DNA from: a virus
Reading direction: 5' to 3' (one strand)
Length of the DNA: 64,000 nucleotides
Virus record (IMG/VR): IMGVR_UViG_3300021134_000001
Coordinates: 1-64,000 of that record
Shown here: positions 1 through 64,000 of the stretch, piece after piece
How the letters are laid out: the number at the start of each line of letters is the position of its first letter
Numbering within the stretch: position 1 is the stretch's first letter
Translations under genes and position numbers: made by a program
The notes under the pieces: model-generated
The model's database searches: none
What the model saw: the letters and a program-made list of their open reading frames with translations, nothing else
Told to the model about the DNA's origin: nothing

Positions 1-45
1 GACGCAAATGAAAAAATGCAACACGTCGATTACGAGCCGGCTCAT
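1..45 (-). CDS. possible start of a gene running off the left edge
   Basis: A minus-strand ATG at 45 opens a frame that reads MSRLVIDVLHFFICV to the window edge. It follows the leftward nucleotide-metabolism genes. A purine-rich AAAAAGGG lies directly against the ATG, which is too close for a good ribosome binding site, so the true start may differ. Only 15 codons are visible and no function can be assigned. Confidence 0.25.
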   Translation of the reverse strand, partial: MSRLVIDVLHFFICV

Positions 46-146
46 CCCTTTTTGCGAATAGCCGCCAACTCTTTTTCGAGGTAGCCACATACTGAACGCA
101 TTAACGGACGGACCGGTAAGTAACAGATAACATAAGACTTAAGACG

Positions 147-815
147 TTACGCTTCACTCACTAAATGTAAGTGACGAGGATATACATGTAAAGAGGCGGC
201 GTTCCACAACATAGTACCTAACTCTAGATCTGGGTACGTGACCTGTAGATCTGATAGAGCGGTAGCGTGTACGTGGTCATGCCAAGCCTTATCACCCTTA
301 TATCCAAAGACGGCATCATTAGACCGCATATATACTAGATAGTGTAGCTGGTTATCACGGATAAGGAGTTGTACAGAGTATGTACAGATCATGTCCTTCC
401 TACCGTAGGCGGTAGCATCTACATGTATAGACGGTCTGGTATAGATCATGCTAGCCTGTCGGCTGGACCTATCCGCCTGTAGTATAGCTATACTGTTCTT
501 GTACTGGTTACCGTTATTAGCGGACCAGATAAGATAACCGTAGTTACTATTAATACTACCGTCTACTCCTGATATATCTTTCCAGATAGTAGGTATAGGA
601 GCGGGTATATCCTTTACATTTAAGGATTGACTCTTATACCAGGATAACTCTCTACTATTCCAATCCTGATTAACAGTACCGAATATAGATACTTCATCAG
701 CAATAAATGAGGCGTTAATAATCTCTAACATACCGTTCTCATCAGGAGAAAGTGTTTTAAAGATTTGCCTAATACTATTAACATTATAGGGTGTAGTAAT
801 AAACATATTAGTCAT
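147..815 (-). CDS. dCMP hydroxymethylase (T4 gp42-like, thymidylate synthase fold)
   Basis: A 222-aa member of the thymidylate synthase superfamily, predicted to turn dCMP plus methylene-tetrahydrofolate into 5-hydroxymethyl-dCMP. Seen: catalytic Cys144 (in DMICTYS), the phosphate-binding RSNDAVFG motif with Arg164 exactly 20 residues later as in thymidylate synthase, and a C-terminal SLHVYPRH motif. The residue that is Asn177 in E. coli thymidylate synthase is Asp175 here (GYKGDKAW). In T4 gp42 the same Asp is what selects dCMP over dUMP. RSND.VFGYK.D.AW and SQSLNV also agree with gp42 as I remember it. The start at 815 overlaps the upstream gene by a few bases and has AAAGG in front; a longer start at 848 is possible. 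It is last in a leftward operon with two dNTP pyrophosphohydrolases. Family is near certain; dCMP specificity is inferred. Confidence 0.88.
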   Translation of the reverse strand: MTNMFITTPYNVNSIRQIFKTLSPDENGMLEIINASFIADEVSIFGTVNQDWNSRELSWYKSQSLNVKDIPAPIPTIWKDISGVDGSINSNYGYLIWSANNGNQYKNSIAILQADRSSRQASMIYTRPSIHVDATAYGRKDMICTYSVQLLIRDNQLHYLVYMRSNDAVFGYKGDKAWHDHVHATALSDLQVTYPDLELGTMLWNAASLHVYPRHLHLVSEA

Positions 816-1416
816 TATACCTTTTTGCAGTAGTCGCTCTATCATCACCTTGCGGATTGATATAGGTATGTTCTAACATCATTAGGATATTACAAGCGGC
901 ATGAGCCAAATGTGAATAACCTGTTTCTGGATCTAAATCTTCACCAGATTGAAAGGCAAATAAATGGCGTTGTAGAGATGCATATACTCTAGACCACTTA
1001 ATCATCTCACCTTCACGCCAGGAGTCTTTACCATATTTGTTTAAACCATAGGTTAAAACTTCGGCGGTATCTTTTAAAGGACGAATTGGTAATAAATCTA
1101 AACGAACTTTACCAGAATCGAACTTTGGGGCCAAACCTTCAATAAATTCAACTTTATCGCTAGTGGCTACTTTACATTCTCTTTGTGTAGTATTCATAAT
1201 ATTCTCAGATTGTGATAAATCATAATTGACGCATGGGCGATCTTCGGCTAATAAGGCCTGCAACCTTTGGTCCCTGCGCTCTCTTGCTTCTTCTTGCGCT
1301 CTCCAGTGCTCTTCTGCAATCTTGTTTCTCGCGATGTCAGCATCCATCTGGGCACGCTCAATATACTCTCCAAGCGTTATATCTGTGGTGTAGTAATGCT
1401 CATGGCTCTTGGGCAT
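808..1416 (-). CDS. dATP/dGTP-type diphosphohydrolase (DUF5664-like)
   Basis: 202 aa. The C-terminal two thirds carry the hallmark of the phage dATP/dGTP diphosphohydrolase N-terminal family (formerly DUF5664): KFDSGKVRLDLLP near residue 100, then YGLNKYGKDSWREGE, then the SLQRHLFAFQSGEDLDPETG stretch and a helix with HLAHAACN. These all-alpha MazG-relative enzymes hydrolyse dNTPs to dNMPs. The N-terminal 80 residues are charged and probably coiled (EEHWRAQEEARERRD). The start overlaps the end of the upstream MazG-like gene by 17 bases, and GGAG lies upstream. A role in dNTP-pool remodelling for modified-base DNA is inferred from its neighbours; the substrate cannot be read from sequence. Confidence 0.75.
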   Translation of the reverse strand: MPKSHEHYYTTDITLGEYIERAQMDADIARNKIAEEHWRAQEEARERRDQRLQALLAEDRPCVNYDLSQSENIMNTTQRECKVATSDKVEFIEGLAPKFDSGKVRLDLLPIRPLKDTAEVLTYGLNKYGKDSWREGEMIKWSRVYASLQRHLFAFQSGEDLDPETGYSHLAHAACNILMMLEHTYINPQGDDRATTAKRYND

Positions 1417-1909
1417 AATTCAGTGCTCCGTATAAGGTTTCATGAGGGCGGTCTTCAACGCCGGAATCAGCGTTTCCAGCCTTTTTACGAACGGAAAGAT
1501 TTATTAGGATTTCTGCTAAAGCGTCTTCTGGACCGGTCCAACCGTCAGGTTTGACTAAATCGATGCCTTTGTATTCGGCACGGTTTTTATCTGTTTTATG
1601 AGGGTTGCTACCAGGCACTTTCGCTAGGTTAGCCTGCATTACTGCGTCAAATCCTTCTGACATAGGCATACCCATACGATACATCGTACCGATAGTGAAT
1701 ACTAACAAATCTTGTAAGGCGTCATACTGGTCTACTAGAGTATCAGATTGGGCAAATTCTTCGATTTCTTCGAACAAGCATGCTATTCTGTAATTCTTCT
1801 CTTCTAGTGATAGGTGTCTTGGCGGACCTTCGTAAGCCAGACCATACTTGACGTATGCTTGGTGTAACTTCTGCTCAAATACGTTAAACTGCTGCTTTGT
1901 GTTATTCAT
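1400..1909 (-). CDS. MazG/PRA-PH-like NTP pyrophosphohydrolase (candidate dCTPase)
   Basis: 169 aa with the all-alpha NTP pyrophosphohydrolase signature: acidic FEEIEEFAQ (helix 1), then DALQDLLVFTIGTMY with Asp-x3-Asp, then the PRA-PH-like tail FDAVMQANLAKVPG...HKTDKN. These helices bind Mg2+ and cleave NTP to NMP plus PPi. In a hydroxymethylcytosine phage a dCTPase is needed to remove dCTP and supply dCMP; this or the next gene is the best candidate. It is first in the leftward operon, about 200 bases after a phage-type promoter (2095-2114). The substrate is inferred from context only. Confidence 0.75.
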   Translation of the reverse strand: MNNTKQQFNVFEQKLHQAYVKYGLAYEGPPRHLSLEEKNYRIACLFEEIEEFAQSDTLVDQYDALQDLLVFTIGTMYRMGMPMSEGFDAVMQANLAKVPGSNPHKTDKNRAEYKGIDLVKPDGWTGPEDALAEILINLSVRKKAGNADSGVEDRPHETLYGALNYAQEP

Positions 1910-2094
1910 GTTTAGGATATCTTATAGTTATGTTATACAGGTTGTTTGCTAGGACTTAGCTAAGTAGTTTATAGGATAATAATAGAACTATCTCCTACGA
2001 TTCTCTCTAGCATCTCCTAAGGGTCTATAGGGATCTAATAGATCTTATAGACTCCTATAGGGAGGCTACTAGGGATATCTTTGGACCACCGGCC
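1910..2094 (-). promoter_or_regulatory. leftward 5' leader of the nucleotide operon
   Basis: No gene is visible. Read on the minus strand, the first 30 bases after the promoter at 2095-2114 (2064-2094) match the leader after the plus-strand promoter at 27996. Both contain GGTCC, A or T, then AAGATATCCCTAG. The rest is rich in CTATAGG and TAGATC elements that could form short hairpins (2020-2060). Confidence 0.5.
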
Positions 2095-2114
2095 CTCTCT
2101 GTATAGGATCCACA
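2095..2114 (-). promoter_or_regulatory. candidate phage RNA polymerase promoter PL1
   Basis: On the minus strand this reads TGTGGATCCTATACAGAGAG, one of four near-identical 19-20 bp elements in the window (also 2333-2350 minus, 15838-15856 plus, 27996-28014 plus). The element resembles a single-subunit RNA polymerase promoter: a conserved specificity block, then TATA, then a purine-rich start. It points at the 1909-147 operon and shares its downstream leader with the copy at 27996. The encoded T7-type polymerase is the likely user. Confidence 0.65.
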
Positions 2115-2147
2115 TCGCATGGATCCCATATAGGATTACGTCGAGAG

Positions 2148-2321
2148 TGGATTTAGGAGTCACACATAGCAGCTCAAAGATTGTCATGGACACTTGATCG
2201 CTGTGTATCTTAGATCAAGCCAGAATCTCCAATATTAGTGTTTACGTACTGCACCATGTATTGGACATGCCTTTCATTGAGACTACTGCCCGTCGGTCGT
2301 AATATGTGACTTTTAAATCCA
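2148..2321. repeat. inverted repeat pair within the divergent intergenic region
   Basis: TGGATTTAGGAGTCACA at 2148-2164 is matched in inverted orientation by TGTGACTTTTAAATCCA at 2305-2321 (15 of 17 positions pair). A perfect 7-bp hairpin, CTTGATC at 2193-2199 with GATCAAG at 2213-2219, lies between them. The arms flank about 140 bp without a gene. The right arm follows the start of promoter PL2. Function unknown; a folded leader RNA or protein-binding arms are possible. Confidence 0.5.
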
Positions 2322-2332
2322 CCCCTGGTAGT

Positions 2333-2350
2333 GTCTATATAGGATCCACA
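2333..2350 (-). promoter_or_regulatory. candidate phage RNA polymerase promoter PL2
   Basis: The minus-strand sequence TGTGGATCCTATATAGAC has the same core as three other elements. It points left toward PL1 and the nucleotide operon, making a tandem promoter pair. A GC-rich hairpin (CACCGG, loop TGCTG, CCGGTG at 2385-2401) lies upstream and could insulate it. Confidence 0.65.
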
Positions 2351-2412
2351 TGCGGTGCTCCAAGACACTCCCATGATACTGTTACACCGGTGCTGCCGGT
2401 GCTGTATCTCAT

Positions 2413-2940
2413 AAGCTATTGATTCTAAACGATTTTTCCTATCGCTACTAGCTCATAAGTTATTGATTCTAAACGACTATTCATGGGCGCAAGTTATTGA
2501 TTCTAAACGATATTCTACATGCATCAAAAACCTGTTATAAATCAATCAGTTGTGTGACTTTACGGGAAGTCTTTATAAAGTATTGATTTCAAACGATATT
2601 TTACTGAAAAAGGTTACCTATAGAAATAGAGCACCGAGTGACCTTGGTGACTTGCATCAAAACCCTGTTATAAATCAATCAGTTATATGACTTTACGGGA
2701 AGCTGATACAAGTTGTTGATTCTAAACGATAAAAAGGTCAAATAGGTTACCTATAGAAATATAATATTATTACTGAATATCTCTAGATATTAACTGAATA
2801 TAATATAAGTGTATTACTTATAATATAACTGGCGAGATTACTGGAATTAATATAATTAGATAATAACTGAATATCGATTATCGATTACTGGTTTATATTA
2901 ACTAAATTAATATTATATAATAACCATTTCATATTAACTT
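2413..2940. other. candidate replication origin or early control region (repeats plus AT-rich DNA)
   Basis: No gene fits here. Five copies of a repeat with consensus AAGTTATTGATTCTAAACGA lie at 2413-2432, 2457-2476, 2491-2510, 2578-2596 and 2710-2729. They are followed by about 180 bp of extremely AT-rich sequence (2760-2940). The layout resembles iterons beside a DNA-unwinding element, at the switch point between leftward and rightward transcription. Host-type early promoters for the rightward genes are also expected here. Origin function is inference; a cluster of binding sites for an early regulator is the main alternative. Confidence 0.5.
2521..2786. repeat. tandem duplication with 133-bp period
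   Basis: Two imperfect copies begin with GCATCAAAA at 2521 and 2654. Each holds, in order, CTGTTATAAATCAATCAGTT, GACTTTACGGGAAG, one 20-bp iteron-like repeat (2578 and 2710) and AGGTTACCTATAGAAATA (2611-2628 and 2744-2761). All landmarks are offset by 132-133 bp. The palindromic AGGTTACCT and the CTATAGAAATA block could be regulatory sites. DNA between landmarks has diverged, so the landmarks are probably under selection. Confidence 0.8.
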
Positions 2941-2956
2941 AAAGGATAAATATATT

Positions 2957-3283
2957 ATGAAAAACCAATTAACTGTAACTATTCAAAACGACAAATTCGT
3001 ATTAACTGAAACTAAAATGGTTTTAGAAACCAAAACAGTAGGTGAAACTGAAGATTTCAAAGAATTGAGCGAAATCGTAACTTCACTTGGCTATAAGAAT
3101 GCTAAGTTTTCTGACGAAGCGAAGATTTTCAAGGTTTCACTGATTAAGCGCATGAAAGCGCAAAACGACGTAAAACGTCAAGAACGTGAAGCTAAGAAAG
3201 CAGAACGTGTTGCCGCAGCGAAAGCTCGCGTAGAAGCACGAATTGCCGCTCTTCAAGCTCGTCTTGGTAAGTTTGGCGAATAA
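2957..3283 (+). CDS. early protein with a basic coiled-coil tail
   Basis: First gene of the rightward transcript, 108 aa, with AAAGGA in front. The first 60 residues are beta/alpha-like, and the last 45 form a highly charged Arg/Lys/Glu/Ala helix (RQEREAKKAERVAAAKARVEA). No family recognised. A nucleic-acid-binding role is possible from charge alone. Its stop codon lies 3 bases before hammerhead HH1. Confidence 0.75.
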   Translation: MKNQLTVTIQNDKFVLTETKMVLETKTVGETEDFKELSEIVTSLGYKNAKFSDEAKIFKVSLIKRMKAQNDVKRQEREAKKAERVAAAKARVEARIAALQARLGKFGE

Positions 3284-3286
3284 TCA

Positions 3287-3338
3287 GCATAACTGATGAG
3301 TCTTTAATAGACGAAACCGTAGTGATACGGTCTTATGC
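3287..3338 (+). ncRNA. hammerhead ribozyme HH1 (type I)
   Basis: Stem I GCATAA/TTATGC, core CTGATGA, stem II GTCT-TTAAT-AGAC, core GAAA, stem III CCGTA-GTGA-TACGG, then TC and the 3' strand of stem I. All invariant hammerhead core bases are present. Predicted self-cleavage is after C3332 (GUC triplet). It lies 3 bases after the stop of the first early gene and upstream of the gene at 3448. Confidence 0.93.
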
Positions 3339-3347
3339 ACAAGTATA

Positions 3348-3430
3348 ACATCGAGCCAGTGATCTGCAGAACGATGTAAAAGTAATCGAACTGATCCGTT
3401 TCGAGGACAACGTAAAAGTCCTCTTTTATT
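3348..3430 (+). terminator. leader hairpins and terminator-like element
   Basis: Downstream of HH1, ACATCG (from 3348) pairs with CGATGT (ending 3377). Then GAGGAC (3403-3408) pairs with GTCCTC (3418-3423) and is followed by TTTTATT. The second hairpin looks like an intrinsic terminator or attenuator ahead of the 3448 gene. It may instead cap the 5'-OH end left by HH1 cleavage. Confidence 0.5.
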
Positions 3431-3447
3431 CACAAAGGAGAAATCTT

Positions 3448-4257
3448 ATGAATGTAGTAAAAATGCCTCAATTAACGCGTGATGAGATTCTTGATGACTA
3501 TTTAGTCGCTATGCAAGATATCGAAGATCGTAGTATTATGGACCAATATGAATACGCTAAGTATCTCAAACGGGCGCATGATATGTTTGCTTTAGACGTT
3601 GGTAGACCTCGCAAAACAAATATTTCTAAAGAAATAATTAAATATGCCTCGTTTACTGAGTTCTGCAAAGCAGCTAATAAAAGTCAAGGCGCAGCCACAA
3701 ACGCTGTTAAAGTGGTTGAAATGCTTGGCATGGATGCAAATCTATCTCAAGTCAAATTAAGCTTTACTTCGTTAAGAGAATTAGCTTATCAATCTGATGA
3801 GATTAAAGAAGAGTTTCTTCCTAAAATCTTAGATGGTGAGAAAGTTAAAATTAAAGAAGTTCTGAAGAGTTTAACTAAACCTCAGCGTGAAATTGTTGCT
3901 GAAGCAGGCTATGAGCTTGATGAAGAAGAACGCACTGGAATGACAATTGAAGAAATTCAAGCTGATCATGAGCGTGCAGACGACTTTATTGCTAACGATT
4001 TACCACGCATTAAACAAGAAGCAAAAGATAATCGTAAAGCGACTTATCAAGAAGGTTTAGAAAAGTTAGACGATTATGTCGACGAAACTAAAGAAGTTCA
4101 AGAATGGTTATTCGCTATTATTAAGCAAATTCCATTGGATAAACAACCTGCAGTAAGCAAGAAAGCTCTGTATAGCACGTTCAATATATGCTATGATGGG
4201 GCATGCGCTGAAACAGACGTAGTAAATTTTATTGAAACAAACATTAACACTTATTAA
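3448..4257 (+). CDS. early protein, possible ParB/KorB-like HTH regulator
   Basis: 269 aa, strong AAAGGAG upstream. The middle (KSQGAATNAVKVVEML...LSFTSLRELAYQ) and KIKEVLKSLTKPQREI resemble helix-turn-helix segments of ParB/KorB-type proteins, but no definite motif can be claimed. The C-terminal half is acidic and helical. It sits among the first early genes, so a role in control or host takeover is possible. Function unknown. Confidence 0.6.
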   Translation: MNVVKMPQLTRDEILDDYLVAMQDIEDRSIMDQYEYAKYLKRAHDMFALDVGRPRKTNISKEIIKYASFTEFCKAANKSQGAATNAVKVVEMLGMDANLSQVKLSFTSLRELAYQSDEIKEEFLPKILDGEKVKIKEVLKSLTKPQREIVAEAGYELDEEERTGMTIEEIQADHERADDFIANDLPRIKQEAKDNRKATYQEGLEKLDDYVDETKEVQEWLFAIIKQIPLDKQPAVSKKALYSTFNICYDGACAETDVVNFIETNINTY

Positions 4258-4272
4258 GAAATAAACATTATT

Positions 4273-4701
4273 ATGAAAATCTCATCAACACAGATTAAGA
4301 AAATCGAAAAAGATTTAGCATCTAAATTTGACATCTCAACTGGTAACTTACGTAAGATTTTAACAGAAATCTACAACGTTACTGATCCTGACAAAGCAAA
4401 GAAAATCACATCACGTGCGATTCTTAAGAATCATCTTTGTGAAGTTAATCGTCCTCATAAGGAGAAGTATGATGACACAGGCGATGCTAAGTATTTAGCT
4501 AAGTGCTGGGGAATATTTCCATTAACTGGAACTGGTAACAAAGGTTCATACAAAGAAGAGCTAATGACATATTCAGAAGCAAAGCGTATTGGACAAAAGA
4601 AAGTAAACTTAAATGTGTTTACAGCACGACGTAAGACAAGTATTAGCAATATGACACGAGAAATCGATCGATCTATTGGATTACTTGATTACTTTGAATA
4701 A
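4273..4701 (+). CDS. early hypothetical protein, basic
   Basis: 142 aa, Lys-rich. The N-terminus looks like a small helical domain (TQIKKIEKDLASKFDISTGN). No recognised family. It follows the 3448 gene by 15 bases with no strong ribosome binding site, which suggests translational coupling. Its stop lies 2 bases before hammerhead HH2. Confidence 0.65.
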   Translation: MKISSTQIKKIEKDLASKFDISTGNLRKILTEIYNVTDPDKAKKITSRAILKNHLCEVNRPHKEKYDDTGDAKYLAKCWGIFPLTGTGNKGSYKEELMTYSEAKRIGQKKVNLNVFTARRKTSISNMTREIDRSIGLLDYFE

Positions 4702-4702
4702 C

Positions 4703-4751
4703 ATCTAACTGATGAGTCCGTAAGGACGAAACCACGAAAGTGGTCTTAGAT
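4703..4751 (+). ncRNA. hammerhead ribozyme HH2 (type I)
   Basis: Stem I ATCTAA/TTAGAT, CTGATGA, stem II GTCC-GTAA-GGAC, GAAA, stem III CCAC-GAAA-GTGG, then TC. Predicted cleavage after C4745. It starts 2 bases after a stop codon and leaves a short leader with AAAGGAAA before the ATG at 4776. It is almost identical to HH3; a compensating change in stem II (GTCC/GGAC versus GTCG/CGAC) distinguishes them. Confidence 0.95.
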
Positions 4752-4775
4752 TATTATTATTGAAAGGAAATTATT

Positions 4776-4946
4776 ATGAATAAGAAACTATATAACGGTT
4801 TTAACCGTGCAGGGATGGTAAGCGCCATCCATATGGAGTGTGATACCTCAAGCTTTACTTATAAGCTCAACGATGATGAACTCATCAAAGCGTTTAAAGA
4901 AATCTTCGCTGGCAATTCAAATATGCTAGCCGTGGAGGACTTATAA
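4776..4946 (+). CDS. small early protein
   Basis: 56 aa, starting with ATG after AAAGGAAA, 24 bases downstream of HH2. The sequence begins MNKKLYNGFNRAGMVSAIHM and ends in an acidic stretch. No family recognised. Its TAA shares one base with the ATG of the next gene (TAATG), so the two are probably translationally coupled. Confidence 0.6.
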   Translation: MNKKLYNGFNRAGMVSAIHMECDTSSFTYKLNDDELIKAFKEIFAGNSNMLAVEDL

Positions 4947-5095
4947 TGTTTGAAATGAAATACTTAATCATTATCATTGGACTTGTATATTTTAGTATCG
5001 GCGTGGATCAATATTTTAAAGGATCCTTACCAAACTTAATCGTATACACTGGTTACGCATTTAGTAATATTGGTTTATTCTTATTAGCAAAGTGA
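4946..5095 (+). CDS. small membrane protein
   Basis: 49 aa. Two hydrophobic segments (YLIIIIGLVYFSIG near the start and IVYTGYAFSNIGLFLLA at the end) joined by a short loop suggest a two-span inner-membrane protein. Start overlaps the previous stop by one base. Function unknown; it pairs with another small membrane protein just downstream. Confidence 0.6.
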   Translation: MFEMKYLIIIIGLVYFSIGVDQYFKGSLPNLIVYTGYAFSNIGLFLLAK

Positions 5096-5102
5096 AAAGG
5101 AA

Positions 5103-5288
5103 ATGAATAAAGTGGAAATTCTCTGGTTTTTCGCCGCATGTGCGGTGTCTGTAATCTTGATTAGTGGGTATCTTATAAATATCTATAGATTGATAAAGAT
5201 GAAAGAAGTAAATGGTCTTACATTTACACGAGTATGCGGAATATTTATATTCCCTATTGGCGCTATTGTAGGATTTATATCTAACTGA
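5103..5288 (+). CDS. small membrane protein
   Basis: 61 aa with two predicted transmembrane helices (WFFAACAVSVILISGYL and VCGIFIFPIGAIVGFI) and a basic loop, YRLIKMKEVNGLT. The loop faintly recalls PQ-loop/SemiSWEET proteins, but the protein is too short for a full unit. AAAGGAA lies before the ATG. Its TGA stop is formed by the CTGATGA core of hammerhead HH3, so ribozyme and coding sequence overlap by 10 bases. Confidence 0.6.
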   Translation: MNKVEILWFFAACAVSVILISGYLINIYRLIKMKEVNGLTFTRVCGIFIFPIGAIVGFISN

Positions 5289-5327
5289 TGAGTCGGTAAC
5301 GACGAAACCACGAAAGTGGTCTTAGAT
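5279..5327 (+). ncRNA. hammerhead ribozyme HH3 (type I)
   Basis: Stem I ATCTAA/TTAGAT, CTGATGA, stem II GTCG-GTAA-CGAC, GAAA, stem III CCAC-GAAA-GTGG, TC. Predicted cleavage after C5321. The upstream gene stops inside the catalytic core (TGA at 5286-5288). The downstream piece starts 21 bases before the next ATG. Confidence 0.95.
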
Positions 5328-5342
5328 TAAAAGGAAATTATT

Positions 5343-5633
5343 ATGAAAAACGATTTATTTACGATTGTCATTGACGATCAAACATACACTTCTGACGCAT
5401 TCAGAGCCTTATGTAAATATCACGATGTTGTGCTATCCATCTATTCTGATGGTATGCTTGACTCGTTAGTATCTCTATGGAATACAATTATGCCGATCTC
5501 AAAATCTGCTAAACTGCTATTCGATGGAGAAGAGTCTAAAGGATTCAAGCGTAAGATCTCCTTCGCTTCGAATGACGACACCAATGCAGATGGTTGGTGT
5601 GCTGATCCACGCAACTCAAAAGGAAAATACTAA
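5343..5633 (+). CDS. small early protein
   Basis: 96 aa, AAAGGAAA upstream. Mixed alpha/beta composition with a polar C-terminus (NDDTNADGWCADPRNSKGKY). No family recognised. Its stop overlaps the start of the next gene by one base. Confidence 0.6.
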   Translation: MKNDLFTIVIDDQTYTSDAFRALCKYHDVVLSIYSDGMLDSLVSLWNTIMPISKSAKLLFDGEESKGFKRKISFASNDDTNADGWCADPRNSKGKY

Positions 5634-5746
5634 TGGACTTCCATGACGATCCTTCCTTCTTTGAGATTCTCGTATGGACAGTGTTATTCGCTCTCCTTTT
5701 CGCTCTCTTGTATATGTGCATGATGGTCACAGTTTACCATCTTTAA
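5633..5746 (+). CDS. 37-aa single-span membrane peptide
   Basis: An acidic N-terminus (MDFHDDPSF) precedes one hydrophobic helix (LVWTVLFALLFALLYMCMMV). The start is coupled to the preceding gene (TAATG). Small membrane peptides of this kind are common among phage early genes; function unknown. Confidence 0.5.
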   Translation: MDFHDDPSFFEILVWTVLFALLFALLYMCMMVTVYHL

Positions 5747-5761
5747 TATAAAGGAAATATT

Positions 5762-6004
5762 ATGACTGTAAAAGATACTATGATTTCTATGGCATTGACT
5801 CAACTTCATACATCACTTCACCGTATTTATGAGATATGGTTGGAAGTTGGTAATGGAGATATGAGCGTATTAGAAGCTCGTATGGACGAAGCACGTGATG
5901 AGTTTATGGCTCGCTCAAGTAAATACCTGACTGAGCAAGAACAGACACGTTATTTCGTCAAAGCGTATGAAGATACGTTAATCGCTGTAATGAACGCAAG
6001 TTAA
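5762..6004 (+). CDS. small helical early protein
   Basis: 80 aa, AAAGGAAA upstream, largely alpha-helical and acidic. No recognised family. The TAA stop (6002-6004) is part of stem I of hammerhead HH4. Confidence 0.6.
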   Translation: MTVKDTMISMALTQLHTSLHRIYEIWLEVGNGDMSVLEARMDEARDEFMARSSKYLTEQEQTRYFVKAYEDTLIAVMNAS

Positions 6005-6049
6005 ACTGATGAGTCCTCAATGGACGAAACCGCTTCGGCGGTCTTTAAC
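6000..6049 (+). ncRNA. hammerhead ribozyme HH4 (type I)
   Basis: Stem I GTTAAA/TTTAAC, CTGATGA, stem II GTCC-TCAAT-GGAC, GAAA, stem III CCGC-TTCG-GCGG (a stable UUCG loop), TC. Predicted cleavage after C6043. The stop codon of the upstream gene lies inside the 5' strand of stem I. Ribosomes terminating here would hide the ribozyme, so cleavage and translation may compete. Confidence 0.95.
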
Positions 6050-6071
6050 ATTTATTATAAAGGAAACTAAA

Positions 6072-6284
6072 ATGAGTAATACACCTAACATGTCTTATTG
6101 CATGTTTGAAAATACCGAAAGCGCACTTGAACAGTGTGTAGATGCTATGAGCGAAGCGTATGATGTAGAGTCGCTTGATATGAATGAGCATGAGCGTAGC
6201 GCGTTTTTGCGAATGAGAAATCTATGTAAAGACTTCTTAGCATTTCATGACGAAATTTTAAACAACACAAAGGAAACATTATGA
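6072..6284 (+). CDS. small acidic early protein
   Basis: 70 aa. The ATG at 6072 was chosen because AAAGGAA lies 8 bases upstream and it falls after HH4; a longer frame would include the ribozyme. Acidic and helical (ALEQCVDAMSEAYDVESL). Its TGA overlaps the next ATG (ATGA). Function unknown. Confidence 0.6.
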   Translation: MSNTPNMSYCMFENTESALEQCVDAMSEAYDVESLDMNEHERSAFLRMRNLCKDFLAFHDEILNNTKETL

Positions 6285-6538
6285 AAATGAAATATAAAGC
6301 AGCCTTTACGGCTTTGAAAAAATTAGGATGTCCAGTATATGAGCACTCCGACGATAATGGCAACTTTAGCATTTCTGCTGAAGAGGCTACATCTTATCTA
6401 TGGTGTGATTACTATGATGGATACCGAATTCCCGATTGGGAGTTTGGTGTAAGTCCTAAGATTACAGAACTACTACGTTCTAAAGGTTTATTCGCAGAGT
6501 GGATGAACAGTGGGAGATTAGTTGTATATGAAATTTGA
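6281..6538 (+). CDS. small early protein
   Basis: 85 aa with aromatic-rich centre (SYLWCDYYDGYRIPDWEFG). Coupled to the gene before it by ATGA, and overlapping the next gene by about 10 bases. No recognised family. Confidence 0.55.
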   Translation: MKMKYKAAFTALKKLGCPVYEHSDDNGNFSISAEEATSYLWCDYYDGYRIPDWEFGVSPKITELLRSKGLFAEWMNSGRLVVYEI

Positions 6539-7133
6539 TTTATACGTAGCCACGCACGAGTTGCGTCCTGATTATTACTATGTTGGATGCCATAAACATT
6601 CAACTAGAGCGTACAACACAAGCGGTTGGCCTAGGAAACTATGGAAAGATAGTGGAATTCGCCCAACCATTAATGTTATCGCACAGATCGAAGTAGATGA
6701 AGATGATAATGTGAGTCCATATTTACTGGAAAGAGCGTTATTCGACTCGTTAAAGAACAGTGGCGTTAACTTGGATCAGCATCGTCCAAACGTTGGCAAT
6801 CCATGGGTAACAAAATCTAATACTATTGCTCGCGATCGTCTAACTAAAGGCGAACACTTCTTTACAAACAAAGAGGAGCGCTCAAAACATACAGATGCGT
6901 ACCGAAATGGCGCTAAACTTGGCGCTAAAAATCAGCCACACTCTGTTCGAGTTGCACAAGGAAAGCGCGCAGGAAAAATCGCCAAAGAGTCGGGTCAACT
7001 GCGAAGTATTGCACCGCTTGGTGGCAAGAACGCCGCAAGACCTCAGCTCTGTTTAGAATGTCATCGCGTCTCACAGGCCGCTAAATGGTGGCATTATAAA
7101 AACTGCGAACATTTAATAAAAGTAGACATATAA
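6528..7133 (+). CDS. GIY-YIG-like homing endonuclease
   Basis: 201 aa. The N-terminus (FDLYVATHE...YYYVGCHKHSTRAYN) fits a divergent GIY-YIG nuclease domain. The C-terminal half is basic with Gly/Lys/Ala-rich repeats (GKRAGKIAKESGQ, GGKNAAR) and two Cys pairs (CLEC and a later Cys) like the DNA-binding tails of mobile endonucleases. It resembles the tails of the endonucleases at 28484 and 62642. The start at 6528 overlaps the previous gene. Probably a free-standing homing endonuclease; the catalytic domain assignment is moderate. Confidence 0.6.
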   Translation: MKFDLYVATHELRPDYYYVGCHKHSTRAYNTSGWPRKLWKDSGIRPTINVIAQIEVDEDDNVSPYLLERALFDSLKNSGVNLDQHRPNVGNPWVTKSNTIARDRLTKGEHFFTNKEERSKHTDAYRNGAKLGAKNQPHSVRVAQGKRAGKIAKESGQLRSIAPLGGKNAARPQLCLECHRVSQAAKWWHYKNCEHLIKVDI

Positions 7134-7142
7134 AGGAATACT

Positions 7143-7559
7143 ATGACTGAACGATTTATTGTATTAAACCAAATCCGTACTCCTGATGGTACGATCTTAC
7201 GCTCCATTAATCGACATGATTACCGCACTTACATCGATAAGAATGGTAAGGAATATATGGTTGATGGTGGCACTGACTATCTTCGTCGTAACGTCCATGA
7301 AGACGCTCCATACGATGAGTTGTCTGTTTATTCTGACGATTCTTTCGATGTAATCAGGAGAAGTTTGCATTGGGGCACCTACGGTCCCAAAGGTGACCAA
7401 GCGAAGCGTTACGTTCCAATGGCTGAAATGTCAGACGATCACATTCGTGCGATCTTAGACACGCAGCCACAGGTGCAAGGCATTCTTCGCCAATGGTTTA
7501 AAGAAGAATTGAGATGCCGTGAATGCGGTCTGTATGAATATGTAAAGGATACATTATGA
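7143..7559 (+). CDS. early hypothetical protein
   Basis: 138 aa, AAAGGAA upstream. A beta-rich start (RFIVLNQIRTPDGTILRSINRHDY) and a Cys pair near the end (CREC) are visible. No recognised family. It overlaps the next gene by four bases (ATGA). Confidence 0.6.
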   Translation: MTERFIVLNQIRTPDGTILRSINRHDYRTYIDKNGKEYMVDGGTDYLRRNVHEDAPYDELSVYSDDSFDVIRRSLHWGTYGPKGDQAKRYVPMAEMSDDHIRAILDTQPQVQGILRQWFKEELRCRECGLYEYVKDTL

Positions 7560-7783
7560 ACGTAAAAGATTTTGAAGTATTAAACCGCCGCTATGCGATC
7601 GACATTAATCGCTTTCGTGATGGACAAGGATTGACAGTTGATCTATTCAACGCTCTTTTTGACTACTACTGCCAAGGCAATGAAATGCCTTATGGAGTGG
7701 CGAAGGCGAGAACAGGCGATCCATATGAATGGATAGACTCTCACTTTGGAGATTTCTTAAAAGATTTTGACAACTCACCGTAA
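7556..7783 (+). CDS. small early protein
   Basis: 75 aa, ATGA-coupled to the gene before it. Helical and acidic toward the end. No recognised family. Its TAA lies in the 5' strand of stem I of hammerhead HH5. Confidence 0.6.
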   Translation: MNVKDFEVLNRRYAIDINRFRDGQGLTVDLFNALFDYYCQGNEMPYGVAKARTGDPYEWIDSHFGDFLKDFDNSP

Positions 7784-7853
7784 CTGATGAGCCGTGCATT
7801 CGGCGAAACTACTGTTGTGCAAATCAATAACTTGCACGACAGTAGTCTTACGG
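7778..7853 (+). ncRNA. hammerhead ribozyme HH5 (type I, extended stem III)
   Basis: Stem I CCGTAA/TTACGG, CTGATGA, stem II GCCG-TGCATT-CGGC, GAAA, then a long stem III: CTACTGT pairs with ACAGTAG, and an upper helix GTGCAA/TTGCAC closes a 9-base loop. Predicted cleavage after C7847. The stop codon of the upstream gene is inside stem I. Stem III is about four times longer than in HH2-HH4. Confidence 0.93.
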
Positions 7854-7957
7854 CCACCGTTGGAGCCGCCATTACGGTAAACAACGACCTTGTATCAGTT
7901 GACTCCCTTTGTTGACGAAATACGAGCGCTTTTGACAGGTTGAGCGGTAATCAATCT
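7854..7957 (+). other. intergenic spacer between two hammerheads
   Basis: Together with HH5 and HH6 this makes about 250 bases without a gene. It carries GTTGAC twice (around 7899 and 7911) but no convincing open frame or terminator. It is probably an untranslated RNA piece released if both ribozymes cut. Confidence 0.4.
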
Positions 7958-8011
7958 GTCCTGTACATGGATGTGTGTCCATGCTGATGAGTTCTAAAGA
8001 ACGAAACAGAC
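7958..8011 (+). ncRNA. hammerhead ribozyme HH6 (type III, permuted format)
   Basis: The core CTGATGA, stem II GTTC-TAAA-GAAC and GAAA are present. Here stem I is a closed hairpin (CATGGA, loop TGTGTG, TCCATG) before CTGATGA, and the open helix is stem III: 5' GT-C-CTG followed by TA, 3' CAGAC after GAAA, with one bulged C. Predicted cleavage after A7965 (GUA triplet). An alternative register would cut after the earlier UC. It sits 20 bases before the ATG at 8031. Confidence 0.75.
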
Positions 8012-8030
8012 TTATTATAAAGGAAATAAA

Positions 8031-8264
8031 ATGGAATATACGAAACTTGAGGAACTGCAAGGCATTTTCTCTGATTTTCACAAAGATTACTACGGATTTA
8101 GACCACGCTTTGCTAGCGCTGAAGAGTGGAATAGCAAAGAATGGTTGCAATCGCAAATTGATAGCATTCATGATGCGATAAACTGTAGAGCTAAAACACC
8201 GCAAGGTAGAGCAGCACTACTCGCCGAAGGGTGGGTAATTAACGATGATATTATAAAGGAATAA
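8031..8264 (+). CDS. small early protein
   Basis: 77 aa, AAAGGAAA upstream, just after hammerhead HH6. Residues FSDFHKDYYGFRPRF and EEWNSKEWLQSQIDSIHDAI suggest a compact helical protein of a type common in phage early regions. Function unknown. Confidence 0.6.
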   Translation: MEYTKLEELQGIFSDFHKDYYGFRPRFASAEEWNSKEWLQSQIDSIHDAINCRAKTPQGRAALLAEGWVINDDIIKE

Positions 8265-8269
8265 ATATT

Positions 8270-8704
8270 ATGAAAGTATTAAACAATCCACAGGTGTATA
8301 TGGAACCTGGCACTTACTACATTGGTGATTTATGCTACGTATTACAAGATTCATGGGATGAATTCTGTAAAATCACTATTAGTGGTGAGCAATGTCTTAG
8401 CGGCGGATTTAGGTTTGCTGATGGACGCGAATTCGTTTCATTTACCACTATCTATGGTGATGGCACTTATTATGACAAAGATGGTTTTCAATATCCAGTT
8501 GATGCAGGCTTAATTGGTTGCATTAGAGTCCAAGATATGGACAATGTAGATATCGATGAAGCGTCTCACGATGGAAGAGTGCATGTATTTACTAAACCAT
8601 TTATATGCGAAAAGGTTGATGGTGTCCTTTACTTTGGTAAAGTGGCCATCGATCTCGATCCAAGTGATTATAACGATGATGAAGAGGAGTATGACGATGA
8701 GTAA
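8270..8704 (+). CDS. beta-rich early protein
   Basis: 144 aa. The N-terminus (PGTYYIGDLCYVLQDSWDEFC) and repeated Gly-Asp turns (FTTIYGDGTYYDKDG) match a conserved phage protein of unknown function often seen near replication genes. The tail is very acidic (DPSDYNDDEEEYDDE), which could mimic DNA. Function not assigned. Confidence 0.6.
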   Translation: MKVLNNPQVYMEPGTYYIGDLCYVLQDSWDEFCKITISGEQCLSGGFRFADGREFVSFTTIYGDGTYYDKDGFQYPVDAGLIGCIRVQDMDNVDIDEASHDGRVHVFTKPFICEKVDGVLYFGKVAIDLDPSDYNDDEEEYDDE

Positions 8705-9125
8705 ATTGTTAGAACAACTCGAAGAAGAGTTAGGACTTCCTGCATGGAAGATTTTAGAAATGCAAAGAGCAGAGATGGCTGATCCATCCGCTATGCGCAT
8801 GAATTTTCTAAATGGTACGCTATACGCTACACATTACGCGTATAGTGATATCAATCCGTATGAAGTATTACGTGTTGTATCAGATAATTGCTTAGAAGTT
8901 CGCGCAATGCGACACGAAAACGATCCAAATGACATGCCAACGTTTGTGCCAGGCGGCTTTAGCGTCATCTGCACTCACTTCGGCAGCCGTGTAATCACAG
9001 TCGATCCTAAAGGTAAAGTGTTTAAGATTCGCCGTACAAAGCGTAATCCTGAACGTTGGACATACAAAGGTATGCGCTTTGCATTAGACAAAGAGCCACG
9101 CGCTTACTACGATCACAACTTTTAA
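8697..9125 (+). CDS. early hypothetical protein
   Basis: 142 aa. The start at 8697 was chosen because a GAGGAG-like site lies about 8 bases upstream and it overlaps the previous stop. Starts with an acidic helix (KLLEQLEEELGLPAW), followed by a beta-rich part. No recognised family. Confidence 0.6.
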   Translation: MSKLLEQLEEELGLPAWKILEMQRAEMADPSAMRMNFLNGTLYATHYAYSDINPYEVLRVVSDNCLEVRAMRHENDPNDMPTFVPGGFSVICTHFGSRVITVDPKGKVFKIRRTKRNPERWTYKGMRFALDKEPRAYYDHNF

Positions 9126-9138
9126 TAAAAGGAATACT

Positions 9139-9342
9139 ATGAAAATGAAACATGAAAGGCATGCTCAAAAGATGGCTGATGCCATGTATCTTAATTTTAT
9201 GGAGAATTCCTTAGATTATGTTCGAGATTCGACAGCAACTAAGGATGGCTTCGACGATTTAGATGAGTATCTTAAAGTAGAAAACTATGCGATAACATTA
9301 TTCGCAATTCAATTATTAAAGGAAATACATGATTATAAATAA
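9139..9342 (+). CDS. small early protein
   Basis: 67 aa, AAAGGAA upstream, helical. No recognised family. It overlaps the next gene by 14 bases. Confidence 0.55.
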   Translation: MKMKHERHAQKMADAMYLNFMENSLDYVRDSTATKDGFDDLDEYLKVENYAITLFAIQLLKEIHDYK

Positions 9343-9631
9343 ACAAAGAACGGCCTCATGGGTCGCTACGCTTCCTACGCTCACCTCTGAAGAGGATAGG
9401 CTCGCTCTTGCAGCCATCAAGTCCACTGTAAAGTCGATCAACGACAACAATGCACGTGATGAGAAATGGCGCAAGCGTTTCGATAAACACTGTAATGAAG
9501 TTGGCTATCCTCGCTATCGTGTCACCATTCGTGCTCGTGGGCCAGTCAATGGTTACAAGTACGGCTATGGTGGCTATTTGAAACTCGCTGGTGGTAGTCG
9601 TTTTGACATCTACATCCACGTGAGAGGGTAA
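9329..9631 (+). CDS. early protein with Gly/Tyr-rich end
   Basis: 100 aa, AAAGGAAA upstream inside the previous gene. Basic helical N-terminal half, then a Gly/Tyr-rich strand (GPVNGYKYGYGGYLKLAGGS). No recognised family. Confidence 0.55.
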   Translation: MIINKQRTASWVATLPTLTSEEDRLALAAIKSTVKSINDNNARDEKWRKRFDKHCNEVGYPRYRVTIRARGPVNGYKYGYGGYLKLAGGSRFDIYIHVRG

Positions 9632-9632
9632 C

Positions 9633-9899
9633 ATGCCTAAATTCAAAATCCCAAAGAAATACCAAAAGTATATCGATGAAGATTCGATTGACGTTTATCA
9701 CGGTCTCGATAGTTCGACGTATTTTGTATGGTTACGCTATGGATATAGTTACGACTATGAAAATAGTGGTAGCCATAATCAAGGATACGACTCACTTAAA
9801 GAGGCGTTAGCTGGTCTTGAAGACGTTTATCTCTGCAACTGCGCTGATTGCGCTAAAGAGCCGCGTGGCACTCCAGTAAAGGACCTAATGAATGCCTAA
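9633..9899 (+). CDS. small early protein with Cys cluster
   Basis: 88 aa. A CNCADC cluster near the C-terminus may bind metal. Otherwise Tyr-rich (YQKYIDEDSIDVYHGL). Start follows the previous stop by one base with GAGAGGG upstream. Function unknown. Confidence 0.55.
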   Translation: MPKFKIPKKYQKYIDEDSIDVYHGLDSSTYFVWLRYGYSYDYENSGSHNQGYDSLKEALAGLEDVYLCNCADCAKEPRGTPVKDLMNA

Positions 9900-10098
9900 A
9901 TTTGTCGTTTATGAAACTAAAGAGAATGGTAAGGATTATGTCCTTGCCACTGTCGAAGGTATGGCAGCTGCTATGAAAGAGCTGAAGCGCCGTAAGAAGT
10001 TGGTGAAAGAAACCTCTGTTGTCGGTATGCAAGACAAAGAGATTTACCTATTTATTAAAAAACATCAAGAAAAGGAAGCTAAGAAAAATGGCAACTAA
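9892..10098 (+). CDS. small basic early protein
   Basis: 68 aa, Lys-rich (KELKRRKKLVKE). Overlaps both neighbours by 8-11 bases, so the run of genes here is translationally coupled. Function unknown. Confidence 0.55.
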   Translation: MPKFVVYETKENGKDYVLATVEGMAAAMKELKRRKKLVKETSVVGMQDKEIYLFIKKHQEKEAKKNGN

Positions 10099-10321
10099 AC
10101 CAAACACAGTAAAGAAGCAAAAGAACGGTAACATTACTCGTAATGGTAAACCAAAAATTAAATCGTTAAGTGTTGCACAGATTCAAAAGCTAATCGATCA
10201 AGGAGCGCAAAAGAACGCGACATCAAAGATCGGTAAGAAGATGGCGAAACTTAAGAATGCACTATGTGCTCGATTTAAGCCATTGATTGATAGCGATCCT
10301 ATTGGTTTCCAACAAAGTTAA
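10088..10321 (+). CDS. very basic early protein
   Basis: 77 aa, strongly Lys/Asn-rich at its start (KPNTVKKQKNGNITRNGKPK), likely to bind nucleic acid. The ATG at 10088 is preceded by AAGGAAGC. The TAA stop forms part of stem I of hammerhead HH7. Function unknown. Confidence 0.6.
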   Translation: MATKPNTVKKQKNGNITRNGKPKIKSLSVAQIQKLIDQGAQKNATSKIGKKMAKLKNALCARFKPLIDSDPIGFQQS

Positions 10322-10396
10322 ACTGATGAGTCCTTAATGGACGAAACAAGCGGTCACATATCCGACCAGGCGATAACGCTGCCGCTTGTCTTTAAC
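10317..10396 (+). ncRNA. hammerhead ribozyme HH7 (type I, branched stem III)
   Basis: Stem I GTTAAA/TTTAAC, CTGATGA, stem II GTCC-TTAAT-GGAC, GAAA, and a 7-bp basal stem III (CAAGCGG/CCGCTTG). The upper part can branch into GTC...GAC and GCG-ATAA-CGC hairpins. Predicted cleavage after C10390. It separates the small early genes from DNA ligase and holds the upstream stop codon in stem I. Confidence 0.92.
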
Positions 10397-10444
10397 ACAC
10401 GTATGGTATTCGCTATGCGTGACTATATTATGAAAAGGAGATTT

Positions 10445-11281
10445 ATGAAAAGTAAAGAATTTACGCCAATGTTGGCGTCTGTATTTAAACCAGAAAAGTT
10501 GAAATTTCCTGCACTTGCATCGCGCAAATTGGACGGCATTCGCTGCATCGTTAGAGATGGCGTAGCGCTATCACGTAGCGGCAAGCCGATTCGCAATCAG
10601 TATATTCAAAGCGTCTTAGGACGTAAGGAATTCAATTGGTTGGATGGTGAGCTGATCGTTGGCGCGCCAAACGACCCAAAGGCGTTTTCCAACTCCACTT
10701 CAGGCGTAATGTCTGAAGATGGTGAGCCTGACTTCGTCTTTCACGTCTTTGACATCGCTGCTGAAGGCGCTGGCTTTGAGACTCGCTTAGCGGTTGCTAA
10801 AAGTATCGTTACGAAAGCAAAGAGCAAGCACTTGAAGATTGTCGAACACGTCAAGCTTACCTCACTAGGTGGCTTAGACATTATCGAAGAGAAGTGGTTG
10901 ATGGAAGGATTTGAAGGTGTAATGTTACGCTCTTTAGATGGCCCATACAAACTTGGTCGCTCTAGCGTAACTGAAGGTCACTTGTTGAAAGTGAAACGCT
11001 TTAGTGATGCGGAAGCCGAAATCATTGGCTATGTCGAAGAGGTTACAACAAAAGATCGTACACCAAAGAATGCATTAGGTAAGTTTATTTGCCGTATGCC
11101 GAATGGTGTAGAGTTTGGCGTTGGTGGCGGCTTTAGTCGTGAAGAGCGTGAGAAATTTTGGAAGCAACGAAACAAAATGATCGGTCAAATCTGCAAGTAC
11201 AAGTACTTTGAAGTAGGTATGATCGAGGCTCCAAGATTCCCATCATTTATAGGTATTCGAGATAAGGAAGATATGTCATGA
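10445..11281 (+). CDS. ATP-dependent DNA ligase (T7 gp1.3-like)
   Basis: 278 aa. Nucleotidyltransferase motif I is SRKLDGIR near residue 27, with the adenylated Lys. Motif III is FHVFDI, motif IV EGVMLR and motif V LLKVKR, followed by a short OB-fold domain, the compact T7-style two-domain layout. It seals nicks in phage DNA. The ATG at 10445 was chosen for the AAAAGGAG just upstream; an upstream start would translate through hammerhead HH7. A 48-base leader follows the predicted ribozyme cut. Its TGA overlaps the next gene. Confidence 0.93.
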   Translation: MKSKEFTPMLASVFKPEKLKFPALASRKLDGIRCIVRDGVALSRSGKPIRNQYIQSVLGRKEFNWLDGELIVGAPNDPKAFSNSTSGVMSEDGEPDFVFHVFDIAAEGAGFETRLAVAKSIVTKAKSKHLKIVEHVKLTSLGGLDIIEEKWLMEGFEGVMLRSLDGPYKLGRSSVTEGHLLKVKRFSDAEAEIIGYVEEVTTKDRTPKNALGKFICRMPNGVEFGVGGGFSREEREKFWKQRNKMIGQICKYKYFEVGMIEAPRFPSFIGIRDKEDMS

Positions 11282-11445
11282 AATACGTTATAGCGTTTGT
11301 AATTACCTTATTACTGAGCGCATGTGGCACGACCACGTATACTTCTACACCATATTATGGATATTCATCATATCCACACTATTATTGCAGTTACTGTAGA
11401 GTATCACGTCCATACGTACGACAGTATTATCGTAGGTATTATTAA
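11278..11445 (+). CDS. small Tyr-rich lipoprotein
   Basis: 55 aa. A short basic start, hydrophobic core and lipobox LLSAC (Cys16) predict lipidation and membrane anchoring. The mature part is unusually rich in Tyr, Ser and Pro (PYYGYSSYPHYYCSYC). It overlaps the ligase stop (ATGTCATGA). Phage lipoproteins of this size can block receptor use or serve as spanin parts; neither is shown here. Confidence 0.6.
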   Translation: MKYVIAFVITLLLSACGTTTYTSTPYYGYSSYPHYYCSYCRVSRPYVRQYYRRYY

Positions 11446-11449
11446 TGGA

Positions 11450-11470
11450 CCGCTTGGCAGACGCCAAGTG
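11450..11470 (+). terminator. GC-rich hairpin
   Basis: CTTGGC (11453-11458), loop AGAC, GCCAAG (11463-11468), with no T-run after it. It lies between the lipoprotein and methyltransferase genes and may stabilise a 3' end or mark an RNase site. Confidence 0.45.
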
Positions 11471-11508
11471 GCCAACTAGCCCATAACTAATTGATTATAA
11501 AGGATAAA

Positions 11509-12243
11509 ATGATAAATTTAGTAAATACTGACTGTTTAGAGCATTTAGCTTCGCTAGAAGATAACTCTATTGATTTGATAATCGCTGATCCTCCATATTT
11601 TATTGGATATGACGGCGGCAAAGGTTGGGATTCTGCTTGGGAAACTGAGCAAGACTATCTAGAGTGGTGTAATCTATGGACAACTGAATGTTCTAGAGTT
11701 CTGAAGCCTAATCGCATGTTAGCTGTATTTGGCACACTCAAGACAAATCTGTTCATTAAGTATAAACTTCAAACAGATGAAAACCCTCTATTGACTTCAC
11801 AAAATGAGCTTATCTGGTCTTACAACTGGGGTGGTAGAAGTAAAACAAACTTTGCGCGCAAACATGAATACGTATGGTGCTGGTCGAAAGGTGATAACTT
11901 TCTATTCAACGCTGATGCGGTTAGAATTGAACGCAAACAGAAGAGTAATCCAAGAACTGGTGAAGAGTATGCACAAGGCACAATTCCTACTTGTGTATGG
12001 GAAAAGAACAACCATACAATGAGTAAGGAGTTTTGTAAATGGCATCCTACTCAAAAGCCTGTAGAAATTCTCGATCGCATTATTCGAGGATACACTAACG
12101 AAGGTGACACTGTGCTTGATATCTTTAGCGGCAGCGGCTCAACAGCGATTGCGGCTACTAACGCCAAGCGTAACTTTAGCGGATGTGAACGCGATACTGA
12201 CTACTTTGCGAAAAGTTTAGTTCGTATTCGTGAACTCACGTAA
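11509..12243 (+). CDS. DNA methyltransferase (beta class, N6-adenine or N4-cytosine)
   Basis: 244 aa. Catalytic motif IV ADPPYFIG near residue 30 comes before the S-adenosylmethionine-binding motif I DIFSGSGSTAIAA near residue 210. That order defines the beta class, and HPTQKP is typical of it. It probably methylates host-type sites to guard phage DNA from restriction. ATG 11509 is preceded by AAAGGA; a nearby upstream TTG is less likely. DPPY fits both adenine-N6 and cytosine-N4 methylation; adenine is more likely if cytosines are hydroxymethylated and glucosylated. Confidence 0.88.
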   Translation: MINLVNTDCLEHLASLEDNSIDLIIADPPYFIGYDGGKGWDSAWETEQDYLEWCNLWTTECSRVLKPNRMLAVFGTLKTNLFIKYKLQTDENPLLTSQNELIWSYNWGGRSKTNFARKHEYVWCWSKGDNFLFNADAVRIERKQKSNPRTGEEYAQGTIPTCVWEKNNHTMSKEFCKWHPTQKPVEILDRIIRGYTNEGDTVLDIFSGSGSTAIAATNAKRNFSGCERDTDYFAKSLVRIRELT

Positions 12244-12251
12244 GGAGTAAT

Positions 12252-12623
12252 ATGGCCGGACCTCAAGGTAAAGCTATGGCCGTAGGCTCGCATTGCGCTC
12301 GAAAGAACGTAAGCGTAGACGGCTTCACTAGGTATCCTGTGAAATCGCACAATCTCGAGCCATCAGGCGTTTACTTGAATAAAGTGAAAGCATGGATGCA
12401 TGAGCATATGCCATGGGAAACGAAACAATGGGAAAAGAAGTTTGGTGTCAAAGAATGGTGGCAGATGGTCAAGATCGAAATGACTGACTACTGCTTTGGA
12501 TTCGAGGGCAATCAGGCGACTTATCTCTATATTAAATATAAAGGAGAGTTAGATGAATCTCAAGCGAAACCTCGTGGCGAAGTACGCGGCAAGATTCGCT
12601 ACAAGCAAGCCGATTCTGAGTAA
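12252..12623 (+). CDS. hypothetical protein
   Basis: 123 aa, AAGGAGT upstream, following the methyltransferase by 8 bases. Trp-rich centre (PWETKQWEKKFGVKEWWQMV) and a beta-rich tail. No recognised family. Confidence 0.6.
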   Translation: MAGPQGKAMAVGSHCARKNVSVDGFTRYPVKSHNLEPSGVYLNKVKAWMHEHMPWETKQWEKKFGVKEWWQMVKIEMTDYCFGFEGNQATYLYIKYKGELDESQAKPRGEVRGKIRYKQADSE

Positions 12624-12681
12624 GAAGCAGAAGTTAAAGAGTCGTAAAGTAAAGCATAGGAAAAGATATGAATCCATTTGA
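12553..12681 (+). CDS. 42-aa highly basic protein, overlapping frame
   Basis: Starts inside the 12252 gene in another frame, with a strong AAAGGAGAG upstream. Almost half of its residues are Lys or Arg (KKQKLKSRKVKHRKRYES). It ends inside the next gene. The strong ribosome binding site argues for real translation; nucleic-acid binding is likely from charge alone. Confidence 0.5.
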   Translation: MNLKRNLVAKYAARFATSKPILSKKQKLKSRKVKHRKRYESI

Positions 12682-12841
12682 AATGCTTGACTTAATTAGA
12701 CGTACCCATCCTGATGGATATTGGCGCGCAAGGATTGCAACATATCTCGCAACGCATCGTTATACGATGAAGGAAGGTGCGGCTAATGAGTGGCGCAATG
12801 TTCCACCAGATGGATTACCTATACAAGGAGAAAATCATTAA
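12668..12841 (+). CDS. small protein
   Basis: 57 aa, TAGGAAAAG upstream. Reads MNPFEMLDLIRRTHPDGYWR at the start. No recognised family. Its stop overlaps the proposed start of the next gene. Confidence 0.5.
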   Translation: MNPFEMLDLIRRTHPDGYWRARIATYLATHRYTMKEGAANEWRNVPPDGLPIQGENH

Positions 12842-13319
12842 CATATTCTATCTTGACGCGGATCCTGTAAAGGCCGCAGAAATGCACTGTGATAAACATG
12901 TGTGTAAGATGATCATCGAAACGGCTCAAATGATGAGCTCGGTCCAAGCTCGTTATGGACTCGAAAATCCTCCATACAAACCAACGCATCAAAAGCATCC
13001 ATCAACGCTGTGGTCAGGCGATAACACGCTTCACTATGCATGGCTAAGAGCATTAGGATTGAGCTTATGCCGTGAGTATACGAAGCGCTATAATAAAACC
13101 CATAAGACTGAAGCGATTATTAAAGATTTATGGTCAGCGCCGCTTGGCATGCCTACAGGAGAGTGGAGCAATCCACCTCAATGTATGCCTGACGAGTGTA
13201 AGATGGATGACACCATCGATGCTTATCGTAAGTATTATGTTATTGCTAAAGCGAAGTTTGCCAAATGGGCACACGCAACTAAGGCACCGCAATGGTGGCC
13301 TAAGCTACAAACAATGTAA
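12837..13319 (+). CDS. conserved phage protein with CDKHVCKM motif, probable ATT start
   Basis: About 160 aa. The core (IFYLDADPVKAAEMHCDKHV, KMIIETAQMMSS, KHPSTLWSG) belongs to a family widespread in phages but of unknown function; conserved Cys and His suggest metal binding or catalysis. No ATG or GTG fits the family N-terminus. AAGGAG (12825-12830) lies 6 bases before ATT at 12837, so a rare ATT start is likely; ATG 12810 is an alternative. Its stop is in stem I of hammerhead HH8, just before RNA polymerase. Confidence 0.65.
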   Translation: MNIFYLDADPVKAAEMHCDKHVCKMIIETAQMMSSVQARYGLENPPYKPTHQKHPSTLWSGDNTLHYAWLRALGLSLCREYTKRYNKTHKTEAIIKDLWSAPLGMPTGEWSNPPQCMPDECKMDDTIDAYRKYYVIAKAKFAKWAHATKAPQWWPKLQTM

Positions 13320-13362
13320 CTGATGAGTCCTAATGGACGAAACGCCGTGAGGCGTCTTACAT
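13314..13362 (+). ncRNA. hammerhead ribozyme HH8 (type I)
   Basis: Stem I ATGTAA/TTACAT, CTGATGA, stem II GTCC-TAAT-GGAC, GAAA, stem III CGCC-GTGA-GGCG (a GNRA loop), TC. Predicted cleavage after C13356, leaving about 24 bases with AAAGGAGG before the RNA polymerase ATG. The upstream stop is within stem I. Confidence 0.95.
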
Positions 13363-13380
13363 AATTATTAAAGGAGGAAT

Positions 13381-14940
13381 ATGGCACGTAATATAAAGAA
13401 AGAAATAGGCGAGTTATATACAGCATTAAACTCCGTTCGCGCTGAAAAGCGATCTTTAGCGGCTCGAATGGATAACGCTCGACGTGCTAGCACTCTTGGG
13501 ATCGACTTAGGTGACAACGAGTTTTACTATCGCGTCAGTATGGATTTCCGTGGTCGTTTGTATTATCGCGGCTCACATATGAATCCTCAAATGGGTGATG
13601 ACATTAAGGTAATGTTAACCTTAGGCCAGAAGAAGCCGCTCACCGAGATGGGATTTAAATGGTTGTTATGGGGAATCGCTTCAGCTGCAGGCCAGAGTAA
13701 GAAGAGTTTCTCTGAGCGTGTCGAATGGACGCTTGAAAATTGGGCTAATATTCGCGAAGCCGTTCGCAATCCTATTGAATCTCAATGGTTTGCTGACGTC
13801 GTAATGGGTGAAGATGAGCCTGCACTGTTTCTACAACGCGCTACTGTTGCAGTAGAGGCTGTAGAGTCTGGCGCTCCATTTGATTATCCAACAGATATCA
13901 CTATTGCAATGGACGCAACATGCTCAGGTCTTCAGATTCTCTCAGCGGTCGCTCGTGACCTCGAAGGTGGACGCTTAGTCAACCTCGTCGACACTGGCGA
14001 GCGCCAAGACGTGTATCTGACGGTGCTGAATATGGTCAAGCAATCTTATGCAAACGATAACGATGTATTTGCTATCCACATGCGTGAGAATAGCGAAACC
14101 TTTGGTCGTCGATTTACAAAGAAAGTGGTAATGACATTGCCGTATTCTGCGACGTTTAGAAGTGCAGTTGGTTATATTCTAGACGAATTGCAAGGCAATA
14201 TGGAGAAAAACAATCCTCCATTCCCATTGCCTGATTCTGTTGAAGATCGCTTAGCACTCTATAACGCCATCTTAGCCCGCAAAGGTAAGGATTTAGTTAT
14301 AGATTCCACTTTAGCGAAGTTAGACGATTTTAGTTTATATCGCATGCTTGCTGATTACCTTGGCCGTCTAGTAATGGACGCCTGTGATAAGTGTTTACCT
14401 GCGGCGCTAAATCTCTTACACTTTTTCCAATCGTGTCCTAAACATTTAGATGGACACGCACATTGGATGACGCCTGATGGATTTAGAGTAGACCAAGTTT
14501 ATGGCTCTCGCGAACGTGAAAAGATTCAATTTCGTTTACAAATGGCAGACCAAGAGACTGGCGAACTAATCAGTCAAAAGATTCAGCGTCGCTATGAATG
14601 GCTAGACCCAAACGAAAAGGATGGACGTAAAGCAGCTAACGGAATGCCACCTAATTGGGTGCACTCATTAGACGCAACGCTAGTGCGAATGGTAGTAAGA
14701 ACATGCGATTTTCCAATCGTCTGTATTCACGATTCATTTGCATCACATCCGGCAGATTGTGAAGACTTATCTAAAGCGTTGCGTGAACAGTTTACACTTC
14801 TTGTTCAGCAAATGCCATTAGAGACTTTAATTACACAATTGAACGAGCAAGTTGGCGATGAGATTTTCTCAACAACCAATTTGACTGTAAACACTTGGGA
14901 TCCAGAGCAAGCGAAAACTTCACCCTTTCTATTTTGTTAG
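13381..14940 (+). CDS. T7-type RNA polymerase, C-terminal catalytic part (encoded first)
   Basis: 519 aa, equal to roughly residues 365-883 of T7 RNA polymerase. Seen: DFRGRLYY (residues 55-62), motif A MDATCSG with Asp178, motif B RRFTKKVVMTLPYS with the equivalents of Arg627, Lys631 and Tyr639, HWMTPDGF, NWVHSLDA, and motif C HDSF with Asp451. It ends with an aromatic foot (PFLFC) like the T7 C-terminus. The T7 glycine after the motif B tyrosine is Ser here. The N-terminal promoter-binding domain is absent but is encoded by the next gene, 6 bases downstream, so the polymerase is probably a two-chain complex. AAAGGAGG upstream. Confidence 0.92.
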   Translation: MARNIKKEIGELYTALNSVRAEKRSLAARMDNARRASTLGIDLGDNEFYYRVSMDFRGRLYYRGSHMNPQMGDDIKVMLTLGQKKPLTEMGFKWLLWGIASAAGQSKKSFSERVEWTLENWANIREAVRNPIESQWFADVVMGEDEPALFLQRATVAVEAVESGAPFDYPTDITIAMDATCSGLQILSAVARDLEGGRLVNLVDTGERQDVYLTVLNMVKQSYANDNDVFAIHMRENSETFGRRFTKKVVMTLPYSATFRSAVGYILDELQGNMEKNNPPFPLPDSVEDRLALYNAILARKGKDLVIDSTLAKLDDFSLYRMLADYLGRLVMDACDKCLPAALNLLHFFQSCPKHLDGHAHWMTPDGFRVDQVYGSREREKIQFRLQMADQETGELISQKIQRRYEWLDPNEKDGRKAANGMPPNWVHSLDATLVRMVVRTCDFPIVCIHDSFASHPADCEDLSKALREQFTLLVQQMPLETLITQLNEQVGDEIFSTTNLTVNTWDPEQAKTSPFLFC

Positions 14941-14946
14941 GAATAT

Positions 14947-15852
14947 ATGAGTATAAAACAAGAACAAATCCAAAGAGAGTTAGAAGCGATTCGTTTAGTA
15001 AAACAGAGTAGACTTGAAAAGACTGAACTTATGAACAGTCTTCAAGAGACCTTCTCTGAAGAAATTCAAACGCTAAGCGAATCTCTTACAAAGTGGTACG
15101 CAACGATGCAAGATCCTAAAGATGATAATGCGTTACTTTATCAAAAATTAGTGTTTAGCATTGAAACGCCAGTTATGGCTGAACTTATCATTCGCGCTAT
15201 CTTTGAAGGACTTATGATAACAACGCATCAATCCGTGAATTATCAGTTTATCGTAGATCGCCTGCTTATTCAAAGGTATTTACGTAGCACGCTTCCTCCT
15301 GAAGAACGTGTTATCTTACCTAAGTATAAGTTCTTAGTGATCGATAGATTGGTTACACGATCAGTGCGATTACTAACAACGCTATTCTCCGAATCAATGG
15401 TTCGTGAGCGTAACGCTAAAGGTGAGGTTGAGACGTTTTACACCGTCCACCTTACTGAGTTAGGTCGTGAGCGATTAGCAAAGGTTCCACTAAATCAAGT
15501 AATCTCTGACGTTCCAATGTATTGTAAACCGCAGCCATGGACTTCAGTGTTTGATGGTGGATATCTAACAGCGGACGCGCAACGAGGAAATCCTTTGATT
15601 CAATCGAAGCGTCTTTCTTATCGCGAACTGCGTGCAATCGATAAAGAATTGCAAGCAAATCCACAGATCTTTGAGGCAGTAAATAAGATGCAAAATGTAT
15701 CTTTTAGAATAGACCAAAAATCCAAAGATTATCAGAACACTATTGCGCAAGTGCGAAAACGTAAGATTAAGGAATGTGATCGCAAGATTACAGCCTACGT
15801 CGAGCAGATCGCGAAGCTCAAGAGTGACCTGGCGCAAGTGGATCCTATATAG
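14947..15852 (+). CDS. T7-type RNA polymerase, N-terminal part (encoded second)
   Basis: 301 aa, matching the N-terminal third of T7 RNA polymerase. Clearest is KPQPWTSVFDGGYLTADAQR (residues 194-213), matching the T7 KPWTGITGGGYW segment, followed by a segment like T7 PEVYKAINIAQNTAWKINKK. Upstream is a mostly helical domain with no start of a catalytic fold. In a normal gene this part would precede the catalytic half; here it follows it. It should complete promoter recognition and hold nascent RNA. N4 phage also has a two-chain T7-type polymerase (RNAPII). The gene's last codons overlap promoter PR1. Confidence 0.85.
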   Translation: MSIKQEQIQRELEAIRLVKQSRLEKTELMNSLQETFSEEIQTLSESLTKWYATMQDPKDDNALLYQKLVFSIETPVMAELIIRAIFEGLMITTHQSVNYQFIVDRLLIQRYLRSTLPPEERVILPKYKFLVIDRLVTRSVRLLTTLFSESMVRERNAKGEVETFYTVHLTELGRERLAKVPLNQVISDVPMYCKPQPWTSVFDGGYLTADAQRGNPLIQSKRLSYRELRAIDKELQANPQIFEAVNKMQNVSFRIDQKSKDYQNTIAQVRKRKIKECDRKITAYVEQIAKLKSDLAQVDPI

Positions 15853-15856
15853 AGAG
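15838..15856 (+). promoter_or_regulatory. candidate phage RNA polymerase promoter PR1
   Basis: GTGGATCCTATATAGAGAG, preceded by GCGCAA exactly as at 27991. It overlaps the last codons of the polymerase N-terminal gene and points at SSB, endonuclease I and primase-helicase. Confidence 0.65.
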
Positions 15857-15876
15857 CTCCCGTAGCACTCTTTTTT
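15852..15876 (+). terminator. intrinsic terminator directly after PR1
   Basis: GAGAGCT (15852-15858), loop CCCGT, AGCACTC (15864-15870) with one A-A mismatch, then six T. It should stop host-polymerase transcription of the RNA polymerase operon. It overlaps the start of transcripts from PR1, so the phage polymerase may read through it or be attenuated by it. Confidence 0.6.
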
Positions 15877-15896
15877 CAATAACATGGAGAGCCTAG

Positions 15897-16430
15897 ATGG
15901 CAAAACTAAAAACCACAGTAACACCAAAAGGTGTATTGTCATGGCCTTACATTGGTAAGCCAGATACACGATACAATCCTGAAGGTGTGTATAAGACCAG
16001 CTTGATTGTACCAGCCGAGACCGCTGAACCGCTGATGACTATGTGTAAAGACGCTTTTATTACCGAGTACGGCGCAACAAAGATGGCTAAGGCAAATATG
16101 CCTTTCTCACCTGAGTTGGACGATCAAGGCCAAGAAACTGGCAATATCGTATTTAAATTTAAGTCAAAGCGTGCACCTAAGTTATACGATGCCAAAGGCA
16201 AAGTAATTAACAAAGTGCTACAAGTATCGTCTGGCACGGTTGCGAAAGTTGCTACTGCAATTAATCCATACATGACTGGTATCAACGTGGGTGTTTCACT
16301 ATATCTCAATGACGTTCAGATTATCGAATTAGTTGAATATGGTGCAGGCGCTAAGTTTGAAGCTGAAGATGGATACGAAGCAGAAGACAACGGATCGACA
16401 GACGATGGCAAAGACTCGCCTGACTTCTAA
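15897..16430 (+). CDS. single-stranded DNA-binding protein (T7 gp2.5-like)
   Basis: 177 aa. The central OB-like part (LSWPYIGKPDTRYNPEGVYK, FKSKRAPKLYDAKGK) and an acidic tail ending in Phe (DDGKDSPDF) are typical of T7 gp2.5-type SSBs, whose tail contacts polymerase and helicase. ATGGAGAG precedes the ATG, which is the first gene after PR1. The end overlaps the endonuclease I gene by 26 bases. Confidence 0.85.
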   Translation: MAKLKTTVTPKGVLSWPYIGKPDTRYNPEGVYKTSLIVPAETAEPLMTMCKDAFITEYGATKMAKANMPFSPELDDQGQETGNIVFKFKSKRAPKLYDAKGKVINKVLQVSSGTVAKVATAINPYMTGINVGVSLYLNDVQIIELVEYGAGAKFEAEDGYEAEDNGSTDDGKDSPDF

Positions 16431-16809
16431 ACAACTTGCTATTAAATACGCATATCGTAGTGGATTAGAAGAGAAGATTGCCGATCAGCTGACGAACTTA
16501 AACGTCTCCTTTACTTTCGAAGAAACTGTATTGTATTATACTAAGCCAGAGCGTAAGCATCGCTATACGCCTGACTTTGTGTTATCCAATGGCATTATCA
16601 TCGAAACTAAAGGTCGTTTCTTAACGGCTGATCGACAGAAACATCTCCTTGTCAAAGAACAGAATCCCACTATGGATATTCGTTTCGTGTTCTCAAACTC
16701 GAACGCTCGTATCTCTAAATCATCTGCTACAACGTATGCAGATTGGTGTAGAAAACACGGCTTTCAGTTTGCGGATAAACTAATACCTGTTGAATGGATA
16801 AAGGAATAA
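16405..16809 (+). CDS. endonuclease I / Holliday junction resolvase (T7 gp3-like)
   Basis: 134 aa. Shows the gp3 PD-(D/E)xK core: SGLEEKIADQL (catalytic Glu), then YTPDFVL and IIETKGRF, with Asp and Glu-x-Lys. It cleaves branched DNA and, in T7, helps degrade host DNA. The ATG at 16405 lies within the SSB tail in another frame; no strong ribosome binding site is seen, so coupling is likely. Length is near the 149 aa of T7. Confidence 0.9.
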   Translation: MAKTRLTSKQLAIKYAYRSGLEEKIADQLTNLNVSFTFEETVLYYTKPERKHRYTPDFVLSNGIIIETKGRFLTADRQKHLLVKEQNPTMDIRFVFSNSNARISKSSATTYADWCRKHGFQFADKLIPVEWIKE

Positions 16810-16812
16810 GTA

Positions 16813-18432
16813 ATGGAAGCGGAAGATAGTAAATTTCTACGACACGAACAATGCGAATCTTGCGGTTCGTCGGATGCAAAGGCTATTTATAGTAATGGCT
16901 CTACCTTCTGTTTTTCATGTCAAGTATCTACGCGTAAAACGTCAGATAACAAAGTGCAAACTATGAACGCCACGACTCCACTTTTGAATCCGTATTTCGA
17001 TGGACAAGTGGAACCATTGGCCGCTAGAGGTATTGCTGAAGCGACGTGTCAGAAGTATGGCGTTCGCAAAGGCCAACTCAACGGCAAAGTGGTCCATCTC
17101 TATCCTTACTACAAGGATGGACAAGTTGTCGCAGCAAAGACGCGCGATGCCGCCAAGAATTTCAATATTATTGGTGATGGCAAAGATTTGTCGTTCTTTG
17201 GTCAAAATCTATTTGGTAAGCCAAGCGATAAGATTTCGCTTGTGGTTACTGAAGGTGAAATTGACGCGTTATCAATGGCTCAGATTATGGGATTAAAATT
17301 CCCAGTCGTATCTGTGCCAAGCGGCGCTCAATCTGCCGTTAAAGCCTTTCGCAATAACATTGAATGGCTTGATGGTTGGAAAGACGTCGTTATCATGTTT
17401 GACAGCGATGCGCCAGGTCGAGACGCTGCTCAGAAGTGTGCAGAAGTCCTTAGACCAGGCAAAGCACGTATTGCATCATTGCCGTTGAAAGACGCTAATG
17501 ATATGTTGATGGCTAAGCGTTCTGAAGAATTGATGAAATGCTTCTGGGATGCAAAGTCATTTAGACCTGACGGTATTATTGCAGGTGTAGATTTGTGGGA
17601 GTTGATTTCTCATGAAGATGAAACGCTTTCAGTTGAGTATCCATTCGTGGCGCTCAATGAAAAGACGCATGGTTGTCGACGCGGTGAGTTGGTTACAGTT
17701 ACGGCTGGATCAGGCATCGGTAAATCGGCGTTTATGCGTGAAATTGCCCATCACTTACTAAACCTCGGTGAAACAGTTGGCATGGTGATGTTGGAAGAAA
17801 ATCCACGTCGAACAGCGTTAGGCCTTATGGGCTTAGCGATTGATAAACCATTACATCTGTCACGTGAAGGCGTAAGTCAAGAGCAATTACGTACAGCATT
17901 TGACCAAACACTTGGTACTGGTAGAGTATTCTTATTCGATCACTTCGGTTCTTCTGAAGTTGAGCATTTAATGAATAAACTCCGTTACATGGTAAAAGGT
18001 TTAGGCTGTAATTGGGTTATTCTTGATCACCTATCCATTCTAGTATCTGGATTGGAAGGCGTAGATGAGCGAAGACTTATCGACCAAGCAATGACAATGT
18101 TGCGTACATTCGTAGAAGAAACCGGTTGTGGTATGTTATTAGTGTCGCATTTAAAACGACCTGATGGCAAAGGCCATGAAGAAGGTGCCCATACGTCTCT
18201 ATCGCAACTTCGTGGTAGCCATGCTATCGCTCAACTTTCTGATATTGTTATCGGATTGGAGCGTAATCAGCAAGGTGATAATCCTAATGAAACTCAAATA
18301 CGCGTTCTAAAGAATCGATTTAGTGGTGAAACTGGCGAAGCCGGTAAGCTCTACTTTAATCGTGACACTGGACGTTTAACTGAGACATTTATACAAGTAA
18401 CTTCTAATAACAACTCTTTTGGAGAATTTTAA
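16813..18432 (+). CDS. DNA primase-helicase (T7 gp4-like)
   Basis: 539 aa. An N-terminal zinc motif (Cys14, Cys17, Cys33, Cys36: CESCGSS...CFSC), then a TOPRIM part (VVTEGEIDALS, IMFDSDAPG), then a hexameric RecA-type helicase with Walker A GSGIGKSAF near residue 300, MVMLEENP and a LDHLSILVSG Walker B region. It primes lagging-strand synthesis and unwinds DNA together with the gp5-like polymerase at 19092. It follows endonuclease I by 3 bases. Confidence 0.95.
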   Translation: MEAEDSKFLRHEQCESCGSSDAKAIYSNGSTFCFSCQVSTRKTSDNKVQTMNATTPLLNPYFDGQVEPLAARGIAEATCQKYGVRKGQLNGKVVHLYPYYKDGQVVAAKTRDAAKNFNIIGDGKDLSFFGQNLFGKPSDKISLVVTEGEIDALSMAQIMGLKFPVVSVPSGAQSAVKAFRNNIEWLDGWKDVVIMFDSDAPGRDAAQKCAEVLRPGKARIASLPLKDANDMLMAKRSEELMKCFWDAKSFRPDGIIAGVDLWELISHEDETLSVEYPFVALNEKTHGCRRGELVTVTAGSGIGKSAFMREIAHHLLNLGETVGMVMLEENPRRTALGLMGLAIDKPLHLSREGVSQEQLRTAFDQTLGTGRVFLFDHFGSSEVEHLMNKLRYMVKGLGCNWVILDHLSILVSGLEGVDERRLIDQAMTMLRTFVEETGCGMLLVSHLKRPDGKGHEEGAHTSLSQLRGSHAIAQLSDIVIGLERNQQGDNPNETQIRVLKNRFSGETGEAGKLYFNRDTGRLTETFIQVTSNNNSFGEF

Positions 18433-18433
18433 G

Positions 18434-18679
18434 ATGAGCACAAACAGCTACTTCGTAATCCGCGCAATCAAAGAAAAAGGCGTAGCAACGTCTGCATTTA
18501 TTGCAAAGAAGTATAAAGTTAAAAACGTATCAGCCACTGTATCTGCCTTGCGCAAACGTGGTCATGAGATTGTAACACTTGCCGAAGGTTATGCATTGCC
18601 TTTCGGTACGCGCGATGAAGCAGCCAAACTAAGTAAGACTGCGCGCAACAAGATTGCTAAGCAATTTGGCTTAGTATAA
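18434..18679 (+). CDS. small winged-helix-like protein
   Basis: 81 aa starting MSTNSYFVIRAIKEKGVATS. The pattern of short helices (AFIAKKYKVKNVSATVSALR) and a GHEIVTLAEGYAL wing suggests a winged helix-turn-helix. GGAG upstream; 1 base after the helicase stop. The last 21 coding-strand bases are repeated 65 bp downstream. Possibly a regulator of the next block. Confidence 0.6.
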   Translation: MSTNSYFVIRAIKEKGVATSAFIAKKYKVKNVSATVSALRKRGHEIVTLAEGYALPFGTRDEAAKLSKTARNKIAKQFGLV

Positions 18680-18747
18680 AGTATCATAAATGAATCACTA
18701 AGCTACATAATGTATCATATACGATACAATTTGGCTTAGTATAAAGT
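18662..18747. repeat. 21-bp direct repeat flanking an inverted repeat
   Basis: A 21-bp sequence starting CAATTTGGCTTAG occurs at 18662-18682 (end of the winged-helix gene) and 18727-18747. Between them TGTATC and GATACA form a perfect 6-bp inverted repeat separated by 6 bases. It lies upstream of a secreted-peptide gene and DNA polymerase, and may be an operator or the trace of a deletion. Confidence 0.6.
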
Positions 18748-18797
18748 GTAGTTACTTCTTATAAACATTTCTTTGTATCTAACTAGGAGTATTAAAC

Positions 18798-18959
18798 ATG
18801 AATGCTTTTATCGTTACTGCGGTAGTAAGTCTTTTCTCAATTAACGCAATGGCTTTAGAGCCTGCGATCGTTAAAGCTGATAAAAAGAAAGAAGTCAAGG
18901 CTGTAAAGCAAGCGACACCTGCTAATGCTGCACCTGCTGCGCCTGCTGCAAAGAAATAA
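18798..18959 (+). CDS. small secreted Lys/Ala/Pro-rich protein
   Basis: 53 aa with a predicted signal peptide (hydrophobic FIVTAVVSLFSINAMA, cleavage after AMA). The short mature part has alternating Lys and Ala-Pro stretches (NAAPAAPAAKK). ACTAGGAG upstream. Probably periplasmic or envelope-associated; function unknown. Its stop lies 3 bases before HH9. Confidence 0.55.
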   Translation: MNAFIVTAVVSLFSINAMALEPAIVKADKKKEVKAVKQATPANAAPAAPAAKK

Positions 18960-18962
18960 TCA

Positions 18963-19022
18963 GTCTGACTGATGAGCCTTAAATAGGCGAAACCGCCACT
19001 CGTGAGAGTCGCGGTCTCAGAC
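18963..19022 (+). ncRNA. hammerhead ribozyme HH9 (type I)
   Basis: Stem I GTCTGA/TCAGAC, CTGATGA, stem II GCCT-TAAAT-AGGC, GAAA, stem III CCGC, then ACTC-GTGA-GAGT above a C-C mismatch, then GCGG, TC. Predicted cleavage after C19016, about 75 bases before the DNA polymerase ATG. Stem I differs from every other copy yet pairs perfectly. Confidence 0.95.
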
Positions 19023-19091
19023 AATCTCAACTATCACATAAGTGATTGATTTGATTACATATTTTCACCCTACAAAGACAGATAGGAACGA

Positions 19092-20891
19092 ATGAAATTA
19101 TTATTCGATATAGAAAGTAACGGACTGTTGGACACCGTATCAAAGGTCCATTGTATCGTGATACAGAATGTTGAAACAGATGAAGTATTTTCATTTGTTG
19201 GACATGACGAAATTATCGCAAAAGCTATTCCAATGTTAAATGAAGCTGAAGAGCTGTCAGGCCATAATATTATTGGCTATGATATTCCAGCACTTCGGAA
19301 GATTTTTCCTGGAAAGTTAAAAGAAAATATAAATGCATTTGACACTCTCCTTGCGGTAAAGCTCAGTAATCCTGATATTTATCAAATGGACGTGGCTAAG
19401 CGTTATCCTAAGCTCTCTCAAAAGAATTATGGCAGCTACTCACTTGAATCTTGGGGCGAACGCCTTGGAAATCATAAAGCGAGTAAGCCTGTAGATTTTG
19501 AAGAGTTTACGGAAGACATGCTAAAGTATTGTATTCAAGACGTTTCAACAAACGTTACGATTTACAAATACCTCAAAGGTTTAAACCTTAGTGAGCGCGC
19601 TTTACAACTTGAAACTGACTTTTGGTTTAACACCATCGATATGTCAGATTCAGGTTTTCCATTCGATCTCAAAGCGGCACAAGCGATGTATGCAAGGTTG
19701 TCAGCAGAGCGTGAAGAAATTCGTCAAGAATTGATTACACTCTTCCCAACTCGCACCATTGAACGTGTCTCTGAAAAGACTGGTAAACCATTAAAGCCAA
19801 CTGTGATTGAATTTAATCCAGGCTCGCGCGATCATATCGCTTATTGGTTTAAAAAGAAATATGATTGGACACCAAAAGCATTTACACCATCAGGCAAACC
19901 TGAAATTAACGCGGATGTTCTAGAAGAATTAGACTATCCTGAAGCAAAAGAACTTAAACGATATTTCGTAATCGATAAGATTATTGGAATGGTCGGTGAA
20001 GGCAAAAACGCTTGGTTGACTATGGTCGGTAAAGATGGACGTATGCACGGTCGTATCAATACGATTGGTGCTGCAACTACTCGCTGCTCGCACTCAACGC
20101 CAAACATGGCTCAAGTGCCAGGCGCTCGTAAAGAATTTGGGCTTGAATGTCGTGCACTGTTTCATGCTCCAAAGGGCTACAAACAGATTGGCACTGACTT
20201 AAACGCTATCGAATTACGATGCTTTGCACATTACCTAGGTGCATATGACAATGGTGAATATACTAACATTATCTTAGGTGGTGACATTCACTGGGCCAAC
20301 GCTGTAGCGGCAGGATTCCATCCTCCATTACCTGAAGGTCAAGTATACGATTCATCTGTAAAAGCACAGAAGCTCGCTCGTGACCAAGCAAAGACTCTTA
20401 TCTACGCTATGATTTATGGCGCAGGTGACGCTAAGCTCGGCATGATTGTTGGTGGTGCTACAAAAGAAGGTAAAGCAATTCGTAAGAAGTTTTACGAGAA
20501 CTTTCCTGCGATTGAAAAATTCACTAACGATGTCAAGAAAGCGGCTGAAGGTCGTGGCAATATTAAACTATTACATGGCGCAACCATCCCTGTTCGTAAA
20601 GCATTTGCTGCACTAAACACTCTTTTACAAGGTGCTGGTGCCGTAGTCGCTAAAGAATGGCTAAACGTTGCTCGTGAAATGGCTGAAGCCAAAGGTTGGA
20701 AGTATAATGATGACTTTTGGTTTGCTGGACATATCCATGACGAAATCCAAGCGATCGCAAAAGATGACATCGCAAAAGACTTTGCGTATTTGATGGAAGC
20801 CTCTGCTCAAGAAGCAGGTGCAAGATTAGGTATGCGCTGCCGCGTCGATGCTGAAGCTAAAGTTGGACAGAATTGGGCAGATTGCCATTAA
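19092..20891 (+). CDS. DNA polymerase, family A (T7 gp5-like)
   Basis: 599 aa. The 3'-5' exonuclease domain starts with LLFDIESNGLLD (catalytic Asp and Glu) and has a later IQDVSTN motif. Polymerase motif A is DLNAIELRC, motif B is RDQAKTLIYAMIYGAG, motif C is HIHDEIQ. It ends KVGQNWADCH, like T7 gp5 (KMGPNWAICH). It is about 100 aa shorter than T7 gp5; I did not identify a thioredoxin-binding loop. AGGAAC upstream. It must use modified cytosine triphosphates if the DNA is hydroxymethylated. Confidence 0.95.
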   Translation: MKLLFDIESNGLLDTVSKVHCIVIQNVETDEVFSFVGHDEIIAKAIPMLNEAEELSGHNIIGYDIPALRKIFPGKLKENINAFDTLLAVKLSNPDIYQMDVAKRYPKLSQKNYGSYSLESWGERLGNHKASKPVDFEEFTEDMLKYCIQDVSTNVTIYKYLKGLNLSERALQLETDFWFNTIDMSDSGFPFDLKAAQAMYARLSAEREEIRQELITLFPTRTIERVSEKTGKPLKPTVIEFNPGSRDHIAYWFKKKYDWTPKAFTPSGKPEINADVLEELDYPEAKELKRYFVIDKIIGMVGEGKNAWLTMVGKDGRMHGRINTIGAATTRCSHSTPNMAQVPGARKEFGLECRALFHAPKGYKQIGTDLNAIELRCFAHYLGAYDNGEYTNIILGGDIHWANAVAAGFHPPLPEGQVYDSSVKAQKLARDQAKTLIYAMIYGAGDAKLGMIVGGATKEGKAIRKKFYENFPAIEKFTNDVKKAAEGRGNIKLLHGATIPVRKAFAALNTLLQGAGAVVAKEWLNVAREMAEAKGWKYNDDFWFAGHIHDEIQAIAKDDIAKDFAYLMEASAQEAGARLGMRCRVDAEAKVGQNWADCH

Positions 20892-20903
20892 TAGGAGAAT
20901 TAC

Positions 20904-21170
20904 ATGGAAATTAAACACATTCACATTATGCCGTTTATTGAGAATGGTGAGTTAGTTGTAGATTTATCTGTTGATGGTCAAGAAGTTGCGCCTGTCGCTC
21001 AGAAACTTGAAATGGTATTTGAAGAGTATCTTGATTACCGTCGAAACAAGAATGACAGTGGCTTAGACCCACAATATCGCGAAGAAACGGTCAATTTGAT
21101 CGCAACTCTTCGTTACATCGCTCAGCAACTTGAAACAGAAACTGACGGTATGAGAAGGGATTTACATTGA
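20904..21170 (+). CDS. small protein next to DNA polymerase
   Basis: 88 aa, AGGAGA upstream. Beta-rich start, helical end. It occupies the place of small replication accessory genes in T7-like phages, but no family is recognised. ATTG-type overlap with the next gene. Confidence 0.6.
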   Translation: MEIKHIHIMPFIENGELVVDLSVDGQEVAPVAQKLEMVFEEYLDYRRNKNDSGLDPQYREETVNLIATLRYIAQQLETETDGMRRDLH

Positions 21171-21691
21171 AAGTGACCTACATCCATCGGCGTAATAGTG
21201 ATAATAAAATCTTTTACGTCGGCTCAGGCTCTGTAACACGTCCTTACGATAAATGGAAACGTGATACCAGATGGAAAGAAATGGCTACTAATGGCTATTC
21301 GATTCAGATTGTGGATACTCACTCTACAAAGAAGAGCGCTGAAGAGTGCGAAGATTTGTTAATTGAGTTAGTACGCGAAATGCCAGCTAATATCCTTATC
21401 AATACTTCTACTAATAGCGAGAATCGAAAGAAATCTCAAATAGCAGGAGGAAAGATAACAGGAAGTGTCCAAGGAAAACGTAATGTTGAATCTGGACATT
21501 TAGCCTCTATTCGATCGTCAGCAGGTAAGGCCTCTATTCAAACCCATGGCACTCAAATGGGCAACGGTGGCAGAGCACATACTGGCAAAAAGTGGTATAC
21601 GAATGGCGTCAAAGATACGATGGCATTTACAGCACCATTGGGCTTTTATCTTGGACGAACTTCAAATCGAAAGGACGCAAAATGCGTTTAG
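21167..21691 (+). CDS. GIY-YIG homing endonuclease
   Basis: 174 aa with a TTG start coupled to the gene before it. The N-terminal GIY-YIG-like nuclease reads YIHRRNSDNKIFYVGSGS...RPYDKW. The C-terminal part has the modular DNA-binding repeats also seen in the HNH protein at 62642 (NVESGHLASIRSSAGKAS here, NVKSGHLQSISSKAGK there) and a KWYTNGVKD motif common at the end of homing endonucleases. Inserted between DNA polymerase and exonuclease, a usual home for mobile endonucleases. Confidence 0.8.
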   Translation: MKVTYIHRRNSDNKIFYVGSGSVTRPYDKWKRDTRWKEMATNGYSIQIVDTHSTKKSAEECEDLLIELVREMPANILINTSTNSENRKKSQIAGGKITGSVQGKRNVESGHLASIRSSAGKASIQTHGTQMGNGGRAHTGKKWYTNGVKDTMAFTAPLGFYLGRTSNRKDAKCV

Positions 21692-22443
21692 CAATTGACG
21701 CTGATATCATTCTCTATCAAGCGAGCTTAGGAGCCCAAGAAAAGATTGTATGGGATACTGAGAACGTTTCTATTGAAGCAGATATCAATAAAGCCAAAGC
21801 AATAGTGAGGAATGTGATACGCGAATATCAAAATTATACAGGCGTTAAAGAGTTTGTGTTATGTTTATCTCATCACCAAAACTTCCGCAAGGATATTTGG
21901 CCTGATTATAAACTTAGCCGCAAAGACTCTGAGCGGCCTGTGTTACTCAAACCACTTCGTGAATGGGTTATTGAATCCTATCCAACGCTTGTGATGGAGA
22001 AACTTGAAGCTGACGATGTGCTAGGTATTCTAGCAACTCGCCATCCAGGTGAAATCATTCATGTGTCAATGGACAAGGATCTCCAATGCGTTCCTGGCAA
22101 AATGTTACACGTCAAAAAGAATCGTAAACACATCTTAATGGACATTAGTCCTGAAGATGCTAAGCGCTTCCATTACCAACAGTCTATGACTGGTGATATG
22201 TGTGACGGTGTGCCAGGCGTTTACGGTATAGGTCCTGCTAAAGCTAACAAATATTTAGATAAATACGGTGTCTTATGGTCGACTGTCGTCAAGTGTTACA
22301 CTGACAACGGCCTAACAGAAGATGAAGCACTACGTAACGCCATAATGGTCAAGATGTTAGACCATACAATGTATAACGATGGTGTTATTACTACATGGAG
22401 TCCACCAGACGATGAACGACCAGTATCAGCAAATGTCGCTTGA
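21682..22443 (+). CDS. 5'-3' exonuclease (T7 gp6-like)
   Basis: 253 aa. FEN/gp6 features: LAIDADIILY (metal-binding Asp) at the start, KLEADDVLGILA, HVSMDKDLQCVPG with two Asp, and GDMCDGVPGVYGIGPAKA helix-hairpin-helix. It removes RNA primers and degrades host DNA. ATG 21682 was chosen because AAAGGA lies upstream and RLAIDAD matches the family start; it overlaps the endonuclease gene. Confidence 0.92.
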   Translation: MRLAIDADIILYQASLGAQEKIVWDTENVSIEADINKAKAIVRNVIREYQNYTGVKEFVLCLSHHQNFRKDIWPDYKLSRKDSERPVLLKPLREWVIESYPTLVMEKLEADDVLGILATRHPGEIIHVSMDKDLQCVPGKMLHVKKNRKHILMDISPEDAKRFHYQQSMTGDMCDGVPGVYGIGPAKANKYLDKYGVLWSTVVKCYTDNGLTEDEALRNAIMVKMLDHTMYNDGVITTWSPPDDERPVSANVA

Positions 22444-22657
22444 CGAACTCCTTGGAGTATTCAGTAGAAAATTCTTTGCGACACATTCGTATAACTTGAC
22501 GTACCTTCCATCTCCTCTAACAAAGGAGTGGTTGGTCGATCAGTTACATGCCTTAGAGTGGTATTGCGGCTATGAGCAAATGGTGAAAACCAAAGAGCGT
22601 CCAGCCGATACTATCACAAAGAAGGTAAAAGTAAAATCAACAAATCCATTTATATAA
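22412..22657 (+). CDS. small hypothetical protein
   Basis: 81 aa overlapping the exonuclease end. ATG 22433 (MSLDELLGV) is an equally good start. Aromatic-rich centre (FFATHSYNLTYLPSPLTKEW), Lys-rich tail. Function unknown. Confidence 0.5.
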   Translation: MNDQYQQMSLDELLGVFSRKFFATHSYNLTYLPSPLTKEWLVDQLHALEWYCGYEQMVKTKERPADTITKKVKVKSTNPFI

Positions 22658-22665
22658 GGAATAAC

Positions 22666-23859
22666 ATGACACGTATTGCGCATATTCTGGGACGTGGTAT
22701 TGAGGGCTGTGGAGTAACCATGGCTGCGGTACAACTCCAACGCGGAGCTGGCGGTACTATCTACGCTGAAATGACAAAGAAGTGGCCACGCGGTAAAGGC
22801 ATCTTGTTTGATCGAGTAGAATTTAAAAGTAAAGATTCGTGGTATCAAATCGCTAACGAAATCAACGCAGATTACGATTTAGTGGTGTTTCACTCGGTGC
22901 CTGCTACTTCAATGGATGATGAGACAACCTCAGCATTCTTGAGAATGGTTAAAGAGATTACAGTGCGTAAGGCGCTTATCAATCACGACCATAAAATGGC
23001 ATCAATTACACGTAATGCGAATCTAAAAGAAATCTGTGAGAATGTAGATATTCTTACAACCCACTCTTTAGAAAACGACTTTTGTCGATGGTTAGTAAAG
23101 AACGAAGTTACGACTCCAGTCACTAAGATGGAATTAGGCTTTGACTATGCCACGCATCGCGCTAAGTATTGGGTGCCAATCGAAAAGCAGGATAGTCGAG
23201 TATGGCGCTGGATTGGCCGTGCAGCCGGTTGGAAAAATCCTAAACTAGCGATTGACTTCCATCAGCATGCTTTGATGGACAGTGGATTTATTACCATCTT
23301 AGAAGGTCTTGAGGCCTCTATTGGTTACAAGGACCTCCTATACACTGACGTGGATGACCCATCTACGCGTCGTATAGTATCCAACTACTTCCGTCAAGAG
23401 AAGGAGTATGGTGAGTCTGGTAAGCATGTCCATGGCACTGAAGTAGAGCATGTTGGCGCATATTTATTACCACCCTTCGTAAATGAAGAGGCTATGTATC
23501 GTTTAGGCAAATCTGCCTTTGGATCGAATCTCTATAATTTACCTGCTAAATATCATTGTAATAATATTGAATATTGCCACGCTGAAGTTATCGCTTCTGG
23601 TTGCGTGCCTATTTTCCACAAAGATTTACTTGACTCACTTATCCATAAAGGACGTGGCGATCCAGTAAGCAAATGTGTAAACACTGGCACCATCGGTCTC
23701 GATTATGGAAGCAGTTTCGCCGAAGTTCACGATAAGATGGTTTTCTTACGAGATAATCCAACTGCGCGCGATGAATGGCGTGAAATGGCTTATGCATTCT
23801 GGAAAGAGCATAACGATTTAGCAGTAGTAGCAGAATCAACTATCAATCAATTAAAATAA
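22666..23859 (+). CDS. agt: DNA alpha-glucosyltransferase (T4 AGT-like)
   Basis: 397 aa, against about 400 for T4 AGT, which transfers glucose from UDP-glucose to 5-hydroxymethylcytosine in DNA. Matches to T4 AGT as I remember it run along the whole length: GRGIEGCGVT (residues 9-18), HSVPATS (76-82), NHDHK with the catalytic-type His-Asp-His (107-109), RWIGRAAGWK (181-190), DFH then ILEGLEAS, GKSAFGSNLYNLPAKY, and the nucleotide-sugar part IEYCHAEVIASGCVPIF. AAGGAA upstream. With dCMP hydroxymethylase at 147-815 it predicts glucosylated hmC DNA. Extent of glucosylation cannot be read from sequence. Confidence 0.92.
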   Translation: MTRIAHILGRGIEGCGVTMAAVQLQRGAGGTIYAEMTKKWPRGKGILFDRVEFKSKDSWYQIANEINADYDLVVFHSVPATSMDDETTSAFLRMVKEITVRKALINHDHKMASITRNANLKEICENVDILTTHSLENDFCRWLVKNEVTTPVTKMELGFDYATHRAKYWVPIEKQDSRVWRWIGRAAGWKNPKLAIDFHQHALMDSGFITILEGLEASIGYKDLLYTDVDDPSTRRIVSNYFRQEKEYGESGKHVHGTEVEHVGAYLLPPFVNEEAMYRLGKSAFGSNLYNLPAKYHCNNIEYCHAEVIASGCVPIFHKDLLDSLIHKGRGDPVSKCVNTGTIGLDYGSSFAEVHDKMVFLRDNPTARDEWREMAYAFWKEHNDLAVVAESTINQLK

Positions 23860-23871
23860 GAAGGATATATT

Positions 23872-24138
23872 ATGACACAAGAACGCGAAGCCTTACCACC
23901 AGAAGTGGTGGAAGCCGCTCGTAAATCTTTAGTAATTAGTTTGCCAGACGCTTTGGCCGCTTTGTCGGCCTTCGACCCAGCGTTTGTCCCTATCCTTACT
24001 GGCGCTGTCGCTGAAGCTGAGACTAATCTCAAACTTCGCGCAGCGTTGAATCGTTTACTTTTCTCAAGCCGTAATCAGACATTTGCTTACAGCTGCAAAG
24101 AGGAGTTAGCGAAGTATAAGGAGAAACAGAATGGCTAA
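23872..24138 (+). CDS. small hypothetical protein
   Basis: 88 aa, AGAAGGA upstream, Ala/Leu-rich helices (AALSAFDPAFVPILTGAVAEAE). Overlaps the next gene by 8 bases. Function unknown. Confidence 0.55.
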   Translation: MTQEREALPPEVVEAARKSLVISLPDALAALSAFDPAFVPILTGAVAEAETNLKLRAALNRLLFSSRNQTFAYSCKEELAKYKEKQNG

Positions 24139-24508
24139 AAAGAAGCCGGTTACTAAAACCTATAAGACCATCAACGATAATCCTGAAGTGTTTGCCGAGT
24201 CTACAACGCTCGTTACAGACATCAAGGAAAATCCTGACGGCTCTTCAACCATCCAACTCGAGTTTACTCGCGATCAAGTAGATATGCTATTTGACGTAAG
24301 CCTTCGCCAAGCATTGGTCCAAGGTCTAAAGAGTCTTGATGCGGATTCCGCTCATTATGCAAATCTCCTTGGCGCTGTTGCACGTGCTAACGAGTTTGCA
24401 AAGCTTGCCACAAAGTGGGAAACCTCCGATACAATGGACTGGTCTCCTAAGGTGTCTAAAGCTCTCGCTAAGTTGAATGAGGCATTAGCGAAGATTGAGC
24501 GTTCATAA
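24131..24508 (+). CDS. hypothetical protein
   Basis: 125 aa, AAGGAGAA upstream. A beta-rich start followed by two long helices (DVSLRQALVQGLKSLDADSA, VSKALAKLNEALAKIERS). No recognised family. Confidence 0.55.
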   Translation: MAKKKPVTKTYKTINDNPEVFAESTTLVTDIKENPDGSSTIQLEFTRDQVDMLFDVSLRQALVQGLKSLDADSAHYANLLGAVARANEFAKLATKWETSDTMDWSPKVSKALAKLNEALAKIERS

Positions 24509-24517
24509 GGAAAACTC

Positions 24518-24991
24518 ATGCGAAAACTTCTCATCGTATTACTACTAACATTATCCATGTCAGCCTCATCAATAGCGCAAGAAGTTACGGTCAAAGATCG
24601 TATTGTGACTTTTATTGAAGAGACTTACAAGATCAGTAATGCCGGTTTAATCGTTGACTACGTCTTCGAAGTATCAGAGCGCAAGGACTTAGATCCTACG
24701 CTCGTTTTAGGTATTATTGCAGTAGAATCAAGATTTAAAGATAATGCAAAGAATCCAAGCGGAGCAACTGGGCTTATGCAAGTTGTGGTGCCTATGCACT
24801 GCAAGCGTTTCCCAACTCCAAAGAATTGTAAAGCATTAGCTAACGATCCTGAGCATAATATTGAAGTGGGCACAGATATTCTAGTAGAGTTCAAAGGAAA
24901 TCTACGAAGATATTCTGGCGGTCACGAAGGTTATGCAAAGTTAGTAAAGACACAGCAACATAAATTCAAACAATTATACAAGGACATCTAA
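24518..24991 (+). CDS. secreted lytic transglycosylase (SLT/goose-lysozyme-like)
   Basis: 157 aa. Signal peptide (KLLIVLLLTLSMSASSIAQ), then an SLT domain: LVLGIIAVESRFKDNAKNPSGATGLMQV, with catalytic Glu in AVESRF and the GATGLMQV motif. It cleaves peptidoglycan glycan strands in the periplasm. It could be the lysis enzyme or help entry; no holin is obvious beside it. Position among middle genes rather than tail genes suggests lysis. AAGGAAAA upstream. Confidence 0.88.
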   Translation: MRKLLIVLLLTLSMSASSIAQEVTVKDRIVTFIEETYKISNAGLIVDYVFEVSERKDLDPTLVLGIIAVESRFKDNAKNPSGATGLMQVVVPMHCKRFPTPKNCKALANDPEHNIEVGTDILVEFKGNLRRYSGGHEGYAKLVKTQQHKFKQLYKDI

Positions 24992-25185
24992 TGACCGAAC
25001 ATCGCGTAGCACCTGACATTATGAATCACAATTGGAAGTATATTCCATCAAATCAAACGAACGTTAAAGAGCGTTTTGAAGATTACGGTTTTAAGTTTAA
25101 TGACTCGCTGTACCGTAAGAATTTCGATTTTACCGGGTTAGATTATTGGATGTGGCAGATTACCCACAAAGAGAGTTCTCTATGA
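24991..25185 (+). CDS. small hypothetical protein
   Basis: 64 aa, directly coupled to the transglycosylase (TAATG) and to the next gene (ATGA). Aromatic-rich (NHNWKYIPSNQ, FTGLDYWMWQITHK). Function unknown. Confidence 0.5.
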   Translation: MTEHRVAPDIMNHNWKYIPSNQTNVKERFEDYGFKFNDSLYRKNFDFTGLDYWMWQITHKESSL

Positions 25186-25343
25186 TAAGACCGGAATTAC
25201 TAGCCGATTATGAAGAGTTCTTTATTTTACCTAACGTAGCCTTGCTATTTAAGAAGGTACCATCAGCCAAAACTTTACAAGAGTTACGCGAATTAATTGA
25301 TGTATTAGAAGAAACAAATAAAGAATTCCCAATCGCACATTAA
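25182..25343 (+). CDS. small helical protein
   Basis: 53 aa. ATG 25182 overlaps the previous TGA. Ends in an acidic helix (LRELIDVLEETNKEF). Function unknown. Confidence 0.5.
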   Translation: MIRPELLADYEEFFILPNVALLFKKVPSAKTLQELRELIDVLEETNKEFPIAH

Positions 25344-25360
25344 CTTTATAAGGAATTATT

Positions 25361-25831
25361 ATGACATGTATTATAGGTGATGCAGAGCGGATGATATTAG
25401 TATCAGACTCTCAAGTATCAGATGAAGATTCAAGCACCAAATCTTACGTATGTGAGAAGGTATTTAAACTTGCTGATGGCTCGTTACTCGCTGTAGCTGG
25501 AGATATCCGCTCAGAAGAGAGGGTCATCGAATGGTTTGATAAAGGTTGTCCTAAAGGCGAGAAGCCTGAGATCAAAGAAGAGCACGACTGCGATTTCATG
25601 CGACTTACTGAGGATGGTCTATTTTTATCTGATAAGAGTTTAGAATTCTGGCGTGTAAAGACTCACGATGGTATCGGCTCAGGACAAGCAATTGCTCTTG
25701 GCGCTATGCTCTTAGGTCATACAGCAGAAGAAGCGGTATGGGCTGCTACACAAGTCGATATGCATACTGGCGGTAACGTCATGGTGTATGAGATTGGTAA
25801 GCGTCCAAAGATTTATCATAAAAAGAGCTAA
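25361..25831 (+). CDS. proteasome/HslV-like Ntn-hydrolase
   Basis: 156 aa. Thr follows the initiator Met (MTCIIGD), matching the N-terminal nucleophile of HslV and proteasome beta subunits. The rest follows that fold: ILVSDSQVSD, LADGSLLAVAGD, then IGSGQAIALGAMLLGHTAEE and a closing TGGNVMVYEIG. Such proteins are self-compartmentalising peptidases; several phages carry short versions without an HslU partner. AAGGAA upstream. Proteolytic activity is inferred; none of the usual HslU-contact features can be judged. Confidence 0.78.
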   Translation: MTCIIGDAERMILVSDSQVSDEDSSTKSYVCEKVFKLADGSLLAVAGDIRSEERVIEWFDKGCPKGEKPEIKEEHDCDFMRLTEDGLFLSDKSLEFWRVKTHDGIGSGQAIALGAMLLGHTAEEAVWAATQVDMHTGGNVMVYEIGKRPKIYHKKS

Positions 25832-25874
25832 TGGCATTTCGCCATACAGACTATAACCAACTAAGGAGTATTAA

Positions 25875-26171
25875 ATGTTTAATCTAGATTTTTTAAAATT
25901 AGGTCCATCAACTAACGACATCCTCGCAGACATGGACAAGAAGTGGTATGATGGCCTTCGTGAAGTAAAGAAGGCATTGGATAAATTACAATCAACTGAA
26001 TATATGCCAATCGTTACTCAAGCGGACGACTTGACTACTGTGACTTTTAAAGGTCCTAATGTCACAACAACCATCACTACTAAAACCATTGATTTACCTA
26101 AGGTATTAGAGCAATATGGTTTGCAGATGCCAACTGTAGCCACAAAGAAGACTACACGCAAGACTAAGTAA
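25875..26171 (+). CDS. hypothetical protein
   Basis: 98 aa, AAGGAG upstream after a small ATGGC/GCCAT hairpin. Helical start, Thr-rich strand (VTFKGPNVTTTITTKTI) and basic tail. No recognised family. Confidence 0.55.
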   Translation: MFNLDFLKLGPSTNDILADMDKKWYDGLREVKKALDKLQSTEYMPIVTQADDLTTVTFKGPNVTTTITTKTIDLPKVLEQYGLQMPTVATKKTTRKTK

Positions 26172-26173
26172 TA

Positions 26174-26266
26174 TTGAGAGGCCATTCTAACGAGTGGTCT
26201 CGATTATATTTCTTTGGAAATTCACCCAGGAAATTTTACCTGGCGATTCAAATGCACTTGGAGAAT
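26174..26266 (+). other. structured leader
   Basis: Two hairpins: GAGA...GGCCA with TGGTCTC (about 26175-26200), and CCAGG-AAATTTTA-CCTGG (about 26226-26243). They lie just before the gene at 26267 and could mark RNA processing or mRNA protection. A frame continues through from 26174 but lacks a good start there. Confidence 0.4.
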
Positions 26267-26515
26267 ATGATGACAGTGAACTTTGCAAGACTAAACTGCC
26301 AGACGGGTTGTTGCCTAGATAAGGTGAAGCATCTCTCTGAGCAAATCTTCCATCAGCAGGATGAGATGTATAATAGCCTTGCCGAAGAGAATATTGAGTT
26401 AGGTACTTTCGTAGTTGATGAGATTATGCCTTACTTAGAAGCACGCGCTCAGTCGCACGATCATAGAGCTCAAGATTTAATGGTTAGCTTGATTACCTTA
26501 CTGAGAGGCGTATAA
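26267..26515 (+). CDS. small helical protein
   Basis: 82 aa. Two adjacent ATGs (26267, 26270) follow TTGGAG; either may be used. Helical, with LDKVKHLSEQIFHQQDEMYN. Its stop overlaps the desaturase ATG by one base. Function unknown. Confidence 0.5.
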   Translation: MMTVNFARLNCQTGCCLDKVKHLSEQIFHQQDEMYNSLAEENIELGTFVVDEIMPYLEARAQSHDHRAQDLMVSLITLLRGV

Positions 26516-27219
26516 TGATTGAATTACTCTACTTACTGATAACAACTCATATAACGATCGTCTGCGTAACTTTATATCTACACAGAGGTCAAGCCCATAG
26601 AGGTTTCACGTTTAATCGGTATGTAGAGCACTTCATGCGATTTTGGCTATGGTTGACAACAGGCATGGTGACCAAAGAATGGGTCGCTATACACCGCAAA
26701 CATCACAGCAAATGTGATAAGCAAGGCGATCCGCATTCACCGCACAACGAAGGCATTTGGAAAATTCTGTTTGGTGGCGCCTTTTATTATGCTAGTGCCT
26801 CAACAGATAAGGAAATGGTCAACGCATACGGTGTTGGCACGCCAGACGATTGGATGGAACGCAATATGTATAGTAAATATCAATTAGCAGGAGTAATGCT
26901 GCTATTGGTTATCAATACACTCTTGTTTAATGGATGGGGCATAGTAATATGGCTTATTCAGATGGCATGGATTCCGTTCTGGGCTGCTGGCGTCGTGAAC
27001 GGTCTTGGACATTACATTGGCTACCGCAATACTGAGACAAAAGATTACTCAACGAACTTGAGTCCTTTTGGTATTATCATTGGTGGCGAAGAGCTCCACA
27101 ACAATCATCACGAAAACCCAGCAAATCCCAAGCTAAGCCGTAAATGGTTTGAGTTTGATATTGGATGGATGTGGTATAAAATACTCAATCGATTTGGGTT
27201 GATGAAATTAAGGAATTAA
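26515..27219 (+). CDS. membrane fatty-acid (acyl) desaturase
   Basis: 234 aa. The three His boxes of Delta9-type di-iron desaturases are present: HRGQAH (residues 23-28), HRKHH (60-64) and HNNHH (195-199), plus a conserved NGLGH. Hydrophobic segments near residues 1-20, 40-52, 122-138 and 140-160 fit an inner-membrane protein. It should put a cis double bond in acyl chains using O2 and a reductant. Coupled to the gene before it; IscU follows 2 bases after its stop. It is shorter than most bacterial desaturases but has all metal ligands. Bringing this to infection could alter membrane fluidity; that is inference. Confidence 0.9.
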   Translation: MIELLYLLITTHITIVCVTLYLHRGQAHRGFTFNRYVEHFMRFWLWLTTGMVTKEWVAIHRKHHSKCDKQGDPHSPHNEGIWKILFGGAFYYASASTDKEMVNAYGVGTPDDWMERNMYSKYQLAGVMLLLVINTLLFNGWGIVIWLIQMAWIPFWAAGVVNGLGHYIGYRNTETKDYSTNLSPFGIIIGGEELHNNHHENPANPKLSRKWFEFDIGWMWYKILNRFGLMKLRN

Positions 27220-27220
27220 C

Positions 27221-27604
27221 ATGGCGTATTCAGATAAAGTAATAGATCATTATGAAAATCCTCGCAACGTAGGTTCATTCGATAAAGCTGATCCCACAAT
27301 CGGCACTGGAATGGTTGGTGCACCTGCTTGTGGTGACGTAATGAAACTTCAGATAAAGGTTGAAGATGGTATTATTAGAGACGCTCGTTTTAAGACATAT
27401 GGATGCGGCTCAGCAATTGCGTCAAGCTCGCTCGTCACGGAGTGGGTCAAAGGTAAAACGTTGGCTGAAGCTGGCGCTATTAAAAACAGCGAGATTGCAG
27501 AAGAACTGGCCTTACCTCCAGTAAAAATCCACTGCTCAATCTTAGCGGAAGACGCCGTGAAAGCAGCAATACATGACTACGAGGTAAAATGCAAATGCTC
27601 ATAG
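27221..27604 (+). CDS. iscU: Fe-S cluster assembly scaffold IscU
   Basis: 127 aa, very close to proteobacterial IscU from the first residue (MAYSDKVIDHYENPRNVGSF). Cluster ligands Cys37, Cys62 and Cys105 with Asp39 and His104 are all there, and so is the LPPVK motif (98-102) bound by the HscA chaperone. So it should work with the host IscS/HscAB system. No iscS is visible in the window. It ends in VKCKCS, with two extra cysteines not usual for IscU. It overlaps the A-type carrier gene by 16 bases. Confidence 0.95.
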   Translation: MAYSDKVIDHYENPRNVGSFDKADPTIGTGMVGAPACGDVMKLQIKVEDGIIRDARFKTYGCGSAIASSSLVTEWVKGKTLAEAGAIKNSEIAEELALPPVKIHCSILAEDAVKAAIHDYEVKCKCS

Positions 27605-27900
27605 TTACAGACAGTGCAGCGAATCAAATTAGCGAAGTGCTTACCGACGGCGGTAAATATGTTAGAGCCTTTATTGAAGGCGGAGGTTGCTCGGGATTTA
27701 ATTATGGATTTAGTATTGAAGATGAGAAAGAAGACGATGACTTTGTTATTGGTCAACTTATCGTAGACTCTATGAGTATGCAATACTTTACCGGTGCCAC
27801 GATCGATTACATTAGTGACCGACTAAAGGGCTCGCAGTTTACCATCCATAATCCTAATGCTAAGTCAACATGCGGTTGTGGCAGCTCCTTTGCGGTCTAA
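27589..27900 (+). CDS. A-type Fe-S carrier (IscA/ErpA family)
   Basis: 103 aa with the three A-type cysteines: Cys34 (GGGCSGFNYGF) and the C-terminal CGCG pair (Cys95, Cys97). It should accept clusters from IscU and deliver them to apo-proteins. GAGGT upstream, overlapping IscU in another frame, so both are made together. The AAGGC...SGF region looks closer to ErpA than to IscA, but this is not firm. Likely clients are not the di-iron enzymes next door, which do not use Fe-S clusters. Confidence 0.9.
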   Translation: MQMLIVTDSAANQISEVLTDGGKYVRAFIEGGGCSGFNYGFSIEDEKEDDDFVIGQLIVDSMSMQYFTGATIDYISDRLKGSQFTIHNPNAKSTCGCGSSFAV

Positions 27901-27995
27901 GGATGCCCTTGGAGCACCCACGTGAGTCATGGAGCACTCGAAATGCAGTGGATATAGGCAACACTATACTCACGGCGAGATAGTGCCTCGCGCAA
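27901..27995 (+). other. spacer before PR2
   Basis: No gene. Contains GGAGCAC twice and a weak hairpin (CACTAT with ATAGTG around 27963-27984) that may end the upstream transcript before the promoter. Confidence 0.35.
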
Positions 27996-28014
27996 GTGGA
28001 TCCTATATAGAGAG
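27996..28014 (+). promoter_or_regulatory. candidate phage RNA polymerase promoter PR2
   Basis: GTGGATCCTATATAGAGAG, identical to PR1 over at least 25 bp including the upstream GCGCAA. The leader (28023-28047) contains GGTCCTAAGATATCCCTAGG and can pair GGTC with GACC. It matches the PL1 leader. It points at dCMP deaminase and the redox genes. Confidence 0.7.
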
Positions 28015-28082
28015 GCCGTGCTGGTCCTAAGATATCCCTAGGAGACCGTCGTGGCTGCAAGACAACAACAGTAAGGTAGATT

Positions 28083-28484
28083 ATGAAACAACAGACCTAT
28101 ATGGAGATTGCCCAAACTATCTCTAAAGAGAGTAAAGCGACACGTGCCAAAGTTGGCGCCATCGCTGTAGTAGATGGAAGAATAGTGGCTTGTGGCTATA
28201 ACGGCACTCCACCAGGTTTTGATAACAATTGTGAGGATGAAAATGGAGTTACTAAAAAAGAAGTTATACATGCGGAATCTAACATTGTCGCATTTGCTAG
28301 CAAGCATGGTGTCAGCATTCGTGGTGCTAGTGTGTATTGCACTCTATCTCCTTGCGTTACCTGTGCTGCTCTGCTTAGCGCTGCTGGAATCTCTCGTTAC
28401 TACTACCGGGACACTTATCGTGATAGCGACGGTTTGCGTTTACTGGCTGATGCAGGTATAGAAACAATTAAAACGGAGGAATGA
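28083..28484 (+). CDS. dCMP deaminase
   Basis: 133 aa zinc deaminase: HAES (His63, catalytic Glu65) and SPCVTC (Cys91, Cys94). It turns dCMP into dUMP for thymidylate synthesis and, with dCMP hydroxymethylase, sets the fate of the dCMP pool. First gene after PR2. AAGGTAG upstream. Its stop overlaps the next gene. Confidence 0.92.
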   Translation: MKQQTYMEIAQTISKESKATRAKVGAIAVVDGRIVACGYNGTPPGFDNNCEDENGVTKKEVIHAESNIVAFASKHGVSIRGASVYCTLSPCVTCAALLSAAGISRYYYRDTYRDSDGLRLLADAGIETIKTEE

Positions 28485-28972
28485 TGCATAAACATCACAT
28501 CATACCTAAACATATAGGCGGCACTGACCATCCATCTAATCTCATCGAACTTAGCGTCGAAGAGCACGCACTTGAGCATTTTAAACTTTTCCAACAAGAT
28601 GGAAGATGGCAAGATGAAGTAGCGTACAAAGCACTCAGTGGAATGCTTGGAAAAGAAGATATTATTCGTGAGATTCAGCGTAACGTTGGTAAGATTAACG
28701 GCACGAGAAATAAAGTTAACGGATGGTGGTCTAAAGTCCAACAACTCGGCTCTAAAGCTGGCGCCAAGAAAGGAGCTGAGCGATGTCGTGAGTTAGAAGT
28801 AAACAGTTTCTTTAACCCGTCTTTACGCAAAACCGCTCAATCAAAAGGTGGCAAACAAGGTGGTAAAGTTAATGGAACGCAGCGACTTGCCACGTGTCTT
28901 AATTGTCGTAAGACTGGACAGTTGACAGTAATGAATCGCTGGCACTTTGCGAAATGCAAGGTCCAACTATGA
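28484..28972 (+). CDS. HNH homing endonuclease
   Basis: 162 aa. HNH domain: KHHIIPKHIGGTDHPSNLIE with a later EHALEHF. The basic tail has Gly-Lys repeats (SKGGKQGGKVNG) and a Cys pair (CLNC). GGAGG places the start at 28484; ATG 28481 is also possible. It is a paralogue of the HNH gene at 62642. Free-standing, between dCMP deaminase and membrane-peptide genes. Confidence 0.85.
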   Translation: MHKHHIIPKHIGGTDHPSNLIELSVEEHALEHFKLFQQDGRWQDEVAYKALSGMLGKEDIIREIQRNVGKINGTRNKVNGWWSKVQQLGSKAGAKKGAERCRELEVNSFFNPSLRKTAQSKGGKQGGKVNGTQRLATCLNCRKTGQLTVMNRWHFAKCKVQL

Positions 28973-29112
28973 AAAAGTTATTATACACATTTATAGAAAG
29001 TATAATACTCTCTGTAATTATTTTAACAGCTGTTGCAATAGGATTTTATGCCACCATTGCTTGTATAGATTGGTGTATTGGTTATTGCGCACAATTTTGG
29101 AGATGGATATGA
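28969..29112 (+). CDS. small membrane protein
   Basis: 47 aa with one long hydrophobic helix (IILSVIILTAVAIGFYATI) and a Cys/Trp-rich end. Coupled to both neighbours by ATGA. It could be a holin-like or accessory peptide; function unknown. Confidence 0.55.
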   Translation: MKKLLYTFIESIILSVIILTAVAIGFYATIACIDWCIGYCAQFWRWI

Positions 29113-29642
29113 AAGTGTGGATTTCGAAGTATCGGCATCACTGGGTTTCACCGTACACCATCTTAGAAAAGTTAGTCTTTTGGCGTGAAGTAGATATTCT
29201 AAATCTATCTCCACGTGAAGAGCGCTTTTGCGAGTTGATTACACCGCTCTGCAATGGATGGCTGAAGTTTATGGACACCATTCATCCTAAGATTGACTAC
29301 GTAAAGATCGATCGCTGGGACACATGGGATATGCGTTCGACACTAGCACTAATAGCCTTGCCTATGCTAAAGCAACTAAAGGCAACTAAGCATGGCATTC
29401 CAGCTGACTTTATCCACGATAAGAATGGTAATGAAGAGATTCCGTTCGAAGTAGGTGAACAGAAATGGAACGAAGCGTTGGATGCTATGATTTGGTCCTT
29501 TGAGACTGAACTAGAAGACGATGCTGATGGTAAGTTCTTTAATGGCGATGAATGGGACCGTAAAGGCTACGACAAATGGGCTAAACGTAAACAAAAAGGT
29601 TTCGACCTCTTTGGGCGCTATTACCAGAATTTATGGGATTAA
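29109..29642 (+). CDS. conserved phage protein
   Basis: 177 aa. Trp/Asp-rich (KIDRWDTWDMRSTLALIALP, MIWSFETELEDDADG) and resembles a family found in marine and other phages whose function is unknown. Coupled to the membrane peptide upstream. Confidence 0.65.
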   Translation: MKVWISKYRHHWVSPYTILEKLVFWREVDILNLSPREERFCELITPLCNGWLKFMDTIHPKIDYVKIDRWDTWDMRSTLALIALPMLKQLKATKHGIPADFIHDKNGNEEIPFEVGEQKWNEALDAMIWSFETELEDDADGKFFNGDEWDRKGYDKWAKRKQKGFDLFGRYYQNLWD

Positions 29643-29643
29643 A

Positions 29644-29847
29644 ATGAACATTCACCAACGAGCCGAACAGGCATTTAAAGAATGGTCAGAACGGCAAATG
29701 TTTCCAGTTAGTCTTATCGAAGAGCATGGATTTGTTTGCGGATATCTTGAAGCATATAAAGAGTGTCAACATTGGGAACGCCAATATCTTGAGTTACGCG
29801 ATACCTATCACTATCTGTTAAGAAAGCGTAATCATGGCAACGACTAA
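29644..29847 (+). CDS. small hypothetical protein
   Basis: 67 aa, helical with aromatic residues (AYKECQHWERQYLELRDTYH). Overlaps the next gene by 14 bases. Function unknown. Confidence 0.55.
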   Translation: MNIHQRAEQAFKEWSERQMFPVSLIEEHGFVCGYLEAYKECQHWERQYLELRDTYHYLLRKRNHGND

Positions 29848-30214
29848 GTTTACGTTTGATGAGGCTTCACTTCGCATCTTATACGATATGCTTTGCGCTA
29901 CTGTAATGTTTCCATTAGACTTACGCTTACCGCCTGAATGGCTAATCCGCTTTGAGATTACCAAAGACGATGAAGCTTATGGTTGGGCAAATCCTGAAGA
30001 TGAGCATGGAGACCCATTCGGTGAGTACACTATTGAAGTAAGTAAAGTTAAGAATACAACTTACAAAGATTTAGTAGAAACATTATTGCATGAGATGACT
30101 CATATTCATTTACACCACATCGGAATTAAGGATTGGGATGAGCACTTGAAAAACTCACCGTTCTCCCAAGTAAAAGCGCGCATAGACATGTTCACTGGTT
30201 TCGATATATCATAG
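29834..30214 (+). CDS. SprT-like zinc metalloprotein
   Basis: 126 aa. Zinc-peptidase motif HEMTHIHLHH (HExxH plus a third His) near residues 88-97, in a small domain like SprT/Spartan proteases, which act on DNA-linked proteins. The C-terminal zinc ribbon of full SprT is missing. Enzymatic role inferred. Confidence 0.7.
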   Translation: MATTKFTFDEASLRILYDMLCATVMFPLDLRLPPEWLIRFEITKDDEAYGWANPEDEHGDPFGEYTIEVSKVKNTTYKDLVETLLHEMTHIHLHHIGIKDWDEHLKNSPFSQVKARIDMFTGFDIS

Positions 30215-30223
30215 GAGATTGTT

Positions 30224-30319
30224 ATGCTATGGCTAGCATTAGCGTTAATTGTAGCGGCATTTGCTGCGATGAAATACACCAACATATTAGATAGATGGAA
30301 GAATAGACATGGTAAATAA
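30224..30319 (+). CDS. 31-aa membrane peptide
   Basis: ATAGGAGA upstream. One hydrophobic helix (LWLALALIVAAFAA) and a basic end. It overlaps rubrerythrin by 11 bases. Function unknown. Confidence 0.45.
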   Translation: MLWLALALIVAAFAAMKYTNILDRWKNRHGK

Positions 30320-30761
30320 GACTCTTGAGAATTTAGAGAGTGCCTTAGCTGGAGAATCCATGGCGCATATTAAATATCGCTATTTTGCCAAGCTAGCGAG
30401 AGCTGAAGGTTTTGAAGAAGTAGCAAAACATTTTGAGCATACAGCTGATCAAGAAATCTTACATGCTTGGGGCCATTTAGAATTATTGGTAGGCAAACCA
30501 TCAACTCAACGTTGTTTAGAGATGGCCATCGAAGGTGAGACGTATGAGTTTACTGAAATGTATCCTAAGTTTGAGACTCAAGCACGTTTAGATGGACATA
30601 GTCACTGGCTTGAAGAAATTCAAGGTCAGATTGGCGAGTCTAAGGAGCATGCTGAGCAGTTCCAAGCGATTCTAAAGAAAGCTGAGAAGCGATTCAATGC
30701 TCTTAAGAAAGTTGAAGAGCGTCACGCTAATGCCTATAAACAAGTAATGGAGAAACTATAA
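30309..30761 (+). CDS. rubrerythrin (di-iron part)
   Basis: 150 aa. Ferritin-like four-helix bundle with ligands such as Glu16 (AGESMAH), Glu49-x-x-His52 (ADQEILH), and later Glu/His residues ([21 protein letters not shown]). Rubrerythrins reduce H2O2 with electrons from rubredoxin. The usual C-terminal rubredoxin domain is absent; it is a separate gene directly downstream (TAATGG). Together they would form a peroxide-reducing pair. Confidence 0.9.
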
Positions 30762-30892
30762 TGGAATATCAAGAGATGCAACAGTGCATTGTCTGTGGGT
30801 ATCTGATTAAAGATGAAGAGTTTAAAACTCTGCCCGACGACTTTGAGTGCCCTGACTGCGGCGTAGGTAAAGATGAATTCGAATTAGTTTAA
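30761..30892 (+). CDS. rubredoxin
   Basis: 43 aa with both knuckles: CIVCGYLI at the start and [12 protein letters not shown] at the end, four Cys for one Fe. About 10 aa shorter than usual rubredoxins. Start overlaps the rubrerythrin stop. It should feed electrons to rubrerythrin and could also serve the desaturase. Confidence 0.88.
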
Positions 30893-30903
30893 AGGAGTAG
30901 TGT

Positions 30904-31080
30904 ATGAATATCATTGTTGAACGTTTAATGAATCAAGGATTCGAAAGACAAGAAGCTATAAAGGAATTAAAGGTCCAGCGTAATATGGCAAAACGAGATA
31001 TCATACCGATCGAAGAGTGTCTAATGGATATGGGTTGTCCTCCAACTGAAGACTTCTATTACGCATTTAAAGAAGATTAA
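30904..31080 (+). CDS. small hypothetical protein
   Basis: 58 aa, AAAGGAGT upstream. Helical (LMNQGFERQEAIKELKVQRN), acidic end. Last gene before the RNA region. Function unknown. Confidence 0.55.
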   Translation: MNIIVERLMNQGFERQEAIKELKVQRNMAKRDIIPIEECLMDMGCPPTEDFYYAFKED

Positions 31081-31087
31081 TTATTAG

Positions 31088-31680
31088 TAGGTCCATTGGG
31101 AGGCATTCAATGGAGGCAACCATAGGCAGACCCACCGTGAGGTGTTGAGATACTTCGTAATAGAAAAGGCTCATCGCCAAGCCGGAAATATTGTAATGCC
31201 TACTGATAATCGTCTTGGACACGCAGACGTTAAAGTGAAGTGCAAGTAAGTGGAATGCTTACTGGTCAAAGAAGGAACCAGGTCCTATCGCGACGAGAGT
31301 ATTCCTGAGAACGCTGAGCAACGATAATGCTCCAAGGTCACTGGCTATATGCGTTGGAAGCGAAATAGTAGATACCAGTTACATGTACCAGTAGAAGTCT
31401 GGGTTGCCCTCTTGTAGGGTTGACGATGAGCTAATGACTCGTCTGAAAGATTGACGTTCGCATGTAACAAAGAAATCCATATGGCGTTAGGTTGATCTCT
31501 AACATTGTTTGGTACTGCTGCTCGAGGTTGTCGAGTAGGCAATGGCTGAAGCCTTTAGGACTGGGGATTCTCGGTTGAAGAAGCCAACTAACATACGCCA
31601 CTTAATACATATATGCGGAGTCCGTTCTAGACCACCTTCCGCGGGTCAGTGTAAGGTTCGAAACTTACATGTGTATAATT
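31088..31680 (+). ncRNA. large structured noncoding RNA (candidate GOLLD/ROOL class)
   Basis: About 590 bases without a credible gene, densely packed with hairpins: CCATTG/CAATGG (31092-31113), CACC-GTGA-GGTG (about 31132-31144), CTGGT/ACCAG (from 31262), CCCT-cttgt-AGGG, GATGAG/CTCGTC, GTTAG/CTAAC, CTCGA-GGTTG-TCGAG and GGCT-GAA-GCC. It lies next to a tRNA in a phage genome, as the giant GOLLD and ROOL RNAs often do. Size is near ROOL. Class assignment rests on size, setting and structure density only. Confidence 0.55.
31605..31676 (+). ncRNA. tRNA-like element
   Basis: 72 bases. Acceptor-like ATACATA pairs with TGTGTAT (one G-T), and GTAAG-GTTCGAAA-CTTAC resembles a T-arm but with an 8-base loop. 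The middle forms one hairpin, GCGGA/TCCGC, instead of D and anticodon arms. Not a canonical tRNA; it may be the 3' domain of the structured RNA. Confidence 0.45.
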
Positions 31681-31687
31681 ATAATGG

Positions 31688-31715
31688 TCGCCCACCACCA
31701 CAAACAAAAGGTGGG
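31688..31715 (+). terminator. strong 7-bp hairpin
   Basis: GCCCACC pairs with GGTGGGC over an A-rich loop. No long T-run follows. It may close the structured RNA or act as a processing site. Confidence 0.5.
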
Positions 31716-31935
31716 CACTAATGAATACGCGTAAAGACACATCAACCCAATCTATCTATGGGAAATTATCCTAGCCAACTTCCACCTCACTTATACGAGG
31801 CATCGATCAGCTGATTACTTATCGAATAAAGGCTACCGCTAGGAGAAGCGATGCAATCGGCTCGAAAGAGTAACCTTAAACGTTCACGACCATACGCTCT
31901 TAAACGTATACGATAGAGTATTCATTAGTAACTAT
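31716..31935 (+). other. noncoding stretch before tRNA-Trp
   Basis: No gene is visible. It contains short self-complementary bits (CGATCAGCTGATTAC, CTATCTATGGG, AAACGT pairs) and is likely part of the RNA precursor. Confidence 0.35.
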
Positions 31936-32010
31936 TTCTCGATAGTGTTAACGGTAGCACGTCTGTCTCCAAAACAGAAGGTTGCGGTTCGAATCCGTAT
32001 CGGGATGCCA
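31936..32010 (+). tRNA. tRNA-Trp (CCA)
   Basis: 75 bases. Acceptor TTCTCGA/TCGGGAT (six pairs, T-T at position 1:72), D-arm GTGT-TAACGGTA-GCAC, anticodon stem TCTGT/ACAGA with loop CTCCAAA (anticodon CCA), T-arm TGCGG-TTCGAAT-CCGTA, discriminator G and an encoded CCA. The G73 discriminator is typical of tRNA-Trp. The 1:72 mismatch is unusual. Confidence 0.88.
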
Positions 32011-32011
32011 A

Positions 32012-32077
32012 GTACTGTCAGTACGGTGGGACGTGCAGGTCGACAAGACACGGACATGGTTCGAATCCTAACAGTAC
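32012..32077 (+). ncRNA. degenerate tRNA-like element
   Basis: Starts 2 bases after tRNA-Trp. Acceptor GTACTGT/ACAGTAC pairs perfectly, the D-arm GTAC-GGTGGGAC-GTGC is good, and a GGTTCGAATCC T-loop is present, but the T-stem pairs only two bases. The anticodon arm is about 5 bases too short. Probably a decayed tRNA or a structural mimic. Confidence 0.45.
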
Positions 32078-32210
32078 ACACGCCACGTAGATACTACACT
32101 CAGAAAACTGCTAAGCCAGATACAGGCGATTTGCCAAGTCGACTAACCATGACCCTGCTGAGGAAGAGTTAGGGTATCCAAGGATTCAAGCGCCATACGT
32201 GGCTCCTAAC
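32078..32210 (+). other. hairpin-closed noncoding segment
   Basis: GCCACGTA (about 32082-32089) pairs with TACGTGGC (about 32196-32203), closing roughly 110 bases that include ACCCT/AGGGT. No gene is visible. It may be another folded RNA of the same precursor. Confidence 0.4.
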
Positions 32211-32263
32211 ATTGTAAACTTTTCCACAAACATTGTAAACTTATGAGAGAAGGATTGTAAACT
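32211..32263 (+). repeat. three phased ATTGTAAACT repeats
   Basis: ATTGTAAACT at 32211-32220, 32232-32241 and 32254-32263, spaced 21 and 22 bp, two helical turns. The last touches the ATG of the next gene. The phasing suggests a protein bound on one DNA face, or repeated RNA sites overlapping translation start. Confidence 0.6.
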
Positions 32264-32509
32264 ATGCCTATAGATTTAGACGATAAGGCTACGGCCGCAG
32301 AGCAACTGCAAAAGGTATTGGAAGATAATCTCTTCTTAAAGAATCTGTTTATGAAATATAAAGGAGTTGAGAATCCTTTTATTTGTGGTGGAAGTAAAGA
32401 GCAAGGCGAAGATGGATTGCCTGAATATATTATGGTCTGTCCAGCTCTAGGAGCGGATGGTTATGCTGTCTATAAAAAGTACAAAGACTACGACGCACCG
32501 AGTTATTAA
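32264..32509 (+). CDS. hypothetical protein
   Basis: 81 aa directly after the phased repeats; GAGAAGGA lies upstream. Two-part: helical start (DKATAAEQLQKVLEDNLFL), then beta (LPEYIMVCPALGADGYAVY). Function unknown. Confidence 0.6.
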   Translation: MPIDLDDKATAAEQLQKVLEDNLFLKNLFMKYKGVENPFICGGSKEQGEDGLPEYIMVCPALGADGYAVYKKYKDYDAPSY

Positions 32510-32525
32510 ATAAAGAAAGAATAAA

Positions 32526-32687
32526 ATGAAAGACGATTTGATTTATCGTCTAAGAAAGCGAGCAGAGATTAGGCGGCAAATTACTTCACGTAAGTCTGTG
32601 CAGAATGGAGAGCCTGATCGCATAGCTGATCTCTTAGAAGAAGCGGCAGACGCTTTAGATAAACTAACTAATAAGGAATTACAATGA
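32526..32687 (+). CDS. small charged helical protein
   Basis: 53 aa. Basic start (LIYRLRKRAEIRRQI) and an acidic helix (IADLLEEAADALDKL), a pattern common in small phage proteins of unknown function. Coupled to the next gene. Confidence 0.55.
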   Translation: MKDDLIYRLRKRAEIRRQITSRKSVQNGEPDRIADLLEEAADALDKLTNKELQ

Positions 32688-32911
32688 TAATGACATATAC
32701 TAAAGATGAACTCTATCGTTCATTTAGAGATGCTGTCGATCAATACTTTCAATTGCAACGCGACTATGAGATGTTGAAAAAGCATCGCGATGAGCTATTG
32801 CAAGAGAATCGTGATCTTAAGAAGAAGCCTGTATCCGTAGTCAGATGCGAAGGCTATTGCCAACAAGGTCGATTACCGTGCACTTGTGAGAAGGAGATGG
32901 ATGATGAATGA
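32684..32911 (+). CDS. coiled-coil protein with Cys pair
   Basis: 75 aa. Long charged coiled coil (LQRDYEMLKKHRDELLQENR) then a CEGYC...CTC cysteine cluster. ATG 32690 is an alternative start. Overlaps the next gene. Function unknown. Confidence 0.55.
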   Translation: MIMTYTKDELYRSFRDAVDQYFQLQRDYEMLKKHRDELLQENRDLKKKPVSVVRCEGYCQQGRLPCTCEKEMDDE

Positions 32912-33047
32912 GCTATCGCAAAGGCGAATAGCGATCTGTGCGGCTTGTCCTGAGTATTCATTCCTAGGATTCTGTAAGAAATGTGGGTGTGCTATGGCAG
33001 TAAAGACGCGTATGATTAGTGCCCAATGCCCCTTGAAGAAGTGGTAA
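32904..33047 (+). CDS. small zinc-ribbon-like protein
   Basis: 47 aa with CAAC, CKKCGC and a later CP, a cysteine pattern of a phage zinc-ribbon family of unknown function. AAGGAG upstream. Last plus-strand gene before the convergent terminators. Confidence 0.6.
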   Translation: MNELSQRRIAICAACPEYSFLGFCKKCGCAMAVKTRMISAQCPLKKW

Positions 33048-33257
33048 AATAGTACGAGAGAGGTAAGTCACTTTCGAGAACCGAGAGTGATGTTATGGTC
33101 GACGCCAGAGAGTTCTGGAGACCAATTTGCGAGATAGTACAGTAGTTACTATTCACAGCAATCAAGGAAGGCACCAGGGATATCCTGGTAGCCTCCTATC
33201 AATACTCCTAGGCAGTAGCCTAGCGATTCTTAGGCCGTTCTGGCCATCAAATCAAAG
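33048..33257. terminator. convergent terminator region
   Basis: No gene. Hairpins between the converging transcripts: TCACT/AGTGA (33068-33090), TGGTC/GACCA (33096-33124), ACCAGG/CCTGGT (33173-33189) and CTAGGC-AGTA-GCCTAG (33208-33223). They can fold on both strands and probably stop both transcripts. Confidence 0.65.
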
Positions 33258-33467
33258 TTAAGTTTCAACTTCTTCACCTCGTGGTGTATAAAGTTTATCA
33301 GCAGGACATTTAAACAAAGTAACTGTTCCATTTGAATTATTTCTTATACAGTCAGGAGCGTTTACAACAGGTTTAGGTACTGTTAGGTATCTATACTCTG
33401 GCGTAGACGGTGAAGACACGCAACCATTAAGAGCGATAAACGCTAAGGCAATAAGTAAGATTCGCAT
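33258..33467 (-). CDS. small lipoprotein
   Basis: 69 aa with a lipobox (LALAFIALNGC pattern, Cys16), so probably lipidated. The mature part is short and Pro-rich. Last gene of the leftward structural run, directly after the outer-membrane protein. It might be an outer spanin-like (Rz1) or exclusion protein; not proven. Confidence 0.65.
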   Translation of the reverse strand: MRILLIALAFIALNGCVSSPSTPEYRYLTVPKPVVNAPDCIRNNSNGTVTLFKCPADKLYTPRGEEVET

Positions 33468-34036
33468 TAGAATTTATACTGCGCATTTGCTGTATACCGA
33501 TTGAAGCCACTAGAATAGTTGCCACCTACTGAATTAAACCTAGTGTAGTCAGCAGTCACTGCCCATGCCTTGGTCAAGTCGTATTTGTAGCCAGTACCAA
33601 ACAAGTAGCCATTACCTGTGCTATTAGTTAGTCCTGAATTGACAAAGGAACGATCAAGGCCAGCTCGTGCGTACAAGCCATTGTAGACATAGTAACCCAA
33701 CGACAGTTCGTAGTCATGATAACGTTGCGAGTAACCACTATTTTCATAGGTATATTTAGTTGCTCCCGACTGGCCGTAGGCAAACTCACCGAAAAGTTTC
33801 TCTGTGAAGTTCCTACCGATGCCAAAGCGTTCGAATGAGGTTGTTCCACCTTGAGATCCAGCAGTGGTCGAGTTATGGTATTTGCCACTTGAAATTCCGA
33901 CGCCTGCGGATACATAGTTCTTTCCATCGAGAAAAGAATTCTCCAAAGCATCGTTACTTGCGAAGATAGGAGTGGACTGAGCCATCGCTACGCTCGCGAA
34001 AAGGGCAACCAAAGCGGCTGTTAAGATTTTATACAT
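33467..34036 (-). CDS. outer-membrane beta-barrel protein (OmpX/Lom-like)
   Basis: 189 aa. Signal peptide (LTAALVALFASVAMAQ), then alternating amphipathic strands (YVSAGVGISSGKY, LFGEFAYGQSG, YELSLGYYVYNGLYARAGLD) and a C-terminal NAQYKF ending in Phe, the signal for insertion by the BAM complex. Length fits an 8-stranded barrel. Lom-like proteins of lambdoid phages modify the host surface. Sitting at the end of the structural genes suggests late expression. Role inferred. Confidence 0.82.
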   Translation of the reverse strand: MYKILTAALVALFASVAMAQSTPIFASNDALENSFLDGKNYVSAGVGISSGKYHNSTTAGSQGGTTSFERFGIGRNFTEKLFGEFAYGQSGATKYTYENSGYSQRYHDYELSLGYYVYNGLYARAGLDRSFVNSGLTNSTGNGYLFGTGYKYDLTKAWAVTADYTRFNSVGGNYSSGFNRYTANAQYKF

Positions 34037-34070
34037 ATTGAACTCCTTTGTTTTTACTACAATTTAAAAC

Positions 34071-34103
34071 ACCAGAGAGATACCCTTGCGGACACTCTCC
34101 GGT
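34071..34103 (-). terminator. terminator after the tail-fibre gene
   Basis: On the minus strand ACC-G-GAGAG pairs with CTCTC-T-GGT, followed by GTTTTAAATTG. It lies between the fibre gene and the outer-membrane protein gene. Confidence 0.55.
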
Positions 34104-34134
34104 TTCTTTAGCTCAAACTCTGAGCAATTTCCGA

Positions 34135-34752
34135 CTATGAAAACGCAGATACGTTTGCACCAGATACGATGTCTCCATTGACGCGTAAACCGCCAGTAAT
34201 GGTACCACCTGAAAGGGGCAAATAATTCGCTACAGTGGCATTCACAATAGTCATAATACGTGCTTCAACTTCTTCTTTAGTATACACTTCATTACGACGA
34301 TACGTATTCGCGCGTAAAAGATCATTGAAAACGTTTGGCAGTTCTTGCCAATCACCAACCTGAAAGAAAGCGTTAGGATTAGGATCTGGTGCAAGATCGT
34401 ACCTAGCAGAGTAATACTTCTTCTCATCCGGCTTATAAATCACATCGCCTAACTTATACTCTGTTAGCGGATTCCACTCACTCGCTAATGGATAGACATA
34501 GTCACCAATAACGCTATTGTCACCAACTACTGTACCAATAACGATATCATTGACGCCGTTAAACATCATCAAGACGAGTGTTGCGCCGTCGACCTTAGTC
34601 CATAAACCTCCGGTCTGAAGGTCAGGTGGACGAGCTGGATTAGATTGATTTGTTTGAATAGACGTGTACAACCTATTCAAGATATCAGCCAACGCGTTAC
34701 CGCTAGTTGATGCTGCTATGATTGGAAAATCATTAGCATTTGTAATAGACAT
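34135..34752 (-). CDS. tail fibre / tip accessory protein
   Basis: 205 aa. Contains a small carbohydrate-binding-like WNPLTEYKLGDVIYKPDEKK region and a closing YLPLSGGTITGGLRVNGDI motif typical of phage tail-fibre modules. It follows the gpJ-like gene. Probably part of the host-recognition tip. Confidence 0.7.
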   Translation of the reverse strand: MSITNANDFPIIAASTSGNALADILNRLYTSIQTNQSNPARPPDLQTGGLWTKVDGATLVLMMFNGVNDIVIGTVVGDNSVIGDYVYPLASEWNPLTEYKLGDVIYKPDEKKYYSARYDLAPDPNPNAFFQVGDWQELPNVFNDLLRANTYRRNEVYTKEEVEARIMTIVNATVANYLPLSGGTITGGLRVNGDIVSGANVSAFS

Positions 34753-34761
34753 AAAAACTCC

Positions 34762-37700
34762 TTAAATAGATTGAATACGTTCACGACCTTGACCACGAAC
34801 AATCGCGTCAACTTTGCCTGAACTTGTGGAGCCATCCATGATATCGAACAACTCAAGATCAAAGCTCAAACGATTCTTATTCGTGACTCGCGCAGTAAGA
34901 GGTTTCGTATCACCATCGATAGAGATCGCAACAGAGATATCATCAAACATGAAAGGTGGATCCATAAAGACTGTTGTGACACCTGCTGGTAACTCAATAT
35001 CGTTCTTAGACCATTGGCGATCTAATGCATCGATGATTACAGAGCCATCGGTTATAACTACTTTCACGTATGGATCATATGAACGAGCCACAATCCGCAT
35101 TTGTAATAACTTACACGTAACGTCCCCAACCATAATACGGCGCCAGTCAGACCATTCTTGTCCACCTGAACCAATCATATCGGGTTGTTCAGCCATCGTT
35201 TCCCAAGTTGAAATAAAGTTTAGTTTACCTGTTCCACGAACTTCAAGCCAACAATCCCATGCGTCAGTAGGAGCGGTTTCGCCACTTTCATATTCACCAT
35301 GCGCTTCGATTTTAGAAGATACGCGGACCTCATAGATGTCAGTAAAGTCTACAATATTCTCATAGACATATACACTTTCAGGAGCAGCGTTGCCCCATGT
35401 ACCGCTACTCATGAGATCACCGATACCTCCAGCGATTTCATCCATAAATCCAACATCAGAGAGTTTGTACCACTCACTAATCATCTTATTACGAGCTACG
35501 ACGCGCACATCGAAATTAGTGCGAATACCTGGCCATAATGTCAAACGATCGTCAATATCTTCTACGATCTCAACGTTTGGTAAATTTGCGACTGTAGTTC
35601 GACGCTGTTCGATCTTTGAACCATTGCCAGATGTATCCCACGCTCGAATAAAGTATGTACCTGTACGAGCACCCACTGAAACTGTTGTAGAGTTCCATGG
35701 CGCAATCGCTAATGGTAGACTATACTTCCAATCAGGAATACGCACATCAGGTGAATAACGAATCTCATAGTACGATAGGTCAGGGTCCAGAGTCTTAGTC
35801 CAAGATAGTTGAATAGTCTCTGACTGAACGTTTAACGTATAATCTTTAATATCAGATGGTGGAGTAATGTCTCTAGTTAAAACAATAGTCACAGTCGCAG
35901 ATCGACCGGTTACACCGCCCGCTGTGACAGGAACTACAGTGTATACTAACGGCGCACCGATCAAACCTGGATTACCTAACAAGTCGATGATATGTGAATA
36001 AGATAGAGTCTGTGAAGATCCAATATACTCATTTACATGACCTGGCGCTGTCCAATAGATGTCGGCCTGCGCGTATCCAAATCCACCAATAGTCCAATCA
36101 AGGTTAATCGACGCGAATGGTTTACGATCGACATAAACAAAGGTCTCATTAGCCTTTAGCGATGCGATATAGAGATCTGTTGAATCGATAAGATCCTGAG
36201 AGATCTCAGCGTCCCAAGGAGGTATCTCACCTGTTTCAGCCTGATAGACTTCAGGCACGTACTTAACTAGTGTAATTTCCGCCGTTAAGTCATTACCTGG
36301 GGTAATAGATTGAACGATATACTTACCAACAACACGCTCAGTCTGACCAACGATAATTAAATCATCGGATTCAAGACCAGTCGCATCATCCAATATAAGT
36401 ACAGTACCATACGACTCTGAAGTTGCCCTTGTAATCAAACCAGTGCGTACTTCACCGTTGCTCATACGTACGGAGTAACCGTTTGGTTTAATCGATAAGG
36501 TTTGATCGATTACTACAGTATTCTGATCTACAGAAACAATACGCGATGGGATACCACCAATCTTAGCGACGTCATTGGCTACGTGAACTAAATCTCCACG
36601 TTGAACAACGAGGTTTTCTAGGTCCATGTTCACAGTAAAGTGTTCACTTCGTAGTACACCTTGCGCCATCATATAGCGACCATATTTCCACGCTTGATCG
36701 GGATTGGTGATACCAAACGTCTCTAGTGTCTCAAAGTTTGTCGCATTATTTTCATCATACCCGTCGTTATAGACGATTCGTTCTTCTTTCTGCCAACTAA
36801 TCTCAGGAGCGTTCTCAACAATAACACTCGACTTTTCACCATTAATAAAGGTGACCAAGAAAGCGTGAGGCGTGTCAGCGAAAGTACGCGAACCTTTGAA
36901 ACCCCATGAGTTAGCTGGAGTAATTAATTGGCGAGGAGTTGTGCGCTCTTCATCTAACAAAACACCATACTTACCGCTAGTCGTGAACATCATAGCCGCA
37001 TGGCCAGTTGATAGAACGGAAGAAACTAACTCTTGTACAGTTGTCTTATAATCAATCACAAAGTTAGCATAATACTTATGTTCTTCGCAGAACTTGGCAA
37101 ACTTAATAAAACTCGGCCAATCAATAAGTTCATCTTTAATCGGTTTCCGATTCGCTTCACTCGTTAATATGTCTAAAGCGATCCATGCTGGATTACTCGT
37201 CGCTTCAGTGATAAATGTTTTACCATCTTGTGTAGTACGTAATACCGATGTGGCGATGGCGTTCAGGGTTTGAACAGTACCAGAGAGTTTCTCTGATGCA
37301 GTAACGCGCATCTCAAGCATCGTATGTTTTCGATTAAGATTGACAACAGATCCGTCTTTATAAGACTTGATCATGGTTACTGCCATATCTTCAATAATAC
37401 GATTACTACCGTTGTCTGGACTACCTTTAATAATTCTAAATTCAAATTCACCTACATCTGGCGGCACGATTGAGATTACCGCAACAAAGCGTTGGTTAGT
37501 AGAACCTGACATACCAATACGTTGGTTCTGATCGCCAGTCCAGGCCTTACCGTCGTAATAACGGAAGAATTCAGGAGGCGGAGGATCTTGTTGCTCCCAA
37601 GCGTTAATACCTTTAAATGAGGAGGCTGGCACATCACGCCAAACGGTTTCACCAACTAGACGATATTGAGCGTTAATATAGACGCTATGGCCTGTGGCAT

Positions 37701-38616
37701 TACCTTGATCATTAATATAACATAGACCTCGTGGGAATGTTAAATCAACGTCAAACGCTGTGGTAGATTGTTTACTTCGAATGATTAATTCTGAACCTGA
37801 TTTTAGGACATAACTAAACTGATCGTAACCTACTCTATTCGTAAGAAACGTGGTATTAGTTACTAAACTATCTCGGTGCCATATCAGTTCAGGACTAAAG
37901 GTCTCGGCTAAAGTATCGCCAATCTTTAAATCGGTAACGCTAATATCTCCTAGACCGAAGTCATAGAGCGATGAAACTGTGGAAGATGTACCAACGTTAG
38001 TCACCAACGGATTAGCGGCTAATTGTGGAAATACCTTATGTCTGCCATAGATTCTCGCAACAGGTGCATACTTACGCATGCCATTTGATTGACCGCCAAG
38101 ACTATATGTTGGTGAGTCAGTAGTGCCACTTCCTGCACTACCGCCATTACTTGTATTAGCGGATGGAGGCGGAATGAGAGCGCTAACGGCCATCATACCG
38201 ACCATCGACACGCCCATAGTTACGAGCGAGGCGCCGATACCACCAGCAGCAAGGCCCATACTGGCGGCAAGCGGTGCAGCCACCATTGGCGCAAATACCG
38301 CGACAGCGACCATTAATGCAGCGCCTAGTACACCACTTTTACCGCCGCCTCCGCCTTTCTGTGGAACGATGGCCAAGAGAATACTATCGCCTTCTTGAAT
38401 CCAAAAGTTCTCCGGTTCATCCACTCGCATGCCATGATTAAAGGCAACTAAGTACCCGCGCAGATCTTCAGGAATGGCGCGCTCTACTAACTCATGAATG
38501 GTTTCACCAGGCACAGCGATGATCGAAAGATTATGTACGCCTGAAGGCGATAAAAGTCTAGCAAGTTGTTTCTGTTGCGTCTGTGGTGCATCTAATACTT
38601 CTAATTCATCCATCAT
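34762..38616 (-). CDS. tail tip attachment protein (lambda gpJ-like)
   Basis: 1284 aa. A Gly/Ala-rich hydrophobic segment near residues 95-150, a conserved YSLGGQSNGMRKYAPVARIYG region like gpJ, then beta-rich tip and fibronectin-like modules (DLSYYEIRYSPD, TGTYFIRAWDTSGN). It makes the central tip fibre that binds the receptor. It overlaps the NlpC/P60 gene by 11 bases, as tail-tip genes usually do. Confidence 0.9.
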   Translation of the reverse strand: MMDELEVLDAPQTQQKQLARLLSPSGVHNLSIIAVPGETIHELVERAIPEDLRGYLVAFNHGMRVDEPENFWIQEGDSILLAIVPQKGGGGGKSGVLGAALMVAVAVFAPMVAAPLAASMGLAAGGIGASLVTMGVSMVGMMAVSALIPPPSANTSNGGSAGSGTTDSPTYSLGGQSNGMRKYAPVARIYGRHKVFPQLAANPLVTNVGTSSTVSSLYDFGLGDISVTDLKIGDTLAETFSPELIWHRDSLVTNTTFLTNRVGYDQFSYVLKSGSELIIRSKQSTTAFDVDLTFPRGLCYINDQGNATGHSVYINAQYRLVGETVWRDVPASSFKGINAWEQQDPPPPEFFRYYDGKAWTGDQNQRIGMSGSTNQRFVAVISIVPPDVGEFEFRIIKGSPDNGSNRIIEDMAVTMIKSYKDGSVVNLNRKHTMLEMRVTASEKLSGTVQTLNAIATSVLRTTQDGKTFITEATSNPAWIALDILTSEANRKPIKDELIDWPSFIKFAKFCEEHKYYANFVIDYKTTVQELVSSVLSTGHAAMMFTTSGKYGVLLDEERTTPRQLITPANSWGFKGSRTFADTPHAFLVTFINGEKSSVIVENAPEISWQKEERIVYNDGYDENNATNFETLETFGITNPDQAWKYGRYMMAQGVLRSEHFTVNMDLENLVVQRGDLVHVANDVAKIGGIPSRIVSVDQNTVVIDQTLSIKPNGYSVRMSNGEVRTGLITRATSESYGTVLILDDATGLESDDLIIVGQTERVVGKYIVQSITPGNDLTAEITLVKYVPEVYQAETGEIPPWDAEISQDLIDSTDLYIASLKANETFVYVDRKPFASINLDWTIGGFGYAQADIYWTAPGHVNEYIGSSQTLSYSHIIDLLGNPGLIGAPLVYTVVPVTAGGVTGRSATVTIVLTRDITPPSDIKDYTLNVQSETIQLSWTKTLDPDLSYYEIRYSPDVRIPDWKYSLPLAIAPWNSTTVSVGARTGTYFIRAWDTSGNGSKIEQRRTTVANLPNVEIVEDIDDRLTLWPGIRTNFDVRVVARNKMISEWYKLSDVGFMDEIAGGIGDLMSSGTWGNAAPESVYVYENIVDFTDIYEVRVSSKIEAHGEYESGETAPTDAWDCWLEVRGTGKLNFISTWETMAEQPDMIGSGGQEWSDWRRIMVGDVTCKLLQMRIVARSYDPYVKVVITDGSVIIDALDRQWSKNDIELPAGVTTVFMDPPFMFDDISVAISIDGDTKPLTARVTNKNRLSFDLELFDIMDGSTSSGKVDAIVRGQGRERIQSI

Positions 38617-39001
38617 ATCTAAATACTCCAGTCAGACGATGCTTCCAGTTAACATTAGACAAGTCTTCTATACATGACTGTCTACCCTTGAGACTATGAA
38701 GAAACTCATGGTCATTCAACATAATACCGCAATGGACCTCAAGGCCCATGATTCGAAAGGTAACTACATCACCTTGTTTAGGTGTATCTACTTTACGCCA
38801 AGCAGCGCCTAAACTATGTTGGGCGCTTTTAATAGCGATATCGGCTACTGCCTCGTTATCTAATTCAGAATACATATAGGTTGGCAAGGTCTTGTTTAGA
38901 ACCTCTTTAGAATAAAGTTTAGCGATGCCATAACAATCAGCACCATCAAATGTTTCGCCACACACTACATAAGGTATTCCTATGAATTTAAGGATGCTCA
39001 T
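38606..39001 (-). CDS. NlpC/P60 tail assembly peptidase
   Basis: 131 aa. Catalytic Cys in GADCYGIAKLY, His in LEVHCGIML, and a third polar residue after it fit the NlpC/P60 fold of lambda gpK-like tail proteins. It may cut peptidoglycan peptides during DNA entry. Confidence 0.85.
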   Translation of the reverse strand: MSILKFIGIPYVVCGETFDGADCYGIAKLYSKEVLNKTLPTYMYSELDNEAVADIAIKSAQHSLGAAWRKVDTPKQGDVVTFRIMGLEVHCGIMLNDHEFLHSLKGRQSCIEDLSNVNWKHRLTGVFRYDG

Positions 39002-39056
39002 CCTAACTCCTTTGTAAATGACTTACCATAACCCTCTTGTGAAGGGTTACAGTCAA

Positions 39057-39530
39057 TCATCTGAATAATCCTGGAAAATGCACAGGGTCATAAGTCTCCG
39101 CTGGGAAACCAACTGACATTGTGTTAAGTACTTCTAGGTCACCAGTGATGGTGAGTGCGTCATATTGGACGCCTCGTAATGTTAGAAAATCTAGTCGTTT
39201 TTCTACAATATCTGGGTAAGCGCTACTGATCAACTCGACAGTTAACACCGGCGGAATAGCCTGTCCTCGTATTGCCTCTATAATCTCATTTGAAACGTTA
39301 GAGATTACTAAAGACACTCGTGGCAATTTTTCACCGTCATCTGAAGGAAGATTAAGTTTAAATGGAAACGGTTGATATGTGATTCCATTGCTTATGATCG
39401 ATTCGTTATTATTAACTAAATAGAGAGGCGGATTGCCAAGTGTTTCAATGGTCAATAGATACAACCAAGCCACTGGTGAACTAATGGCTTGGATATCTCT
39501 TTGATTTTCTGGATGGACTAGTACTGTCAT
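39057..39530 (-). CDS. minor tail protein (DUF1833-like)
   Basis: 157 aa. LYLLTIETLGNPPLYLVNNN and FKLNLPSDDGEKLPRVSLVI match DUF1833-type tail proteins, lambda gpL-like in position. ATG 39530 overlaps the preceding stop. Confidence 0.75.
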   Translation of the reverse strand: MTVLVHPENQRDIQAISSPVAWLYLLTIETLGNPPLYLVNNNESIISNGITYQPFPFKLNLPSDDGEKLPRVSLVISNVSNEIIEAIRGQAIPPVLTVELISSAYPDIVEKRLDFLTLRGVQYDALTITGDLEVLNTMSVGFPAETYDPVHFPGLFR

Positions 39531-39898
39531 AGTGTAGCCCAACTTGGCATTTGTTCCCACTTCATCGATGCTTCAAACACATTACGATCTATCCACTTGA
39601 TGATAGGAGGTGCTGTCACTCGTACAACAATCTCTAAGCCATCTTGTGGACGTTTAATACGTGTAGGTAAAACGCCACCTTGCTGTGAAACTCTAAACCA
39701 TTCAACGAAATCGTGATACTGAGCTGCCTTTAGTGTAAGAGTTGTTTCAATAGTTCTTACTAATCCAGTAGTACGTCTACGAACCTTTACTTCCATATCG
39801 TCCATAGCGCTACGAATGGTATTGGCAGCGTACGACTCGTTCCAACTTTGCATACATCCATCTATTGATGACGGACGTGGCGCAATGCTTATTGACAT
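39527..39898 (-). CDS. minor tail protein (lambda gpM-like position)
   Basis: 123 aa. RRRTTGLVRTIETTLTLKA and FVEWFRVSQQGGVLPTRI resemble small tail-tip assembly proteins found right after the tape measure gene. Confidence 0.7.
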   Translation of the reverse strand: MSISIAPRPSSIDGCMQSWNESYAANTIRSAMDDMEVKVRRRTTGLVRTIETTLTLKAAQYHDFVEWFRVSQQGGVLPTRIKRPQDGLEIVVRVTAPPIIKWIDRNVFEASMKWEQMPSWATL

Positions 39899-39909
39899 AA
39901 ATTACTCCT

Positions 39910-42327
39910 TTATTGCGCTGCGCGAGTTAAACCGTAAGAGGTACGCATAGACTTATCCATAGATCCTGATCCAAACATTTCTTTAACCTTCTTCTCAATC
40001 ATAATGTCAATCTGTTTAGATCCATCTTGATTAGTGGTTTCTGCGGTAGTCACGGTTGTATCAGCGTTATTGTAAACGTTAACTGTGGTTGGAGCCGCAG
40101 TGACGCCTAGTTTACCATCGCCACCTCTTTTAAGAGGCATAATGGCTTCAGGACCAGATTCGCCCATAACCCCAATGCGACCTTGAGTTGCGCCAAAGAC
40201 GCCACCTGTAGCGAACTTAAACACTTGAGGTGAGGTAGAAACGTCGCTCATACTAGCGCCACTGGCACCGCCAAATAGACCGCCTAACCATGAACCAAAT
40301 CCACCACCACCGCTTCCAGCGGTTGCGCCTGGTAATGAATTCTTAATACTATCCATTAGCGGTTTCATGATGGTCAATTGAACAATCATCTTAGCGATAT
40401 CTTTGAGAACAGATTCAGTAAACTTCGAGAATGAGAACTCAGCTTGACCTAACGTGTCAATAAAGTTATTAACAGCGTTCGACGCGTTACGATCAATAGC
40501 GTCAGTGATCCCTTCACTCATCTTCTTGAGTTCAAGATTAACACCTTCAACTTCAGCCTTCAATTTCTCGGCCTGTGTAGCGTTCAGTTTACCTTCAGCC
40601 AAAGCCTCATCAATCATTTGTAACTGAGTGGCAACATCTTCAGCAGCCTTAGCAGAGCCATTGATTTTCTTAGTTAGATCGTAGAACTTATCAGTACCTT
40701 TGCCGAGCGTATCTTGCAATTGTTCTAAATCTTCTTTATATTTCTTAAGAATGACTGGATCGGTTGTATCGAGCATTAACATCTGCATGTAAGCGATCTT
40801 CTCAGTTAACTGAGGAACGCCATCTTGCGCCTTTTCAATTCCTTGGCGCCACTGTTCGAATGGATCTCCAGCGGCTTTAAGTTTATCTATCTCTTCTTGT
40901 AAATGAGTAATCATCTGAGGATTAGTCTCAGTGGATAGAAGCTTGTACATATAAGCTAGCTTCTGATTCACCATCCCTAGATCTTCTTTGAAGTTTTGTA
41001 AACCTTCTACAAAAGACTTCCACGCGTCACGACCGGTTTTAGCGGCATTCTTTGCCGGATTGGCGAAATTCTCAGTAAATCCTTCACCAGTCTTCTTCGT
41101 GGCGCCAGCGATATCGTTCATCTGGAGTTTCGTGAGAAGTAGGTCTGATTTTAATACTTCTAATCCTGATGTATCGAAGCCAAACGCCTTCTTAACAGCG
41201 ATACCCGCATCAATCGCGGCAATACCAATATCAACAAAGAGATTCTTAACAGCTGTCCAATTAAGAACGACCACACCGGCGATCGCTACTATTGCGGTAA
41301 ACGGGTTAGCCAATGCAGCGGCTAACATCGCTCGCGTGTACATCAAAACAGCTTCGAGTAATGGTCCTGCGAACACGATGGCTAACAACTCCGCAACCTT
41401 TATAATGTCATCCATACTAGCCGCAACGTCTTTAGAAAATGCGATTAGATTTCCAAACACATAAGTAGCCACCTGTCCGACCTGTTCTAAGGCAACAGTA
41501 ATCTTTTCATTGATCTGAAAGGCCTTTGCGAACTCTACCTTAAATTGTGTAAATTGATTGTTGATTACATTTAAACTCTGTGAGATACGACGCGGTAAAT
41601 TACCAAAAGACTCAGAGATCTTACCATCACTATCTTTCAAAGCGTCAACTAGAATCTGTGAGGTAACTTTACCTTCACCACCCATCTTACGTAACTGACC
41701 AATGGTAATGCCTAAAGATTCGGCAATTCGGTTGGCAACTGTCGGTGCACGCTCTAACAGTGAGATCATCTCGTCACCACGTAACGAGCCTGAGCCTAAC
41801 GCTTGTGAGAATTGAAATACTGCACCAGAGGCTTCTTCAATGGAGCCGCCAGTGGCACCTAATTTCAAGAAGTTCTCAGTAACCTTTTGAATCTCTTCGT
41901 TAGACGAACCTAACGATTTCATACCAATAGACATACGACGCATCGCATCGGCGGTCTGTTCTAACGGTAAACCTAATGAGTTTGACGTCTCTTGAACACG
42001 CATCATCATATCAGCGGCGCGCTCGCCACTTCCAAGAACCGCTTTAAACGATCCTTCTAACGACAACATTGCTTCACGAGTTTTAGCGAAACCTGCAATG
42101 CTATTAAACGCGTTTGAGACTAACGCCATACCATTTGACAGGGCAGTAGTGGCTACGTTAAATTTTACCATCGCACCTTGAATACCAGTAAATTGGGACT
42201 CAACGGCCTTTGACGCTCCGCCAAACTTCTCTAATTCTTTTGTGGCTTGCGCCATACCGGCGGTAAACGCTGCGGTTTGTGCTTCTAGCGTGACGACTAG
42301 TGCGCCAACGTCATTATTTCCAGCCAT
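39910..42327 (-). CDS. tail tape measure protein
   Basis: 805 aa. The TIGR02675 tape-measure domain is clear: SLEGSFKAVLGSGERAADMM, SLGLPLEQTADAMRRM, GSLRGDEMISLLERAP. Then hydrophobic segments (residues 300-360) and a C-terminal GVFGATQGRIGVMGESGPEA, the common tape-measure end. Length suggests a tail of roughly 120 nm by the usual 1.5 angstrom per residue rule. Confidence 0.93.
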   Translation of the reverse strand: MAGNNDVGALVVTLEAQTAAFTAGMAQATKELEKFGGASKAVESQFTGIQGAMVKFNVATTALSNGMALVSNAFNSIAGFAKTREAMLSLEGSFKAVLGSGERAADMMMRVQETSNSLGLPLEQTADAMRRMSIGMKSLGSSNEEIQKVTENFLKLGATGGSIEEASGAVFQFSQALGSGSLRGDEMISLLERAPTVANRIAESLGITIGQLRKMGGEGKVTSQILVDALKDSDGKISESFGNLPRRISQSLNVINNQFTQFKVEFAKAFQINEKITVALEQVGQVATYVFGNLIAFSKDVAASMDDIIKVAELLAIVFAGPLLEAVLMYTRAMLAAALANPFTAIVAIAGVVVLNWTAVKNLFVDIGIAAIDAGIAVKKAFGFDTSGLEVLKSDLLLTKLQMNDIAGATKKTGEGFTENFANPAKNAAKTGRDAWKSFVEGLQNFKEDLGMVNQKLAYMYKLLSTETNPQMITHLQEEIDKLKAAGDPFEQWRQGIEKAQDGVPQLTEKIAYMQMLMLDTTDPVILKKYKEDLEQLQDTLGKGTDKFYDLTKKINGSAKAAEDVATQLQMIDEALAEGKLNATQAEKLKAEVEGVNLELKKMSEGITDAIDRNASNAVNNFIDTLGQAEFSFSKFTESVLKDIAKMIVQLTIMKPLMDSIKNSLPGATAGSGGGGFGSWLGGLFGGASGASMSDVSTSPQVFKFATGGVFGATQGRIGVMGESGPEAIMPLKRGGDGKLGVTAAPTTVNVYNNADTTVTTAETTNQDGSKQIDIMIEKKVKEMFGSGSMDKSMRTSYGLTRAAQ

Positions 42328-42329
42328 TA

Positions 42330-42809
42330 CTATCTCCTTCTCTTATACCCACCACGGATAGCCATACGGCCGGCTTCTTTATACAATTCTGTCTTCATAC
42401 CTTGAACCATTAACTCAGCGATCTCACGTTTGTGTAAAGCCCAGGTCTGGGCGATACCTGTACCAGCTGAATCAAAGTTACCTGAAGATGCGGACACCTT
42501 TGTGCCATCTTTACGGGTGTAGGCTTTTCTACCTACATCCAAAACTTTATAGTATTGGCGACTGTTCAGTCCAACCTTTACTTTGTTATTGCCCATATAC
42601 TTCATAGTAATGGACTTGCGAAGGAGACCTTTCTCTCCTTTAGGCGCAGCACGCCTCATGAACGTGCGCAAACGGGAGCCAGCCATCCTGACTCCTGCTC
42701 GCACAATATTCTTATTCACCTTCTCAGGCAAGACTTTCATCGCCTCTAGTAGAGAATCAAGTCCATCTAATTGATAACCACTATCTTCTTTTGAGGTATC
42801 ATAACTCAT
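42330..42809 (-). CDS. HK97 gp10-like tail completion protein
   Basis: 159 aa. MSYDTSKEDSGYQLDGLDSL, LLRKSITMKYMGNNKVKVGL and a basic end (MAIRGGYKRRR) fit gp10-family neck/tail proteins. Unusual in lying between the tail chaperone and tape measure genes. It overlaps the chaperone T stop (ATGA). Confidence 0.65.
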   Translation of the reverse strand: MSYDTSKEDSGYQLDGLDSLLEAMKVLPEKVNKNIVRAGVRMAGSRLRTFMRRAAPKGEKGLLRKSITMKYMGNNKVKVGLNSRQYYKVLDVGRKAYTRKDGTKVSASSGNFDSAGTGIAQTWALHKREIAELMVQGMKTELYKEAGRMAIRGGYKRRR

Positions 42810-43275
42810 TTAGTTAGTCCTTTCACAAGATCATCTGGGCTACTGAGAAGGTTTTTCTGACCACCGAGTTTCTGGGCAGTCTCATGTTCTTGCGCCTTAC
42901 GCTGATAGAAATATATCCAACCAAGATATTCGGTGGCTGGCATCTTTTCCTTCAGTTCATAGAGCGGAAGTCCAAGAGTTTCCGCTAGACTGTAGAGGCC
43001 AAATTCGTGGTCGCTAAGGGCTTTCCCGCTGTGTCACCACTTAGGCCTGTAACTTCAAGAACGGCCTGCATTAGTTTAATATATTCACCGAGACCTAGGT
43101 TATTCACGGATTCACCTATAGGTTGACCATTCACGAAGATAGATTTTTTAACCAACGCCATTTGGAAATCTTTAGGCGACTTCTCCATCAAATCAATGAT
43201 TGGAAATAGTACACCAACGGTTGGTTCACGTACTTCATATGTACCGCTTTCTAATACTACTTGTGTTGTTTTCAT
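42806..43275 (-). CDS. tail assembly chaperone GT (frameshift product)
   Basis: Frameshift by -1 at the slippery site joins the first 85 codons of G to 71 codons in the other frame (ALSDHEFGLYSLAETLGLPL ... DDLVKGLTK), giving 156 aa. As in lambda gpG/gpGT, the long form should bind tape measure and the short form should bind tail-tube protein. Its stop overlaps the next start. Confidence 0.85.
42985..43275 (-). CDS. tail assembly chaperone G
   Basis: 96 aa. MKTTQVVLESGTYEVREPTV with a helical middle is typical of this small chaperone just downstream of the major tail protein. ATG 43275 follows GAGAG. Confidence 0.85.
   Translation of the reverse strand: MKTTQVVLESGTYEVREPTVGVLFPIIDLMEKSPKDFQMALVKKSIFVNGQPIGESVNNLGLGEYIKLMQAVLEVTGLSGDTAGKPLATTNLASTV
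43021..43027 (-). promoter_or_regulatory. -1 frameshift slippery site GGGAAAG
   Basis: The minus-strand heptamer G GGA AAG is in the correct phase in gene G and is the same heptamer used by lambda G/T. An open -1 frame continues for 71 codons to a stop overlapping the next ATG. Confidence 0.9.
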
Positions 43276-43295
43276 GTATGCTCTCACTTTTAACG

Positions 43296-43332
43296 GCTCA
43301 CCAATTAAAAGACTACGGAAAGTAGGGTGAGC
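43296..43332 (-). terminator. nested hairpin between major tail protein and chaperone
   Basis: GCTCACC pairs with GGTGAGC (7 bp), and inside it CTAC pairs with GTAG. It lies just after the major tail protein gene and may attenuate transcription so that tube protein is made in excess. Confidence 0.55.
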
Positions 43333-43414
43333 AACTACCTTGTCGGCTTTCGCCTATCCGTGTCAAAAGTTTACTACTCTAATCCACTCATAAGAATGGA
43401 CTAGATAGTTTACC

Positions 43415-44083
43415 TTACACTGTTGGTGTAACGAAACGATGTACTGGCTTAGATGCCAATGTGGCTGTACCGTTAAACGCGATAGCGCCATCTAATGGGA
43501 GATCCCATGTCAATTGGCTAACAGCTAAAGGCGCAATGATGAAACCGTTTGAAGGTAGTTCAATACGGATCATGCGTGTTAAACCATCTTCTGCAGCGGC
43601 TAACAGTGCTGGGTAATCTTCAGCAGTAATATCTACATAACCACCGAATGTTAGAGTACCAGCCTGAACTACAACAGAAGGAATAGAAGCAGTTGGATCG
43701 CAGTATGTACCAACAGAAACGGTTCCAGGTGTGTCAGAGTTAATGGCCAATGCGTTCAAACAGAGGTTAGTAAACTTAGAAAATACCTTCGCAGTACCAG
43801 TGAACAATGTTGGCGGCTCTGTAATAGCAGTAGAGTCGGCGCCAATCAATTCGATTTCAGTGCTAGAAGTGTTTGGACCTGCTACGAATGTTTTACCATC
43901 CAATAGAGCAAAGGTCGTACCAGCGATAGTTACTAAATCGCCTGGTTTTGCGGTGTTAATCGCAGTGATAACAGTTGGATTGCTTGACGAAATGCCGGTG
44001 ATGGTCGCAGTTGTTGAGGATCCTGCTTGATCTACCGGAGAGCTGAGGCCGATGATTACGCCTTTTGAACTTTTCGCTGACAT
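43415..44083 (-). CDS. major tail (tube) protein
   Basis: 222 aa. Position upstream of the G/GT chaperone, beta-rich Thr/Gly-rich sequence (TLTFGGYVDITAEDYPALL, LTWDLPLDGAIAFNGTA) and length fit a siphovirus tube protein. Confidence 0.82.
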   Translation of the reverse strand: MSAKSSKGVIIGLSSPVDQAGSSTTATITGISSSNPTVITAINTAKPGDLVTIAGTTFALLDGKTFVAGPNTSSTEIELIGADSTAITEPPTLFTGTAKVFSKFTNLCLNALAINSDTPGTVSVGTYCDPTASIPSVVVQAGTLTFGGYVDITAEDYPALLAAAEDGLTRMIRIELPSNGFIIAPLAVSQLTWDLPLDGAIAFNGTATLASKPVHRFVTPTV

Positions 44084-44095
44084 ATGTAATTCTCC

Positions 44096-44491
44096 TTAAT
44101 TAAACAAATAAATGTATTCAATACCTACAGTTACTTGATAGTATTTATTAGCGTCACCACCGGAAAACTCTTCAGGTGCCTGATCATTTAATAATGTAAG
44201 TTTCCCATTTGGGTCGTGATTATTCATAAATTTTGCGGCAATTTCGGTAGCGTAATCTAATACGTCACCATCGCCAGTGCCTGGCTGTCCTGAGACAATG
44301 ATATCAATTACACCATGTTCTTCTTTACTATCGCAATAACTCTTTGAGTCAGTGTATTCATGACTGAACTCAATAGTACACCAAAACGGATCTTGTGGAT
44401 CATGTTCGGTATTAATTGTATCATAGTAAGGAACATCGGACGCTGTTTGAATCCACTCACGAGCCATATCTCGAACATATTTTCTAGACAT
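44096..44491 (-). CDS. tail terminator-like protein
   Basis: 131 aa. Located between the neck gene and major tail protein, with REWIQTASDVPYYDTINTEH and a conserved beta end (YYQVTVGIEYIYLF). Fits tail terminator proteins (lambda gpU-like). Confidence 0.65.
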   Translation of the reverse strand: MSRKYVRDMAREWIQTASDVPYYDTINTEHDPQDPFWCTIEFSHEYTDSKSYCDSKEEHGVIDIIVSGQPGTGDGDVLDYATEIAAKFMNNHDPNGKLTLLNDQAPEEFSGGDANKYYQVTVGIEYIYLFN

Positions 44492-44829
44492 TATTTACCT
44501 CGTGTAGTAATTTTATAGCCAATAATGGTGTCGTTTAAACGGACAGGAGTAACTGTCTCAGCGATAAACTTTTCACCTTTAATGGTAAACGAATCAAACT
44601 TCTCAGGTGTTACATCGGTAAAATCGCCTGCTTTTGCGGTAATGGTTTTACCAGCAAGGGCATACGCGTTTACGTTAGGTTGGTCAGTATTTCCCATCTT
44701 TGAGAAACCGACGGTTAGCGTTTTAGTTGTTTCAGTTTTCACATTCACCCAATCGGCTTTGACACCGAGTAAATCAATGACTGTCACAAAGGCGCCATCA
44801 ATGGTGGAATAGAGATCTGTACTTAGCAC
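44491..44829 (-). CDS. neck / head-closure-like protein
   Basis: 112 aa, beta-rich and Thr-rich (TETTKTLTVGFSKMG). Position after the connector gene matches gpFII-like head-closure proteins. Coupled to both neighbours. Confidence 0.55.
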   Translation of the reverse strand: MLSTDLYSTIDGAFVTVIDLLGVKADWVNVKTETTKTLTVGFSKMGNTDQPNVNAYALAGKTITAKAGDFTDVTPEKFDSFTIKGEKFIAETVTPVRLNDTIIGYKITTRGK

Positions 44830-45428
44830 GATATATCCCTATAATAATCAAGTAAATGGAAGAAGGAACCATACTGGCCCCAAGCCGCCGTTCTTGCCGC
44901 AGTAGCGGTGGTAGCAGAACCACTTGTGTTGAAACTCACAGTACCAACGTCAGGGATGTTGATGCTAGAGATAGCACCTGAACTCAATGACGATGAACTG
45001 CCAGACGAAGCGCCTGGATTATCGATGGCTTTATATGTGGCATCAAAGATACCCCAAAGTGCGAGTTCAATATCAGCAGGTAGAATTTTATATCCAGCCG
45101 CGTAATCGACCTCAAGCTCTTCTGCGCGATTGTAGTTCTTTAACTCTAATCGACCTAAGAGATGGTGAATCTTGTATTCAGGAAAGTTGCCATCTGAATC
45201 TTGCACGTTAAAGACTGCTTCAATTGGATACCGCTTTAGCGTGTATCTTTTAGATACTTGATAGTAAAACTTGGCGCGCTCAGCGGCCTTAAACATAAAC
45301 TTGCGGTCGCAGTAATTCTCTGCAATCGCTAAGGATGCATTCATAGCACCAACTAGTTGAGCGTCTTTTGATGTATCGCTAGCGTCTAAACCAACTCTAA
45401 CACGAGCTGACTCAATATCAAAACTCAT
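44823..45428 (-). CDS. head-tail connector protein (gp6-like)
   Basis: 201 aa. FDIESARVRVGLDASDTSKD, then a helix with ASLAIAENYCDRKF and YTLKRYPIEAVFNV, are typical of HK97 gp6-type connectors. ATG 45428 follows GGGAGATG. It marks the start of the tail module; a terminator precedes it. Confidence 0.82.
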   Translation of the reverse strand: MSFDIESARVRVGLDASDTSKDAQLVGAMNASLAIAENYCDRKFMFKAAERAKFYYQVSKRYTLKRYPIEAVFNVQDSDGNFPEYKIHHLLGRLELKNYNRAEELEVDYAAGYKILPADIELALWGIFDATYKAIDNPGASSGSSSSLSSGAISSINIPDVGTVSFNTSGSATTATAARTAAWGQYGSFFHLLDYYRDISC

Positions 45429-45504
45429 AATCATCTCCCGTGTGTAATACATTATAGATAGATTTCATAATATCCTTAATCAGTAGGCTTAGTAATAGCG
45501 ACAG

Positions 45505-45539
45505 CTAAAAATAAAGACACCGCTACCTTTCGATAGCGG
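45505..45539 (-). terminator. intrinsic terminator after the giant repeat protein
   Basis: On the minus strand CCGCTA pairs with TAGCGG (45520-45539), followed by TGTCTTTATTTTT. It separates the fibre cluster from the connector/tail genes, which may need their own promoter or readthrough. Confidence 0.75.
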
Positions 45540-45583
45540 CGCCTCTTAAACATTAATACTTATATAATGGCATGATTTATTCC

Positions 45584-48500
45584 CTATTTTCTTTTGCGCT
45601 CATACTTGCTCTTAACCAATAAGGCTTCGCTTGTTGCTGGAGTCATTACATCCATCCATACATATCCACCATTCGGATCGTTGGCTGGGAAAAACTGTAT
45701 GAGCCATCCACCTGGAACCTCGAAGGTGTGTGGTGTACTTACAGACTCTTCAGCAGTTACAGTCACCCATGAGTTTGCTGCCTCTGGGAAGTTGAAGCGG
45801 CCAGCGGTTGGAGGGTTGATAGAGAAAACAAAATCCATTCCAACTGCAGAAGTTACAGACATAGTTACAGGGTCTGGAGGAGTAGGTGGAGCTTCTTCAA
45901 CAGTTACGTCAGCAGTTACAGGCTTACTCAACTCGTTAGGACTGAAAGTAATTGTATACGTTCCAGCCGCGCGATAAGCGTAAGTACCAGTACCATCGGC
46001 GGTCTCTAGCGTTCCTTGTGGGATAGCAGGAGTTGTCACTTCACCAGTATCAGGATCAGTTACTTCTGCTACAGCATCGCCAAAGTAATACGTTCCGCCA
46101 CATGGGATATCTAATGCCAATGAGACATTGAGATAATTAGGTGTAGGAGTAATTACATATGGAACGCTTGTATGCGACACGAATGTCGTAGTAGCTTCGT
46201 AGTTATGATCGTCTGGAACATAGCGAATTGTGAATGTACCATCTAATGGATAGGTGTAAGTACCTGTACCATCGCCAGTAGTCAACGTACCTTCAGGAAC
46301 AGCAGGAACCTCAGGAATAGTCGGTGTCAACTCTACAGTTGCACTTGACTGAGCCACAGGATCCGCATCAGGAATATCTAATGGAGTAATCATTACCATA
46401 GTGTCATCAGACGCCATGAAAGATACTGTCACAGATGACGCGGCAGGATAAGTAAAGGTTGCATTGCCATCGGCGCTTAGGAAGCTTGAGCCTGCCTCAT
46501 CACCAAATGCATACATACCGCCAATACCCTTGTTATTGCTGAAGTTGAACTTCCACTGTCCATTATCATAGTCAGGAGTTGCAGTCATCTGTAGACCATA
46601 AGTCGCTGGGACTTCTGGAATAGCAGGCTGTGCATCGCCGAAATAATAAGTACCGGCCAAAGCAGGTGCAGATGCTAGAGTCGCTGTACGTTCATCACGC
46701 ATAGCAACGATAGAGTAATCTGTACGCGCTACGGCGTTGACGTCCAGAGTGACTGGCTTACTGAGTTCGTTAGGCTCAAATGTAATAGTGTAATCACCAG
46801 CACGAGCATAAGTATACTCAACAACACCGTCAGTAGTCTCAATGACTCCTTCAGGGATTGCAGGTTCTGGAACTACTAACCATTCATTATCGCTAACTTG
46901 CTCGATAGAGCCAGAGTCTAACACTTCAAGTTGCATTGTAGAAACTGAACCATTAGTATCGTCTGTAAATGTTACAGTATATGTACCAGCAGCAGCGTAA
47001 GTAAATGCACCATCAGCATTGACAGTACCGTCTGGATCTCCATAAGAGTATTGACCAGCAGACTTACCGCGCTTTGCAGCACGGAGTCGATGAGCAATAC
47101 GTGAGAAACGAGTCACACCGTCATTAGTGAACGTGAAGGCCAAAGAGTTGTCTGCAGAAGGCGTCGCAATAATGTGAGCCTTATACACACCAACAACCTC
47201 AGGAACGTAGTCACCCATTCTATACACACCGCCGCATGTCGGAGACAAGCTTAGGGTTTTGTATAAGAAATACTCTGGAGATGAGATAACATACGGAACG
47301 CTATTATGAGAGATAAACTCTGTAGTAGCATTATAGTTATGGTCATCAGGAATATAGGTAATTGTAAACGTACCTTCACGAGCATACTCATAGGTACCTG
47401 TACCATCAGAAGTTGTTAGCGTGCCTTCTTCGATAGCTGGAACTTCTGGGATTGCTTCAGTCAGAATTTCTTCAGGACTGGTTTGCGCCACAGGGTCAAC
47501 ATCAGGAACACTCAACGTCATAGTAGATACAGCGCCTGTAGAGGCTTCTGTAAACGTGACAGTATAATCTCCAGCCGCAGTGTAAATCATTTCAGACACA
47601 CCGTTAGGTGTCTCATCTGTGGTAGACTCTGCATCGCCATACGAGTAAATACCTTCTACACCGGTATCAAAGATAAAGGTGAGTGGAACTGGATCATAAG
47701 CAGGAGTTGCAACTATTTGTTTCTTATAGACAGCTGGAACTTCTGGCACAGCAGGAACGTAATCACCGAAATGATATACACCTGGTAACGCAGGAGAAGA
47801 TGACAATGTAGCAGTACGCTCATCACGAGATGCAGTGATAGAGTATGAAGTACGTTCGACAGCACTTACATCCAATGTGACAGGTTTACTCAACTCATTC
47901 GGATAGAATGTGATTGTGTAATCGCCAACACGTGGGTAAGTATATTCGGCAGTACCGTCTGTAGTCGTAACTTCACCAGCAGGAATCGCAGGTACTTCTG
48001 GGACATAAGGAGAAATCTCCTCAAGTTCACCAGTCTGTGCAACAGGCGCGTCATCAACTATCAACGATAGATTGGAGACATAGCCGGTCGCATCGTCAGT
48101 AAATGTTACAGCGTATGTACCAGGACCAGGATAGGTAAAGACACCTGAAGTATCAACAGTTGCGGCTTCATCGCCATAACCGAAAGAACCGGCAGGAGCG
48201 TTCTCTACGCTAAATGTAAACATATAAGGAACAGGAGGATCCGAAGCATCTGGTGTTGCGGTGATCTTGTTCTTATTTACAGCTGGAACTTCTGGAATCG
48301 CAGCTACATAGTCGCCCATGTTATAATATCCGCCACAAGTTGGGGATAAGCTGAGAGTCTTGTACATAAAGTACTCAGGAGAACTAATCACATAAGGCAC
48401 GCTTGTATGTGCGATACATGTTGTAGTAGCTTCATAGTTGTGATCGTCAGGAACATAACGAATCGTATAAGTACCTTCACGAGGATAGGTGTAAGACGCA

Positions 48501-50998
48501 GTACCATCAGAACTTGTAGCAGTGCCCTCTGCGATTGCTGGAACCTCTGGAACTAGAGCAGTGATCTCTTGATCAGCACCAGTTTGAGTGTCCACATCAC
48601 CGTCGGAAACTACTAGACTCAGATTGGAAACCGCTCCACTATCTTGTGTGAATGTCACTTCATAAGTGCCAGTTCCAGGGTAGGTGAAAGTACCATCTGT
48701 GTTGCTTGTAGAATCCGCATCACCATACATCCAAGTGCCAGACACGCCACCTTCAATAGCAAACGTCCACATATAGGCAGTGCCAGCTGTGAAAGTGCCA
48801 TCGCCGTTGTCTACTCGATCAGGAGTAGCGGTGATATGCGGTTGGTACGTAGCAGGAATCTCAGGTACGGCTGGGACACCATCACCGAAGTAATAAGTGC
48901 CAGGCAAAGCATAGTTCGAAGTAAAGCTACCAGTCATTTCATCACGACTAGAAGTTATTTCATATGTTTTACGTTGAACGGCGTTTACACCCAAACTAAC
49001 AGGCTTTGATAGCTCATTAGGATAGAAAGTGATTGTAAAGTCGCCTTCACGTGGATAAGTATATTCTGCAGTTCCGTCTGTAGTCTCTACTTGACCTTGT
49101 GGGACAGCAGGTACAGCAGGGACATACGGAGTGAGTTCTTCGAGATCGCCAGTTTGAACAGTGTTGTCTGCATCTAGAACTGTCAGAGACAAATTCGAAA
49201 CGATACCTGTAGAATCATCAGTAAATGTTACAGCGTAAGTGCCTGCGCCAGCATAAGTAAACGAACCAGCAGTATCTACAGTACCTTCACCATAGGCGAA
49301 AGATCCTGCAGGAGTATTTTCAACACTGAAAGACCAAACATATGGATTTCCAGGGATTGTAGTGCCGTTACCGCTGCCGTCGTCAACCATTTCTGGAGAC
49401 GCAGTAATTCTATTCTTATATGTAGCATCAATAGCAGGAACCTCTGGGATTCCATCTCCCATTGTGTAGTAGCCACCGCATGTAGGAGACAATGTTAATG
49501 CCTTGTACATGAAATATTCAGGTGAACTGATTACATATGGAACACTAATGTGTGCAGTAAATGATGTTGTAGGATTGTCGTTACCATCATCTGGAGCGAA
49601 ACGAATTGTAAACGTTCCCTCTCGGTTGTAGGTGTAAGACACAGCAGTTGCACCGTCGTAGTAAACTTCGCCTTGTGGAACAGCTGGAACCTCTGGGATT
49701 GCATCAGCGATCAACTGATCTGGACTTGTCTGAGCATCTACGTCGCCATCAGAAACAACTAAACTCAAGTTAGAAACTTGGTTGTCAGACGCACGAGTAA
49801 AGGTCACTTCATAAGTGCCAGTAGCAGGATAAGTGAACACGCCATCAATGTTCGCAGTAGAGTCTACATCACCGTAATTCCATTCGCCAGCAACACCACC
49901 TTCGATAGTGAAAGTCCATGCATAAGCTGTACCAGGTGAGAATGTTCCATCACCGTTATCTACACGATCAGGTGTAGCAGTGATATGCGGAGCATAAACA
50001 GCAGGTACTTCAGGAACTGCAGGAATGCCATCACCAAAGTAATAGTAACCTGGTAGATCTGGACTGATAGACATATTAGCAATCAAATCATCGCGAGATG
50101 CAGTGATCACATACGCTGTAGGCATGATTATGTTGATACCTGTAGTGACAGCATAGTTACCATCATCAGGTGTGAACGTGATTGTGTAATCGCCACCAGC
50201 AGTGTAAGAGTGCACAGCATTACCAGAACCATCACTAGTTACAGTGTTACCATCTCCCATGTCATACACGCCAGACATGCTAGGTGAGACAGAGAGATTA
50301 CAAACGTCGAAACGAATGCTAGGATTGATTGTATAACCTGTACGAGCGATAGCAGTCAGTGTAGGACCAGAACAAGGAGATGACGCAGTATTGTCTGGAA
50401 CAAATCTGATAGAGTAGGTGCCAGGAACTTGATACTGATAGTTGGCAACTAAACCTGAAGTATGGACGGAACCTTCTGGCACAGCAGGAACTGCAGGAGA
50501 ACCTGTGTCTGGAATAGGCTCGCCAGTGTCAGGATTGATATCTGGTGGAACCTCTGGAATCTCAGCAACAGGGTCGCCGAAGTAGAAAGTACCTTCGTAA
50601 TTCGCACGACCTAGCGCAGCAACCTCTGGTAGAAGAGTAGCCGTAGCCACAACATCCAGAAAGTTGATTGTTGCATCGACAGTGTATTCGCGACCTACCT
50701 CGTAGAAAGCGATAACATTGCCATCAGCCATAACCTGAGTGTACGAACGAACAGAGTTCAGAATTGCATCATCACCCTGTCCGATCTTGTTCACTATGTC
50801 AGTTTCTAACTGAACAACTCGAGCTTCGAGATCTGTTAGATCACCAGAGCCACTACCACCTGTAGAAGCCGTAGTCTGAATGGTGCCGTCAGGAAATACT
50901 AACGGACCAGGCAGTTGTGCGGATTCATCTACAGCGAGTTCTCCCAGAGCCACGACTTTACCTTCAATGTCATAGATTGGTTTTAATAAAATTGCCAT
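45584..50998 (-). CDS. giant repeat protein, probable virion fibre or decoration
   Basis: 1804 aa. An N-terminal domain (LLKPIYDIEGKVVALGELA, LPGPLVFPDGTIQTTA) is shared with the 51011 protein. Then come about 15 beta-rich Ig/PKD-like units (GTYAVTFTDD, YTITFYPNELSKPVTL, YTIRYVPDDHNYEATT) separated by Pro/Val linkers such as IPAVPEVPA and units starting YYFGDG. It ends in KSKYERKRK. Predicted extended, secreted-type fibre anchored to the virion by the shared N-terminus. No enzyme motif is visible. Near-identical units raise recombination risk. Confidence 0.75.
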   Translation of the reverse strand: MAILLKPIYDIEGKVVALGELAVDESAQLPGPLVFPDGTIQTTASTGGSGSGDLTDLEARVVQLETDIVNKIGQGDDAILNSVRSYTQVMADGNVIAFYEVGREYTVDATINFLDVVATATLLPEVAALGRANYEGTFYFGDPVAEIPEVPPDINPDTGEPIPDTGSPAVPAVPEGSVHTSGLVANYQYQVPGTYSIRFVPDNTASSPCSGPTLTAIARTGYTINPSIRFDVCNLSVSPSMSGVYDMGDGNTVTSDGSGNAVHSYTAGGDYTITFTPDDGNYAVTTGINIIMPTAYVITASRDDLIANMSISPDLPGYYYFGDGIPAVPEVPAVYAPHITATPDRVDNGDGTFSPGTAYAWTFTIEGGVAGEWNYGDVDSTANIDGVFTYPATGTYEVTFTRASDNQVSNLSLVVSDGDVDAQTSPDQLIADAIPEVPAVPQGEVYYDGATAVSYTYNREGTFTIRFAPDDGNDNPTTSFTAHISVPYVISSPEYFMYKALTLSPTCGGYYTMGDGIPEVPAIDATYKNRITASPEMVDDGSGNGTTIPGNPYVWSFSVENTPAGSFAYGEGTVDTAGSFTYAGAGTYAVTFTDDSTGIVSNLSLTVLDADNTVQTGDLEELTPYVPAVPAVPQGQVETTDGTAEYTYPREGDFTITFYPNELSKPVSLGVNAVQRKTYEITSSRDEMTGSFTSNYALPGTYYFGDGVPAVPEIPATYQPHITATPDRVDNGDGTFTAGTAYMWTFAIEGGVSGTWMYGDADSTSNTDGTFTYPGTGTYEVTFTQDSGAVSNLSLVVSDGDVDTQTGADQEITALVPEVPAIAEGTATSSDGTASYTYPREGTYTIRYVPDDHNYEATTTCIAHTSVPYVISSPEYFMYKTLSLSPTCGGYYNMGDYVAAIPEVPAVNKNKITATPDASDPPVPYMFTFSVENAPAGSFGYGDEAATVDTSGVFTYPGPGTYAVTFTDDATGYVSNLSLIVDDAPVAQTGELEEISPYVPEVPAIPAGEVTTTDGTAEYTYPRVGDYTITFYPNELSKPVTLDVSAVERTSYSITASRDERTATLSSSPALPGVYHFGDYVPAVPEVPAVYKKQIVATPAYDPVPLTFIFDTGVEGIYSYGDAESTTDETPNGVSEMIYTAAGDYTVTFTEASTGAVSTMTLSVPDVDPVAQTSPEEILTEAIPEVPAIEEGTLTTSDGTGTYEYAREGTFTITYIPDDHNYNATTEFISHNSVPYVISSPEYFLYKTLSLSPTCGGVYRMGDYVPEVVGVYKAHIIATPSADNSLAFTFTNDGVTRFSRIAHRLRAAKRGKSAGQYSYGDPDGTVNADGAFTYAAAGTYTVTFTDDTNGSVSTMQLEVLDSGSIEQVSDNEWLVVPEPAIPEGVIETTDGVVEYTYARAGDYTITFEPNELSKPVTLDVNAVARTDYSIVAMRDERTATLASAPALAGTYYFGDAQPAIPEVPATYGLQMTATPDYDNGQWKFNFSNNKGIGGMYAFGDEAGSSFLSADGNATFTYPAASSVTVSFMASDDTMVMITPLDIPDADPVAQSSATVELTPTIPEVPAVPEGTLTTGDGTGTYTYPLDGTFTIRYVPDDHNYEATTTFVSHTSVPYVITPTPNYLNVSLALDIPCGGTYYFGDAVAEVTDPDTGEVTTPAIPQGTLETADGTGTYAYRAAGTYTITFSPNELSKPVTADVTVEEAPPTPPDPVTMSVTSAVGMDFVFSINPPTAGRFNFPEAANSWVTVTAEESVSTPHTFEVPGGWLIQFFPANDPNGGYVWMDVMTPATSEALLVKSKYERKRK

Positions 50999-51010
50999 GG
51001 CTCAAACTCC

Positions 51011-52063
51011 TTAGATAAACTTAATAGGCTTCAATGTTCCGTTTGTGTCGAAGAATGGAAGCGACTTGTTTGCAACTTCTTGTACAGCAGCTTGTACATC
51101 AGTAGCTGCGATAGCAACAGTCTGAGTAGTGCCAGCAACTGGAGCAAATGAGATTGCAGAAGCAGCGTGAGCACCAGTAGTATTGTTGATGTGGTCTTGG
51201 ATTGAACCAGCGGCGCCACCTGTAGCATCGTTCAATGCTTGTTCTAACTCATCGATAGCACCTTGAACGTTTACAGATGTAACGACACCTGTGCCACTTG
51301 GTGTGTGCTTAACTTGTACAGACTCATAATCGCCATCTGCAGGTGCAACTACACCAGAACGACCATTGAAAGCATTTACATAGTTGCGACCATTGATACC
51401 AGCAACTTGAGTCTCGAGGATCTCTAAAGCTGTGTCAGTTTGGTCTAATGCAGTTTGTACATCAGTGCCTTTGAGGACACGATGATTTGCTGGGTCGTAT
51501 GAGGTACCTTTAGCAGTTTGTGTGCGAGCTGAGTAGGCTAAATGAACCCACTTGGTAGTAGTCGCATTGTAAGCTAACCAGTCGCCAACTTCAACTTTCA
51601 CACCAGATGCGTCACCAACTGTACGAGTACCAGCTGTGTTGAAGATGTAGTATGGAGCAGCTGTAGTACCAGCAGCAGGTTTAGCAGGATCAGCATCATT
51701 GAAGCCGAGTGTACCAGCAAACTTTGTACCAGACTGAACGCTAGAGATGCTAGACTCAAGAGACTGTAAAGCACCTTGAACTTCAGTAGCACCACCGATT
51801 AGAGGAGATACAGTAATGTCAATAGCTGAGTAGTCGCCAGCTTGTGGAGTGATTGCTCCGGTGCGACCTGAGAATGTAGAAACGTTACCTTCACCAGGAA
51901 TGTATGCAGTAGTTTGTTGTGTGCCGTCTTGGAACTCTAGAGGACCAGGAACGATTGCTATGTCGCCTTGTACGAGTTCGCCTAAGCCAACTACTTTACC
52001 TTCGACGTCGCGAATTGGTTTAATTAAAATTGCGGAAACGCCAGCTTTTGGGGCAATTGCCAT
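51011..52063 (-). CDS. virion fibre-like protein
   Basis: 350 aa. N-terminus (IKPIRDVEGKVVGLGELV, GPLEFQDGTQQTTA) matches the giant protein at 45584. The middle has two copies of a fibre module (FSGRTGAITPQAGDY, FNGRSGVVAPADGDY). It ends in FFDTNGTLKPIKF, shared with the 52076 protein. Probably head or tail fibre. Confidence 0.75.
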   Translation of the reverse strand: MAIAPKAGVSAILIKPIRDVEGKVVGLGELVQGDIAIVPGPLEFQDGTQQTTAYIPGEGNVSTFSGRTGAITPQAGDYSAIDITVSPLIGGATEVQGALQSLESSISSVQSGTKFAGTLGFNDADPAKPAAGTTAAPYYIFNTAGTRTVGDASGVKVEVGDWLAYNATTTKWVHLAYSARTQTAKGTSYDPANHRVLKGTDVQTALDQTDTALEILETQVAGINGRNYVNAFNGRSGVVAPADGDYESVQVKHTPSGTGVVTSVNVQGAIDELEQALNDATGGAAGSIQDHINNTTGAHAASAISFAPVAGTTQTVAIAATDVQAAVQEVANKSLPFFDTNGTLKPIKFI

Positions 52064-52075
52064 AGTGAAACTCCT

Positions 52076-52435
52076 TTAGGGATTGAGTGGAAATGCGGAT
52101 GATGATCCGTTTGTGTCGAAGAATGGGAATGTAGATGTGACTGAGACTTTGACAGTTCCTGGTTCAATACCAGGAGATGCTGTAAGACCAGGACCTAATT
52201 CTAAACTACCAGGTGTCAGACCTCCACCACTACCAGGCTCACCCTGTGGTCCGACTAAACTTGCTAGCCATTCGTCTTCTGTACCAACGAAACCGTTGGC
52301 TAATGCAACTTCATACGCTGAGAGGCCAGGGTCGCCTTTGGGACCCTGTTCTCCTTGAGGACCTTGCGGTCCCTGTGGACCAGGTTCACCTGGCCCACCT
52401 GACAAGTATTGTAATGTATCTGGATATCCGGACAT
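52076..52435 (-). CDS. short collagen-like fibre protein
   Basis: 119 aa. Collagen-like Gly-X-Y run ([19 protein letters not shown]) followed by a GLSAYEVALANGFVGTEDEW module seen in bacterial and phage fibres, and a PFFDTNG end shared with its neighbour. Trimeric. Confidence 0.75.
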   Translation of the reverse strand: MSGYPDTLQYLSGGPGEPGPQGPQGPQGEQGPKGDPGLSAYEVALANGFVGTEDEWLASLVGPQGEPGSGGGLTPGSLELGPGLTASPGIEPGTVKVSVTSTFPFFDTNGSSSAFPLNP

Positions 52436-52444
52436 AGTGACTCC

Positions 52445-53125
52445 TTACGGTGTGAGTGTGATAGAGACTTTGACACCCTGTTGTAGAGGGGCATTTGCTG
52501 GATCGTTACCCATGTCCGTGCAAGTCATAGTCTTAGTTCCAGATGTTTTGTATTGATATGTTATTGTGCTAGTTCCATACATTGCAGACTCATTAGAGAC
52601 TCCATCACCATCGAAGTCCCAGAAATAGGTGCCAGATCCGCCAACTGCTGTGAATGTTACTTCACGAGTTGTACCAGTCTTAACGTAAGTTACATCAGTT
52701 AGAATAGTAACTGAAGGAGGCGTATACTTTGGAACTGTTACACGATTTTCTACGAACTCGAAATTTACGACATCTGAGACAGATACGTCAAAATCACCAT
52801 CGCTTCTAAACGTTCTAATCCAAACCTTCCCTGCTGTAGTGTGTGTTGTATCGCCAGGCAGAACCTTCCACATATATCCAGTAGGACTATCGCTCTTTCC
52901 ACCCCAAGCAGTTAATTCCATTTCATATGGATTGCCTGTAGGTTTATAGCGAACTTCAGTTAGAAAACTAGGCTCAACTTCAGGTGCTGCTGTAGGATAG
53001 ACGTCCTTCCAGACGCCACCTACATTTACCTTAGCAACTGCAACAGATTTCCATACGCCACCAACGTTTACTTTACTAGGAGTGCCTTCTTTCCAGACAC
53101 CTCCAACATTAGTGGCTATGCTCAT
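52445..53125 (-). CDS. repeat/PKD-domain virion protein
   Basis: 226 aa. Starts with three copies of a KVNVGGVWK repeat (about 15 aa each), then a beta region and a C-terminal PKD-like domain ([16 protein letters not shown]). Overlaps the next upstream gene by 4 bases. Probably a fibre or head decoration. Confidence 0.65.
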
Positions 53126-54963
53126 GGTGTATACCTCACAAGTAACGCACCTTCAGGATAACCAGAAGCAGCAGGTTCAGTAGCACCATCGGCGATTGAA
53201 ACAATCGTTGCGCCAGCAGGTGCTTGGATTGCGGCAATAGCGTCATCAACATACTGTTTAGTTGTTGCATGTGAAGTAGCCGTTGGCATGCCAGGCAATG
53301 CGATAGGATTCATTGAGGTATGTGTTGTACCATCAAATGTCCATTTTAATGCACCGCTAACATATACACCAATGCCTGTACTTACTTTAGACATGTAGGC
53401 ACCACCAGTACCAAACTGGACGCCAACGCCTGTTGCAGCCGTAATAAGTGGTTTATAGGAGTATACAGCAGAACTACTAAATGCCATTAAATCAGTTGCA
53501 CCAAATCTAAAAGATACACCACCTGTAGCAGTGAACATAGAATAAGTGTTAGCATAATTCATCACTATACCAGCAGGCATAGTAATTGGGCCAGTCATAG
53601 TTCCACCAGCTAATGGTAGATACGCACCAGCTTGTGCACCGACATAGACTAAACCGTCTGTACCGAGCTTAGCAGTGTTGTTCGCATCTGCAGATACAGC
53701 TGTAGGACCCGCAGGACCTTGCGCTCCTTGAGGACCAGTAGCACCTGCAGGACCTTCAGCTCCTTGCGGACCTGTAGGACCAACGATTGGACCGGCGTTT
53801 ACGAAGGCTGCAGAAGTATCTGACCAAACCCAAGCATCGCCTGTAGCGTCAATAATATAGGCATCACCTTGCGCCGCTGTTGCAGGAAGGTCGCCAACAG
53901 TCGCTACACGACCTTTAAATGTAATACCTAATCCCGGAATACCTTGATCGCCTTGATCACCTTTAGGACCGACTTCGCCTTGCGGACCAATAGGACCAAT
54001 GTCGCCTTGTGGACCAATAGGACCAATGTCGCCTTGTGGACCTTGTGGACCAACTGCGCCATCAGCGCCGTCTTTACCAGCAGGACCTGTAGCGCCATCG
54101 TTACCGGTAGGACCAATATCGCCTTGTGGACCTTGAGCACCATCTTTGCCGTCTACGCCAGGAGTGCCATCAGCACCAGGCGCACCGTCCTGTCCGGCAG
54201 GACCTTGAATTCCTTGCGGACCTTCAGGACCAATAGGACCAACTTCGCCTTGAACACCTTGTGGACCTTGCGGGCCAGTGTCGCCTTTAGGACCAACGAT
54301 CTTGCCGATATTCAAATACGAATTATCAGTGTCAGACCAGGAGTAAGCGTTACCATCAGCATCGACAATGTATGTATCGCCTTGAGCGGCGCCAGTAGGC
54401 AAGTCAGCAACAGTCGCTACGTGACCTTTTAAATTGATACCCATACCAGCAGGACCTTGCGGACCAGCGGCACCAGCAGGACCTTCAGCACCATCGACGC
54501 CAGCTGGACCTTGTGGACCAACTTCGCCAGGAATACCTTGCTCGCCTTGCTTGCCTGGTAATCCAGGTTTGCCATCAGCGCCCGCAGGACCTTCAAGACC
54601 TTGAGGGCCAGGAGCACCGTCTTGACCGACTAAGCGGCCCATACTATTGAAACCGCGACCAGTAGATGTTTGTGCAATAGGAACACAGAGCCAACCTTCG
54701 CCCCACTGATCATCTATGTAAAAATCGCCGAGCTCGTTATTAGTTGCTTCTGGATCTAACGCAGCTTGAGTTGGAATACGACCCTTATATTGCATCCCTT
54801 GGCCAGCAGGACCAGGCTCACCTTGAGGACCTTGTGGTCCAGGCAAACCTGCACCTACTGATACAACATTCCATACAGAACCATCCCATTGATATTGAAC
54901 TCCATTGGGTGCTGTGTAAACTTCATCTACCGCAGGAGTATCTGGAAAATTCATTGTTGCCAT
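53122..54963 (-). CDS. collagen-like fibre protein
   Basis: 613 aa. Begins with a short domain also found at other fibre starts ([20 protein letters not shown]). Four long Gly-X-Y collagen blocks are interrupted by small beta modules ([40 protein letters not shown]). It ends in a tail-fibre-like [14 protein letters not shown] and a trimer-type C-terminus. Extended trimeric fibre. Confidence 0.82.
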
Positions 54964-54978
54964 AATTTAATTCCTTTA

Positions 54979-57858
54979 TTATTTAATGATTTTCAGAAGA
55001 GCTGCGACTTGTGACTGTAACTCAGCAACTTGCGCTTGTAACTGCGCAATCTCAGGGGTTGGTGCCGCGCCAATAGAAACGATTTCGATCCATTGTGCTG
55101 ACGTACCATCATTGTAGTATGAGAAGAGTGAACCAGTGGCAGTGTTTAACCATAACTGATTTGCAGATGGAACTGTAGGTGGAACTTCACCGCTATAAAC
55201 AGAGGCAGCGCCTGCTGGAGATGCGGTTTGTACCCACTGTGAACTAGTACCATCACTTAAGTAAATATACATTGTACCGTTTAAGGTACAGAACCAAAGA
55301 TCGTTCTCTAAAGCTGTAGAAGGTGGAGCATCGCTAGCAGATATATTAGCATTGCCAGTACCTGTGCCACCGCCGCTATCTGCAGTAACTGGAACATAGA
55401 TGAAACCATCAGAACCAAGACGTGCAGCGTTATCTCTATCGCTAGAAACTACTGTAGGACCAGCAGGACCTTGAGCACCGTCGTTACCGTTTAGACCGTT
55501 TTGGCCGTTCTGTCCAGGCATACCTTGAGGACCAACAGGACCTTGTTCGCCTTGTGGACCAACGATTGGGCCTAAATTGATAAACGCATTATTAGCATCA
55601 GACCACGACCAAGCATCGCCAGTTGCATCAATAATATATGTATCGCCTTGCTTAGCATTCTTTGGTAAATCTGCGACAGTTGGAATACGACCTAATAAGG
55701 TAATACCAACGCCAGCGGCACCTTGAGGACCTTGAGGACCCTGTGCACCATCAACGCCATCTTTACCGTCTTTGCCAGCAGGACCAGCGTCGCCTTTGGC
55801 ACCAGTAGGACCAGGAGCGCCTTGCGGACCTTGAGCGCCAGTAGCGCCTTGTGGGCCTTGCGGACCTTGCATTCCCATAGGACCAGGAGCGCCAGGCGTG
55901 CCTGATGGACCCATAGGACCTTGTGGACCACGAGGACCCATAGGACCTGGCAAACCATCGCCAGAACCTGTGCCACCGCCACCACCAGTTGCAGTTACCA
56001 TTAGTTGCCATGCATTACCAGAAGCGATGACAGCATCAGCGCTAATAAACTCTTGTGGCGCTACGCCATTAGAGGTAGACTTAGCGACGTAAAGACCATA
56101 GCCATATGAAACAACATCGCCACGACTATATTCGCGGTTAGAATTCCATAAACCTTTAAAGTCAGTAATAGGCAACTCATATGTGTCATACTGAGTTAAC
56201 CATTGTTTTGTTACCATGTCCTGTATCATAGAGATAACAGGTAAATCGAATGAAATACGTGAGCCATCGCTCTTAATGAAAGCTAGTTCTTCAGTAGCAT
56301 AGTCATACACGCAATCGATAATATCAAGAGCATCAAGACCTTTTTCGCCTTGAGGACCTTGAGGGCCTAAGTCACCTTTGATACCACGTTCACCGCGCTT
56401 GCATAATAGATTCCAATCTGGAGTTGAGCCAGGCTCGCCTTCAGGCTGAGATTTGTTTGCTATCCAAGCAGACCCCGACGACGAGATGACGACATCAAGT
56501 CTTTCATAATTTGTATCAGCATTCCAAGCCTTACGAAACTCAAAGCCACGAAGAACGAGGCTGTAAGCTGTGCTAGAGCCAGGAGTACTATCACTATCTC
56601 GATTGGCGACATAATATCTTCCATCGTGTTCTACCCACTGACCCGCCTTGACAACAGTATCAGGAGTCCATTGTTGAACTTTACTACGGTTGGCTTCAGC
56701 GATAGCCATCTCGAACTGAAGAGATTTAGTTTTCGCTACAGCGATTTGTTTATCAAATTCAAATAACTGATCGGCAATAGCTGCCTTTTGCATTTCAATG
56801 AGTTCATTTGTAGCGTCTTTTACTTCGTCTTCAAGAGCAGCTTTAGTGAGTGTTAACTCTTCTTCAGCAGCCTTGGCAATTAAATCCTGTGCCATTAGAT
56901 ATTCATCTACGGCTTCTAATTTCAGGTTTACTTGTGCTTGAGTGTCTTGGACGAATGATTTAAACTGTTCAGTATAGTTACTATTCCACTCAGTAACGAT
57001 GTCATCGAGGTGTTTCTTGACATCCTCTGGTGACACTTTAAGCGACTCGATTAGGTCATTATCGCACTTGAATACGGCTAAGAACTCTTCAGCGTTGAAG
57101 TTTTTACCATCAACACCATCAGCGCCTTTAATCACGCCAAGATCGATAGACTGACCATCACTCATTTCAATAGTGAGTTCGCCAGTTTCGCTAAGTTCAA
57201 AAGCCTTAATACTTAGGCCTTCAGGTCCACTTTCTCCGCGTTCTCCTTGGTCGCCTTTTTCACCAACAGGGCCGGCAATGCCTTCTTGACCTTGAGGTCC
57301 TGTGATGGATTTAACGAACTCTTCGTCAGATAAGAGACTTGCCTTAACTTCGTCGACGGTAACAGATTGACCAGATTCACCTTGCTCTCCTTGAGGACCT
57401 TGAGCGCCTGTGTCACCTTTTTCACCAACTAAAGATTTCACAAACTCAACGTCGTTGATTAGAACTTCTTTAACTTGTTCAATAGTGACTGACTCGCCGG
57501 CTTCGCCTTGCTCGCCTTTTTCACCTTGCAAACCTTGCTCGCCTTGTAGTCCTTGTGGACCTTGAGCGCGTAAGATAAATGTTTCGTCAGCGATGAGAGA
57601 GGCCACGACTTCATCAACAGACACACTAGTGCCGTCTTGACCATCAATGCCCTTTTCACCTTGCGGACCGATCTCGCCTTGGAGACCTTGCTCGCCTTGT
57701 GGACCTTGCTCACCTGCAGGAATAGCCTTGACTAAATCAAATACTTCCTTGAGTTTGTCATTAGATTCTTGGATAATGTCAAGGACGATTTGGTCCTTTT
57801 CATCCACATATTGTTTCATTTGCGTTGCAACGGCAACTAGACCCTTTTCTACTGTCAT
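54979..57858 (-). CDS. large collagen-like fibre protein
   Basis: 959 aa. A coiled-coil start, collagen-like blocks ([19 protein letters not shown]) alternating with [15 protein letters not shown]-type helical modules, a 100-aa coiled coil (residues 300-420), carbohydrate-binding-like modules, more collagen, and a C-terminal coiled coil ([20 protein letters not shown]). ATG 57858 follows AAGGAA. Probably the main long fibre; downstream of head genes rather than the tail tip, so capsid attachment is possible. Confidence 0.82.
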
Positions 57859-57948
57859 GTTTCTATTCCTTATCGTGAAGCCGATTTTAATTACGTGAGA
57901 AGTAAACAACTTTCCAAAGACCGTGTTTAGCGGCCTTCAGAAAACTGT

Positions 57949-58188
57949 TTACGAATTAGCGACTTTAAGCGCTTTCGCGATCGCGTCGTTTAAACGTTTC
58001 TTTGGTTCTGGATCTGTATCAGATAGACCTTCAATGAGAATATCAAGGAAGTCTTTTGTGGCTTGTTCGGTCAACGGATCTTCAGTGTCAAGAAATTCTT
58101 GGAACATTGCCCATTCTTGTTCAAAATCATCTTGTTGTCCAAGATACTCACCGAATAAATTCTCTGCGTCATCTCTTGAAAATGCCAT
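57949..58188 (-). CDS. small acidic structural-region protein
   Basis: 79 aa, acidic and helical (LFGEYLGQQDDFEQEWAMFQ). Follows the 58192 gene by 3 bases. It could be a scaffold or chaperone for the fibre or minor head protein; unknown. Confidence 0.5.
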   Translation of the reverse strand: MAFSRDDAENLFGEYLGQQDDFEQEWAMFQEFLDTEDPLTEQATKDFLDILIEGLSDTDPEPKKRLNDAIAKALKVANS

Positions 58189-58191
58189 ACA

Positions 58192-59340
58192 TTACCTCTT
58201 CTTAATTGGTTTATTAGGTTCAATTGGACTTTTGGTTAAATATCCGCGAATCTCATTAATAGCGTTAGGTTTTTGATACACAACGCCTTTGCGATCAAAC
58301 ATTAGTTTACTGCCTTTTTTATAAACACCAGCTTTAATAGCAATGTCCATATAAGGCTTAACTTGTTGATTGACTTTTGTCTCTAACTTCTTAAACTCAG
58401 AAGCAGACATAGGCTTACTTCCGTCTTTACCATACTTAGCATTACGTAACTTACCCGCCTGAGAGCCTAACTGTTTAGTCACGTTATTTTGGGCACGAGC
58501 AGCTGTAGCTGTTTCAATCCTAGGATACACACCAAGGTTGCCTGGTTTCGTTCCTTTCGCAGTGCGAATAGGATTTATAACAGCCTCTAACATATGAGCC
58601 ACGGTGTGTTCGCCACCATTCAGCAAAGCCATGTTTTTGCCAGAGTTAGAGCCACCTTTGCCGCCGGAAATCTTATGATGCCATTCCCAGTTCATTGTTG
58701 ACAAACCACGCTCAGCCAGATACTTCTTTTGACCTTGAGATTCAAACTTATGAGCCTCTACTCCAGTGCCTTGACGTTTACTTGCATGCGCATATAAATC
58801 ATTCATCATAACGCGAGCAGCATAGACTCCAGCAGGACCTTTGCTTCTAAGACCATCAATATCCTTCATAGACATTGGAGGTTTCCATGAACTCTTAGAT
58901 GAGAAGTCACCTTCTTTTACTGTAGGAGTTCTTGGTGCCTTAGGCATAGATGCATCGTAACCTTTTGGAGGTTTCTCTGACTTACTCCATTGACCACTGT
59001 AGTATACACCACCATCACTAGCATCGCGTTTATAATACGGATCGGTAATAGCGTTATCAGAATGATAAGCACCAGACACTTGCTTCTTGTCCATATCACG
59101 CTTCGGACCACCAGCAGCGTCTAGTTGCGCTTTCATCTTAGCAGCCGCAGCTGGAGACATTGTCCCAGCGGTAGGCTTAGGAGTGCCAGCAGCACCACCC
59201 TTAGAGGGCTTAGCGGTGCCAGCACCTCTTGCGCCACCTCCACGAGACGTGAATTGGCCATTCTTGCTATCATGATATGGATTACCTTTTTCAACGAAGA
59301 GAAGAGATTTGAGAAACTCTAAACAGGTTTCTTTATTCAT
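58192..59340 (-). CDS. minor head-like protein with HNH-type nuclease motif
   Basis: 382 aa. Residues 17-31 (KGNPYHDSKNGQFTS) are the linker motif often seen in phage head proteins and proteases. An unstructured Gly/Ala/Pro region follows. Further on, WEWHHKISGGKGGSNSGKN with MALLNGGEHTVAH looks like a His-metal (HNH-like) nuclease centre. It could be a virion-injected nuclease or toxin-type domain. No ParB or protease motif is visible. Confidence 0.5.
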   Translation of the reverse strand: MNKETCLEFLKSLLFVEKGNPYHDSKNGQFTSRGGGARGAGTAKPSKGGAAGTPKPTAGTMSPAAAAKMKAQLDAAGGPKRDMDKKQVSGAYHSDNAITDPYYKRDASDGGVYYSGQWSKSEKPPKGYDASMPKAPRTPTVKEGDFSSKSSWKPPMSMKDIDGLRSKGPAGVYAARVMMNDLYAHASKRQGTGVEAHKFESQGQKKYLAERGLSTMNWEWHHKISGGKGGSNSGKNMALLNGGEHTVAHMLEAVINPIRTAKGTKPGNLGVYPRIETATAARAQNNVTKQLGSQAGKLRNAKYGKDGSKPMSASEFKKLETKVNQQVKPYMDIAIKAGVYKKGSKLMFDRKGVVYQKPNAINEIRGYLTKSPIEPNKPIKKR

Positions 59341-59349
59341 ACTATCTCC

Positions 59350-59577
59350 TTAGTCGTTACCACTTTCAAAACTAATTTCGAATTCATCTTTAGAGAAACG
59401 AATTTCAATATCGATGTCTTCTGAAATGGTCGATTCATTAGCCACTAAGTATGCGCGTGCTTCGGCAACGACTTTATCAAAATCTTCTAGTACAGATTCA
59501 TTTGGATCGTTTGAAACAGGCTCTTCACCTAGTAGACCTTTTGCGCGTTTAAGCGCCTCTTGTAGACGAGCGTCCAT
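59350..59577 (-). CDS. small acidic protein near portal
   Basis: 75 aa, very acidic. Lies between portal and the minor head protein, a position where small head-assembly proteins occur. Unknown function. Confidence 0.5.
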   Translation of the reverse strand: MDARLQEALKRAKGLLGEEPVSNDPNESVLEDFDKVVAEARAYLVANESTISEDIDIEIRFSKDEFEISFESGND

Positions 59578-59585
59578 AGTATTCC

Positions 59586-61055
59586 TTAAGAGTTAAACAC
59601 ACCTTTTAACATGAGATCCAAGGATTCCATATCAATCTCCTTCTTTGCCTGATCTTCCTTTGGAGGAGTATCTTGCGGAGGTGTAGGAGGTGTAGGTGGA
59701 GTTACTGGCTGATTGGTAATCTGTTCCGCTTGAGCGTCAAGGTGAGCGGCTTGCGCTTCAACTTTATCATTCTCACGGCGATTGCGATCAGCGGCATTAT
59801 CTGCGTTCTGTTGCATTGGTTGTACTTGAGCCTGAGCAACAAGTTCATCGGCGACGCCAGGTACTGGAGCGAGATCTAACTTAGCGCGAGCTTCGTTAGG
59901 CTTCATAATACCGTTTAAAACAAGACCTTTTAACATCTCAGCCTTATTCATTAAATCAGCACGAGCCAGGTCACTAATGTCTAACATCATCTCTTCATCT
60001 TTTGGAATATCATAAGCGTACTCAAACGCCTGTTCGATAATCTGACAGATAGATAAGAGACCTGTAGTACGCCAACCATACATCAACTGTTCTAAGTTAT
60101 TGTAGGTTACGCCAGAATTCTCGCCTAAAAGGATTGGTGGAATACCAAACGCTTTAGCGATATCTTTAGTAGTGAAACCGAGTAACTGAACTACTTGACT
60201 CTCATTGGCGGACGCTGAAGTCGCTTGCCAACGAAGACCATTAGATAGAATAGGCGTTTCACCTTGTTTCATCTTCTGCGACATATCATTCCAGCGATCG
60301 CGTAGACGATTAGCCTGTTCAGCGGTCAATGCGGCATCAGTAGTCAATACACCAGAAGGTTGCCCTTTGTTTGTATGGAATACTTCTTGACCGGCACGAA
60401 GCACGGAACCAAGACCGATTGAGTTCGCATAAGCGTGTAATGGAGCTAGAGCGCGTAATGGATTACGTGGATCGACTTCAAAACGACCGTGTGCGATGTA
60501 TCGCTGAGGAATGTACATGCGACCGTGTTCATCAGTCCATGTAGACCACTCAGGACCAAGATACTTAACGGCATCGTGGAAATTAACCTGATAGAAGATA
60601 GAACCATCTTCCGCAGCGATCATCTGAAACTCATTTAATGGATGAATAGTTGACTGACGGCCGCGGCCATCTTCTTCAACAAAACAGGCGAATTCACCTT
60701 TAGTCAAAAGACCGTCTACTATTACACCTATCATCTCGGCCCAAGTCATATAGATATTAGGACGATGAAAGACCTCGCTTAACGCGGAAGTATCTAAGAC
60801 TTCGGTAACAGCGCCATCTTTAGTGCGGCGCACATGTTTCGTTGGTACTGCCATCAGCGCTCGTTTATAGAGACTAATGGCGGCAGACACATCAGGATTG
60901 TAGGACTTGCTTGCACCAGGCGTATACCCTTGTTGGAACCAGCCAGGAGTAAAAGATTGAGGAAAGTATCCTTCAATCGTTTCCCAGCCGCCCATTGTAA
61001 CTGTTTTCTCTTTGTCGGAAGCGACGAGCGTTTTAATTCTATCGAGTAATCCCAT
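59586..61055 (-). CDS. portal protein (HK97 family)
   Basis: 489 aa. Recognised by LYKRALMAVPTKHVRR, YANSIGLGSVLRAGQE, VVQLLGFTTKDIAKAFGIPP and LLGENSGVTYNNLEQ, the core of HK97-type portals. The C-terminal 100 aa are Gln/Pro-rich. It forms the dodecameric DNA gate. No protease or major capsid gene follows as expected. Confidence 0.92.
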   Translation of the reverse strand: MGLLDRIKTLVASDKEKTVTMGGWETIEGYFPQSFTPGWFQQGYTPGASKSYNPDVSAAISLYKRALMAVPTKHVRRTKDGAVTEVLDTSALSEVFHRPNIYMTWAEMIGVIVDGLLTKGEFACFVEEDGRGRQSTIHPLNEFQMIAAEDGSIFYQVNFHDAVKYLGPEWSTWTDEHGRMYIPQRYIAHGRFEVDPRNPLRALAPLHAYANSIGLGSVLRAGQEVFHTNKGQPSGVLTTDAALTAEQANRLRDRWNDMSQKMKQGETPILSNGLRWQATSASANESQVVQLLGFTTKDIAKAFGIPPILLGENSGVTYNNLEQLMYGWRTTGLLSICQIIEQAFEYAYDIPKDEEMMLDISDLARADLMNKAEMLKGLVLNGIMKPNEARAKLDLAPVPGVADELVAQAQVQPMQQNADNAADRNRRENDKVEAQAAHLDAQAEQITNQPVTPPTPPTPPQDTPPKEDQAKKEIDMESLDLMLKGVFNS

Positions 61056-61079
61056 AGGGATGCCTCCTTCCGATTATAG

Positions 61080-61499
61080 TTATACTGTTGGTGCTGGCTC
61101 TTCAGGTGTAACCTCAGGAGTTACAGGTGTTGGCTCAGGCGTAACTTCAGGAGTTACTGGAGTTGGCTCAGGAGTTGGCGCTGGAGCTGGAACTGGTGTT
61201 GGCTCAGGCTTTGGCTCAGGAGCAGGCTTAGGCGTCTTAGGCGGAACTGGTGTATTACCAGACAAAGTCTTGATACCTACAGTTGCTAATGAGAAATCTG
61301 CACCAGCCGGAGCTTTTACAGGAGCAGCATTGTTATCAGGCGTTGGGGCAGTAGCAAAGTTTGTGCCAGCCATATCTAAGGCGTCGCCTGATGCTACAAA
61401 AGCTTTTGCTACTTTAGGTGGCAGACCGATAATGTTACCTGCATGCCATACGTTACCTTTACTGTCAGTAACAGGTTTGAGTGTTAAAACTGCATTCAT
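61080..61499 (-). CDS. Pro-rich repeat protein
   Basis: 139 aa. A short N-terminal domain (LKPVTDSKGNVWHAGNIIGL) is followed by about 60 residues of Pro/Glu/Thr repeats (PTPVTPEVTPEP). Probably an extended, envelope- or virion-linked spacer. Function unknown. Confidence 0.55.
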   Translation of the reverse strand: MNAVLTLKPVTDSKGNVWHAGNIIGLPPKVAKAFVASGDALDMAGTNFATAPTPDNNAAPVKAPAGADFSLATVGIKTLSGNTPVPPKTPKPAPEPKPEPTPVPAPAPTPEPTPVTPEVTPEPTPVTPEVTPEEPAPTV

Positions 61500-61660
61500 T
61501 GTTCTTCTCCTTCATTGGAATTGGGTTCACTGTCTGCGTAAACTCCGCATCCAGATGAGACAATTGCGAGCGCAAGAGGAGTATCTACAAAGTAGAACTC
61601 ATCTGCCTCAAATTTTTGATTTTGTAAAACGATCGTTTTGCCGATATACACTTCACGCAT
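61496..61660 (-). CDS. small hypothetical protein
   Basis: 54 aa. ATG 61660 lies just after the nrdB stop with AAGG upstream; a longer frame from 61750 would overlap nrdB. Acidic end. Function unknown. Confidence 0.5.
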   Translation of the reverse strand: MREVYIGKTIVLQNQKFEADEFYFVDTPLALAIVSSGCGVYADSEPNSNEGEEQ

Positions 61661-61661
61661 G

Positions 61662-62645
61662 TTAGGCAGCCTTGCCCCAAACATCGTTCCATGAGCCAGA
61701 TAAAGCGCCTTTGGCATAATCTGTAACGCGGTTTTCAAAGAAGTTACCATGAACAGGAGCGTTGATCATCTCCTCGACCCACGGCAATGGATTCTTTTTG
61801 CGTTTGAAGATGCCTTTGAGACCTAATGAAATTAAGCGTCTATCCGCAATGTAGCGAATGTATTCCTTAACATCATTAGAAGTCAAGTTGCGCATATCAG
61901 ATCCAGCAAAAGATAGATCGATAAATTTATCCTCTAACTCTACCATCCGTTCGGCGATAGAATAGATTTTTGATTTGAGCTCATCGTTCCAAATCTCAGG
62001 ATTCTCTTTAATATATTCTTTAAACAATCTAATCATAGACTCAGAGTGCATTGTCTCGTCTATTATGCTCCATGTGATTATTTGTCCCATTCCTTTCATA
62101 AGACCGTGGCGAGCAAAATTCAATAACATAATAAATGAGCTAAATAATTGCATACCTTCAGTAAACGCAGAGAATACCGCAATATGTTCAGCTGTAGAGG
62201 CAATTGTACCATTCTTTGAGCTAATCTCTAATACATAATCGTGCTTATCTTTCATCTCCGTATATTCGAGAAAATCGGTATACGTTGATTCCGGCATTCC
62301 AAGAGTTTCAATCAAATGAGAATAAGCTGCAATATGTAATGCTTCACGTGCAGCGAAACCCATTAACATCATTCTAACCTCAGGTTGAGGAAAATGCGGT
62401 AAATAGTTATTTACGTAGCCGCCTGCCACATCAATATCGCCTTGCGTAAAAAAGCGAAAGATATTTGTTAGGAACTGTTTTTCATGTGGTGTAAGCTTTC
62501 TCTTCCAATCCTTAACGTCTTCAGCCATTGGGACTTCAGAATGCATCCAGTGGGATTGTTCGTGTTTTAGCCACGAATCGTACGCCCAAGGATAATTAAA
62601 AGGTTTAAAAGAATTGCGAGTATCTGTAAGTCTATGTTTTGTCAT
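61662..62645 (-). CDS. nrdB: ribonucleotide reductase class Ia, small subunit
   Basis: 327 aa. Iron ligands and tyrosyl radical site in E. coli-type spacing: Asp70, Glu101, His104, Tyr108 (REALHIAAY). A second Glu/His set (EGMQLF, IDETMHSES) completes the di-iron site. It makes the radical that drives nrdA. ATG 62645 overlaps the HNH stop. Supplies dNTPs, including dCDP for the modified-cytosine pathway. Confidence 0.95.
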   Translation of the reverse strand: MTKHRLTDTRNSFKPFNYPWAYDSWLKHEQSHWMHSEVPMAEDVKDWKRKLTPHEKQFLTNIFRFFTQGDIDVAGGYVNNYLPHFPQPEVRMMLMGFAAREALHIAAYSHLIETLGMPESTYTDFLEYTEMKDKHDYVLEISSKNGTIASTAEHIAVFSAFTEGMQLFSSFIMLLNFARHGLMKGMGQIITWSIIDETMHSESMIRLFKEYIKENPEIWNDELKSKIYSIAERMVELEDKFIDLSFAGSDMRNLTSNDVKEYIRYIADRRLISLGLKGIFKRKKNPLPWVEEMINAPVHGNFFENRVTDYAKGALSGSWNDVWGKAA

Positions 62646-63172
62646 AAATCTATCCAAGTATGTTGATAACCGGTCTTGCGCTCATAGGCAGAACGCTTAC
62701 CCCAAGTGGTGATTTTCCCATCATCGATAGACATTACACGTCGATTAGTCGTCTTACACCCGAGCTTACCTGCTTTAGATGTATTTCCTAATTCATGAGA
62801 GCGTTTGCCGCCAAGAGAGGTGCAGTTAGCCCAATGGCCTGATGCTACATTGGCCTTGCCTTGTATTGGGCCTCGAGTTTTTCCACCGATCTTACCAGCT
62901 TTTGAAGAAATACTTTGAAGATGACCAGACTTTACATTAGTAAGACCGCCTTCGATTCTTCCTATACGCTGTGCTTCCCGCTGGGCTTCAGTAATTGTCA
63001 GCTGTCCACTTAAAGTTTTCCAAGCAACATTATCCTGCCATCTACCGTGCGTTTCAAATAAAACTCTATGCGCCTCTGCGTGCTCACTAATAGAAAGCTC
63101 TATTAAATTGCTAGGCTCGTCAGTCCCACCAGCATGTCGCGGGACAATATGGTGAGTATGAGTATGTTTCAT
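62642..63172 (-). CDS. HNH homing endonuclease inserted between nrdA and nrdB
   Basis: 176 aa. HHIVPRHAGGTDEPSNLIEL with a later SEHAEAH forms an HNH site. The C-terminal half has repeated DNA-binding modules (NVKSGHLQSISSKAGK, NVASGHWANCTSLGGK). ATG 63172 follows AAGGA. Paralogue of the 28484 gene. Such genes commonly invade nrd operons of phages. Confidence 0.88.
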   Translation of the reverse strand: MKHTHTHHIVPRHAGGTDEPSNLIELSISEHAEAHRVLFETHGRWQDNVAWKTLSGQLTITEAQREAQRIGRIEGGLTNVKSGHLQSISSKAGKIGGKTRGPIQGKANVASGHWANCTSLGGKRSHELGNTSKAGKLGCKTTNRRVMSIDDGKITTWGKRSAYERKTGYQHTWIDL

Positions 63173-63173
63173 G

Positions 63174-64000
63174 TTATCCTTCACAAGCGAGACACTCGCC
63201 GCCTTCTGTTAAATCGTGTAGGTTAATTTCTTTTATTACTTCACGTTCAATCTTCTTGGAGATTTTATCCGCTTTAGCGATCTTATCAGATCGACAATAG
63301 TACATAGTCTTAAGTCCTTGCTTCCAAGCTTGGAAATGGACCGCATGAATGTATTTGATATGGCTGTCAGGTCTAAAGAACACGTTTAATGACTGCGCTT
63401 GATCGATGAACTCTTGACGATCGGCAGCGTGTTGTACAACCCAACGTTGGTCGATTTCCATGGAAGTCTTAAAGACCTCTTTAGTCCAATCATCTAACCA
63501 TGCTAGGTGTTGAACAGAACCATCATTAGCGATAATACTTGACCACACCTCATCGTACTCGTTAGGCTTTAACTCTTTTACGATTTTATCCAAGTAACGA
63601 TTACGATTGAAATGACTGCCAGATAAAGTATCTTGGCGATAAGCATTTGCCCGATAGGGCTCAATAGAAGGACTAGTGTTGCCCATAAGAATAGAGCTGC
63701 TAGCGTTAGGAGCAATAGCCATAAGATGACTAAATCTATTACCAGTCCCAAGTGCATCTGGGGCTTCTCCTCGACGTGTGCCGAGTTCTTTGTTGGCTTC
63801 ATCAAGTGATGTCCTAACATGTTGGAAGATTTTCTTATTGCGACCTATTGAGAGTGCTGATTCCCAGGGAAGATTATTTCGCTGAAGATAAGCATGCCAA
63901 CCCAAAGCACCGATACCAATGCTGCGCTCACGTATTGCAGAATACTTAGCGCGTTTGATTGAGTCTGGAGCATTATCAATAAAATACTGAAGAACATTGT
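63174..64000 (-). CDS. nrdA: ribonucleotide reductase class Ia, large subunit (partial)
   Basis: C-terminal 275 codons, running off the right edge. SIGIGALGWHAYLQ, NASSSILMGNTSPSIEP and LKTMYYCRSD (the paired Tyr of radical transfer) identify NrdA. It ends in ECLACEG, the redox Cys pair re-reduced by thioredoxin or glutaredoxin (CxxC rather than the E. coli spacing). The catalytic cysteines lie outside the window. Confidence 0.93.
   Translation of the reverse strand, partial: NVLQYFIDNAPDSIKRAKYSAIRERSIGIGALGWHAYLQRNNLPWESALSIGRNKKIFQHVRTSLDEANKELGTRRGEAPDALGTGNRFSHLMAIAPNASSSILMGNTSPSIEPYRANAYRQDTLSGSHFNRNRYLDKIVKELKPNEYDEVWSSIIANDGSVQHLAWLDDWTKEVFKTSMEIDQRWVVQHAADRQEFIDQAQSLNVFFRPDSHIKYIHAVHFQAWKQGLKTMYYCRSDKIAKADKISKKIEREVIKEINLHDLTEGGECLACEG

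Follow-up and report, generated by a model that had tools for sequence, protein, structure and literature searches.

Fatty-acid desaturases carried by phages have already been published from cyanophages, Arctic brine and Lake Baikal, and few phage auxiliary genes are understood as poorly as lipid desaturases; the cyanophage examples were reportedly described by Roitman in 2018. The desaturases of Arctic brine viruses fall into four viral clades with at least four inferred host-to-phage transfers, and were interpreted with a model of membrane fluidity (PMC7300359). T4-like contigs from Lake Baikal carry an acyl-CoA desaturase together with an Fe-S biosynthesis protein, and this desaturase was interpreted as a gene taken from Nitrospira and linked to rTCA (PMC7678222). 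IscU and A-type carriers are themselves known in phages (PMC5332604). Among bacterial enzymes, DesA of P. aeruginosa acts on phospholipids already made, introducing a delta-9 double bond into 16:0 at sn-2 (PMC10634369), and a 394-aa relative from Pseudomonas sp. A3 raised the palmitoleate of E. coli twofold without any partner being supplied (PMC4975390). P. aeruginosa in which desA is strongly overexpressed grows slower and is filamentous (PMC10269440), so the change brought about by desaturation can be physiologically large.

In this study, we analyzed a window of 64,000 nucleotides from an IMG/VR virus contig of 66,823 bases (IMGVR_UViG_3300021134_000001), whose phage genes include a phage-type RNA polymerase, a primase-helicase, PolA, a lambda-like tail and NrdA/NrdB. 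We conclude, with a probability of roughly 75%, that one gene of this window encodes a functional phage membrane desaturase of the DesA type, with the acyl chains of membrane phospholipids as its predicted substrate. The features discussed here are collected in Table 1.

Table 1. Desaturase, neighboring genes and other features of the window
Feature	Position	Strand	Basis or remark
HslV-type peptidase family protein	25361..25831	+	phrog_1040; shortly before the desaturase operon
Upstream phage ORF, 113 aa from TTG (start uncertain)	26174..26515	+	no assigned function
Short DesA-type membrane fatty-acid desaturase, 234 aa	26515..27219	+	ATG start; PF00487, NF049918, His boxes, AlphaFold model
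IscU Fe-S scaffold, 127 aa	27221..27604	+	TIGR01999, 217.8 bits vs cut-off 192.4
ErpA-type (A-type carrier) Fe-S insertion protein	27589..27900	+	NF010147, 120.8 bits vs cut-off 117
Rubrerythrin (diiron, ferritin-like), 150 aa	30309..30761	+	PF02915, E 3.6e-15
Rubredoxin, 43 aa, short loop	30761..30892	+	PF00301, 32.7 bits vs cut-off 23
tRNA-Trp	31936..32010	+	single tRNA gene
NrdB, class I ribonucleotide reductase small subunit	61662..62657	-	PF00268, E 7.5e-76; phrog_86
ORF between nrdB and the C-terminal part of nrdA	62642..63184	-	marginal HNH endonuclease match

The stop codon of the upstream ORF overlaps the desaturase start by one base (TAATG, with GAGAGG upstream), a single base separates the desaturase stop from the iscU ATG, and the iscU and erpA-type frames in turn overlap (27589-27604). 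An earlier sequence-only reading had described the gene as coupled to a phage gene upstream and as part of a phage operon with iscU, and both descriptions agree with what was observed. The arrangement of the desaturase gene is likewise kept in two related phages, L003, with a desaturase 98% identical, and L005 (82%), in which the upstream ORF is 89% and 69% identical, respectively. Compared with the L003 copy, the only close phage copy for which dS could be measured (saturated against the other copies tried), the desaturase gave a dN of 0.009 and a dS of 0.19, a dN/dS of about 0.05. The gene is real, intact and under purifying selection.

The protein belongs to the FA_desaturase family PF00487 (E 1.2e-14; 55.2 bits against a gathering cut-off of 29.7). 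It also matched NF049918, the DesA family fatty acid desaturase, over positions 11-240 of the 385 in the profile (387.7 bits, E 6e-116), just below the curated full-length cut-off of 400 bits as the protein lacks 40% of the profile, and the 234-aa protein is therefore classed as a short relative and not as an equivalog; the same profile matched 29/29 of a viral-plus-bacterial set. The His boxes H23-x4-H28 (HRGQAH), H60RKHH64 and H195NNHH199, with the fourth site N162/H166, reproduce the HxxxxH, HxxHH and HxxHH motifs and the fourth His/Asn site of class III membrane diiron desaturases. In an alignment of 23 viral and 6 bacterial sequences, H23, H28, H60, H63, H64, N162, H166, H195, H198 and H199 were invariant. 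The earlier assignment to membrane desaturases with three intact His boxes is confirmed by the family score and the invariant boxes, although its label, "membrane fatty-acid desaturase", was generic for what is a short DesA form (NF049918 without the C-terminal domain).

A single-sequence search of PDB sequences returned no match, and stearoyl-CoA desaturase 1 (SCD1) was reached by profile only: a profile of viral and bacterial sequences gave SCD1 of mouse and human as matches (E 5.5e-11), pairing HRGQAH/HRLWSH, HRKHH/HRAHH, NGxGH/NSAAH and HNNHH/HNYHH with the mouse protein. The diiron ligands of SCD1, which we take to be nine His and one Asn, all have counterparts in the phage desaturase. 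The best structural match of the AlphaFold2 model (mean pLDDT 80, with residues 181-193 poorly modelled) was again SCD1 (4zyo; Z 18.1, rmsd 2.8 over 221 residues; Foldseek E 5e-6), giving the phage protein the SCD-like fold of class III membrane diiron desaturases.

The viral copies differ from bacterial DesA in length. We took 227 viral loci from three scans, in which some contigs were present more than once and one scan used a bacterial DesA core as query, favouring host-like copies; none of the 226 copies with an intact end ran more than 20 residues past the catalytic core, and they end at about 230-240 aa. Bacterial homologs carry about 140-156 residues beyond the core. Among 110 bacterial copies, 108 extended well beyond it and the two exceptions were shortened or cut (L108, with 102 residues in a shortened MAG frame, and L126, cut by a contig end), so no domain-free bacterial member of DesA was seen. 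The bacterial C-terminal part, helical in a structure model of modest confidence, gave a partial match to PF01610 (ISL3 transposase family) in 20/20 bacterial DesA scanned, for example at residues 293-399 of L083:3941-5143, and this PF01610-like domain was absent from 226/226 viral copies. Since all intact viral copies stop after the core and the bacterial ones extend, the viral copies represent a virus-specific short form of DesA, found in more than one type of phage. Its missing domain raises the question of what the C-terminal domain does in bacterial DesA.

The same observation bears on whether the short enzyme is complete. The presence of the domain in every bacterial homolog scanned, together with the wider fold that AlkB-type hydroxylases share with the model (Z 6.8 and 6.3), would suit an enzyme dependent on the missing domain or on a DesA partner from the host, which by itself would be weak or catalyze a different reaction, such as desaturation at another position or hydroxylation. 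We regard this as rather unlikely, as the diiron ligands and core motifs are all kept in the viral desaturase, the core is still intact in all 226 domain-free viral copies, and the best structural match, SCD1, is also without such a C-terminal domain.

Viral and bacterial copies also separated completely in phylogenetic trees. The split had a support of 100/100 with 45 viral and 42 bacterial rows, and an SH-aLRT of 99 with 84 viral representatives and 42 bacterial DesA; bacterial sampling covered mainly Burkholderiales and other Pseudomonadota, and the trees are unrooted, being compatible with loss of the domain in phages or its gain in bacteria. Outgroup desaturases 28-31% identical placed the root inside the viral copies, a placement that we rejected, with weak inner support of 0-92 and a branch length of 2.0. 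Phylogeny against host desaturases had been proposed as a check in the sequence-only reading, and with viral and bacterial copies on two separate sides, the viral gene was not recently taken from a sampled host.

Members of the family occur often among viral contigs from the environment. One scan of viral contigs found 431 related stretches, and a profile scan found at least 590 stretches encoding relatives. Among 50,697 GenBank phage records there was one distant match, in Pelagibacter phage Mosig (26%), and no cyanophage record matched the desaturase query. The earlier statement that desaturases are rare in phages thus fails for environmental viruses and holds, for this query, for isolated phages. 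Phages have a general habit of picking up host genes, and the desaturase might be imagined as a decaying passenger recently acquired from its host; this is extremely improbable, being refuted, as far as sequence can tell, by the low dN/dS, the invariant active site, the deep viral clade and the hundreds of copies.

Gene neighborhoods were compared across the 84 viral representatives. A gene for an ErpA/IscA-type carrier and/or IscU lay near the desaturase in 14 of them, and in 14/14 within 2 kb, which has a chance of about 3e-6 under an even spread over the flanks examined, a crude estimate for a 2-kb limit set after the data were seen; the flanks examined of the other 70/84 contained no iscU or erpA neighbor. 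The orders found were desaturase-iscU-erpA, iscU-erpA-desaturase, desaturase-erpA and erpA-desaturase, the opposite strand being used too, and parsimony requires 12 changes of the association on the tree. These varied orders and changes point to repeated joining or loss, and not to one fixed inherited block, as the probable origin of the Fe-S linkage. The flanks of 38/84 loci contained nrdB, directly upstream of the desaturase in 20, and in other carriers the desaturase stood near head genes, in some directly after a head protease or major head protein gene, so the desaturase is carried by differently organised phages. In the window phage, NrdB is another diiron enzyme, encoded on the opposite strand and outside the desaturase operon, and the ORF next to nrdB looks like a homing-type insertion.

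Two further genes recurred near the desaturase. A gene of the isocitrate lyase family lay no more than three genes away in L041, L287, L301, L304 and L316 (the copy at L041:3223-4503, + strand, matched PF00463 with E 9e-102). In 24/84 viral loci (L276, L062, L044 and others), an acidic zinc-ribbon-like protein of about 49 aa with a CxxC...CPxCG pattern was encoded one to five genes after the desaturase; it is possibly a redox or zinc protein, and its identification as a rubredoxin was rejected, since its Pfam matches were zinc ribbons below the cut-off.

The window encodes a rubredoxin of its own, overlooked in the sequence-only reading, with two CxxC knuckles (CIVCG and CPDCG). It lies 3.5 kb from the desaturase and beside rubrerythrin, the stop codon of which its start overlaps (TAATG), and the pair is retained in L003 and L005, that is, in three related phages including that of the window. 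A pattern search did not find rubredoxin in most viral relatives, and a non-exhaustive search identified no ferredoxin reductase or rubredoxin reductase in the phage. Rubredoxin is the electron donor of AlkB, a related membrane diiron enzyme, and is therefore a candidate electron donor for the phage desaturase, while rubrerythrin, the classical partner of rubredoxin, is its more obvious partner. For some desaturases, cytochrome b5 is given as the donor (PMC8918992). The recurrent Fe-S neighbors and the phage rubredoxin suggest in concrete terms what might donate electrons to DesA enzymes.

With iscU, erpA, rubrerythrin and rubredoxin on the same strand near the desaturase, and nrdB recurring at viral loci, the desaturase might also be seen as an oxygen or redox sink that, with rubrerythrin and rubredoxin, protects oxygen-sensitive Fe-S or RNR chemistry, the lipid change being a side effect. 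This seems very unlikely to us: nrdB neighbors are simply common phage genes too, and desaturation uses up reducing power and has no known role as an O2 sink. For oxygen removal as the purpose of the gene, which had been suggested earlier, we found nothing beyond the O2 that the reaction uses.

Considering the above results, we have proposed a plausible model built on the preferred reading of a functional DesA-type desaturase. Using O2 and two electrons, the enzyme would introduce a cis double bond at the delta-9 position of saturated acyl chains in the membrane phospholipids of the infected host, with substrate and double-bond position carried over from relatives that are 55-62% identical and have the extra domain. 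Desaturation would fluidise the host membrane during infection, which is plausible by homology, and the phage may benefit from this fluidity. Electrons might come from host ferredoxin or from the phage's own rubredoxin, and IscU and the ErpA-type carrier could, more tentatively, support iron-sulfur (or wider iron-cofactor) proteins of this electron supply. The IscU of the window had its best match, at 88%, within Burkholderiales, the only order searched, so a betaproteobacterial host is only suggested. A wider picture, which we offer as speculative and on balance doubtful, is that phages maintain a pared-down DesA lineage of their own, without a domain that serves regulation or targeting in bacteria, and combine it with iron and electrons supplied by phage-encoded IscU, ErpA-type carrier and rubredoxin to remodel the host membrane during infection. 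As the family is common, separate from sampled bacteria and structurally distinct, it is a clean system in which to test for what reason phages alter the membranes of their hosts.

Within limited open-access literature, we found no report of a C-terminal domain missing throughout the viral copies or of the deep separation of viral DesA, nor of the repeated Fe-S linkage or a rubrerythrin-rubredoxin pair in such a phage. Several described systems are nevertheless close. Cyanophage and Arctic virus desaturases are likewise phage-borne membrane desaturases with His boxes, and the desaturase of a Lake Baikal Nitrospirota phage likewise comes with an Fe-S biosynthesis protein on its T4-like fragment, a likeness drawn by description only (PMC7678222). 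SCD1 (4ymk, 4zyo, 6wf2) has the same fold and the full diiron ligand motifs at 18% identity to the phage desaturase, but is an ER enzyme acting on acyl-CoA with cytochrome b5. The bacterial DesA family (NF049918; P. aeruginosa DesA, PA3FAD9) is 55-62% identical in the core for the bacterial copies compared, with the same His boxes and NGxGH, whereas it carries an extra helical C-terminal domain and the viral form ends at the core.

Follow-up and report, generated by a model that had tools for sequence, protein, structure and literature searches.

To our knowledge, the large RNAs that phages carry beside tRNA genes are mainly GOLLD and ROOL, whose function is not known. GOLLD (RF02032) is a large, structured RNA of phages and prophages that lies near tRNAs, assembles into a 14-mer cage and rises in expression at lysis. 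ROOL (RF03087), about 600 nt in length, likewise occurs in phages and prophages near tRNA islands. The linker of GOLLD can contain tRNAs, and GOLLD/ROOL-like RNAs have the size, phage location and tRNA neighbour of the locus described here (PMC12286853). Whereas GOLLD has one long conserved architecture, the present region contains small exchangeable modules.

The locus belongs to a 66.8-kb virus record in IMG/VR, of which the first 64,000 nucleotides form the window. Replication genes, an N4-like RNA polymerase and a DNA polymerase among them, make up a block that runs rightward, and the structural genes make up a leftward one. From the letters of the window alone, about 600 gene-free bases (31088-31715) beside tRNA-Trp had been proposed as a large structured RNA fitting GOLLD or ROOL. 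The tRNA-Trp was recovered by ARAGORN (Table 1), and its start at 31936 in a virus record gives a setting of the GOLLD type. The absence of genes held up, but the right end did not. Between the flanking CDSs (30904-31080 and 32264-32509), the + strand has no ORF of at least 60 aa except a GTG frame over the tRNA, so that the block is about 1.2 kb rather than 628 bases and continues to 32263. The sole ORF of at least 60 aa within 31088-31715 runs on the - strand, a TTG frame of 65 aa. The sense strand of the block was assigned from the tRNA and the adjoining genes. Compared with its closest relative, L043, the window differs in this region by whole blocks, and the lengths of the indels between the two do not come in multiples of three. 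A scan of the locus for promoters and terminators gave none above chance.

Table 1. Features of the gene-free block; positions are those of the window.
Feature	Positions	Strand	Basis or detail
Gene-free block with RNA modules and tRNA-Trp	31081-32263	+	ORF list, tRNA scan
5' domain (tentative)	31086-31204	+	Closing helix AGUAGG (31086-31091) / CCUACU (31199-31204); two sequences
M1	31208-31265	+	R1, 72.6 bits (window in training set); blastn E 2e-4 to Pseudomonas phages; covariation
M1 stem 1	31211-31214/31226-31229	+	11-nt loop UUGGACACGCA
M1 linker between stems		+	UUAAAGUGAAGUG
M1 stem 2	31246-31250/31258-31262	+	7-nt loop UGGAAUG
M2	31260-31305	+	GGUCAAAG..GGAACCAGGUCC..GCGAC hairpin; also in D3-like phages and contig L174
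L043-conserved block directly 3' of M2	31306-31377	+	Part of 94% identical block
Block mostly unrelated in L043	31378-31605	+	Comparison of window and L043
tRNA-like element (tentative)	31606-31677	+	Fold
3' domain up to tRNA-Trp	31680-31935	+	98% identical in L043
7-bp hairpin GCCCACC/GGUGGGC	31690-31716	+	Fold; conserved in L043
tRNA-Trp (CCA)	31936-32010	+	ARAGORN; Rfam tRNA 53.4 bits
Degenerate tRNA-like remnant	32012-32077	+	Acceptor-like GUACUGU/ACAGUAC; sequence, fold; not called by ARAGORN

Although setting and size fit GOLLD and ROOL, neither covariance model matches. A covariance-model search with Rfam 15 over 30900-32400 at E <= 10 returned only the tRNA and one chance match, with no GOLLD, ROOL or tmRNA. 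The whole record was also searched with both models and gave no match; this is a weak negative for GOLLD, for which five control genomes matched weakly and none over the cut-off, and for ROOL, for which the control genomes gave no positive at all. Known ribozyme models in Rfam did not match within 31081-32263. Among open-licence papers, we found none describing this RNA or the M1 motif. Structured phage RNAs beside tRNAs are a known kind; what appears to be new is this family, with its modular design and its association with boundaries.

The many short perfect hairpins on which the sequence-only reading was based proved a weak reason, because neither folding energy nor hairpin count beats shuffled sequence. 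Against 20 shuffles per strand the minimum free energy was unremarkable (z of -0.8 for the + and -1.2 for the - strand). Perfect hairpins with a stem of at least 6 and a loop of 3-12 numbered 4 against a shuffle mean of 1.4, a marginal enrichment not clearly above chance, as 22 of 300 shuffles reached 4. That the predicted RNA structure is real is supported by comparative evidence rather than by hairpins seen by eye.

This evidence is strongest for M1. The M1 motif family is defined by two hairpins, with the loops UUGGACACGCA and UGGAANN, and a linker NNAAAGUGANGUG. The window fits this definition; its R1 score is not independent, since the training set of R1 includes the window, and blastn gave separate support. 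The M1 alignment holds 22 distinct sequences in 58 gapless columns, of which 30 are invariant, nearly all in the loops or linker. In the two helices (4 + 5 pairs), 99.5% of cells are paired, as compared with 29-43% when the helices are slid by 1-3 columns. Both sides are altered in compensation in 6 of the 9 pairs, and the covariation score was reached by none of 500 shuffles. L043 and the window themselves differ in stem 2 by a compensating change of an A-U to a G-C pair. The covariation analysis in related phages that had been suggested as a check came out in favour of M1. Taken together, the alignment shows M1 as a conserved, predicted two-hairpin RNA structure, very probably a real RNA family outside Rfam.

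When the block was compared with phage records by blastn, we obtained tRNA matches and a 47-base match (31209-31255) in 42 Pseudomonas phage records. A pattern scan of IMG/VR for M1 gave 73 stretches. The majority were near-identical to the Pseudomonas phages, L043 and L028 were divergent, and further scans added more divergent members. Overall, M1 is present in about 50 records of Pseudomonas phages, in many prophages and in a diverse set of metagenomic phage contigs. Model R1 independently matches Shigella phage DS8 (35.6 bits) and Escherichia phage EC1-UPM (24 bits), and the DS8 form of M1 found 103 phage records by blastn. N4, 9NA and SopranoGao carry the DS8-type M1 with loop 1 altered and stems complementary (SopranoGao was read by eye). 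In the enterobacterial variant, the nucleotides of loop 1 and linker are both replaced and the helices persist. A pseudoknot between loop 1 and linker (AUCUG/CAGAU in DS8) was considered and dropped, as one pair is broken in phage 9NA. Among about 900 bacterial genomes, in sets that held no positive control, R1 at E <= 0.001 gave no convincing M1; the sole match (L173, 27 bits) has neither conserved loop and was judged chance. An exact-pattern scan of GTDB genomes gave 13 matches, all of which lack hairpin 2 and were for that reason put down to chance. Since M1 was not found in bacterial chromosomes, we do not regard it as part of bacterial tmRNAs. A separate recurring sequence, TCTCATTATGAGAAAGTGAAGTGA...GAGCCGTGGAA, which R1 does not match, precedes large tRNA arrays in several phage contigs (L080, L081, L084, L088, L092, L122, L123). 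The AAAGTGAAGTG...GTGGAA contigs (L080, L081 and relatives) represent a different sequence family beside tRNA arrays and were set aside.

M2 (GGUCAAAGNNGGNNCCNGGNCCUANC in the window) follows M1 in the window and L043. D3-like phages either have it about 50 or 150 bases ahead of M1 or lack it, and in L174, a 137-kb phage contig, it is located in an intergenic region. Model R2 scored M2 at 58.3 bits with the window in its training set, so the similarity was tested by direct alignment. The window M2 scored 46 against L174, where the maximum in 300 shuffles was 38, and 32 against D3, where the shuffle maximum was 30. The structure of M2 is less well supported than that of M1 because only two pairs covary among only nine sequences. 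These alignments show M2 as a conserved, predicted hairpin. Unrelated phages also have M1 and M2 as modelled here, with the order and the surroundings of the modules varying between them. No Rfam 15 family matches M1 or M2 at any locus tested. The proposals of a large structured RNA next to a tRNA, and of a new class should neither GOLLD nor ROOL match, stand in that two conserved modules, M1 with strong covariation, are unknown to Rfam; what is conserved, however, is a group of small, independently moving modules and not a single long architecture.

The long RNA form of the window is represented by two sequences, the window and L043, in which RNA blocks are kept at 94-98% identity and whole blocks are swapped. 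M1-M2 and the following bases are 94% identical, the tRNA-Trp 96% and the flanking CDS 81%, and 31378-31680 is largely unrelated. The high block identity may be the result of recent recombination instead of constraint. A search for further relatives through the adjoining 58-aa protein returned only L043 again. At the place of the helix closing the 5' domain, L043 has a different yet complementary helix, CUAGCA/UGCUAG. The tentative tRNA-like element consists of an 8-bp acceptor-like helix (AUACAUAU/AUGUGUAU) stacked on a T-arm-like hairpin, GUAAG-GUUCGAAA-CUUAC. Such an element arises in 5 of 500 shuffles, and the same test did not find it in L043. L043 has an extra tRNA-Thr and is without the degenerate remnant and most of 32012-32210.

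M1 is located at boundaries. It adjoins tRNAs, follows a tmRNA gene directly, or fills the space from a stop codon to the next ribosome site. M1 lies directly 5' of tRNA-Leu in L087 and of tRNA-Gly in L145, after the tRNA genes in N4, and immediately behind a permuted tmRNA in L146 and L147 (Rfam alpha_tmRNA, 94-97 bits). It lies between a stop codon and an SD-ATG in L028, L111, L114, L136, L140 and L144, and a few bases past a TATAAATA-like box in L137, L142 and L143. In the three Pseudomonas phages examined first, M1 falls in the gene-poor stretch that follows the NinG/Q genes, and in two of these a tRNA comes shortly downstream; the loci of D3 and Marin resemble them. In the Q/NinG-late gene region of D3-like Pseudomonas phages M1 is likewise found beside tRNAs, with M2 in D3 and others. 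The modules are unannotated there and have another order, whereas in the window, which comes from a phage with a gene for an N4-like RNA polymerase, they lie where the rightward gene block ends. About 110 bases downstream of M1 are conserved in L137, L142 and L143 (AAGGAGAACGCACC...TTAAGGGTGATGCCT...GCGGTGGCCAACGGTTAGCCACC), another candidate structured RNA. A third shared module occurs in L175, L177, L199 and the Pseudomonas loci, with an acceptor-like helix, a hairpin of the GCGC-AGGCUGAU-GCGC type and a T-arm-like hairpin GCCGG..CCGGC, the parts surrounding a variable insert. Its order varies; it comes after M1 in DS8 and D3 and before M1 in SopranoGao.

What, then, might such a module do at these boundaries? 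Hairpin 2 of M1 has 5 bp, an invariant G-C closing pair and a 7-nt loop with a near-invariant UGGAA (U first, A fifth) and two free positions. Set against the general features of tRNA, hairpin 2 appears to have T-arm geometry and, with hairpin 1, may mimic the tRNA elbow. This geometry, together with the boundary positions, suggests a tRNA-elbow-like processing or docking module. The explanation we prefer, with a probability of about 0.4, is that the region would be the modular non-coding part of a tRNA-bearing phage transcript, assembled from autonomous exchangeable modules (M1, M2 and probably the tRNA-like element), with M1 as a tRNA-elbow-like boundary module. M1 might be read by the tRNA-processing machinery through RNase P-like recognition, or might bind a tRNA elbow, and would thereby help to cut or protect the junctions of the transcript; a stable RNA of about 700-850 nt upstream of tRNA-Trp might be left over. 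We hold this specific role in boundary processing to be doubtful. RNase P normally needs an acceptor helix or CCA end, and M1 is without either; against T-loop mimicry, the M1 positions corresponding to 55-56 are GG, not UC. It seems rather unlikely that M1 and M2 belong to a large and so far unrecognised superfamily of modular tmRNA/tRNA-related phage RNAs (Pseudomonas, enterobacterial DS8/N4-like and marine), whose exchangeable tRNA-elbow modules would take over the machinery handling tRNA and tmRNA in infection, or else that M1 is a new self-cleaving ribozyme. The analysis adds an Rfam-absent family that is carried by the common laboratory phage D3 and, in divergent form, by N4 and DS8. Small modules can be tested singly, and the function of RNAs in phage tRNA islands would thus become experimentally approachable.

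The tRNA likeness of M1 also raises a different reading, in which the RNA would mimic tmRNA or tRNA and compete with or replace the host molecules at the ribosome or its factors; we regard this as unlikely. Permuted tmRNAs (RF04321, RF01849, RF01850) share tRNA-like elements with the locus, and it is such a gene that M1 abuts in L146 and L147. A presumed similarity between hairpin 2 of M1 and a stretch of E. coli tmRNA was not used as evidence. The distant, divergent M1 of the enterobacterial phages DS8 and EC1-UPM lies in RNAs that also carry a tmRNA-type 10-codon tag frame (ANDDVVLMAA), and a tmRNA form of phage DS6A that lacks the coding part is mentioned as having inhibited the cell's own tmRNA upon expression in E. 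coli (PMC11915505). However, the tag frame is absent from some M1-bearing phages, and the window has no tmRNA-family match at E <= 10. Its one tag frame, at 31430 (ANDSSERLTFACNKEIHMALG, ANDSSERL...), has no counterpart in L043, which leaves it unsupported.

The short length of M1 (about 55 nt), its near-invariant loops and its intercistronic positions would also suit a small self-cleaving ribozyme whose cleavage would separate cistrons and tRNAs, and the same phage has a hammerhead in an equivalent place (13314-13362). This is improbable, as the enterobacterial variant swaps loop-1 and linker bases and keeps the helices, the opposite of what a conserved catalytic core would show; we also recognised no conserved cleavage site in M1, and the ribozyme models do not match. 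To the same degree improbable is that M1 acts in the leader of late or tRNA operon transcripts, for example as an antiterminator or a 5' stabiliser. In L137 and L143 M1 follows the late-promoter-like box TATAAATA within a few bases, and in PAJU2 it is preceded by the antitermination gene Q and followed by a terminator-like hairpin, but in L087 and L133 M1 comes immediately behind a stop codon within an operon and not at a transcript start. Assembly into homo-oligomeric cages, as by GOLLD or ROOL, would agree in size, phage location and tRNA neighbour with PMC12286853; given that neither model matches and that the modules are found singly, at about 60 nt, in several phages, we consider it very unlikely.

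Several further features were observed. Apparently unannotated 10-codon tag frames of the tmRNA type occur in gene-free sequence, often near tRNAs, of enterobacterial and Vibrio phages (L175:1151, L187:1145 in phage P1, L179, L181, L183-L186, L188-L194), which include P1, Felix O1-like, Kuttervirus and N4-like (Gamaleyavirus) phages. Their tag peptides are ANDDVVLMAA, ANDDLMMVAA, ANDSEVLMAA, ANEEMYLAVA, ANDNVFLAVA, ANDAQFLAVA, ANDNAFLMAA, ANDNAFRVAA and ANDSEMRVAA. DNA similar to the tag-frame region is present in 780 phage records, with sub-threshold tmRNA model matches, and parts of the longer DS8 RNA were found in 889 phage records and in 1207 of 5426 E. coli genomes. The hammerhead at 13314-13362 is a Type I ribozyme (36.1 bits, above the Rfam cut-off), flanked directly by the gene of a DNA-binding protein on one side and, on the other, by the ribosome site of the gene for the phage RNA polymerase. 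At 32211-32263 there are three exact copies of ATTGTAAACT, directly upstream of the CDS at 32264; the window has 18 near-copies against 7.2 expected, and L043 has two such copies. The copies could serve as sites for binding or as promoters of the minus strand. Rubrerythrin and rubredoxin-like genes (30309-30889), an unusual phage cargo, lie a short way upstream of the RNA, and an alpha-glucosyltransferase-like gene (phrog_2888) at 22666-23856 possibly serves DNA modification.
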